A stretch of DNA of 33,912 bases from contig JAQYNQ010000118.1 in assembly GCA_028727785.1 (NCBI GenBank), positions 1 through 33,912 on the forward strand, read 5' to 3'. Below the pieces are notes generated by a model. The model did not search any database, had not been told where the DNA came from, and saw only the letters and a list, made by a program, of their open reading frames with translations. Positions 1-33,912 of the stretch are shown one piece after another (position 1 is the stretch's first letter; every line of letters begins with the position of its first letter). Source of the stretch: Eubacteriaceae bacterium (lineage in GTDB: Bacteria; Bacillota; Clostridia; Peptostreptococcales; Anaerovoracaceae). Both the position numbers and the translations under genes were made by a program.

Positions 1-61
1 CTTACTCTTTCTCCTGCCCACAGCAATGGCCACTGCTCTACCGGTATATTATATGAGCATC

Positions 62-99
62 AAAAAAAGCCAGCTGGAATTATCCAGCTGGCCGAAAAA
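62..99 (-). terminator. Rho-independent terminator (probably bidirectional)
   Basis: Perfect 9-bp stem GCCAGCTGG(69-77)/CCAGCTGGC(84-92), 6-nt loop, A-runs on both sides (U-run on minus strand at 62-68); downstream of the minus-strand GTPase genes. Confidence 0.8.
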
Positions 100-137
100 A
101 AGATTCGAACCTGAAATCTCTCCTCTTTTTTTGTCAT

Positions 138-1088
138 CTAAAATTGTGCCACTTCAGGATGTGCCTCTTCAGCTTTCTCAACCTTCATGCAGTGAAGCAC
201 CGGTCCCTCTTCACCATAGATTTCGTCGTATTCGATCTTGATTTCTGCAGTAATTGTAACCCATCCGCCATGTTCAAGTGTGCTTGCCGTGTTTTCCCAC
301 TTGCAGGCAAGACCGGCAAACTGAATATCCTCCACACAGCAGGTCATTACGTGTCTGCCAAAAATAAATTTGTCATCAGGAAGTTCCCCGCCGGTTACGC
401 AGCGACCCTTAATGGTTATTATTTTTCCATCATACTTGTTCTGCTCTTCATTTATGTCTCTGTACCATTCTGCAAAGGCATCATCACCTACAGTGAAGCT
501 GTCAGCTTCAACATCAAATGGAAGTGGATCTTCGATATCATCAACTTCAACATCGTCTTTTGCATACTCGTACAGAATCTGACTTCTGCGGTTTGCTGCC
601 CGGACGATTTTGTGGAATTCCATTTTATCCATCGAACCATCACGTTTGCAGCGATTAAAGACAACAAGCTCGGCACTCTTAAGTTTATCGAAAACCAGCT
701 GTCTCATATTCTGATTATAAGACAGGAAAGTTGTTGCGTCTGCAAACATTGTCTCCTGGTATGCCAGCCACGCTTCCGGCATAGTAGCATAGATAGAGTC
801 AAGGCTCCACATTCCGTTGTATTCAATTATAACACGTTCAACATCATGCTTTTTCTGCAGAGCCTCAAGGTGTGAAGGTGTTAAATCTGATTCCCTTTCA
901 ATCACCTCAATGAATACATTCGGACGGTTGAATCTTTCTGTGTCGTACTCTTCAATTCCCTCTTCACAAAGAAGCAGAAGCGTCCTTTCTCCTGCGTTGA
1001 AGTCATCTCCTTCAAGAGCATCCTGAATGAAGCTGGTCTTTCCACTCTCTAAAAAACCGGTAAATAAATATACTGGTATTTCAATCAT
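138..1088 (-). CDS. CobW-like P-loop GTPase with C-terminal DUF1980/TIGR03943-like domain
   Basis: P-loop GFLESGKTS near N-terminus; C-terminal 'IITIKGRCV...FIFGRHVMTCCVEDIQFAGLACKWEN...GGWVTITAEIKIEYDEIYGEEGPVLHCMKVEKAEEAHPEVAQF' resembles the YcgQ/TIGR03943 C-terminal domain. Confidence 0.65.
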   Translation of the reverse strand: MIEIPVYLFTGFLESGKTSFIQDALEGDDFNAGERTLLLLCEEGIEEYDTERFNRPNVFIEVIERESDLTPSHLEALQKKHDVERVIIEYNGMWSLDSIYATMPEAWLAYQETMFADATTFLSYNQNMRQLVFDKLKSAELVVFNRCKRDGSMDKMEFHKIVRAANRRSQILYEYAKDDVEVDDIEDPLPFDVEADSFTVGDDAFAEWYRDINEEQNKYDGKIITIKGRCVTGGELPDDKFIFGRHVMTCCVEDIQFAGLACKWENTASTLEHGGWVTITAEIKIEYDEIYGEEGPVLHCMKVEKAEEAHPEVAQF

Positions 1089-1101
1089 CTTTTATTCCTC
1101 T

Positions 1102-2175
1102 TTATTCATCTAGTTTAAACATTTCTCTGATTGCTTCCGGTTCAATGTCCACACCGATAACACAAAGCATTCCTGTTACTGCAGGTTCACCGAATCTTAC
1201 ATCCTGTTCACCTGGTATATAGTCGAAGTGAATCCATCTTCCGTCTTCACATTCAACAATTCCCTTGGCACGAAGAACCTGACCATAAGCTGTAAAGTTA
1301 CCCAGATCCATCAAAGCGTTCTTTATGTGCTCTAACTTAAACTTTCGGGCTGTTTCCACGCCATAGCTCTGGAACACTTCATCAGCGTGATGATGGTCAT
1401 GGTCATGACATCCGCATGTACAGTCATCTCCATGGTCGTGATGATGGTCATGGTCGTGGTCGTGATGATGCTCGTGGTCATGGTCGTGGTCATGGTCGTG
1501 GTCGTGGTCATGATGGTGCTCGTGGTGGTCATGGTCATGCTTATGCTCCTCAACCAGGTGTTCAAGCTGTTCCAGAAGAGTATTCTTATTTTCCATTGTG
1601 TCCAGAATCTGTCTTCCGGTCAGCTGGTCCCAAGGTGTGGTAATAATTGGTGCACCTTCATTATGTTCACGGATTAACAGTACTGCTGCTTCCACCTTAC
1701 CTTCAGAAAGTCCGTCTGTGTGACTTAAAATAATAGAGTTTGCGTATTCTATCTGATTATTGAAGAACTCTCCAAAATTCTTCATGTACATTTTCGCCTT
1801 CTTAGCATCCACAACAGTAGTAAATGCATTTAAAGAAATTTCGTCATTATTCAGATTCTGTACAGCCTGGATAACATCGCTAAGCTTTCCTACACCTGAT
1901 GGCTCGATAAGAATTCTGTCCGGATGATAATCGTTAATCACCTTTTCCAGAGCTTTTCCGAAATCTCCAACCAGAGAACAGCAAATGCATCCCGAATTCA
2001 TTTCATTAATCTGTACACCTGCATCCTTTAAAAAGCCTCCGTCGATGCCGATTTCACCGAATTCGTTTTCAATCAGAACAACCTGTTCCCCTGCATATGC
2101 TTCTTCAATAAGTTTTTTAATTAAAGTCGTTTTTCCGGCACCAAGAAATCCCGAAAAAATATCAACCTTTGTCAT
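1102..2175 (-). CDS. CobW/ZNG1 (COG0523) family metallochaperone GTPase with His/Asp-rich metal-binding stretch
   Basis: N-terminal FSGFLGAGKTTLIKKL, GCICCSLVGDF (CxCC motif), long HDHDHHEHHHDHDHDH... region, CobW C-terminal domain. Confidence 0.9.
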   Translation of the reverse strand: MTKVDIFSGFLGAGKTTLIKKLIEEAYAGEQVVLIENEFGEIGIDGGFLKDAGVQINEMNSGCICCSLVGDFGKALEKVINDYHPDRILIEPSGVGKLSDVIQAVQNLNNDEISLNAFTTVVDAKKAKMYMKNFGEFFNNQIEYANSIILSHTDGLSEGKVEAAVLLIREHNEGAPIITTPWDQLTGRQILDTMENKNTLLEQLEHLVEEHKHDHDHHEHHHDHDHDHDHDHDHEHHHDHDHDHHHDHGDDCTCGCHDHDHHHADEVFQSYGVETARKFKLEHIKNALMDLGNFTAYGQVLRAKGIVECEDGRWIHFDYIPGEQDVRFGEPAVTGMLCVIGVDIEPEAIREMFKLDE

Positions 2176-2258
2176 AATTCTTCACCTCGATAATTTCTCA
2201 ATATATTTTAGTATTATATCACAATCTTTTGCATTCTTCAATTCGTCGGAGTTAAATT

Positions 2259-3605
2259 CTACAGTACGTTCTGTGTAGGGTTGTTTAAAATATTCCCATC
2301 TGCATCATATCTGGAACCATGACATGGACAATCCCAGCTTTGTTCCTCTTCGTTCCATTTAAGAGCACATCCCAGATGTCTGCACCTTGGAGTAGTAGGT
2401 GTCAGCATTGACTTGTCTGCCGATAAAACATTCTTAAAAAACTGCCTGTTTACCATTTTGCGGTCAGGTCTCATAACTTCTGCCTGTTCCTCTGGCATAT
2501 TCCCTGTCAAAGCAAGAGCAGCCATCATTGACCCGTTCATGCCCCATTTGCTAAATCCTGACGCTACAAATAAATCCTCTGTTTTTGGGCTGTAATGGCC
2601 CACGTAAGGCAGCCCATCCAGACTCATACAGTCCTGATTTGCAAATTCTCCCACTACCTGAGCATATGGAAATAATTCACGTGCCCGTGCCTTAAGATGT
2701 GCCATGCCTCCTGAGTTGGATCCTGTTTTCCCTCCGCATCCTCCAACTAAAAGATAATCCTTGTATCTGCGCAGTGATACTGCACAGTTGTCGCAGGACG
2801 CATACATGTCATGTGGAAAGCTGTACGTGTCAGCCTTCAAAACAACAACATAGGATCTGTACTGATACAACTTGACGAAATACATTCCATGAAGATTAAA
2901 AACAGGATAATGAGTACAGACTATTACCCTGTCAGCCATAACTTTGTACTCATGTCCGTGGCGTCCCAGTGAACCCTCCCCGGCATTTACAATCACTTCG
3001 TAACCTTTCCCATTGGCCTGCTTCTTTATGTGGCGAACAAAACTGTTTTCGTATATTTTCTGCCCCCTGCTGATTTCGCATGCAAATTTCAGCGGATGGA
3101 AACACGCCTGGTTGTCGGTTTTGATGGCTCCTGTAACGGGAAAAGGCAACTCTGTTTTTTCTGTAAATACTGCTGATCCGCCCAAAGCCCTGACAGCCTC
3201 CACTTCTTCACGTACTCTCCGAGAACCCTCCTGATCCATGGCGTAAATATAGTTGTCGCAGACTTTGAAATCGCAGTCAATTTCGTTACAGATTTCCTTG
3301 TATATTTCCAGTGCCAGTTTATTGGCCTCAAGATATCTGCGGGCATGATCAGGACCATAGCGCCTATGGGTTTTGCTGTAAATGAGTCCCGGCTGAGTAG
3401 TAATTTTCGCTGTTGTATTACCTGTAGTGGCGCCACATATTCTGTCCTTTTCCAAAATCATATAATCCACGCCTTTTTTATTGAGAAAATAGCCGCAAAG
3501 CAGTCCCGCCATACCTCCACCGATAATAAGTGTGTCTGTTTTCCCGTCTGCATCCAAGGGTGGAAACTGTGGCATTTCCACGTCTTTTGTCCAAATGGAT
3601 TCCAT
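2259..3605 (-). CDS. FAD-dependent oxidoreductase with C-terminal Rieske [2Fe-2S] domain
   Basis: Dinucleotide-binding motif LIIGGGMAGLLCGYFLNKKGVDYMILEKD; Rieske motif CRHLGC...CPCHGSRYDADG. Start placed at MESIWTKD (3605) with GGAGG upstream; longest ORF extends to 3749. Confidence 0.85.
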   Translation of the reverse strand: MESIWTKDVEMPQFPPLDADGKTDTLIIGGGMAGLLCGYFLNKKGVDYMILEKDRICGATTGNTTAKITTQPGLIYSKTHRRYGPDHARRYLEANKLALEIYKEICNEIDCDFKVCDNYIYAMDQEGSRRVREEVEAVRALGGSAVFTEKTELPFPVTGAIKTDNQACFHPLKFACEISRGQKIYENSFVRHIKKQANGKGYEVIVNAGEGSLGRHGHEYKVMADRVIVCTHYPVFNLHGMYFVKLYQYRSYVVVLKADTYSFPHDMYASCDNCAVSLRRYKDYLLVGGCGGKTGSNSGGMAHLKARARELFPYAQVVGEFANQDCMSLDGLPYVGHYSPKTEDLFVASGFSKWGMNGSMMAALALTGNMPEEQAEVMRPDRKMVNRQFFKNVLSADKSMLTPTTPRCRHLGCALKWNEEEQSWDCPCHGSRYDADGNILNNPTQNVL

Positions 3606-3754
3606 TGTACATACCTCCATTATTTTACTGTTATCACAAATAGTGTTCCACGAAGAAGTCAAGTATATGCTTGATTTCTGCCTGTCATGGCAATATAATG
3701 GGAGTTGCGGTGTAACGGAAATTCCGCTATCAAAACTCACAGAGGACAATTTTT

Positions 3755-4648
3755 ATGAATAACAAAAAAGGAAGTATTATTACTCTTGCAGCTGGCATAA
3801 TGTGGGGATTTTCAGGTTGCTGCGGTCAATATATTTTTGATAATTTTAATGCTGACCCCGTATATCTTTCTTCATATCGAATGGTTTTTGCCGGTATCAT
3901 TCTTATTATCATCGGAATAGTGAAAAGCCCGGACAGAATGACGGCCATCTGGCACGATAAAAAAGCCGTGCTGAGACTATTCATATATGCCTGGCTTGGT
4001 GTCACGTTTAATATGTACACATACCTTTGTGCAATCGCACATTCTAACTCGGGTACGGCCACAATTCTGCTGTACATAGGACCTGTTCTTGTTATGATTT
4101 TCAGCTGTTTTACGGCCAGAAAACTGCCCAGCAGAAAAGAGTTTGTGGCTATTATTATGGCAGTGCTGGGGACCTTCATACTTGCAACTCACGGTGACAT
4201 TCATACTATGGTTCTTACTCCTTTAGGCCTGATGTGGGGCCTGCTGTCAGCATTTGCTCTTGCATGCTACACTCTGATTCCGGGTGATCTTCCCGACAGA
4301 TTCGGTGCTGTCACAGTCACAGGCTACGGCATGATTATAGGTGGCATTTCAACGTTCATAGGAACTCGTGCCTGGAATGCACCGATGATTCATGACCCGA
4401 AATGCATAGCCGCTTTCGCTGCTATGGTAATAATAGGAACAGTTCTCACATTCACCCTGTACCTGCTCGGAATAAAACTTATCGGGCCGGTGAAAGCAAG
4501 TATGCTTGCCAGCGTAGAGCCTGTATCAGCAACAGTAATCATGGTTGTCTGGCTGAAGGAATCTTTCCAGTTCCTGGACTTTGTCGGATTCATGTGCATA
4601 TTCGTAACAGTCTTTTTACTTACAAAAAAAGAAGAAGCTGCAGAATGA
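3755..4648 (+). CDS. EamA/DMT-family transporter
   Basis: About 10 hydrophobic segments; N-terminus 'GSIITLAAGIMWGFSGCCGQYIF' and typical EamA repeat architecture. Confidence 0.85.
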   Translation: MNNKKGSIITLAAGIMWGFSGCCGQYIFDNFNADPVYLSSYRMVFAGIILIIIGIVKSPDRMTAIWHDKKAVLRLFIYAWLGVTFNMYTYLCAIAHSNSGTATILLYIGPVLVMIFSCFTARKLPSRKEFVAIIMAVLGTFILATHGDIHTMVLTPLGLMWGLLSAFALACYTLIPGDLPDRFGAVTVTGYGMIIGGISTFIGTRAWNAPMIHDPKCIAAFAAMVIIGTVLTFTLYLLGIKLIGPVKASMLASVEPVSATVIMVVWLKESFQFLDFVGFMCIFVTVFLLTKKEEAAE

Positions 4649-4675
4649 CAATGATGTCACCCTGCGGTTTTTTTT
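4638..4675 (+). terminator. Rho-independent terminator of the EamA transporter gene
   Basis: Imperfect hairpin CTGCAG-aa-TGAC-aatgat-GTCA-cc-CTGCGG followed by T8. Confidence 0.75.
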
Positions 4676-4795
4676 AGCTTTTTTAGCTTTTTTTACTGTT
4701 TTTTGCGGGTGTAAATCAGCGGAAAATTAGGTGAGGTGCAGGATTTTTATGTGGCCGCGAATGTTTTCTGCTTCCGAGCCGGGTCCTTGCTGAAT

Positions 4796-5411
4796 CCGCG
4801 CCATGTTCGGTGTTATTTCAAAGGCAAACATGGCGCATGGGCTGGGTCCGCGCCATGTTCGGTTCTATTTCAAAGGCAAACATGGCGCATGAGCGGTATC
4901 CGCGCCATGTTCGTTGTTATTTCAAGGGCAAACATGGCGCCTGAGCTGGGTCCGCGCCATGTTCGGTTCTATTTCAAAGGCAAACATGGCGCCTGAGGCT
5001 GGGTCCGCGCCATGTTCGGCTCTATTTCAAGGGCAAACATGGCGCATGAGCTGTGTCAGCGCCATGTTCGGTTCTATTTCAATGGCAAACATGGCGCATG
5101 AGGCTGTGTCCGCGCCATGTTCGGTTCTATTTCAAAGGCAAACATGGCACATGGGCTGGGTCCGCGCCATGTTCGGCTCTATTTCAAAGGCAAACATGGC
5201 GCATGAGCTGGGTCCGCGCCATGTTCGGTTCTATTTCAAAGGCAAACATGGCGCCTGAGGCTGGGTCCGCGCCATGTTCGGTTCTATTTCAAGGGCAAAC
5301 ATGGCGCCTGAGCTGTATCCGCGCCATGTTCGGTTCTATTTCAAAGGCAAACATGGCACATGGGCTGAATCCGCGCCATGTTCGTTGTTATTTCAAGAGC
5401 AAACATGGCGC
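4796..5411. repeat. Tandem array of 12 palindromic (hairpin) units, 52-53 bp period
   Basis: Unit hairpins at 4798-4836, 4850-4888, 4902-4940, 4954-4992, 5007-5045, 5059-5097, 5112-5150, 5164-5202, 5216-5254, 5269-5307, 5321-5359, 5373-5411. Left arm GCGCCATGTT invariant in 12/12; right arm AACATGGCGC in 10/12 (AACATGGCAC in units 7 and 11); loop 19 nt in all units; linkers 13 or 14 nt, also conserved. Confidence 0.97.
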
Positions 5412-5549
5412 CGAGCCAATTATAAAGGTTTTAATGGAGAGTAAATTGGAATAAAATTATGCGATAATGAATTATTGCGTCAGTTTGATACCAAAAAAAT
5501 CAGGAATACGGTGGATGTATAGAATTTAACCATTATGCATATGTTCTGT

Positions 5550-5670
5550 GAACCTAAGCTTTTTTATCCAAGCCCGCGGAGTGCCGGGGAAACTCTGCCG
5601 GGGAAGAATCACAGGAATTCGCAGGTAAGATTAAAGAAGATGAAAGAAATTCGGAAAATCTGTCCAAAAT
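5550..5670 (+). promoter_or_regulatory. Candidate structured leader, possibly c-di-AMP (ydaO/yuaA-type) riboswitch
   Basis: GC-rich conserved-looking block in an AT-rich leader: 'TTTTTTATCCAAGCCCGCGGAGTGCCGGGGAAACTCTGCCGGGGAAGAATCACAGGAATTCGCAGGTAAGATT', similar in order to the ydaO elements GGGGGACC...GGGGUGAAUC...GGGUAUGACUC; located directly upstream of a cell-wall-hydrolase-like gene. No covariance model was run. Confidence 0.45.
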
Positions 5671-5708
5671 AATATTGAACCTGTTGAATCTACAGAAAGG
5701 ATAAAGCT

Positions 5709-6230
5709 ATGAAAAAGAAATGCATGCTAATGATGCTGTTGTTTTTTGGTTTTTTGCTCATGTGCAGATGTCCAGACTGCCACAGCTTTAAATGTCAGTG
5801 TTCAGATGAAGCTTCATGTGAAAAGATTGAGGCAACTGAACCTGTATATGCCGCAGAAAAGGAGCTGGCTGCAGAAAAGGAGCTAGCCGATGAAAAGGAA
5901 ATGACTGTGGAGGATAAGATTATCGCTAAGTGTGACACTTACGAAGTTGACAGCACACTTGCGCTGGCAATCTCAAGACTGGAAACGGGAAACTTCACTT
6001 CAGATGCATATGTCTACGGTAATAATGTTGGCGGAATAAGTGTGGATGAAGTCCCGATGGGTTTTGATACCCTGGATGAGGGCGTCGAGGTTTTCGTAAA
6101 CAATTTGAAAGTGAATTACTACAACGAAGGGTTAAATGATGTAGATGAGATAGCCCAAAAGTACTGCCCGGCCAATGAGAAACAGTGGGCCGAGACAGTA
6201 AAGGCACTGATGAAGGAAATATCTAAATAA
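5709..6230 (+). CDS. Secreted/membrane-anchored lysozyme-like (glucosaminidase-family) protein
   Basis: N-terminal signal/TM segment MKKKCMLMMLLFFGFLLMC; 'LALAISRLETGNFTSDAYVYGNNVGGIS...LDEGVEVFVNNLKVNYYNEGL...IAQKYCPANEKQWAETVKALM' typical of the lysozyme-like superfamily. Confidence 0.7.
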   Translation: MKKKCMLMMLLFFGFLLMCRCPDCHSFKCQCSDEASCEKIEATEPVYAAEKELAAEKELADEKEMTVEDKIIAKCDTYEVDSTLALAISRLETGNFTSDAYVYGNNVGGISVDEVPMGFDTLDEGVEVFVNNLKVNYYNEGLNDVDEIAQKYCPANEKQWAETVKALMKEISK

Positions 6231-6235
6231 GCATA

Positions 6236-6682
6236 TTATAAGATTTTCTCATCGAGAATAATGGTAAACGGACCGTCATTTAATAATGATACTTTCATGT
6301 CTGCGCCGAACTCTCCTGTTTCCACAACAGGAACCTGTTTCCGGCATTCCTCAATAATGTATTCGTACAGTTCTTCAGCCTGCTGTGGGTCACCGGCTTC
6401 AACAAAACTTGGTCTGTTTCCCTTTTTACAGTTTGCGTACAATGTAAACTGTGATACCAGCAGGAGCTCACCATCAACATCTTTAAGCGCCAGATTGGTT
6501 TTACCGTTTTCGTCATCAAAGATTCTGAGGCCGATCAGCTTCTTGATAAACTTATCCGCTATTTCTTTTGTGTCATCCTGTCCTACGCCGATCAAAACCA
6601 GGAAGCCCTTACCGATTTTACCACTTACTTTTCCGTCTATAGTAACACTTGCTTCTGTAACTCTCTGTATTACAAATTTCAT
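6236..6682 (-). CDS. dtd: D-aminoacyl-tRNA deacylase
   Basis: [38 protein letters not shown]...[26 protein letters not shown]; length 148 aa. Confidence 0.95.
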
Positions 6683-6797
6683 TTTATCTCTCCTTGTTCG
6701 TGAACTGACTCACTCATTATACACCAGACTTTTTGCCCGGCACAAGAATATCATTGTTTTTTATGCATATAATTTTAACATGTTAGTAGATGTTAAT

Positions 6798-7610
6798 ATG
6801 AGAAAACTGAAAAAAATATTGATTCCTGTCCTTGCAGTTGCAGTAGTTGCCGGCACTTACGCAGGCACCAGAGTCTTAGGTGGCAATCTGCGAAGCGAAC
6901 ACGGCTATCCTGTCTCCGCACCTGCAAACTGGGGGCTCTCATTTCAGCAGGAGGGTCAGGTTCCCATAGGCAATGCTTCTGTCTCAGAGCTGTCAAGGTA
7001 CAAAGCCTACTACTGTGCGGATGCAAGAAAAAAAGAAATATATCTTACCTTTGATGCGGGTTTTGAAAACGGATGTACTGAACAGATTCTGGATGTGCTG
7101 AAGAAGGAGAAGGTTCCTGCGGCTTTTTTCCTTGTCGGCACTTATATTGAAAAAAATCCTGAGCTTGTGAAGAGAATGGTTAAGGAGGGGCATATTGTAG
7201 GTAATCACACCTGGAGCCACCCTGACATGTCAGCAATCTCCGATAAAGATTCCTTTTCTCAGGAACTGAAACGAGTTGAGGATATCTACCGGACAGTTAC
7301 CGGAAATGAGATGAAAAAATACTACAGGCCGCCTCAGGGGAAATTCAGTTTTGATAATCTGGCCATGGCAAGAGAGCTGGGCTACACTACTGTTTTCTGG
7401 AGCCTGGCGTATGTTGACTGGCTGGAGGACGCACAGCCTTCTCGCGAGGAAGCCCTGGAAAAACTTTTGCCTCGGACTCACAACGGTGCCATTATTCTTC
7501 TTCATTCCACCTCCAAAACCAATGCAGCTGTTCTTGACGAACTCATTCAGAACTGGAAATCCGAAGGATACAAATTTAAATCAGTCACAGAGCTTAAGCC
7601 TCTTTCATAG
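6798..7610 (+). CDS. Polysaccharide deacetylase (PdaA-like, NodB homology domain)
   Basis: EIYLTFDAGFENGCTEQILDVLKKEKVPAAFFLVGTYIEKNPELVKRMVKEGHIVGNHTWSHPDMS...YYRPPQGKFS...GAIILLHSTSKTNAAVLDELI. Longest ORF extends upstream to 6261; start chosen at signal peptide MRKLKKILIPVLAVAVVAG. Confidence 0.88.
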   Translation: MRKLKKILIPVLAVAVVAGTYAGTRVLGGNLRSEHGYPVSAPANWGLSFQQEGQVPIGNASVSELSRYKAYYCADARKKEIYLTFDAGFENGCTEQILDVLKKEKVPAAFFLVGTYIEKNPELVKRMVKEGHIVGNHTWSHPDMSAISDKDSFSQELKRVEDIYRTVTGNEMKKYYRPPQGKFSFDNLAMARELGYTTVFWSLAYVDWLEDAQPSREEALEKLLPRTHNGAIILLHSTSKTNAAVLDELIQNWKSEGYKFKSVTELKPLS

Positions 7611-7647
7611 AATACTATATATTACTATGAAAGGGGTTTATTAAGTT

Positions 7648-7890
7648 TTGAATAAACAGGAACCTTATGTTGGAATGCCCATAAATCTACTGGAACTGGA
7701 GGCACTTCCTCTGGGATGTCCAAAAGACACCTCCGAAAAGCAAAAGCAGACTATGGTGCTGGCCATGGCTTATGTTCCATGGCAGCGTTTTGAGAAAACC
7801 TACGATTTGAATGAAGCCCTTGACGTTGGGACTATTTTCCCTGAACTCGATTTGCCATTCCTGGGCTATAAAGGAGGTATGAGAAGATGA
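7648..7890 (+). CDS. cotJA: Spore coat-associated protein CotJA (TTG start)
   Basis: MNKQEPYVGMPINLLELEALPLGCPKD...MAYVPWQRFEKTYDLNEALDVGTIFPELDLPFLGYKG; followed by cotJB and cotJC. Confidence 0.85.
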   Translation: MNKQEPYVGMPINLLELEALPLGCPKDTSEKQKQTMVLAMAYVPWQRFEKTYDLNEALDVGTIFPELDLPFLGYKGGMRR

Positions 7891-8150
7891 GCAGAAGTGA
7901 AGCTATGCGTGAGGATGCTATGAGAAAGGTCCAGATGTACAGTTTTGCCCTTGTAGATACAGGTCTCTTCTTGGATACTCATCCGCAAAACAAAGCTGCG
8001 CTCATGTTCTATGATCAGGTGAGAGATGAATATGCAAAAGCGGCAGCCGACTATGAAGAACGATTCGGCCCTTTAACTGCAAGAAATACTGACGTAAGTG
8101 AGTCATGGAAATGGGTTTGTGAACCTTGGCCATGGGAAATGGAGGATTAG
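7887..8150 (+). CDS. cotJB: Spore coat protein CotJB
   Basis: MRKVQMYSFALVDTGLFLDTHPQNKAALMFYDQVRDEY...YEERFGPLTARNTDVSESWKWVCEPWPWEMED; ATGA overlap with cotJA. Confidence 0.88.
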   Translation: MSRSEAMREDAMRKVQMYSFALVDTGLFLDTHPQNKAALMFYDQVRDEYAKAAADYEERFGPLTARNTDVSESWKWVCEPWPWEMED

Positions 8151-8153
8151 AGT

Positions 8154-8753
8154 ATGTGGACTTATGACAGAAAACTGCAGTACCCTGTAAGAATTAAGAA
8201 TCCAAATCCTGCCCTGGCGAAATTTATAATAAGCCAGTATGGGGGTCCAGATGGCGAAATCGGAGCATCGCTTCGTTATTTATCCCAGAGATATTCCATG
8301 CCGTATAAACAGGTTGCCGGAATTCTTACTGATATCGGAACGGAAGAAATGGCTCACTTCGAAATGGTTGCAGCTATTGTCCATCAGCTTACACGAGATA
8401 TGACTATTGAGCAGATCAAGGAAGCCGGTTTTCAGGAATACTTTGTTGATCACACTGCAGGAGTATATGCACAGGCTGCAGCCGGATTCCCATTCGATGC
8501 TCTCTGTTTTGCATCAAAAGGTGACGCAATTACAGACCTGACGGAAGATATGGCAGCAGAACAGAAGGCGCGAACCACCTATGACAATATTCTTCGTATG
8601 GTAGATGACCCTGATGTAATCGATCCGATCCGATTCCTCCGTCAGCGTGAAATTGTTCATTTCCAGCGGTTTGGCGAGGCTCTTCGAATTATCCAGGATA
8701 ATCTTAATTCAAAGAACTTTTACGCATTCAATCCGGAATTTGATATGAAATAA
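8154..8753 (+). CDS. cotJC: Manganese catalase-family spore protein CotJC
   Basis: MWTYDRKLQYPVRIKNPNPALAKFIISQYGGPDGEIGASLRYLSQRYSMPYKQVAGILTDIGTEEMAHFEMVAAIVHQL. Confidence 0.93.
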   Translation: MWTYDRKLQYPVRIKNPNPALAKFIISQYGGPDGEIGASLRYLSQRYSMPYKQVAGILTDIGTEEMAHFEMVAAIVHQLTRDMTIEQIKEAGFQEYFVDHTAGVYAQAAAGFPFDALCFASKGDAITDLTEDMAAEQKARTTYDNILRMVDDPDVIDPIRFLRQREIVHFQRFGEALRIIQDNLNSKNFYAFNPEFDMK

Positions 8754-8759
8754 ATTAAA

Positions 8760-8802
8760 ATTCCCCTTTTATCTGCACTTGTTATGCACATGAAAGGGGA
8801 AT
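8760..8802. terminator. Hairpin between convergent cotJC and aquaporin genes (likely bidirectional terminator)
   Basis: Perfect 10-bp arms ATTCCCCTTT (8760-8769) / AAAGGGGAAT (8793-8802). Confidence 0.65.
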
Positions 8803-8811
8803 CTCAGTTAA

Positions 8812-9750
8812 CTATATATTTTTTTCTTCGACAGTAATCACAACTTCCTCAGCACTGTCGTCACAGTCGCATGCACTGTCATCAAAATCACATGCGCTGT
8901 CGTCACAGTCACAGTCGCACTCCTCTTTGTCACAGGCGTCTGTGTCCATGTTTACCTTTACACCTTCAGCCTCTGCAATTGCTTTAATTTCTTCCTTTTC
9001 TTCATCAGTTAAAGCCTCAAGAGGAATATCAATTACGTCTTCTTCATCCTCATCTTCTTCACCTTTTTTAAAGAACATGTACAGGCCGGCTGCTAAAGCT
9101 GCACCGGCAAGAGGTCCAACGATGAATACCCATACCTGAGCAATCGCCTCGGTGCCCTCAAATGCCTGGACAAGTGCAGGGCCAAATGATCTTGCAGGGT
9201 TAACAGAAGTTCCGGTAAATGGTATACCCAGAATATGAACAAGAGTTAATGCTATACCGATTACTACACCGGCAATGCCTTTATTTTCAACCTTTGATGT
9301 AACTTCCATAACAACATATACAAAGACAAAAGTCAGTATTATTTCAAGTACAAGTGCCACAAGCATGCTGCTTCCAAATGTACTTGCTTCACCGTAACCG
9401 TTTGCACCCAGTGACATTTTGCTTCCGATGATGAATGAAAGAATCAGAGCACCGGCTACTGCACCAAGAATCTGTGCAGCAACATAACCTGCGAAATCCT
9501 TCACGGTCATTCTCTTAGTAATCAGCATTCCCAGTGATACAGCAGGATTAACGTGTGCACCTGATATATCCCCGAATGCATAAACAACTACCGTTAAGGC
9601 CATTCCAAAAGCTATGGCAATTAACAGAGTAGTAAAAGCAACAGGCAACATTCCCATTGCAGAAAACATAGTGTTCGCTGCGACTGCACTGCCACAGCCG
9701 AAAAGAACAAGCACAGCTGTGCCAATAAATTCCGCTACATATTTTTTCAT
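8812..9750 (-). CDS. Aquaporin/MIP-family channel with acidic and Cys/Asp-rich C-terminal extension
   Basis: MKKYVAEFIGTAVLVLFGCGSAVA; two NPA boxes (GAHVNPAVSLG, GTSVNPARSFGPAL); C-terminal DACDKEECDCDCDDSACDFDDSACDCDDSAEE. Confidence 0.92.
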   Translation of the reverse strand: MKKYVAEFIGTAVLVLFGCGSAVAANTMFSAMGMLPVAFTTLLIAIAFGMALTVVVYAFGDISGAHVNPAVSLGMLITKRMTVKDFAGYVAAQILGAVAGALILSFIIGSKMSLGANGYGEASTFGSSMLVALVLEIILTFVFVYVVMEVTSKVENKGIAGVVIGIALTLVHILGIPFTGTSVNPARSFGPALVQAFEGTEAIAQVWVFIVGPLAGAALAAGLYMFFKKGEEDEDEEDVIDIPLEALTDEEKEEIKAIAEAEGVKVNMDTDACDKEECDCDCDDSACDFDDSACDCDDSAEEVVITVEEKNI

Positions 9751-9879
9751 ATATAAAGCCTCCTAATAATGATATAAAAAATTAATGTATATAAAACCCG
9801 AGAGTACTCTTCTATTGTAAGCCGGGATTGTGACGAAACGGTTAAGAATCTGCAAAAATCCCCTAAACAATACTCTCTT

Positions 9880-10563
9880 TTACATTCCAATAATATCTTT
9901 AATTACCTCGCCGCCGATGATGAGTCCGGCAACTGAAGGAACGAAGCTTATGCTTCCCGGTGTTCTAATCCCTGTTTTCACTGGTTCCTCCGTAGAGTAG
10001 AGCACCTTTACATGGTCAATTCCTCTGTTTCTAAGCTCTTTGCGAATAACTTTTGCCAGAGGGCACACGCTTGTCTTGCTGATGTCCGCAATTGTAAAGC
10101 GTGTCGGATCAAGCTTATTTCCTGTACCCATAGAGGAAATAACACGAACACCGGCCGCTTTAGATCTTTCAATGATTTCAAGTTTTGCTGCCACAGTGTC
10201 AACAGCGTCTACCACATAATCATAATAGCCAAAGTCGATTATGTTACCTGCCTCTCCCGGAAGGAAAAACAAATCGAAACGTTTTACCTTACATTCAGGG
10301 TTAATAGATGCTATTCTTTCAGCCATTGCAAAAGTCTTAGACTGACCTATATTATTACGAGTGGCAATAATCTGCCTGTTAATATTACTTTCGGCCACAG
10401 TGTCTCCATCAACCAGGTGAATTTCACCTACGCCTGCTCTTGCCAGCGCCTCACACACATGACCTCCCACGCCGCCAACGCCAAAGACAATAACCTTTGC
10501 CCGCACCAGTTTTTCCACGCCTTCACATCCTATCAGCATTTCCGTTCTGTCTAAAAAACTCAC
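9880..10563 (-). CDS. tcdA: ThiF/MoeB-family E1-like protein, tRNA threonylcarbamoyladenosine dehydratase (TcdA)-like
   Basis: FLDRTEMLIGCEGVEKLVRAKVIVFGVGGVGGHVCEALARAGVGEIHLVDGDTVAESNINRQIIA; about 227 aa. Confidence 0.85.
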   Translation of the reverse strand: MSFLDRTEMLIGCEGVEKLVRAKVIVFGVGGVGGHVCEALARAGVGEIHLVDGDTVAESNINRQIIATRNNIGQSKTFAMAERIASINPECKVKRFDLFFLPGEAGNIIDFGYYDYVVDAVDTVAAKLEIIERSKAAGVRVISSMGTGNKLDPTRFTIADISKTSVCPLAKVIRKELRNRGIDHVKVLYSTEEPVKTGIRTPGSISFVPSVAGLIIGGEVIKDIIGM

Positions 10564-11012
10564 TTTCTCAGCTCCCCAATTATACTGTAAATCAACTCAG
10601 TTCTGTAACCTTTGGACTGCAGCCTTCTGGCTATCCTGCCAATGGTTTTTTCCGAGCACGGCGGCTCCTCACCTGCCATTCTAACCACCTTCAAGGCTTC
10701 TTCCATGGCCAGTGATTTCTCATCGAAGTCAAATTCCTCCTCAGCAAGAACATCCTCAATGGTGAATTCATCAACTCCAAGCTCCTTCAGGCCTCTTGCT
10801 GCCACAGATTTTCCTCTGCCCTTTTCAAGCTCGCGGCGAATATACATTCTGCAGTATTCCTCGTCATCGAGGTAGTGCATACTTTCCAGTTCCTTAACAA
10901 CCCGATCAATTTCTTCCCGATCAAAACCCTCTCTGTCCAGGTATTTTCTCATCTCCCAAACGGTCCTTGGCCTTGACGAAAGTTTTTTTAAGGCTTTATC
11001 ATATATATTCAT
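10560..11012 (-). CDS. recX: RecX-family regulatory protein
   Basis: MNIYDKALKKLSSRPRTVWEMRKYLDREGFDREEIDRVVKELESMHYLDDEEYCRMYIRRELEKGRGKSVAARGLKELGV. ORF extends to 11117; MNIYDK start fits 1 nt after the upstream stop. Confidence 0.85.
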   Translation of the reverse strand: MNIYDKALKKLSSRPRTVWEMRKYLDREGFDREEIDRVVKELESMHYLDDEEYCRMYIRRELEKGRGKSVAARGLKELGVDEFTIEDVLAEEEFDFDEKSLAMEEALKVVRMAGEEPPCSEKTIGRIARRLQSKGYRTELIYSIIGELRK

Positions 11013-11013
11013 T

Positions 11014-11592
11014 TTAATACTGCCCTTCCTTGCTCTGAAACTCCTCAATGTGAATACCGCTGCATTGTCCCTGAAAACATACTGCACCGGCAAATCCCGT
11101 TTCAGGGCTGAACTCATATAAATAATAGGTTTTGCCTTCCCACTCTACACTGCTGTTGAAATCACCTGACTCGTTCACAAGCTCCGGTCTCTTTCCGAAT
11201 ATGCCATCACCGGTACACTTGGCAAATGCTTCTGTCCTTGTCCATATTCTGTAAAAGGCTTCCCTTTTATCCTCTGCATTTTCAAAATAGCTTAATTCTC
11301 TTTCTGAAAAGATTCTTTTTGCAATCCGATGAAAACCGGTTCCTTTTTTGTACTGAATGTCCATGCCGCATGGTACTTCACTGAAAAGACATGCCCATAA
11401 ATTCTCACTGTGGGACAGGGAAAACTCAATTTTACTCTTATCAAAGTAGGGTTTGCCTTTTTGATGGGTCAGAATACTTACAGGCCTTGCAGTTCCTATG
11501 TCATCGGCAAATAACGATGCACATTCCAGTATCATATTATACCCTTTTTCACCCTGCAAAAAACCGCCTCTGTACTTATACACAATGTTCAT
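11014..11592 (-). CDS. 4'-phosphopantetheinyl transferase superfamily protein
   Basis: GKPYFDKSKIEFSLSHSENLWACLFSEVPCGMDIQYKKG...FSERELSYFENAEDKREAFYRIWTRTEAFAKCTGDG. Start at MNIVYKYRGG (GGGGAC RBS); ORF extends to 11613. Confidence 0.82.
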   Translation of the reverse strand: MNIVYKYRGGFLQGEKGYNMILECASLFADDIGTARPVSILTHQKGKPYFDKSKIEFSLSHSENLWACLFSEVPCGMDIQYKKGTGFHRIAKRIFSERELSYFENAEDKREAFYRIWTRTEAFAKCTGDGIFGKRPELVNESGDFNSSVEWEGKTYYLYEFSPETGFAGAVCFQGQCSGIHIEEFQSKEGQY

Positions 11593-11615
11593 ATGTATTG
11601 TCCCCTTTTTCATTT

Positions 11616-11652
11616 AAAAAAACGTGATGACATTTTACCATACCATCACGTT
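11616..11652 (-). terminator. Rho-independent terminator after the TrpR/YerC-family gene
   Basis: 9-bp stem AACGTGATG (11621-11629)/CATCACGTT (11644-11652), U-run on minus strand (11616-11620). Confidence 0.7.
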
Positions 11653-11658
11653 CTGATT

Positions 11659-11964
11659 CTATTCTGTATCCTTATCCTTTAGTCTGTCAATTACAAGTTC
11701 ATACCCGCCTGCACCATATACCAGACACTTATTAATTCGGCTGATTGTTGCAGTGGAAGCTTTGGTGATTTCCTCGATTTCACTATATGTTTTCTTTTCA
11801 GCCAGCAGCTTTGCAACCTGCATACGCTGTGTCATCGCACGAAGCTCGTTTATAGTGCATACATCTTCAAAGAATCTGTAACATTCCTCCTGATTCTTTA
11901 ACAACAGTATGGCCTCGAAAAACTCATCCATTACCTGACTTTTGAATCTTGAATCGTACCCCAT
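11659..11964 (-). CDS. YerC/YecD family TrpR-related transcriptional regulator
   Basis: FFEAILLLKNQEECYRFFEDVCTINELRAMTQRMQVAKLLAEKKTYSEIEEITKASTATISRINKCLVYGAGGYELVI; RBS AAAGGAG before MGYDSRF. Confidence 0.9.
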   Translation of the reverse strand: MGYDSRFKSQVMDEFFEAILLLKNQEECYRFFEDVCTINELRAMTQRMQVAKLLAEKKTYSEIEEITKASTATISRINKCLVYGAGGYELVIDRLKDKDTE

Positions 11965-12076
11965 AATACTAGCTCCTTTCACTTCTGTACTTAACAATCG
12001 TATATATGTTATCACAGTGAAGTATTAAAGTCAAAATTGTTTTTCGACGATTAAACTTTATTTTCTTAAGTATGCA

Positions 12077-13255
12077 TTATTTCAACAGTGAAATCGCCTT
12101 TTTTAACTGGGCGTCTGTATCCTTTTTTGAACTTTTCTTTACTACATAGTCAGGCTTGATGCCCTTACCATGTATATGATTCCCTTCAGGTGAAAGATAT
12201 TCCATAGTTGTCAGCTTAATCGAGGTATTGTCTTCTAAGACCTCCATAGTCTGAATGATTCCTTTTCCAAATGTCTTTGTTCCTACAATTTTTCCGCCTT
12301 TGTGATCCTTTATTGCAGCCGCGACTATTTCAGACGTACTGGCTGAATCACCGTCAACTAAAAGAACATATTTTAATTTTGTGCAGTTTCCGTCAGAATT
12401 ATATACCTGTTCCTCGCCCTTTTTATTAATTGTCCTGGTTATTACACCTTCAGGCAGAAGCATGTCCGCAATATGAATACCGGCCTCGGCAACACCTCCA
12501 CCATTACCGCGAAGGTCGATGATCAGACCCTTAAGCTCCTTGTTTTCCAGTTCCGTCAAAACCTCCTCAAACTGTTTATCCGTTTCATTATCAAAACTGG
12601 CAATGTAGATGTATCCATACTTTTTATCAATAACTGTCGAACCTACCGAAGGTTCCTCAATAGTTCCTCTGACCAGACGGACAGTTTTGCTCTTGCTGTC
12701 TCTTTCATATGTAACCTTAACCCGACTTCCCAGGTCACCTCTTAAGGCCTTCGCCACTTCGTCCATGTCCTTGTAGACCTTGCCGTCAACATGTGTGATA
12801 ACATCTCCGGCTCTGATACCTGCCGAATCCGCAGGACTGTCTTTAATAACACGTCCTACTATATAGCGGCTCGGATCGTCTTTTGACTGGCTGAAAATAA
12901 TACCGATTCCACCAAAGGTTCCACTAAAATACTCTGTTATTTTCTTCGTTTCGTCTTCGTTATAGTATGCGGAGTATTTATCGCCAAGGGACTCTACCAG
13001 AGACTTGTACACATTTTCCATCATCTTATCTTCATCAACATCCCAGAGAAAGTTGTTTTCGATAAGCATGTGCAGATTATACAGCTTGCCGTATTTTTCG
13101 GCTATATCCTCATACTTCTCATATTTTTTTGTATTTACCAGCGACATGCCGCTGACTGTCATCAGTCCATAACCAACTATCCCGACTACAAGTGCTGTAG
13201 CAATAATTGTGGCTACAATTGCCATAATAAATCTGGACTTTTTCATTCTAATCAT
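12077..13255 (-). CDS. S41-family C-terminal processing peptidase (PDZ domain)
   Basis: PDZ 'GRVIKDSPADSAGIRAGDVITHVDG'; catalytic region LLVDGDSASTSEIVAAAIKDHKGGKIVGTKTFGKGIIQT; N-terminal TM. Confidence 0.93.
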   Translation of the reverse strand: MIRMKKSRFIMAIVATIIATALVVGIVGYGLMTVSGMSLVNTKKYEKYEDIAEKYGKLYNLHMLIENNFLWDVDEDKMMENVYKSLVESLGDKYSAYYNEDETKKITEYFSGTFGGIGIIFSQSKDDPSRYIVGRVIKDSPADSAGIRAGDVITHVDGKVYKDMDEVAKALRGDLGSRVKVTYERDSKSKTVRLVRGTIEEPSVGSTVIDKKYGYIYIASFDNETDKQFEEVLTELENKELKGLIIDLRGNGGGVAEAGIHIADMLLPEGVITRTINKKGEEQVYNSDGNCTKLKYVLLVDGDSASTSEIVAAAIKDHKGGKIVGTKTFGKGIIQTMEVLEDNTSIKLTTMEYLSPEGNHIHGKGIKPDYVVKKSSKKDTDAQLKKAISLLK

Positions 13256-13267
13256 AAACTCACCTTA

Positions 13268-14902
13268 TTATTCTATGGACAAAACTGTAGTTTGCAGGTA
13301 TTCTCTTCCGTTCCACGTCTGACACTCCAGAGTGCCCGTAATATTTCTGTATGTTCCTGACTTAAGAATTTCATCGAAAGCTGACGCATTTTTAAATATT
13401 ACACAGGAATGCTCCCTGCCGTTTTCCAGCGTTGCCGTAAATCTGGTATACTGACCCTTCGAGCCCATTTTTTTCACATTGTCGGGTTTGCCTCTGAATG
13501 TAAATACCGGCTGAGGGTTTTCCGCTCCAAAAGGCTCCAGAAGTTCCAGTTCTTTTGCAAACTCCAGACACATATCATCTGCTTCAAGAAAAGCGTCCAC
13601 TTCAAGCTTTTCCTCCATAAGGTCCGGTGTTTCCTTTATCAGTATTTCTATGGACTTGTTCAGATTCTTTCTAAGCACATCCACATTTTCCTTTTTCATG
13701 GTAAAGCCACATGCTGCAGCATGTCCGCCAAACTTTATGAAAAGGCTGCTGTTTTCCTTTAGCATCCGGTACAAATTCACTCCCGGAATGCTTCTGCCTG
13801 TTCCCTTTACTAATCCATCGCCTATTGACGTTACGATTACAGCAGGCTTGTAATACTGTTCTTTAATCTTTCCGGCAACGATTCCGGTAATTCCTTCATG
13901 AGCGTCTTCAAGCTCAATCACAAGGAAACTGTCTTCAGAATACTTTTCAGCTATCAGTTCCTCGCACTCCGCAAAAGTAGCTTCCTGCCTGCTTTTTCTC
14001 ATGTTATTAAACTTTACAAGTTTTGATACTCCGGCTCTGGCGTCTTCTGTGTTCTTTGCCATCATTACTTCTGCCGCAGTGTAAGCGTGTTCCATTCTGC
14101 CTGCAGCGTTAATGTGCGGCACAATGGCAAAGGAAACATTCCCGGAATTTATTTTTCCTTTTTCCAGGCTGACGCCCTCTATCAGGCTGCTTACCCCTGC
14201 ACGCTCTGTAAGGTTAAGCATTCTGATACCATATTTTGCAATTGTTCTGTTTTCATCAATGAGAGGAACAATATCACCGATAGTGCCAATGCCAACAACA
14301 TCCAGAGTTCTTGTTACAACTGACTTTGGCAGGCCGGTTACATTTACAATGGCCTGAGCCAGCTTGAATGCGACACCCACTCCTGCAAGTCGTTTGAAGG
14401 GATATTGACATCCCGGCTGCATAGGATTAATAACAGGGCAGTCTGCTATTCTGTCCGCTATTGTATGATGGTCTGTGACCAGAATCTTCAGTCCCAGAGA
14501 CTTTGCGTATTCTACTTCTTCAAATGACACGCTTCCGCAGTCTACGGTCACGATAAGGTCCACATTGTCAGCTTTGATTTTCTCGATTGCTTTGCAGTTC
14601 AACCCGTAGCCCTCGTCAAATCTGGAAGGAATGTAGTATGTAAGGTTATCTGTAAGGTTGGACAGTACCTCCATAAGCACGGTAGTAGAAGTAATTCCGT
14701 CTGCATCATAATCTCCGAAAATGCAGATTCTCTCACCCTGATCGATTGATGACAGTATTAAATCCACTCCTTCTTCCATATTCAAGAGCAGGAATGGATC
14801 GTAGGTCTTTTTCGGTTTATCAGAGAGGAACTCTGAAATTTCAGAGTCCCCCACAATTCCTCTTTTATTTAGTATTTCTTCTAATTTTGGATGTATTTTC
14901 AT
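13268..14902 (-). CDS. recJ: Single-stranded-DNA-specific exonuclease RecJ
   Basis: DHH motifs ICIFGDYDADGITSTTVLMEVL, ILVTDHHTIADRIADCPVINP, HINAAGRMEHA, GGHAAACGFT (DHHA1). Confidence 0.93.
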   Translation of the reverse strand: MKIHPKLEEILNKRGIVGDSEISEFLSDKPKKTYDPFLLLNMEEGVDLILSSIDQGERICIFGDYDADGITSTTVLMEVLSNLTDNLTYYIPSRFDEGYGLNCKAIEKIKADNVDLIVTVDCGSVSFEEVEYAKSLGLKILVTDHHTIADRIADCPVINPMQPGCQYPFKRLAGVGVAFKLAQAIVNVTGLPKSVVTRTLDVVGIGTIGDIVPLIDENRTIAKYGIRMLNLTERAGVSSLIEGVSLEKGKINSGNVSFAIVPHINAAGRMEHAYTAAEVMMAKNTEDARAGVSKLVKFNNMRKSRQEATFAECEELIAEKYSEDSFLVIELEDAHEGITGIVAGKIKEQYYKPAVIVTSIGDGLVKGTGRSIPGVNLYRMLKENSSLFIKFGGHAAACGFTMKKENVDVLRKNLNKSIEILIKETPDLMEEKLEVDAFLEADDMCLEFAKELELLEPFGAENPQPVFTFRGKPDNVKKMGSKGQYTRFTATLENGREHSCVIFKNASAFDEILKSGTYRNITGTLECQTWNGREYLQTTVLSIE

Positions 14903-14912
14903 ATTTATCTTT

Positions 14913-15977
14913 CTACAGGTATCCCATAGGATTTACGTATTCACCGTTTACTCTCACTTCAAAGTGGCAGTGAGGACCTGTTGACCAGCCTGTTGACCCT
15001 ACATTTGCAATAACCTGACCTCTGGATACAGTCTGTCCTGCACTTACTGACAGTGAGCTGTTATGCCCGTATAGAGTACTGATGCCACTGCCGTGGTCAA
15101 TAATTACAGCGTAACCGTATCCTCCATACCAGTCAGCAAGAATAACTGTTCCTGACTCAGCTGCATATACAGGGTCTCCGTAACTTGCGCCAATATCTAT
15201 TCCTGTATGTCCGGTGTAAATTCCTGTAATCGGATGAATTCTTCCGCCGAACTCAGATGTTATGTATCTTGAATCTGTCGGCCACATAAACTGTCCGCTG
15301 CCTGTGTATTCAGGCTGCTTGTTTCTGTTTGCCGCCTGAAGCTCTTTAATCAGGTCACCGATTCTCTGTGCTTCAGCATTTAAATCATCCAGCTTGTCCT
15401 GAAGATTTCTCTTCTTCACATCCAGCGCATCTTTCTTTTCCTGCGCTTCCTGCTTTTCTGCATCTAGAGCTTCCTGCTCTTTCTTCAGCGACTCTCTCTT
15501 TTGTTTCAGTTCTGCCTGCTGTTCCTGAAGAGTTGTAATGGTATCCTGGTCATTTTCATATATTCTCTGAATCATCTCCACATTGGAAAGGAATTCCGAT
15601 AAGCTGTTTGATCCAAAGAGAACATCCAGAAATCCTACCGAGCCATTCTTGTACATTACTCTAAGTCTTTTGTTAAGCTCTGTTTCTGATTCGGCAATTT
15701 CTTTTTCTGTCTTCTGAATTGATGCAGTAGCCTCGTTGATTTCGCCTATTTTCTGATTAATCTGATTCTGAATCTGGTCAATTTCACTCTGTCCGTCTTC
15801 AATCTCATCAACAAGTTCATTCATTTCCTGTTCAACTTTATCGCGGTTGCTTTCCACGTCTTCCAGTTCCTGCTGCTGTTCGGAAATGCTTGTTCCGTAT
15901 ACAACCGCACCGGTACTGAAGGTGAAAACAAGACACACTGATAAAGCAACTGCTGCTGCCTTCTTTTTAAATTTCAT
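14913..15977 (-). CDS. M23 peptidase with N-terminal coiled coil (EnvC-like murein hydrolase activator)
   Basis: Signal peptide, long coiled coil, then SEFGGRIHPITGIYTGHTGIDIGASYGDPVYAAESGTV...IIDHGSGISTLYGHNS...VGSTGWSTGPHCHFEVRVNGEYVNPMGYL. Confidence 0.93.
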   Translation of the reverse strand: MKFKKKAAAVALSVCLVFTFSTGAVVYGTSISEQQQELEDVESNRDKVEQEMNELVDEIEDGQSEIDQIQNQINQKIGEINEATASIQKTEKEIAESETELNKRLRVMYKNGSVGFLDVLFGSNSLSEFLSNVEMIQRIYENDQDTITTLQEQQAELKQKRESLKKEQEALDAEKQEAQEKKDALDVKKRNLQDKLDDLNAEAQRIGDLIKELQAANRNKQPEYTGSGQFMWPTDSRYITSEFGGRIHPITGIYTGHTGIDIGASYGDPVYAAESGTVILADWYGGYGYAVIIDHGSGISTLYGHNSSLSVSAGQTVSRGQVIANVGSTGWSTGPHCHFEVRVNGEYVNPMGYL

Positions 15978-16001
15978 GAAATAATCCTTTCTAATCTTCC
16001 T

Positions 16002-16892
16002 CTAGGTTCTTAAGAACTTTCTCATTGAAATAATACTTCCGCAGGCACCGATGCTTACTCCTATTGCCAGGAATATGCATACAAGATTGCCCGCAAGATA
16101 TCCTGCCGGAACCAGTGGTGATGAGATAATTGTCATTACCTGGATTCCGATTAAATCCACTACCTTGGAATATGCAATAAAGGTTATCAGTGCGGAAAGT
16201 AATGAGGAGATGATACCGATAATCACGCCCTCTACAAGGAACGGTCCTCTTATGAACCAGTTAGTTGCACCGATATAACTCATAATTGATATTTCCTTGG
16301 CCCTTGCAAATACTGTCAGCTTTATTGTATTAGATACGACAATAACTGATACTACAACAAGGAATCCCATAATAATAAGGGCTGTAAGCTGTAAAAAGTC
16401 TGTTACTTTTGTCAGCTTCTCTACAGTTTCTTTATAGTACTTAACATCTTCCACGCCATCAAGGGTCTTTGCAAACTCAGTAATCTTATCGGCGTCTTCC
16501 AGATGTTTAACCTCAATAATCAGAGAACTTGGAAGAGGATTCTTGTTCAGTGAATCAAGCAGATATCCGCTTTCGCCCCATCTCTGCTTCATTATTTTAA
16601 GGGCATCCTCTTTGCTTCTGAACTGAACGTTTTCAACATCTTTTCTGCTCTGTATGTCAGTCATCATCTGCTGAACCTGACTTTCGCTGCAGTCATCCTT
16701 TATAAAGATTTCCACCTGCTCAAAATCTGACTTGACCATTTCAGAGAAAAGGTTGACATTCACTGTTATTACGAAGAACATACCAAGAATAAGCATCATT
16801 GCAGTAATTGCACATATTGATGCAAATCCCATTCCTTTATTTCTTCCAAGCTGCCGGAATGCCTGTCGGATATTATAACTGACTGTTCTCAT
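16002..16892 (-). CDS. ftsX: Cell division ABC transporter permease FtsX
   Basis: NIRQAFRQLGRNKGMGFASICAITAMMLILGMFFVI...VEIFIKDDCSESQVQQM; four TM segments; follows ftsE. Confidence 0.93.
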   Translation of the reverse strand: MRTVSYNIRQAFRQLGRNKGMGFASICAITAMMLILGMFFVITVNVNLFSEMVKSDFEQVEIFIKDDCSESQVQQMMTDIQSRKDVENVQFRSKEDALKIMKQRWGESGYLLDSLNKNPLPSSLIIEVKHLEDADKITEFAKTLDGVEDVKYYKETVEKLTKVTDFLQLTALIIMGFLVVVSVIVVSNTIKLTVFARAKEISIMSYIGATNWFIRGPFLVEGVIIGIISSLLSALITFIAYSKVVDLIGIQVMTIISSPLVPAGYLAGNLVCIFLAIGVSIGACGSIISMRKFLRT

Positions 16893-17730
16893 CTTCAGGC
16901 ACCTCCTCTTGTTCTGTTATCTGCTCTCCATCTTCTGTTAGCGTAGAGTCCTCATCTGAAACATCTTCCGGAATTTCCCGGGCATTATCTTCTGCAGTCT
17001 CTTCAGCTGCCTCCTCAAAAGCCTCTTCAGCTGCCTCATCCGACGCCTCTTCTGCAAAACCATACTGTCCAAATTCATCTCTGACAATATGACCATTGTC
17101 TATTGCCACCACTCTCTTCTTCATGCGGTCAACAATATCTTTGGCATGTGTAACCATTAGAATTGTAGTTCCCGTAATATTAATCTGGTTCAGCAGATCC
17201 ATTATTTCTGCCGCTGTGTCCGGGTCAAGATTTCCTGTAGGCTCGTCCGCAATCAAGACCGTAGGATTGTTGATGATTGCTCTTGCAATTGCAACTCTCT
17301 GCTGTTCACCTGCCGACAGCTCATTAGGATACTTGTCCGACTTGTCAGAGATACCTACAAGGGCAAGCACTTGAGGTACCTTCTTTCTTATCATTCTCTT
17401 TGACTTGTGCAGTATTTCCATTGCAAAGGCAACGTTTTCAAATACCGTCTTATTTGGCAGCAGTCTGAAATCCTGCCATACAATGCCTATGCGCCTTCTT
17501 AGCTGAGGTACTTCTCTGTTGCTCAGACGGGTAACCTCTTTGCCGTCTACTTTGATACTTCCGGAATCAGCATTGATTTCTTTCAGAATCAGCTTAATAA
17601 ATGTAGATTTACCTGCGCCACTTGGACCAACCAGAAAGACAAAGTCGCCTTTTTTTATGCGAATACTTGCATTCTCAAGTCCAACATTTTGGCCGTCATA
17701 AATCTTTGTTACGTTGTCAAATATAATCAT
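16873..17730 (-). CDS. ftsE: Cell division ATP-binding protein FtsE with acidic C-terminal extension
   Basis: MIIFDNVTKIYDG...FLVGPSGAGKSTFIKLI...LSAGEQQRVAIARAIINNPTVLIADEPTGNLDP; about 60-aa Glu/Asp/Ala-rich tail. Confidence 0.95.
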   Translation of the reverse strand: MIIFDNVTKIYDGQNVGLENASIRIKKGDFVFLVGPSGAGKSTFIKLILKEINADSGSIKVDGKEVTRLSNREVPQLRRRIGIVWQDFRLLPNKTVFENVAFAMEILHKSKRMIRKKVPQVLALVGISDKSDKYPNELSAGEQQRVAIARAIINNPTVLIADEPTGNLDPDTAAEIMDLLNQINITGTTILMVTHAKDIVDRMKKRVVAIDNGHIVRDEFGQYGFAEEASDEAAEEAFEEAAEETAEDNAREIPEDVSDEDSTLTEDGEQITEQEEVPEDENSQL

Positions 17731-17835
17731 ACGGAATCCTTTCCTTTATTTATACATTTACATACACTGTAATTATACAACAATTCACGTTGAATTCAAA
17801 GTAAAAACGGCAATTTTCACGATTCCTTCACATTC

Positions 17836-18273
17836 CTATTTAAGGTAATTTACCTTGAGCTCTATCTGGTCAGGCAGACCCTTCATGTCGGCTTTGACAA
17901 CTGCATACGGATAGCTTTTCACCTGAGCCAGCCGTTCCGGATGTTCGGGGTCAGCAAAATCCGCATACACTGTGAGGACACTCTTTTCCTCTTTTGCAGA
18001 AAGCTCCATTTTATCCACACTTACTTCAAAACCCGTTGTGGGTTTTGTTCCCCTTGTAACTACAACGAAGATTTCATTGCCCACCTTACAGGCAAAAGCC
18101 CTTTCCATGTCGCGATACTCCGGTATAATGTCCGCCTCCAGTTCACGGGGAATCATTTTTTCCGACAGTGGCTGAAAATCCACCTTCGCCGGGCCGATAC
18201 TTATTCCGAAGTACACCATCAGACCGATGAGCAAAACCGCTGCAAGGACAATAACTGCAAACTGCTTTTTCAT
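17836..18273 (-). CDS. Membrane-anchored hypothetical protein with PrcB_C-like domain
   Basis: N-terminal TM; 'VVVTRGTKPTTGFEVSVDKMELSAKEEKSVLTVYADFADPEHPERLAQVKSYPYAVVKADM' resembles PrcB C-terminal domains. Confidence 0.5.
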   Translation of the reverse strand: MKKQFAVIVLAAVLLIGLMVYFGISIGPAKVDFQPLSEKMIPRELEADIIPEYRDMERAFACKVGNEIFVVVTRGTKPTTGFEVSVDKMELSAKEEKSVLTVYADFADPEHPERLAQVKSYPYAVVKADMKGLPDQIELKVNYLK

Positions 18274-18276
18274 AAA

Positions 18277-18312
18277 AATACCCTCCTCATGACAATTTAT
18301 GGGGAGGGTATT
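18277..18312 (-). promoter_or_regulatory. Terminator-like hairpin containing the RBS of the downstream gene
   Basis: Minus-strand RNA GGAAUACCCUCCCCAUAAAUUGUCAUGAGGAGGGUAUUUUUAUG: 10-bp stem AAUACCCUCC/GGAGGGUAUU plus a 3-bp inner CAU/AUG extension; GGAGGG lies 7 nt from the AUG at 18273. Confidence 0.7.
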
Positions 18313-18319
18313 CCTATTA

Positions 18320-19249
18320 TTACATTAAACCTTTAACTGCTGCTACAATATCTGACGCTGTCATGCCGTATTTTGCCTTTAATTCATCAGGTTTTCCTGA
18401 TTCACCGAAGGTATCCTTCTGACCTACCATAGCCATCTTTGCAGGAGCCTTCTGGCAAAGTACTTCTGCAACTGCACTTCCAAGACCACCGATTACTGAA
18501 TGTTCTTCACAAGTTACAATCTTTCCGATTTCTTCAGAAGCCTTTACAATGATTTCTTCATCGATAGGCTTGATAGTATGCATGTCGATTACTCTGACTT
18601 CGATACCTTCAGCAGCAAGAGTCTCAGCCGCTGCCATTGCTTCTGCAACCATAATTCCCGTTGCGATAACAGCAGCATCCTTACCTTCTCTAAGTACATT
18701 TGCTTTTCCGATTTCGAACTGTGCATTCTCATTATAGAATACAGGAACTGCTGCTCTTCCAAGTCTCACATATGCAGGACCTTCGAAAGCAATAGTCTTC
18801 TTTAGAAGTGCTTTTGCACTCACTGCATCACAAGGATTTACAACTGTCATTCCCGGAATAGTTCTCATAAGAGCAATATCTTCGAAAGTCTGGTGGCTGG
18901 CACCGTCTTCACCCACTGTAATTCCTGCGTGAGTTGCACAAACCTTAACATTTGCACCTGTATACCCTATTGAGTTTCTGATAATCTCAAATGCTCTTCC
19001 TGAAGCAAACATTGCAAAGGTAGATGCACATACAGTCTTGCCGGACAGTGCGATACCGGCAGCTGCTGCGTATAGATTCTGTTCTGCAATACCCATGTTG
19101 AAGAATCTGTCAGGGTATGCTTCTCCGAATTTCTTTGTCATTGTTGAACCTGAAAGGTCGGCATCCATAACTACAAGATTTGGATTTTCAGCACCTACTT
19201 TAACTAAAGTTTCGCCATATGCGGCTCTTGTTGCAATTTTATCTGCCAT
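18320..19249 (-). CDS. Transketolase, C-terminal (pyrimidine-binding) subunit
   Basis: LVVMDADLSGSTMTKKFGEAYPDRFFNMGIAEQNLYAAAAGIALSGKTVCASTFAMFASGRAFE. Confidence 0.93.
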   Translation of the reverse strand: MADKIATRAAYGETLVKVGAENPNLVVMDADLSGSTMTKKFGEAYPDRFFNMGIAEQNLYAAAAGIALSGKTVCASTFAMFASGRAFEIIRNSIGYTGANVKVCATHAGITVGEDGASHQTFEDIALMRTIPGMTVVNPCDAVSAKALLKKTIAFEGPAYVRLGRAAVPVFYNENAQFEIGKANVLREGKDAAVIATGIMVAEAMAAAETLAAEGIEVRVIDMHTIKPIDEEIIVKASEEIGKIVTCEEHSVIGGLGSAVAEVLCQKAPAKMAMVGQKDTFGESGKPDELKAKYGMTASDIVAAVKGLM

Positions 19250-20067
19250 TAGAATTCACCTCCAAGTTCTTCAATTGCCTGTTTAGCCTGTTCGTCTGAA
19301 GGAGCTTTTCCGTGCCATCCTGCATTATCTTCCATAAAGGATACTCCTCTTCCTTTATGAGTGTGCGCGATAATTACAGTCGGTTTACCCTGACATGCTC
19401 TTGCATTGTCAAAGGCATTAAATATTTCTTCGAAGTCATGTCCATCGATTTCAACAACATTCCATCCGAATGCTCTGAATTTCTCATCGATTGGGTTTAC
19501 TTTCATTACATCGTCATTTTTTCCGTCGATCTGCAAGCCGTTATTGTCTACGATTGCAACCAGGTTGTCAAGTCCGTAATGTGCAGCTGCCATTGCAGCT
19601 TCCCATACAAGACCTTCCTGAAGTTCTCCGTCTCCAAGAAGTGTGTAGATTCTTCCCGGATTCTTGTCAAGCTTGTTTGCCATTGCCATACCTACACACA
19701 CAGAGATTCCCTGTCCCAGTGAACCTGTTGACATTTCAATGCCGGGAACTTTATGCATATTTGGATGTCCCTGGAACTTGCTGCCAAGCTTACGAAGCTG
19801 AAGAGTATCTTCCACAGGGAAATATCCTCTTTCTGCAAGTACTGCATACTGAACAGGGGCAGCATGTCCCTTTGAAAGAACAAATTTATCACGGTTTTCC
19901 ATCTTAGGATTTGCCGGATCAATGTTCATCTCTTTAAAGTAAAGAGCAGTTACAATTTCTGCTGCAGAAAGTGAACCGCCTGGATGCCCGGAACCGGCAC
20001 TATGTACCATATGGATAATATCTGTTCTGACTTTTCTGGCCAATTCTTCATACTGTTTTGTTTCCAT
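19249..20067 (-). CDS. Transketolase, N-terminal (TPP-binding) subunit
   Basis: [26 protein letters not shown]...[24 protein letters not shown]...[40 protein letters not shown]. Start METKQYEEL with GGAGGACAATA upstream; ORF extends to 20154. Confidence 0.94.
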
Positions 20068-20159
20068 TATTGTCCTCCGTTTATAATATACACTATATAA
20101 TACAGACTGCAAAAATAGGCTGAAAACCCATAATTTCCAGCCCATTATTATCATAACAA

Positions 20160-20522
20160 CTACACCTGATGATTCTCTTTGGTACTGATACCCAGGCTTA
20201 CACTCAGTGCCCGGTTTACACTGGGCAGCTGTGCCTCATCGAGAGAACCAATGTGTTCCTTAAGTCTTCGCTTATCAATAGTTCTAAGCTGTTCCAGAAG
20301 AACTACCGAATTCTTGCTAAGTCCGCCGTCAGCAGCTGCTAACTCAACGTGAGTCGGCAGGTTTGCCTTTGTCTTTGACGTAATGGCGGCCACAATTATT
20401 GTGGGGCTGTATTTATTTCCTATATCATTTTGAACTACAAGTACTGGTCTGATTCCGCCCTGTTCAGAGCCGACAACCGGACTGAGATCAGCGAAGTAAA
20501 GGTCTCCTTTCTTCACTATCAA
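20160..20522 (-). CDS. MazF/PemK (NdoA/EndoA)-family endoribonuclease toxin
   Basis: [59 protein letters not shown]...[23 protein letters not shown]. Confidence 0.94.
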
Positions 20523-20540
20523 AGCCCAACACTCCTTGTC

Positions 20541-21401
20541 TTAATCTACTAAATTCTTAAGAGCTAAAGGTAGGTTGTTAACTATATCACTAGCGATAAG
20601 TCCATACGTGCCAAGACTTTCTGCCGCTATATCTCCGCTCATTCCATGCACAAACACTCCTGCTCTGGCAGCATCACCGGCCGAAAGACCCTGCCCTGCA
20701 AAAGATGCGATAACACCCGTCAAAACATCGCCGGAACCGGCAGTTGCCATTCCCGGATTGCCTGTAGTATTAGTATATGCATCATCCTCAGATACGGCTA
20801 CCAGTGTGTTTTCACCTTTAACAACAGCGATGCATCCATACTTGCCAACCAGCATTTCTGCCAGTTCCAGTTTAGTAAAATCCTTCGCTGAAGTATCTCC
20901 TATCTCTTCTCTCAATAACCTTCCCGCCTCCACAATGTGAGGTGTCATAATAACAGATGCGTCTCTTTCCTTTATCAAAACCTGCAGATTGCTGTTTACA
21001 GCAACGGTATTCAGACCGTCCGCATCAATTACTATGGTTTTATCGTATACATTAAGTATCTCTGTAAGAATAATCTCTGTTTTCTTACCAACTCCCATTC
21101 CCGGGCCTATAGCTACAGCGTCATACTGCATCAGGTCATCCTTGACGTCATCCCACCCGGTACATATTACTTCAGGAACAGAAATCTGAAGAACAGGGAA
21201 ATTCTCTAAAGGTGTGCAGACCTTTACCAGTCCGCTGCCGCTTCGCATAGCCGCCTTCGAAGCAAATACCGATGCTCCTGCCATGCCTACTGATCCGCAG
21301 ATCAGCAGGACCTTTCCGCAATTCCCTTTATGTACATCTGCGGGACGCTTTCTAATAACAGTATTAACAAATTCCTTTTCAGTTAAACCTCTAATCTTCA
21401 T
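20541..21401 (-). CDS. nnrD: ADP-dependent NAD(P)H-hydrate dehydratase (YjeF C-terminal family)
   Basis: RPADVHKGNCGKVLLICGSVGMAGASVFASKAAMRSGSGLVKVCTP...VVKGENTLVAVSEDDAYTNTTGNPGMATAGSGDVLTGVIASFAGQGLS. Confidence 0.93.
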   Translation of the reverse strand: MKIRGLTEKEFVNTVIRKRPADVHKGNCGKVLLICGSVGMAGASVFASKAAMRSGSGLVKVCTPLENFPVLQISVPEVICTGWDDVKDDLMQYDAVAIGPGMGVGKKTEIILTEILNVYDKTIVIDADGLNTVAVNSNLQVLIKERDASVIMTPHIVEAGRLLREEIGDTSAKDFTKLELAEMLVGKYGCIAVVKGENTLVAVSEDDAYTNTTGNPGMATAGSGDVLTGVIASFAGQGLSAGDAARAGVFVHGMSGDIAAESLGTYGLIASDIVNNLPLALKNLVD

Positions 21402-21411
21402 TTTTTCTTCC

Positions 21412-22809
21412 TTACAGGTTCAGGAACAGTGACGCCATTGCAAAATATATGGATAAGGCAACCATATCTGATACTGATGAGATTGCCGGATTTGCAATTA
21501 ATGCAGGGTCAAGCTTGAACATCTTAACCACAAGCGGTACCATACTTCCCAGTATTTTTGCAAACACTACAATAAGAAGCATTGCAACACAGACTGTCAG
21601 AGCAATTTCAGGACTGTTTCCATCCAGCAGACAGACTCGTCCAAAGTTTACCACACTTAAAACGCTTCCCACAATCAGACCAATTCTCAGTTCTTTCCAC
21701 AAAACCTTTATAATATCTGATGTATCTACCTCATTGGTTGCCAGACCACGTATAATAAGGGTTGCCGCCTGTGAGCCGGTATTACCGCCTGTACCCATAA
21801 GCATCGGCATGTATGCAACCAGACAGATAATCTGTGACAGTTTTCCCTCAAATTTAGTAATAATCATTCCTGTAAAAATATATGCTACCATCAGAATCAG
21901 AAGCCAAGGCAGACGGTTAAGAGCATGCTGCCACACAGACATGTCAAGATAACCCTTGTCGGAGTTCTCCCAGTCGATAACTCCGTTCATTCTTTCGATA
22001 TCCTCTGTAGCCTCTTCTTCCATAACGTCCAGAATATCGTCGACAGTAATGATACCCACAAGACGATGTTCATTATCAACTACCGGAATAGCCAGGAAAC
22101 CGTACTTCTTAAAGTCTTCTGATACATCTTCCTGGTCATCATATACGTTTTCAAAAACGTAATCGGTAACCATGATGTCTTTTATCTTTACATCTTCATC
22201 TGAAATAACCAGTGTACTCAGAGAAACTATTCCAAGAAGCTTTCTGCCGTTATCTCTGACATAACAGGTATAGACAGTTTCTGCGTCCATACCTTCGCTC
22301 TTGATATGATCGAGAGCTCTCTTGACGTTCCACTCCTTGTCCAGACTGATATAGTCAGGAGTCATCAGACTACCCGCACAGGTGTCTGGATAGTTAAGGA
22401 AGGTGTTAATCAGTTTTCTTTCATTTTTCGGTGTATTTTCCAGAATTTTATTTACTACATTGGCAGGCAGTTCTTCCAGAACGTCAATCTTATCATCGAA
22501 GTCCAGTTCGCTTACAATGTAGTCAAGTTCCTTATCCGTAATCGCATTAATAATATCTATCTGCGTATCGGAGGACAGTTCTGCAAATACTTCAACTGAA
22601 ATGTCCTTACGAAGAAGTCTGAACAGAATAATCGTCTTATCGATGTCAGATTCTTCGCATATTTCTTCCAGTAACTCAGCAATGTCTACTGCATTATACT
22701 TAAGCAGTTCATCCCTTGCCTGGAAGTATTTCTTTTCTTCTAGCCACTCAATAATTTTCTCTAGGGATTCTTCCATTAAAATATCTGTATCCAGAGTTCT
22801 GTTATCCAT
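21412..22809 (-). CDS. mgtE: Magnesium transporter MgtE
   Basis: MgtE N-domain, CBS pair (MTPDYISLDKEWNVKRAL...VVDNEHRLVGIITVDDILDVMEEEATEDIERMNG), RLPWLLILMVAYIFTGMIITKFE, MLMGTGGNTGSQAATLIIRGLA. Start MDNRTLD chosen by RBS. Confidence 0.95.
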   Translation of the reverse strand: MDNRTLDTDILMEESLEKIIEWLEEKKYFQARDELLKYNAVDIAELLEEICEESDIDKTIILFRLLRKDISVEVFAELSSDTQIDIINAITDKELDYIVSELDFDDKIDVLEELPANVVNKILENTPKNERKLINTFLNYPDTCAGSLMTPDYISLDKEWNVKRALDHIKSEGMDAETVYTCYVRDNGRKLLGIVSLSTLVISDEDVKIKDIMVTDYVFENVYDDQEDVSEDFKKYGFLAIPVVDNEHRLVGIITVDDILDVMEEEATEDIERMNGVIDWENSDKGYLDMSVWQHALNRLPWLLILMVAYIFTGMIITKFEGKLSQIICLVAYMPMLMGTGGNTGSQAATLIIRGLATNEVDTSDIIKVLWKELRIGLIVGSVLSVVNFGRVCLLDGNSPEIALTVCVAMLLIVVFAKILGSMVPLVVKMFKLDPALIANPAISSVSDMVALSIYFAMASLFLNL

Positions 22810-22932
22810 TTTAACGACCCCCTTCCTTATAGTTTCTGACATTCAATTATACCCAAAAATCCCTTATATTTCAACCCATTTTAACTTAATAATCTTCGGT
22901 TTTTCAGTGAAATAAACTATCATTTTATCCCC

Positions 22933-22961
22933 TTGACGCACTATTAACAAAGTGTTATATT
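22933..22961 (+). promoter_or_regulatory. Sigma-A-type promoter for gdhA
   Basis: TTGACG (22933-22938), 17-nt spacer, TATATT (22956-22961). Confidence 0.65.
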
Positions 22962-23017
22962 GAAGTTGCGGTTAATAACGTAATGATTATTTTTTATAAT
23001 GAGGAGAGTAAAAGGAA

Positions 23018-24364
23018 ATGGGCAAATTAGTAGAGCAGTACATTGCTATTGCTAAAAAAAGAAACCCTGGCGAACCAGAGTTCCTACAGACAGTTGAAGA
23101 AGTATTAACATCAATCGAACCTGTACTTGAAGCACACCCTGAATATGTTGAAGCAGGACTGGTAGAAAGACTAATCGAACCTGAAAGAGGCATCAGCTTC
23201 AGAGTACCTTGGGTTGACGACAACGGCAAAGTTCAGGTTAACAGAGGTTACAGATACGAATTCAACAGTGCTATCGGACCTTACAAAGGCGGTTTAAGAT
23301 TTGCACCTAACGTATATCCTGGAATCATTAAATTCTTAGGATTTGAACAGATTTTCAAGAACAGCTTGACAGGTCTTCCAATCGGAGGAGGAAAAGGTGG
23401 AGCTGACTTTGATCCAAACGGAAAATCAGATGGAGAAATCATGCGTTTCTGTCAGGCTTTCATGAGCGAACTATTCAGACACATCGGACCTTACACTGAT
23501 GTTCCTGCAGGTGACCTGGGTGTTGGTGCAAGAGAAATCGGATACTTGTTCGGCCAGTACAAGAAATTAGCTAACAGATATGAAGGCGTTTTAACTGGTA
23601 AAGGCTTAGCATACGGCGGATTACACGGAAGAACTGAAGCTACAGGATACGGAATCGTATTCTTCGCAAGAGAAATGCTGAAAGCAAACGGCGAAGAATT
23701 AGCAGGTAAGACTGTTGCTCTTTCAGGTTTCGGTAACGTTACATGGGGAACAGCTCAGAAGCTGAACCAGCTGGGCGCTAAGGTTATTACAATTTCCGGA
23801 CCTGACGGATATATCTACGATCCAGACGGAATCACACCGGGCGAAAAGGAAGACTACTTACTTGAATTAAGAGGTTCCGGAAAGAACATCTGCGCACCAT
23901 ATGCAGACAAGTTCCCTGGAGCAACATTCTATCCTGGAGAAAAACCTTGGGGAGTTAAGGCAGATCTTTACATCCCATGTGCTACTCAGAACGAAATCCA
24001 CTTAGCTGACGCTGAAAAGATGGTTGCTAACGGATGTAAGTTCCTTTGCGAAGGATCAAACATGCCTACAACTAATGAAGCAATCAAGTATCTTCAGGAT
24101 AACGGCGTTATTGTTGGACCATCCAAGGCTGCTAACGCAGGCGGCGTAGCTTGCTCATGTATCGAAATGGGACAGAACGCAGGTCACACTGTATTCTCAC
24201 CTGAACAGGTATACGAACAGCTTGAATCAATTATGGTAAACATCCACAAGCACTCAGCTGAAGCTGCTGAAAGATACGGCTTAGGTTATGACCTTGTTAA
24301 GGGTGCAAACATTGCCGGATTCGAAAAGGTTGCACAGGCTATGATGGCTCAGGGTATTGTATAA
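23018..24364 (+). CDS. gdhA: NADP-specific glutamate dehydrogenase
   Basis: PEYVEAGLVERLIEPERGISFRVPWVDDNGKVQVNRGYRYEFNSAIGPYKGGLRFAPNVYPGIIKFLGFEQIFKNSLTGLPIGGGKGG; 448 aa. Confidence 0.96.
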   Translation: MGKLVEQYIAIAKKRNPGEPEFLQTVEEVLTSIEPVLEAHPEYVEAGLVERLIEPERGISFRVPWVDDNGKVQVNRGYRYEFNSAIGPYKGGLRFAPNVYPGIIKFLGFEQIFKNSLTGLPIGGGKGGADFDPNGKSDGEIMRFCQAFMSELFRHIGPYTDVPAGDLGVGAREIGYLFGQYKKLANRYEGVLTGKGLAYGGLHGRTEATGYGIVFFAREMLKANGEELAGKTVALSGFGNVTWGTAQKLNQLGAKVITISGPDGYIYDPDGITPGEKEDYLLELRGSGKNICAPYADKFPGATFYPGEKPWGVKADLYIPCATQNEIHLADAEKMVANGCKFLCEGSNMPTTNEAIKYLQDNGVIVGPSKAANAGGVACSCIEMGQNAGHTVFSPEQVYEQLESIMVNIHKHSAEAAERYGLGYDLVKGANIAGFEKVAQAMMAQGIV

Positions 24365-24408
24365 TCAGTAACCGGACAACAGATTACAGTTTAATAAGTC
24401 CATAATAG

Positions 24409-24436
24409 GAGGCTGTCGCATTAACGCGGCAGCCTC
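24409..24436. terminator. Strong hairpin between convergent gdhA and addA
   Basis: GAGGCTGTCGC (24409-24419)/GCGGCAGCCTC (24426-24436), 6-nt loop; no long U-run on either side, so terminator function is uncertain. Confidence 0.5.
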
Positions 24437-24441
24437 TCGTA

Positions 24442-27400
24442 TTATATGTTCATATCAATTATCTCTCCTGCATTGGCAAGATACAGGTAGGCTTCTTTAA
24501 CCGGCTTGCCCTGAGCTTTCTCGATAGCCATCTTGTATATGCGAAGCTGCTCCCGATAAGTGTTCCTCAGTCGCTCATACTCCTCTTCTCTAGGCTTGCC
24601 TCGGTCTATCCGGTTTGTCTTATAGTCTATCAGCACATAGCTGTCATCTTCCTCAAAGAAGCAGTCAATAATACCCTGAACCAGAACAGATTCTCCATTT
24701 CGTTCCATCTTTAGAACAAAAGGTTTCTCCTTTTCCAGTCTTCCATTATCACAGGCTGCAGCAGCTCTCTGTCCAACATCGGTTTTGAAAAATTTCTGAA
24801 TATTCTCTAATCTCACTGCAGAAGCTTCTTCTTCAGTAAGGATTTCTTTTTCAGTCATTTCGTTAAGAGTCTCTTTTAGATAACCCGGGTCACAGTTTCC
24901 TGCTTTTGTAAAATCTACATATTCCATGACTGCGTGATATATATTTCCCTTTTCAGCTGCTGTCAGCTTCCTTTCTTCAGCCATAAAAGAAGGTGTCTTC
25001 AGTGAAATTTCTGAAGCTTTAGAATCATCCCGGTTCAGTTCAGAAACGGAGTACTTCTGCTTGTCATTTGCCGGCTCTCCATAAGGGTACACAAAATTCA
25101 GCCGGGACTCTATTTCCGCAAGACAGTCAGCATCGGGACGCTCAGCCATCTGTTCCTCTTCACTTGGCCTGTCAAAAACACCGGTATCTACAAGGCCTCT
25201 CTGCCTTCCCCTCCCCGGGATGTATTCAAGGGCAGAAGCAGGCATAACCAGCTTGTTTTTTACAAAACCCACCATGTCCAGGTAGTTTTTATCGCCTGAA
25301 ATAAAAGCTTCCGGATCTCCTGAATATTTTGAACCATCCCTGGTAGTTCCAACCAGGTAAAGAATATCCTTGGCACGGGTCATTGCTACATACAGGATTC
25401 TCTTTTCCTCCTGCACTTCTTCCTGTTTGACCTTTCGTGCAATGAGCTGCTGAACTATAGTCTTCTTAAGCCACTTCTCCTCATAATTAACCAGAGTCAG
25501 TCCCAGTCCTATATCCTTATGAAGTGACACCCCGGCCTCATTTTTGGAATAAGTAAGATTTCTTCCCATTCCGCATACTATCACCATAGGAAACTCAAGT
25601 CCCTTGCTTTTATGAATAGTCATAATTCGTACCAGATCATCCTGCTCTCCAAGGAGTTTAACCTGGCCCACAGAAACTTTCTTAGCCTTAACCTTTTCTA
25701 TATATTTAATAAATCCGAACAGAGAAACCTGCCTGTCACCGGTAAAGCTCTCCGCCTTGTCTATGAGAACCCGCAGATTAGCCTGTCGCTGGGTTCCTCC
25801 CGGCATAGTTCCCATCTGCATGTAATACCCTGTTTCAGTAAGCAGTTTCCACAGAAAAGACCCCAGAGGCATAGTCCCGGAAAGCTCCTTCCAGTGAGAA
25901 AGTTTTGATAATACGCCTACACACTTCTGACGCAGTGCAGGATTGCGGCCTTCATTGGCGTATGCCATAAAAGCACTGCAATACGAACCTTCTCTGAACT
26001 GTCCGCGGACTCTCGCCAGCTCACTTGCGCTGAAATTAAATATCTCTGAGTGAAGTGCGCTGATTAAAGGAACATCCTGCATCTTGTTGTCAATAATGCT
26101 TATCAGATTCATGAATACATTGATTTCCATAGTATCAAAGTATCCGTCACTGTCATCCACAAATGAATCAATTCCGCTTTCCTTCAGAACATTATAGAAT
26201 GTGGAGGCATAATTTCGAACACCTCTCATTAGTATTACAATATCCCGCTTTTCCAGAGGCCTTGTAACGTCAGCCTTGTGGTCATAGAAAGGCTGACCCA
26301 GGTGCTCATTTATTATATCACATACCTTCAGTGCCTCTATTTCCGTAGCCTTCAGCTCCATAATTTCAGGGTCGGCGCCCTCCAGATCTTTTGTATCAAT
26401 AATTACAGTCTTCGGCTCCATGTTATACGGTCCCTGATAGTCCACCCCCGGATACAGCATGGCATCCTTGTCATAGCCGTCCATTATTTCTTTAAAAATA
26501 TCATTAATGCCTGCAAGGATTTTGGACTTGCTACGGAAGTTCTGGTTCAGGTCAATCTTTGTAGAATTATCAGAATGGGAATATTCGTCATATTTGCGCT
26601 GAAAAATTTCCGGCTCAGCCAGACGGAACTTGTATATACTCTGCTTAATATCGCCTACCATAAACAGGTTATCCGGTCTTTTGATTCTGGATATAATTTC
26701 TTCCTGCAGCACATTTGTATCCTGGTATTCATCAATAAAGATATACTCAAACTTATCCCTGTAATAATCACAGATTTCCTGATTCTCCAGGATTGAAAGA
26801 GCAAAATGCTCTATGTCGTTAAAGTCCACCAGGTTCTTTGCGGCCTTAGCTTTCCTGAACCTCTCGTCAAAACCCATTAGCAGCCGGCGAAGTGTTTCTG
26901 CCTCAGGAACAGTCTCATTCATTTCTAGAATACTGTTTTTCAGTTCCTCATCATCCAGATACTCTTTCACAGCTGCCGCCGTTTCTCTTGCATTTTTTCC
27001 AAGTGCCTGAAGCCTGTCTTTGCAGTCTGCGTAAATCTCCTTTTCATCTTTTTTCGGACTGAGCCTGTCCGTTTCAAAAGCCGTAACCGCCGCCTTGATA
27101 GGGTTTATACTTCCTTCATTTTCGTATTGCTCAAAAGCAGACTCTAAAGGGGCTGTTTCCTTCTCATTTACCTTTTCAGCAAGTCTGTCAAGGCCGTAAT
27201 AATCCAGTATTTCCTCACGTTTTCTTGCCAGTTTGAGAATTTGTTCCGCAGACTCCAGTACGAGCCTGTCAATCATCTGCTGCAGCAGACTCCCCTGATA
27301 TTCATCAGGTGTACGCTTAAGCTCTTCTATGCTCTCATCCAGCCACTTCCACGGATATGGCAGTGCCTGAAGTGAATTATAGGTATTATCGATTATATTT

Positions 27401-27906
27401 CTTACTTTTTTCAGATTTCTGCCGGAGCTGTATTTGTTGAGGAAGCTGTAGTAATCATCCCTGCCTTCCAGAAAACAGTCTTCTAGGAGGCTGTCCATTG
27501 ACTCCTCTTTCAGAATGGCTCTCTGAGAATCATCACATATTGCGAAGCTGGGTTCTATGTCCTGACTGTAGAAAAATGTTCTTATCACTTCAAGTGCAAA
27601 AGCGTGAAAAGTGCTGATATTTGCCCTGCCAAGAAGGTTCAGCTGCTCTCTCAGTGCCGGGCCGTTTGCAGGGTTTTCTTCAATTTCCCTGTATATGGCA
27701 TTTCTAATTTTTTCCTTCATTTCTGAAGCAGCTGCATTTGTAAATGTAACAACAAGCATTTTATCTATGGGAACTCCGTCTTCCAGAATAAGCCTTTTTA
27801 TACGCTCCACAAGAACAGCAGTCTTCCCTGATCCTGCTGCTGCCGCTACCAGCATATTGGAATTTCTCTCTTCTATTGCCTGTCTCTGCTTTTCAGTCCA
27901 TTTCAT
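24442..27906 (-). CDS. addA: ATP-dependent helicase/nuclease subunit A (AddA)
   Basis: MKWTEKQRQAIEERNSNMLVAAAAGSGKTAVLVERI; UvrD motifs FIDEYQDTN, VGDIKQSIYKFR, MTIHKSKGLEFPMVIV, VAMTRAKDILYL; C-terminal nuclease VLIDYKTNR. ORF extends to 27921. Confidence 0.96.
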   Translation of the reverse strand: MKWTEKQRQAIEERNSNMLVAAAAGSGKTAVLVERIKRLILEDGVPIDKMLVVTFTNAAASEMKEKIRNAIYREIEENPANGPALREQLNLLGRANISTFHAFALEVIRTFFYSQDIEPSFAICDDSQRAILKEESMDSLLEDCFLEGRDDYYSFLNKYSSGRNLKKVRNIIDNTYNSLQALPYPWKWLDESIEELKRTPDEYQGSLLQQMIDRLVLESAEQILKLARKREEILDYYGLDRLAEKVNEKETAPLESAFEQYENEGSINPIKAAVTAFETDRLSPKKDEKEIYADCKDRLQALGKNARETAAAVKEYLDDEELKNSILEMNETVPEAETLRRLLMGFDERFRKAKAAKNLVDFNDIEHFALSILENQEICDYYRDKFEYIFIDEYQDTNVLQEEIISRIKRPDNLFMVGDIKQSIYKFRLAEPEIFQRKYDEYSHSDNSTKIDLNQNFRSKSKILAGINDIFKEIMDGYDKDAMLYPGVDYQGPYNMEPKTVIIDTKDLEGADPEIMELKATEIEALKVCDIINEHLGQPFYDHKADVTRPLEKRDIVILMRGVRNYASTFYNVLKESGIDSFVDDSDGYFDTMEINVFMNLISIIDNKMQDVPLISALHSEIFNFSASELARVRGQFREGSYCSAFMAYANEGRNPALRQKCVGVLSKLSHWKELSGTMPLGSFLWKLLTETGYYMQMGTMPGGTQRQANLRVLIDKAESFTGDRQVSLFGFIKYIEKVKAKKVSVGQVKLLGEQDDLVRIMTIHKSKGLEFPMVIVCGMGRNLTYSKNEAGVSLHKDIGLGLTLVNYEEKWLKKTIVQQLIARKVKQEEVQEEKRILYVAMTRAKDILYLVGTTRDGSKYSGDPEAFISGDKNYLDMVGFVKNKLVMPASALEYIPGRGRQRGLVDTGVFDRPSEEEQMAERPDADCLAEIESRLNFVYPYGEPANDKQKYSVSELNRDDSKASEISLKTPSFMAEERKLTAAEKGNIYHAVMEYVDFTKAGNCDPGYLKETLNEMTEKEILTEEEASAVRLENIQKFFKTDVGQRAAAACDNGRLEKEKPFVLKMERNGESVLVQGIIDCFFEEDDSYVLIDYKTNRIDRGKPREEEYERLRNTYREQLRIYKMAIEKAQGKPVKEAYLYLANAGEIIDMNI

Positions 27907-27942
27907 CGCAAAACTCCCCATTTACATTATTGTCTTCCCTTG

Positions 27943-27967
27943 ATTATACCAAAAATTTTGGTATAAT
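27943..27967. promoter_or_regulatory. Palindromic divergent promoter core between addA and gpmI
   Basis: ATTATACCAAAA-A-TTTTGGTATAAT: perfect 12-bp arms; each arm supplies a TATAAT -10 box for one direction with weak -35-like sequence 16 nt away. Confidence 0.6.
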
Positions 27968-28003
27968 GAAAACGATATTGATTTGTAGACGGGAGAAAAG
28001 ATT

Positions 28004-29554
28004 ATGGAACTAAGTAAGAAACCAACTATGCTGATGATTCTCGATGGCTACGGCTTAAATGACAATGAAAAAGAATCCAACGCTATCAGAAACGCAGTAA
28101 AACCAAATTTAGACAAAATTTTTGAAAAATATCCTTGGACCAGACTGAATGCGTGTGGTCTTGCAGTGGGTCTTCCTGAGGGACAGATGGGTAACTCAGA
28201 AGTGGGACACCTTAACATTGGTGCAGGCAGAATTGTCTACCAGGAGCTGACTAAAATTACAAAGGCCATCGAAGACGGGGACTTCTTCGAAAACCCTGCT
28301 TTAACAGAGGCTATGGATCACGTTATCGCTAACGATTCAGCACTGCATCTTCTTGGGCTTCTGTCAGACGGAGGCGTACACAGTCATATTTCGCATCTGT
28401 TTGCTTTGATAGATATGGCAAAGAGAAAGGGAATAGAAAAAGTTTACATCCACTGCTTCCTTGACGGAAGAGACGTGCCGCCAAGATGTGCTAACGAATA
28501 CATCAGCGCTCTTGAAGAACATATGAAAAAGGTCGGCACAGGACAGATTGCAACTGTTTCCGGACGTTACTATGCAATGGACAGGGACAACAGATGGGAA
28601 AGAGTAAGCCAGGCTTATGATGCTATAACCTTAGGCCGCGGCATGGATAGTGCAACAGGATGTGCTGCAGTTGACGGTGCATATGTTCGCGATGAAAATG
28701 ACGAATTCGTTAAACCAACTGTAGTTGCAGGAGTAAACGGAACTGTAAACTCCGGAGATGCTATGATAATGTTTAACTTCAGACCGGATAGAGCCAGAGA
28801 AATTACAAGAGCATTTGTTGACCCGGACTTTACCGGTTTTGACAGAGAAAAGAAAATTGAAAATCTGAAGTATGTCTGCATGACCAGATATGATGCAACT
28901 ATGCCTAACGTACTTGTTGCGTTCCCGCCTCAGACTCTGACTAATACTTTCGGCGACTATATTTCCTCTTTAGGTATGAAGCAGCTGAGAATTGCCGAAA
29001 CAGAAAAATATGCACACGTTACTTTCTTCTTTAATGGCGGTGTGGAAGAGCCTTGTGAAGGCGAAGACAGAATTCTGATTCCGTCTCCAAGCGTTGCTAC
29101 ATATGACCTTCAGCCTGAGATGAGTGCATTCACTTTAACAGAAAGAGTTCTTGAACAGATTGAGTCAGAAAAGTATGACTGCATTATTCTGAACTTCGCA
29201 AATGCTGACATGGTAGGTCACACAGGTGTTATGGGAGCCGCGGTTTCAGCTATTGAGGCTCTTGACAAGTGTGTTCCTCAGATTGTGGATGCGGTAATTG
29301 CCAAGGGTGGCCAGATTCTCTTAACTGCTGACCACGGTAACGCTGACTGCATGACTGACTGCAATGGAAATATTGTTACGGCTCACTCACTGAATCAGGT
29401 TCCGCTGGTTTGGATTTCTGCCGATTCTGAAGGGCTTAAGGGAGCAGATGTTCTTGCAGAGGGCGGTAAACTTGCAGACATCGCACCTACTATGCTCACA
29501 TTAATGGGCCTGGAAATTCCTTCCGAAATGGACGGCAACAACCTGCTGAAATAA
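28004..29554 (+). CDS. gpmI: 2,3-bisphosphoglycerate-independent phosphoglycerate mutase
   Basis: PTMLMILDGYGLND...GLPEGQMGNSEVGHLNIGAGRIVYQELTKI...LLSDGGVHSHISHLFALIDMAK...LTADHGNADCM. Confidence 0.97.
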   Translation: MELSKKPTMLMILDGYGLNDNEKESNAIRNAVKPNLDKIFEKYPWTRLNACGLAVGLPEGQMGNSEVGHLNIGAGRIVYQELTKITKAIEDGDFFENPALTEAMDHVIANDSALHLLGLLSDGGVHSHISHLFALIDMAKRKGIEKVYIHCFLDGRDVPPRCANEYISALEEHMKKVGTGQIATVSGRYYAMDRDNRWERVSQAYDAITLGRGMDSATGCAAVDGAYVRDENDEFVKPTVVAGVNGTVNSGDAMIMFNFRPDRAREITRAFVDPDFTGFDREKKIENLKYVCMTRYDATMPNVLVAFPPQTLTNTFGDYISSLGMKQLRIAETEKYAHVTFFFNGGVEEPCEGEDRILIPSPSVATYDLQPEMSAFTLTERVLEQIESEKYDCIILNFANADMVGHTGVMGAAVSAIEALDKCVPQIVDAVIAKGGQILLTADHGNADCMTDCNGNIVTAHSLNQVPLVWISADSEGLKGADVLAEGGKLADIAPTMLTLMGLEIPSEMDGNNLLK

Positions 29555-29568
29555 CAGAATATAATGAA

Positions 29569-29616
29569 AAAGGGAAACCATCTCTCTGTAAGCTGTACAG
29601 CATATGGTTTCCCTTT
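29569..29616. terminator. Bidirectional terminator between convergent gpmI and trxA
   Basis: 13-bp perfect arms AAAGGGAAACCAT (29569-29581)/ATGGTTTCCCTTT (29604-29616). Confidence 0.78.
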
Positions 29617-29623
29617 CTTATTC

Positions 29624-29929
29624 TTATAAAAGCTCTAATATTTCTTCTTTCGGTCTTGCTCCGACTGCTTTGTTTGCAACGTTTCCGTCCTTAATTACTA
29701 CCAGCATCGGAATACTCATTACTCCAAATTTTGCAGCCAGTTCCATTTCTTCGTCCACATTGATTTTGCCGACTTTAATATCTTCCCTTTCTTCGGCAAT
29801 CTCATCTATAATCGGACTCACCATTCTGCAAGGTCCGCACCATGCTGCCCAGAAATCCAGCAGTACCGGCTTATCTGACTTCAAAACCTCTTCTTCAAAA
29901 TTATTCTTGTTAATATTAATTACTGACAT
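29624..29929 (-). CDS. trxA: Thioredoxin
   Basis: VLLDFWAAWCGPCRMVSPIIDEIAEE...VDEEMELAAKFGVMSIPMLVVIKDG. Confidence 0.96.
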   Translation of the reverse strand: MSVININKNNFEEEVLKSDKPVLLDFWAAWCGPCRMVSPIIDEIAEEREDIKVGKINVDEEMELAAKFGVMSIPMLVVIKDGNVANKAVGARPKEEILELL

Positions 29930-29966
29930 TTCTTTATCCTCCTTTTTCTTTTGCTTTATTTAAATC

Positions 29967-30362
29967 TTAAACAGTCTCACCTGTCCAGCTGTTTATTCCG
30001 CCGAACTCAACAATATTAGTATATCCCAGAGCGGCCAGTTTCTCCGATGCCTGCTTGCTGCGGTTTCCGCTCCGGCAGTAAACCAGAATCAGCCGGTCTT
30101 TGTCAGGAAGCTCTGCAACAGGGTCACTTCCAATGTTTTCGTTGGGTACATTTATCGCATCTGGTATGTGTCGCTCCGCGTATTCCTCCGGCGTCCTCAC
30201 ATCCAGTATAATGTAATTATCCTCACTTTCCATTATAGCCATAGCCTCGTCTGCGCTCACCTGTCTGTATGCGGCTTCTTTCTCGCTTTTTCCGCATCCC
30301 GTAAGCATTGCTATCAGTCCCACCATTATCAAAACCCCCACAGTCATAACAGTCTTTTTCAT
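29967..30362 (-). CDS. Rhodanese-like domain lipoprotein
   Basis: Lipobox LTGC; rhodanese core YIILDVRTPEEYAERHIPDAINVPNENI...LVYCRSGNRSKQASEKLAALGYTNIVEFGGINSW. Confidence 0.93.
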   Translation of the reverse strand: MKKTVMTVGVLIMVGLIAMLTGCGKSEKEAAYRQVSADEAMAIMESEDNYIILDVRTPEEYAERHIPDAINVPNENIGSDPVAELPDKDRLILVYCRSGNRSKQASEKLAALGYTNIVEFGGINSWTGETV

Positions 30363-30509
30363 ATCTTTGTACCTCGGTTTGTCGTTTATTGCTTTTTATG
30401 ACTCTAATATATACTAATATTATACCCTCGTCTGTGACTTTATCACATTATATTCCTTGACATGGAATTTTTTTTTACTATATTCTATCTGAAGGGGGGA
30501 CTATTATCT

Positions 30510-31505
30510 ATGGAAAAGAAAGTTACAGGAAGAATCATTTCACAGGAAAAAGGATTATACAGGCTGCTATGCGAAAATGTGGAGTACCTGGCAGAGGTGT
30601 CCGGGAAAATGAGATATAACGCAGAAAATGCATCAGACTTTCCTGCAGTAGGCGATTATGTGGAGGCTGAAACGGGAGATTCTGCAGAAAGCCATGCAAT
30701 TATACACAGAATCCTGCCACGTAAAAGCGTTTTTATCAGGAAAGCAGCCGGTACAGGTCACAGAGATCAGGTTGTTGCAGCAAATATTGATACTGTTTTC
30801 ATATGTATGTCCTTAAATAATGATTTTAATATAAGAAGGCTTGAAAGATACCTATCTATCGCCTGGGACAGTGGTGTATCACCTGTTATCGTCCTTACTA
30901 AATCAGACTTATGTTCAGATATAGATACATACCTCTGGGAGGTTGAAGGCGTTGCCTTTGGAACGAATGTTGTCGTAACATCTTCATTTGAAGAAGATGG
31001 CTATGCAAAGATTCTCCCATATATCGAACCCGGCAAAACAATCGCTCTGATAGGTTCATCAGGTGTTGGAAAATCCACGCTTATCAACAGACTGACCGGT
31101 GAGGACAGACTGGAGACAAACGGTCTTCGAAATGATGATAAAGGTCGTCATACAACTATCCGAAGAGAACTGGTTATCTTAGAAAACGGTGCAATGGTCA
31201 TAGATACACCGGGCATGAGGGAGCTGGGACTCTGGGATGCGGAAGAAGGACTGGAGAGGGCTTTTGCAGACATAGAGCAGCTGGCAAACCGGTGCAGATT
31301 CCAGAACTGCAGCCATACAAGCGAGCCCGGCTGTGCAGTCAGAGCAGCCATTGAAAGCGGAGACCTTCCTGAGGAACGCTGGCTTTCCTATGAGAAACTA
31401 CGTGCAGAGAATCGCTATGCGGAAAATGCCGACGAATATCTGGCAGAAAAGAAACGTAAATTTAAGGAAATCTCTAAAATAAACAAAGCCAACAGACGAA
31501 AATAA
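30510..31505 (+). CDS. rsgA: Ribosome small subunit-dependent GTPase A
   Basis: OB fold then circularly permuted GTPase: VIVLTKSDL, IALIGSSGVGKSTLINRLTGEDRLET, TTIRRELVILENGAMVIDTPGMREL; Cys/His Zn knuckle. Start MEKKVTGR with GGGGGG RBS; ORF extends to 30462. Confidence 0.92.
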   Translation: MEKKVTGRIISQEKGLYRLLCENVEYLAEVSGKMRYNAENASDFPAVGDYVEAETGDSAESHAIIHRILPRKSVFIRKAAGTGHRDQVVAANIDTVFICMSLNNDFNIRRLERYLSIAWDSGVSPVIVLTKSDLCSDIDTYLWEVEGVAFGTNVVVTSSFEEDGYAKILPYIEPGKTIALIGSSGVGKSTLINRLTGEDRLETNGLRNDDKGRHTTIRRELVILENGAMVIDTPGMRELGLWDAEEGLERAFADIEQLANRCRFQNCSHTSEPGCAVRAAIESGDLPEERWLSYEKLRAENRYAENADEYLAEKKRKFKEISKINKANRRK

Positions 31506-31520
31506 TTCAGAGAAAAAAAT

Positions 31521-31557
31521 GTGGGAATCATATTAATATGATTCCCACTCTTTTTTT
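31521..31557 (+). terminator. Rho-independent terminator of rsgA
   Basis: Perfect palindrome GTGGGAATCATATTAATATGATTCCCAC (31521-31548) followed by CTTTTTTT. Confidence 0.85.
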
Positions 31558-31585
31558 CCGGTGTTCTTTTCCCTTTAATCACTCT

Positions 31586-31804
31586 TTAATCACATACTCT
31601 TGGAATCAGGAATGCTCCAATCAAACCGATAATCAGAACCGGTGCTGCAAGTGCTGCAAGACCTGCGACAAGCATTCCTATGAGAATAAGTGGAAGAAAA
31701 GCAACAAATAAAACAGCCTTTGTAATCCCCCACGCTGCTTTAAAAGCAATAATAATCAGCTTTATTGATAATACAATTATCCCTATTGTCATCAGTGTAA
31801 TCAC
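31586..31804 (-). CDS. Small hydrophobic membrane protein (72 aa, GTG start)
   Basis: Two hydrophobic segments; AAGGGGAT RBS-like sequence upstream; non-overlapping intergenic ORF. Confidence 0.55.
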   Translation of the reverse strand: MITLMTIGIIVLSIKLIIIAFKAAWGITKAVLFVAFLPLILIGMLVAGLAALAAPVLIIGLIGAFLIPRVCD

Positions 31805-31941
31805 GACGTCACATCCCCTTTCTCTCTTTAGACCACATTATATCACCGGTTTTTTCAGTGTCAATAGTTGCGACTTCTGTTCAGCAAGGTTTAAGAAAAA
31901 TGTAAGATTTTTAAAAAAGATGCGAGCTACAGATTAGATTC

Positions 31942-31984
31942 AAAAGACACTTTTTCACTGTCTATGGTTAAAAAGTGTCTTTTT
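31942..31984. terminator. Hairpin with A/T flanks, likely terminator
   Basis: 14-bp arms AAAAGACACTTTTT (31942-31955)/AAAAAGTGTCTTTT (31970-31983). Confidence 0.6.
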
Positions 31985-32075
31985 GTGTATTCATCTCTAG
32001 ACTGTTACGTTTAAAAATTGTATTATGTCTATATTAATAATCAGAGACTAATTAACCTGAAGTGAGGTATTTGTT

Positions 32076-33788
32076 ATGATAAAAAAATGGTGGCATGATA
32101 AAATTGCCTATCAGATTTATCCTAAAAGCTTTCTTGACAGTAATGGAGACGGAATCGGAGATCTTGCCGGTATCATTTCCAGGCTTGACTATCTTAAGGC
32201 TCTTGGGATAGATATCATCTGGCTGTCCCCTATATATAAATCTCCTTTTGTGGACCAGGGGTACGACATTTCCGACTACTACGCAATTGCTGAAGAATTT
32301 GGAACTATGGAAGAGTTTGACCTTCTTCTTTCAGAAGCAAAAAAGAGAGACATGCACATTATTATGGACCTGGTAATAAACCACTGCTCCAGTCAGCACG
32401 AATGGTTTCAGCAGGCTTTGAAAAATCCATATGGGGAATATGGGGACTACTTTTATTTTCGAAAAGGTGTGAATGGCCATGAGCCAAATAATCTGCGTTC
32501 TTATTTCGGCGGAAGCTGCTGGGAGCCTGTTCCCGACACAGACCTTTACTACCTGCATATGTTTGCCAGAGAACAGCCTGATTTAAACTGGGAAAACCCA
32601 AAACTCAGAGAAGAACTGTATAAAATGGTAAACTGGTGGCTTGAAAAAGGCCTTGCCGGTTTCAGAATTGACGCCATTATTAATATCAAGAAAGATTTAT
32701 CCTTCCCTGATTTTCCCGCTGACGGGCCGGATGGACTGGCTGCATGCTGGAAGATGGTAGAGTCAGTTGATGGTGTCGGCGATTTTCTGGACGAGTTGAA
32801 AGAGAGAACATTCAAATGTCACGATGCCTTTACTGTAGCTGAAGTTTTCAATATGCAGGAGGGAGAACTGGGTAATTTCATAGGAGATGACGGATATTTT
32901 TCAACTATGTTTGATTTCAGTGCGCACTGCCTGAGTTTTGGTGAACATGGATGGTATGATGCCCCGCCTATTGATTTCAGACAATGGCGTCAGACCATAG
33001 CAGAATCTCAGGCCTCAGTTGCTCAATGTGGCTTTGAAGCTAACATTATAGAAAATCACGATGAGCCGAGAGGGGTTTCCCGTTTTCTTCCTGACTACGC
33101 CCAGACTCCTGCCGGAGCCAAAATGCTGGGAACAGTCAGCCTGCTTCTTCGCGGAATTCCTTTCATTTATCAGGGGCAGGAAATCGGGATGCAGAATTCC
33201 GTCTGGAACAGTATAGATGAGTTCAATGACATTAATACAATAGATCAGTACAATATTGCCCTCCAGGCAGGTATGAGTGATGCCCAGGCCCTTGCTGCCT
33301 GCTCGTTGCACAGTCGTGACAATGCAAGAACACCTATGCAGTGGTCATCTGAGGAAAATGCCGGTTTCACCACCGGTCAGCCGTGGCTTAAGGTTAACCC
33401 AAATTATACAGAAATAAATGTTGCAGATCAGGAATCAGATGTGGATTCTGTTTTGAATTACTACCGTAGATTGACTTCACTGCGCAAGTCTGCAGATTAT
33501 AAAGAAGTTTTCACCTATGGTGATTTCGAACCTGCATTTGCAGACGATGACAATATGGTTATGGCATATTACAGAACAAACAAGGAGAAGCGAATTCTTA
33601 TAGCGGCAAACTTTGGTTCTGAACCGGTTGAATTGGTTCTTGAATATCCTGCAAAGCGTGTGCTTCTGAGAAATATGCACAGTGGTCTTCTGCTTTCCGA
33701 TTCCCGGGACTCCACCGAATCAATGGATTCAACATCCGGACTTAAGCTTGACAGCTGCGAAGTTTGCGTTATGGAATGCCAGATATAG
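32076..33788 (+). CDS. GH13 alpha-glucosidase / oligo-1,6-glucosidase-like
   Basis: WWHDKIAYQIYPKSFLDSNGDGIGDLAGIISRLDYLKALGIDIIWLSPIYKSPFVDQGYDISDY...DLVINHCSSQHEWF...AGFRIDAI...AEVF...ENHDEPR...QGQEIGM. Confidence 0.93.
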   Translation: MIKKWWHDKIAYQIYPKSFLDSNGDGIGDLAGIISRLDYLKALGIDIIWLSPIYKSPFVDQGYDISDYYAIAEEFGTMEEFDLLLSEAKKRDMHIIMDLVINHCSSQHEWFQQALKNPYGEYGDYFYFRKGVNGHEPNNLRSYFGGSCWEPVPDTDLYYLHMFAREQPDLNWENPKLREELYKMVNWWLEKGLAGFRIDAIINIKKDLSFPDFPADGPDGLAACWKMVESVDGVGDFLDELKERTFKCHDAFTVAEVFNMQEGELGNFIGDDGYFSTMFDFSAHCLSFGEHGWYDAPPIDFRQWRQTIAESQASVAQCGFEANIIENHDEPRGVSRFLPDYAQTPAGAKMLGTVSLLLRGIPFIYQGQEIGMQNSVWNSIDEFNDINTIDQYNIALQAGMSDAQALAACSLHSRDNARTPMQWSSEENAGFTTGQPWLKVNPNYTEINVADQESDVDSVLNYYRRLTSLRKSADYKEVFTYGDFEPAFADDDNMVMAYYRTNKEKRILIAANFGSEPVELVLEYPAKRVLLRNMHSGLLLSDSRDSTESMDSTSGLKLDSCEVCVMECQI

Positions 33789-33797
33789 TACTACCGG

Positions 33798-33846
33798 GGA
33801 CGTCGCATCAGCAGTTTTTTAACTGCTAATGCGGCGCCCTTTTTTT
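33798..33846 (+). terminator. Rho-independent terminator of the GH13 gene
   Basis: Long stem CGTCGCATcAGCAGTT / AACTGCTaATGCGGCG with TTTT loop, followed by a T-run. Confidence 0.85.
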
Positions 33847-33894
33847 CATTTCCTTCCTTTTTTTGGGGAGCGCGCGGCAGGCACGATCCACTGC

Positions 33895-33904
33895 GCGCCA
33901 TGTT
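33895..33904. repeat. Isolated copy of the array arm GCGCCATGTT at the window edge
   Basis: Exact 10-nt match to the invariant left arm of the 4796-5411 array; followed by TGATGC rather than CGG, and truncated by the window end. Confidence 0.4.
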
Positions 33905-33912
33905 TGATGCTA

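Follow-up and report, generated by a model that had tools for sequence, protein, structure and literature searches.

A tandem array of palindromic units in a Eubacteriaceae bacterium and its probable origin from a dispersed MITE-like element

The array and its surroundings

The window analysed here, that is the whole stretch of 33,912 nt, is contig JAQYNQ010000118.1 of assembly GCA_028727785.1 (Eubacteriaceae bacterium, host genome G000). An EamA-family transporter gene (3755-4648) is followed by a gene whose product has a glucosaminidase domain (PF01832; 5709-6230), both on the plus strand, and most of the 1,060-bp intergenic gap between them is filled by a tandem array of 12 palindromic units (4798-5411, plus strand). 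The units start at positions 4798, 4850, 4902, 4954, 5007, 5059, 5112, 5164, 5216, 5269, 5321 and 5373, the final base being 5411. Each unit is 39 bp long and is separated from the next by a linker of 13-14 nt, with a period of 52-53 bp (TRF period 52). The first unit (4798-4836) has the structure GCGCCATGTT-N19-AACATGGCGC and the last one lies at 5373-5411. The left arm GCGCCATGTT is present in all 12 units and the right arm AACATGGCGC in 10 of them, GCAC replacing GCGC in the degenerate right arm (AACATGGCAC) of the units at 5112-5150 and 5321-5359. The loop measures exactly 19 nt in every unit, and TATTTCAA is found in 12 of 12. The arm with one mismatch was found 27 times in the window against 1.7 times expected by chance, and the inner 20-mer with 3 mismatches 12 times against 0.04.

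Downstream of the array, an AT-rich stretch (5412-5512), which may be a remnant of the interior of the element described below, leads to a motif, GGATGTATAGAATTTAACCATTATGCAT (5513-5540), that resembles the right end of the elements of a congener. The extreme right end of the contig (33895-33912) carries the left arm GCGCCATGTT once more (arm at 33895-33904), probably as the start of another array that was cut by the assembly. These three features are also on the plus strand. Short tandem repeats of another kind (CATGGTCGTGGT and variants) were noticed at 1431-1535, inside a CobW-like gene on the minus strand, and presumably correspond to a His-rich stretch.

The number of units, the arms, the loop and the period claimed in the original prediction were all recovered in our recount. 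It had placed the array at 4796-5411; the end stands, and the start moves to 4798, where the first arm begins. The neighbouring gene that it had called lysozyme-like was named roughly right, as it encodes the glucosaminidase domain, and the transporter and the gap of about 1 kb are those given above. It had also correctly set aside a CRISPR array, as there are no unique spacers and the 13-14 nt intervals are related in sequence within arrays. A coding repeat was rejected as well, since the period of 52-53 is not a multiple of 3.

Distribution of the unit in the host and in other genomes

The host genome comprises 1,929,059 bases in 137 contigs, and its gene content (FtsX of the Gram-positive type, RecJ, glutamate dehydrogenase) points to a member of the Bacillota, perhaps Clostridia-like; 1.27 of the 1.93 Mb (141 pieces) were examined directly, and the evidence from congeners consists of loci found by search. 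At least 218 units match GCCATGWT-N17-21-AWCATGGC in the genome, and 49 units have both arms perfect. A unit profile run on the 1.27 Mb gave 250 matches on 52 of the 141 pieces, a few of these being single weak matches. The arrays occupy about 50 sites, which are mostly intergenic, scattered and in many cases at contig ends, and the units within one array point the same way. Arrays with both flanks present contain 3 to 12 units; most arrays, however, extend to a contig end or close to one, where they broke the assembly, and their true lengths are not readable from it. Most array flanks are single-copy in the host, and one larger shared mobile element carrying every array was rejected on that ground.

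Some loci have particular features. L067, L074 and L090 have an upstream flank of about 70 bp in common, and L073 and L090 a downstream flank. The flanks common to several arrays (48-75 bp) carry a second short repeat with GGGGCTGTCGCRTTA, and arrays may in some cases travel with another kind of miniature element. L083, L092 and L094 (contigs C80, C103 and C119) form a sub-family with linkers like GGAGACTRAGGAG and loops with AAATTCAAGGGCA; these linkers differ in sequence from those of the other arrays and are still 13 nt long. At L071 (contig C53, 4636-4757), copies with a period of 40-41 bp (cggccaaggcacgcgccaagacaaggataaacatggcgcga) lie beside normal units, a spacing as in the element modules of the congener G003. 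Upstream of the L065 array (contig C37, 5190-5356) lies the right end of the IS200-type element of contig C133 (L230, contig end), and the junction falls within a unit loop (gtcattatt, then aaatTTCAGAGGTAAACATGG). Judging from this junction, the loop of a unit seems to have been the target of an IS200 insertion, much as REPs are for ISPpu9 (PMC8450116).

A search of the unit against the host and its relatives, as the original prediction had proposed, returned the host sites and no same-arm unit in 12 congeners. The same-arm unit was likewise not found in about 390 genomes of the class, nor in IMG/VR, plasmids or phages. Among 85,488 GTDB species it gave four isolated matches in unrelated taxa, none of the four with a second unit beside it. 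The host's own records were left out of the GTDB, IMG/VR, plasmid and phage searches. Rfam, at gathering and at relaxed thresholds, contained no family matching the unit or the array (the only hits were tRNAs, in the flanks of one congener locus), which agrees with the original prediction in that it had recognised no named family. A family of exact palindromes of the type CCGCCAT...ATGGCGG in other congeners was discarded, its counts being near those of controls.

Related elements in congeners and the sites of the host arrays

In G003, the closest congener, the gap behind the EamA ortholog (80% identity) is without an array and holds related palindromes; the flanking glucosaminidase-domain gene was not found in this genome. 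When these palindromes were searched for in the rest of G003, they proved to belong to a family of at least eight dispersed palindromic elements of ~380 bp with inverted ends. Six full-length copies align over ~380 bp and lie at different genes, and their inverted ends are about 57 bp long with 79-81% identity. The modules of these elements measure 38-39 nt (half-site CCGCCATG, about 22 nt, half-site CATGGCGG) and follow each other at 41-44 bp, with two modules on the left side of the element and two or three on the right. In one copy (L270), the outer module on the left, GCGCCATATTATGCTATTTATGAGGCTCATTATGGCGG, aligns with the 39-nt host unit GCGCCATGATTGATGCTATTTCAGAGGCAAACATGGCGC. The terminal motif of the G003 copies is similar to ATGGCGGATGCATAAAA-N8-TTATGCA. 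Its host counterpart (consensus GGATGTATAGAATTTAACGATTATTCAT, allowing up to 6 mismatches) was found at six places in the 1.27 Mb, each just downstream of an array and one of them at 5513-5540 of the window. Another congener, G001, contains dispersed elements of about 290 bp (L256, L259, L262, L265) with inverted ends AATCTATYATTTATGGCGGAAAA, which are related to the G003 elements and have a cleaner MITE-like form.

We call the element mobile because it is dispersed and inverted-ended; neither a transposase, nor a target-site duplication, nor an excision event was identified for it, the G003 copies having no obvious target-site duplication when judged by eye. Searches with end sequences for a matching autonomous transposon returned only the short elements or chance matches, and a search for terminal inverted repeats across the wider family gave matches at chance level.

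The element and the arrays are linked by their sites. When a profile of the six G003 copies was compared to unit-masked host DNA, the three best matches were all at most 19 bp from arrays (E 1e-4, 1.6e-3 and 0.1), although the zones of 150 bp around units make up only 1.8% of the host sequence. An array-free copy of the element is also present in the host (L277, E 8.5e-17). Six G003 element sites have neighbour genes that can be placed in the host, and at three of them the corresponding host gene has an array on the side where G003 has its element. These are G003 L255 and the window array (EamA, 80%), G003 L264 and the host contig ends C97 and C62 (genes 78% and 88%), and G003 L270 and host L094 (67%). 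The C97 and C62 ends both lie inside same-direction arrays, and the genes next to them are the two neighbours of the single element in G003. As an array is found within 300 bp of 2.05% of the host gene ends, three sites out of six correspond to a P of about 1.7e-4, an approximate value because the six sites were chosen by the analyst and array regions are over-sampled in the fetched stretches. This over-sampling raises the background rate and thus makes the test conservative. Moreover, the loop start TTCGGT/TTCGG of the window units is found in no other host array listed, yet it occurs in the G003 copy at the orthologous site. Against expansion in place, the other three of the six comparable sites have no array in the host. 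Similarly, apart from a few loci, the host array flanks show only weak similarity to the G003 element, so that not every array need derive from an element in place.

Conservation of the half-sites and possible origin of the arrays

Among 231 units, the half-site core (positions 3-8 and 32-37, GCCATG/CATGGC) is about 99% conserved and ATTTCA in the loop about 96%, the remaining loop positions varying freely. Within arrays, the arm core diverges by 1.2% versus 25% for the variable loop positions. As tandem copying duplicates the whole unit, this uneven divergence requires selection or biased repair. Lengths are constrained as well: of 220 pairs of neighbouring half-sites, 219 show a distance of 29 bp, and of 181 linkers, 180 measure 13 or 14 nt, despite 115 distinct linker sequences. 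Pairing is broken by A-A at positions 9/31 in 120 of the 231 units and by C-A at 2/38 in 54, and compensatory changes among units are no more frequent than in shuffles. The outermost pair changed on both sides between species, from C-G in several G003 modules to G-C in the host, which fits the symmetric reading of a dyad. Half-site and spacing are thus kept and pairing is not restored, and these sequence comparisons favour sequence-specific recognition of double-stranded half-sites over RNA structure. The original prediction had suggested selection on structure or on a protein-binding site: the latter fits the data, and the former, in the RNA sense, finds no support, since broken pairs are not compensated. 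Helical phase was also considered for the inverted half-sites, which lie 29 and 23-24 bp apart, but this reading depends on the protein contact point and was dropped; the same-direction period alone was used.

The mean distance between units is 4.7 within arrays versus 6.6 for shuffled labels, from which we infer some homogenisation within arrays. Nearly all host units have GCGC...GCGC in place of the CCGC...GCGG of G003, and this shift suggests that one variant was amplified or that loci exchanged sequence, rather than purely independent expansions.

We therefore consider it probable that the array arose by lineage-specific tandem expansion of a palindromic module from an older, dispersed MITE-like (non-coding, inverted-ended) element. 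The element would have been spread in an ancestor by a transposase. In the host lineage, slippage or unequal recombination would then have increased the number of modules at the site, possibly with some exchange between arrays. The half-sites may have been kept since a DNA-binding protein, either the transposase or a host protein that co-opted the sites, would read them on double-stranded DNA, presumably on one face of the helix, 52-53 bp being about five turns. By default, the arrays are considered a selfish or near-neutral repeat.

Alternatively, the arrays might be phased protein-binding sites used by the host for nucleoid organisation, segregation, gene insulation or as supercoiling sinks, their origin from an element being mere history. 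The retention of half-sites and spacing while the linker sequence drifts would be expected in that case, as would the same-orientation period of about 5 helical turns and the occurrence of about 50 sites across the genome. The arrays also lie within 300 bp of gene 3' ends more often than of 5' ends (32 versus 13, P 0.007, with ORFs from a simple caller), but this bias is equally expected if insertions near promoters were purged. Furthermore, the absence of the unit from 12 congeners indicates that it is not needed by the genus, its copy number and sites resemble a mobile-repeat expansion, and no binding protein was identified, so that we regard host use as unlikely.

A transcribed hairpin array, acting as a structured RNA platform, a sponge or a source of processed small RNAs, is much less probable. 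The window unit folds at -15.8 kcal/mol (z -4.2) and its complement at -18.9 kcal/mol (z -6.3), but a good folding energy is expected of any such palindrome, and the A-A mismatch in the stem of more than half of the units, the lack of compensatory changes beyond shuffles and the lack of an Rfam match all speak against it.

Just as improbable is that the repeat is of the REP/BIME type and owes its spread to a RAYT (TnpA-REP) or an IS200/IS605 transposase. Like REPs (PMC3733652, PMC3116915, PMC8266576), the host arrays are dispersed intergenic palindromes grouped in tandem clusters. In P. fluorescens SBW25, REPs can form tandem arrays with even spacing, of up to 12 sequences (PMC3116915). Their 39-nt unit, with at least 218 copies at about 50 loci, agrees with the 20-50 nt palindrome and the many dispersed extragenic copies of REPs. 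However, REPs are by definition palindromes with the tetranucleotide GTAG (or CGTC) at their foot (PMC3733652, PMC8266576), and a position-by-position comparison of the 115 distinct linkers revealed no conserved tetranucleotide of that type beside the stem. The host genome has two Y1 transposase (Y1_Tnp) genes, but both are IS200/IS605 TnpA by NCBIfam (IS200 equivalog) and below the RAYT cut-off, and neither is flanked by units (none on the C68 or C133 stretch); no RAYT gene flanked by repeats was found in this genome. The congener element also differs from IS200/IS605 in having inverted ends. Neither of the Y1 transposases in the host seems to be the source. The REP/BIME-like element amplified in tandem of the original prediction was thus right in kind, as an expanded module of a dispersed mobile-type element, and not as a REP by definition. 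Hundreds of copies, conserved ends and length-constrained but less conserved spacers are shared with the REP/BIME/REPIN sequences of Pseudomonas and enterobacteria, from which the host arrays differ by their long 19-nt loop, by one-direction units at a 52-53 bp period and by parent elements with inverted ends.

The probable parent resembles MITEs such as the Correia elements and the enterobacterial RU elements, being short, non-coding, palindromic, dispersed at unrelated sites (six aligned G003 copies) and bounded by terminal inverted repeats. Unlike in the MITEs described in the literature found, a terminal module would here have been multiplied into fixed-period arrays. The host arrays may also be likened to the mycobacterial MIRU-type repeats, which are intergenic and arranged head-to-tail with a unit near 53 bp. 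MIRUs are not known to be arrays of palindromic half-sites that derive from an inverted-ended element. NIME/dRS3 arrays of Neisseria are intergenic as well and built round a short inverted-repeat motif in hundreds of copies, dRS3 being ATTCCC-N8-GGGAAT (20 bp, about 700 copies), combined with RS elements of 30-160 bp (PMC3898611). The host arrays do not belong to this family, as they consist of one 39-bp unit at a constant period and differ in unit sequence and architecture.

Besides this origin, it is conceivable, although rather improbable, that the end module has turned into phased DNA platforms all over the genome of this one species. In these about 50 arrays, a dedicated protein that serves chromosome organisation or gene insulation would bind two half-sites in every 52-53 bp, and protein and half-site would have changed in concert between sister species (CCGCCATG to GCGCCATG). 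A limited literature search found no description of a MITE whose end module had expanded in tandem at about 50 sites to give arrays of constant period. The arrays coincide with many assembly breaks, which matters to users of such genomes. Bacterial palindromic repeats usually appear fully formed, unlike the case here. A comparison of individual sites can take in the parent element, its position in a sister genome and the expanded form, which makes the step from element to array testable.
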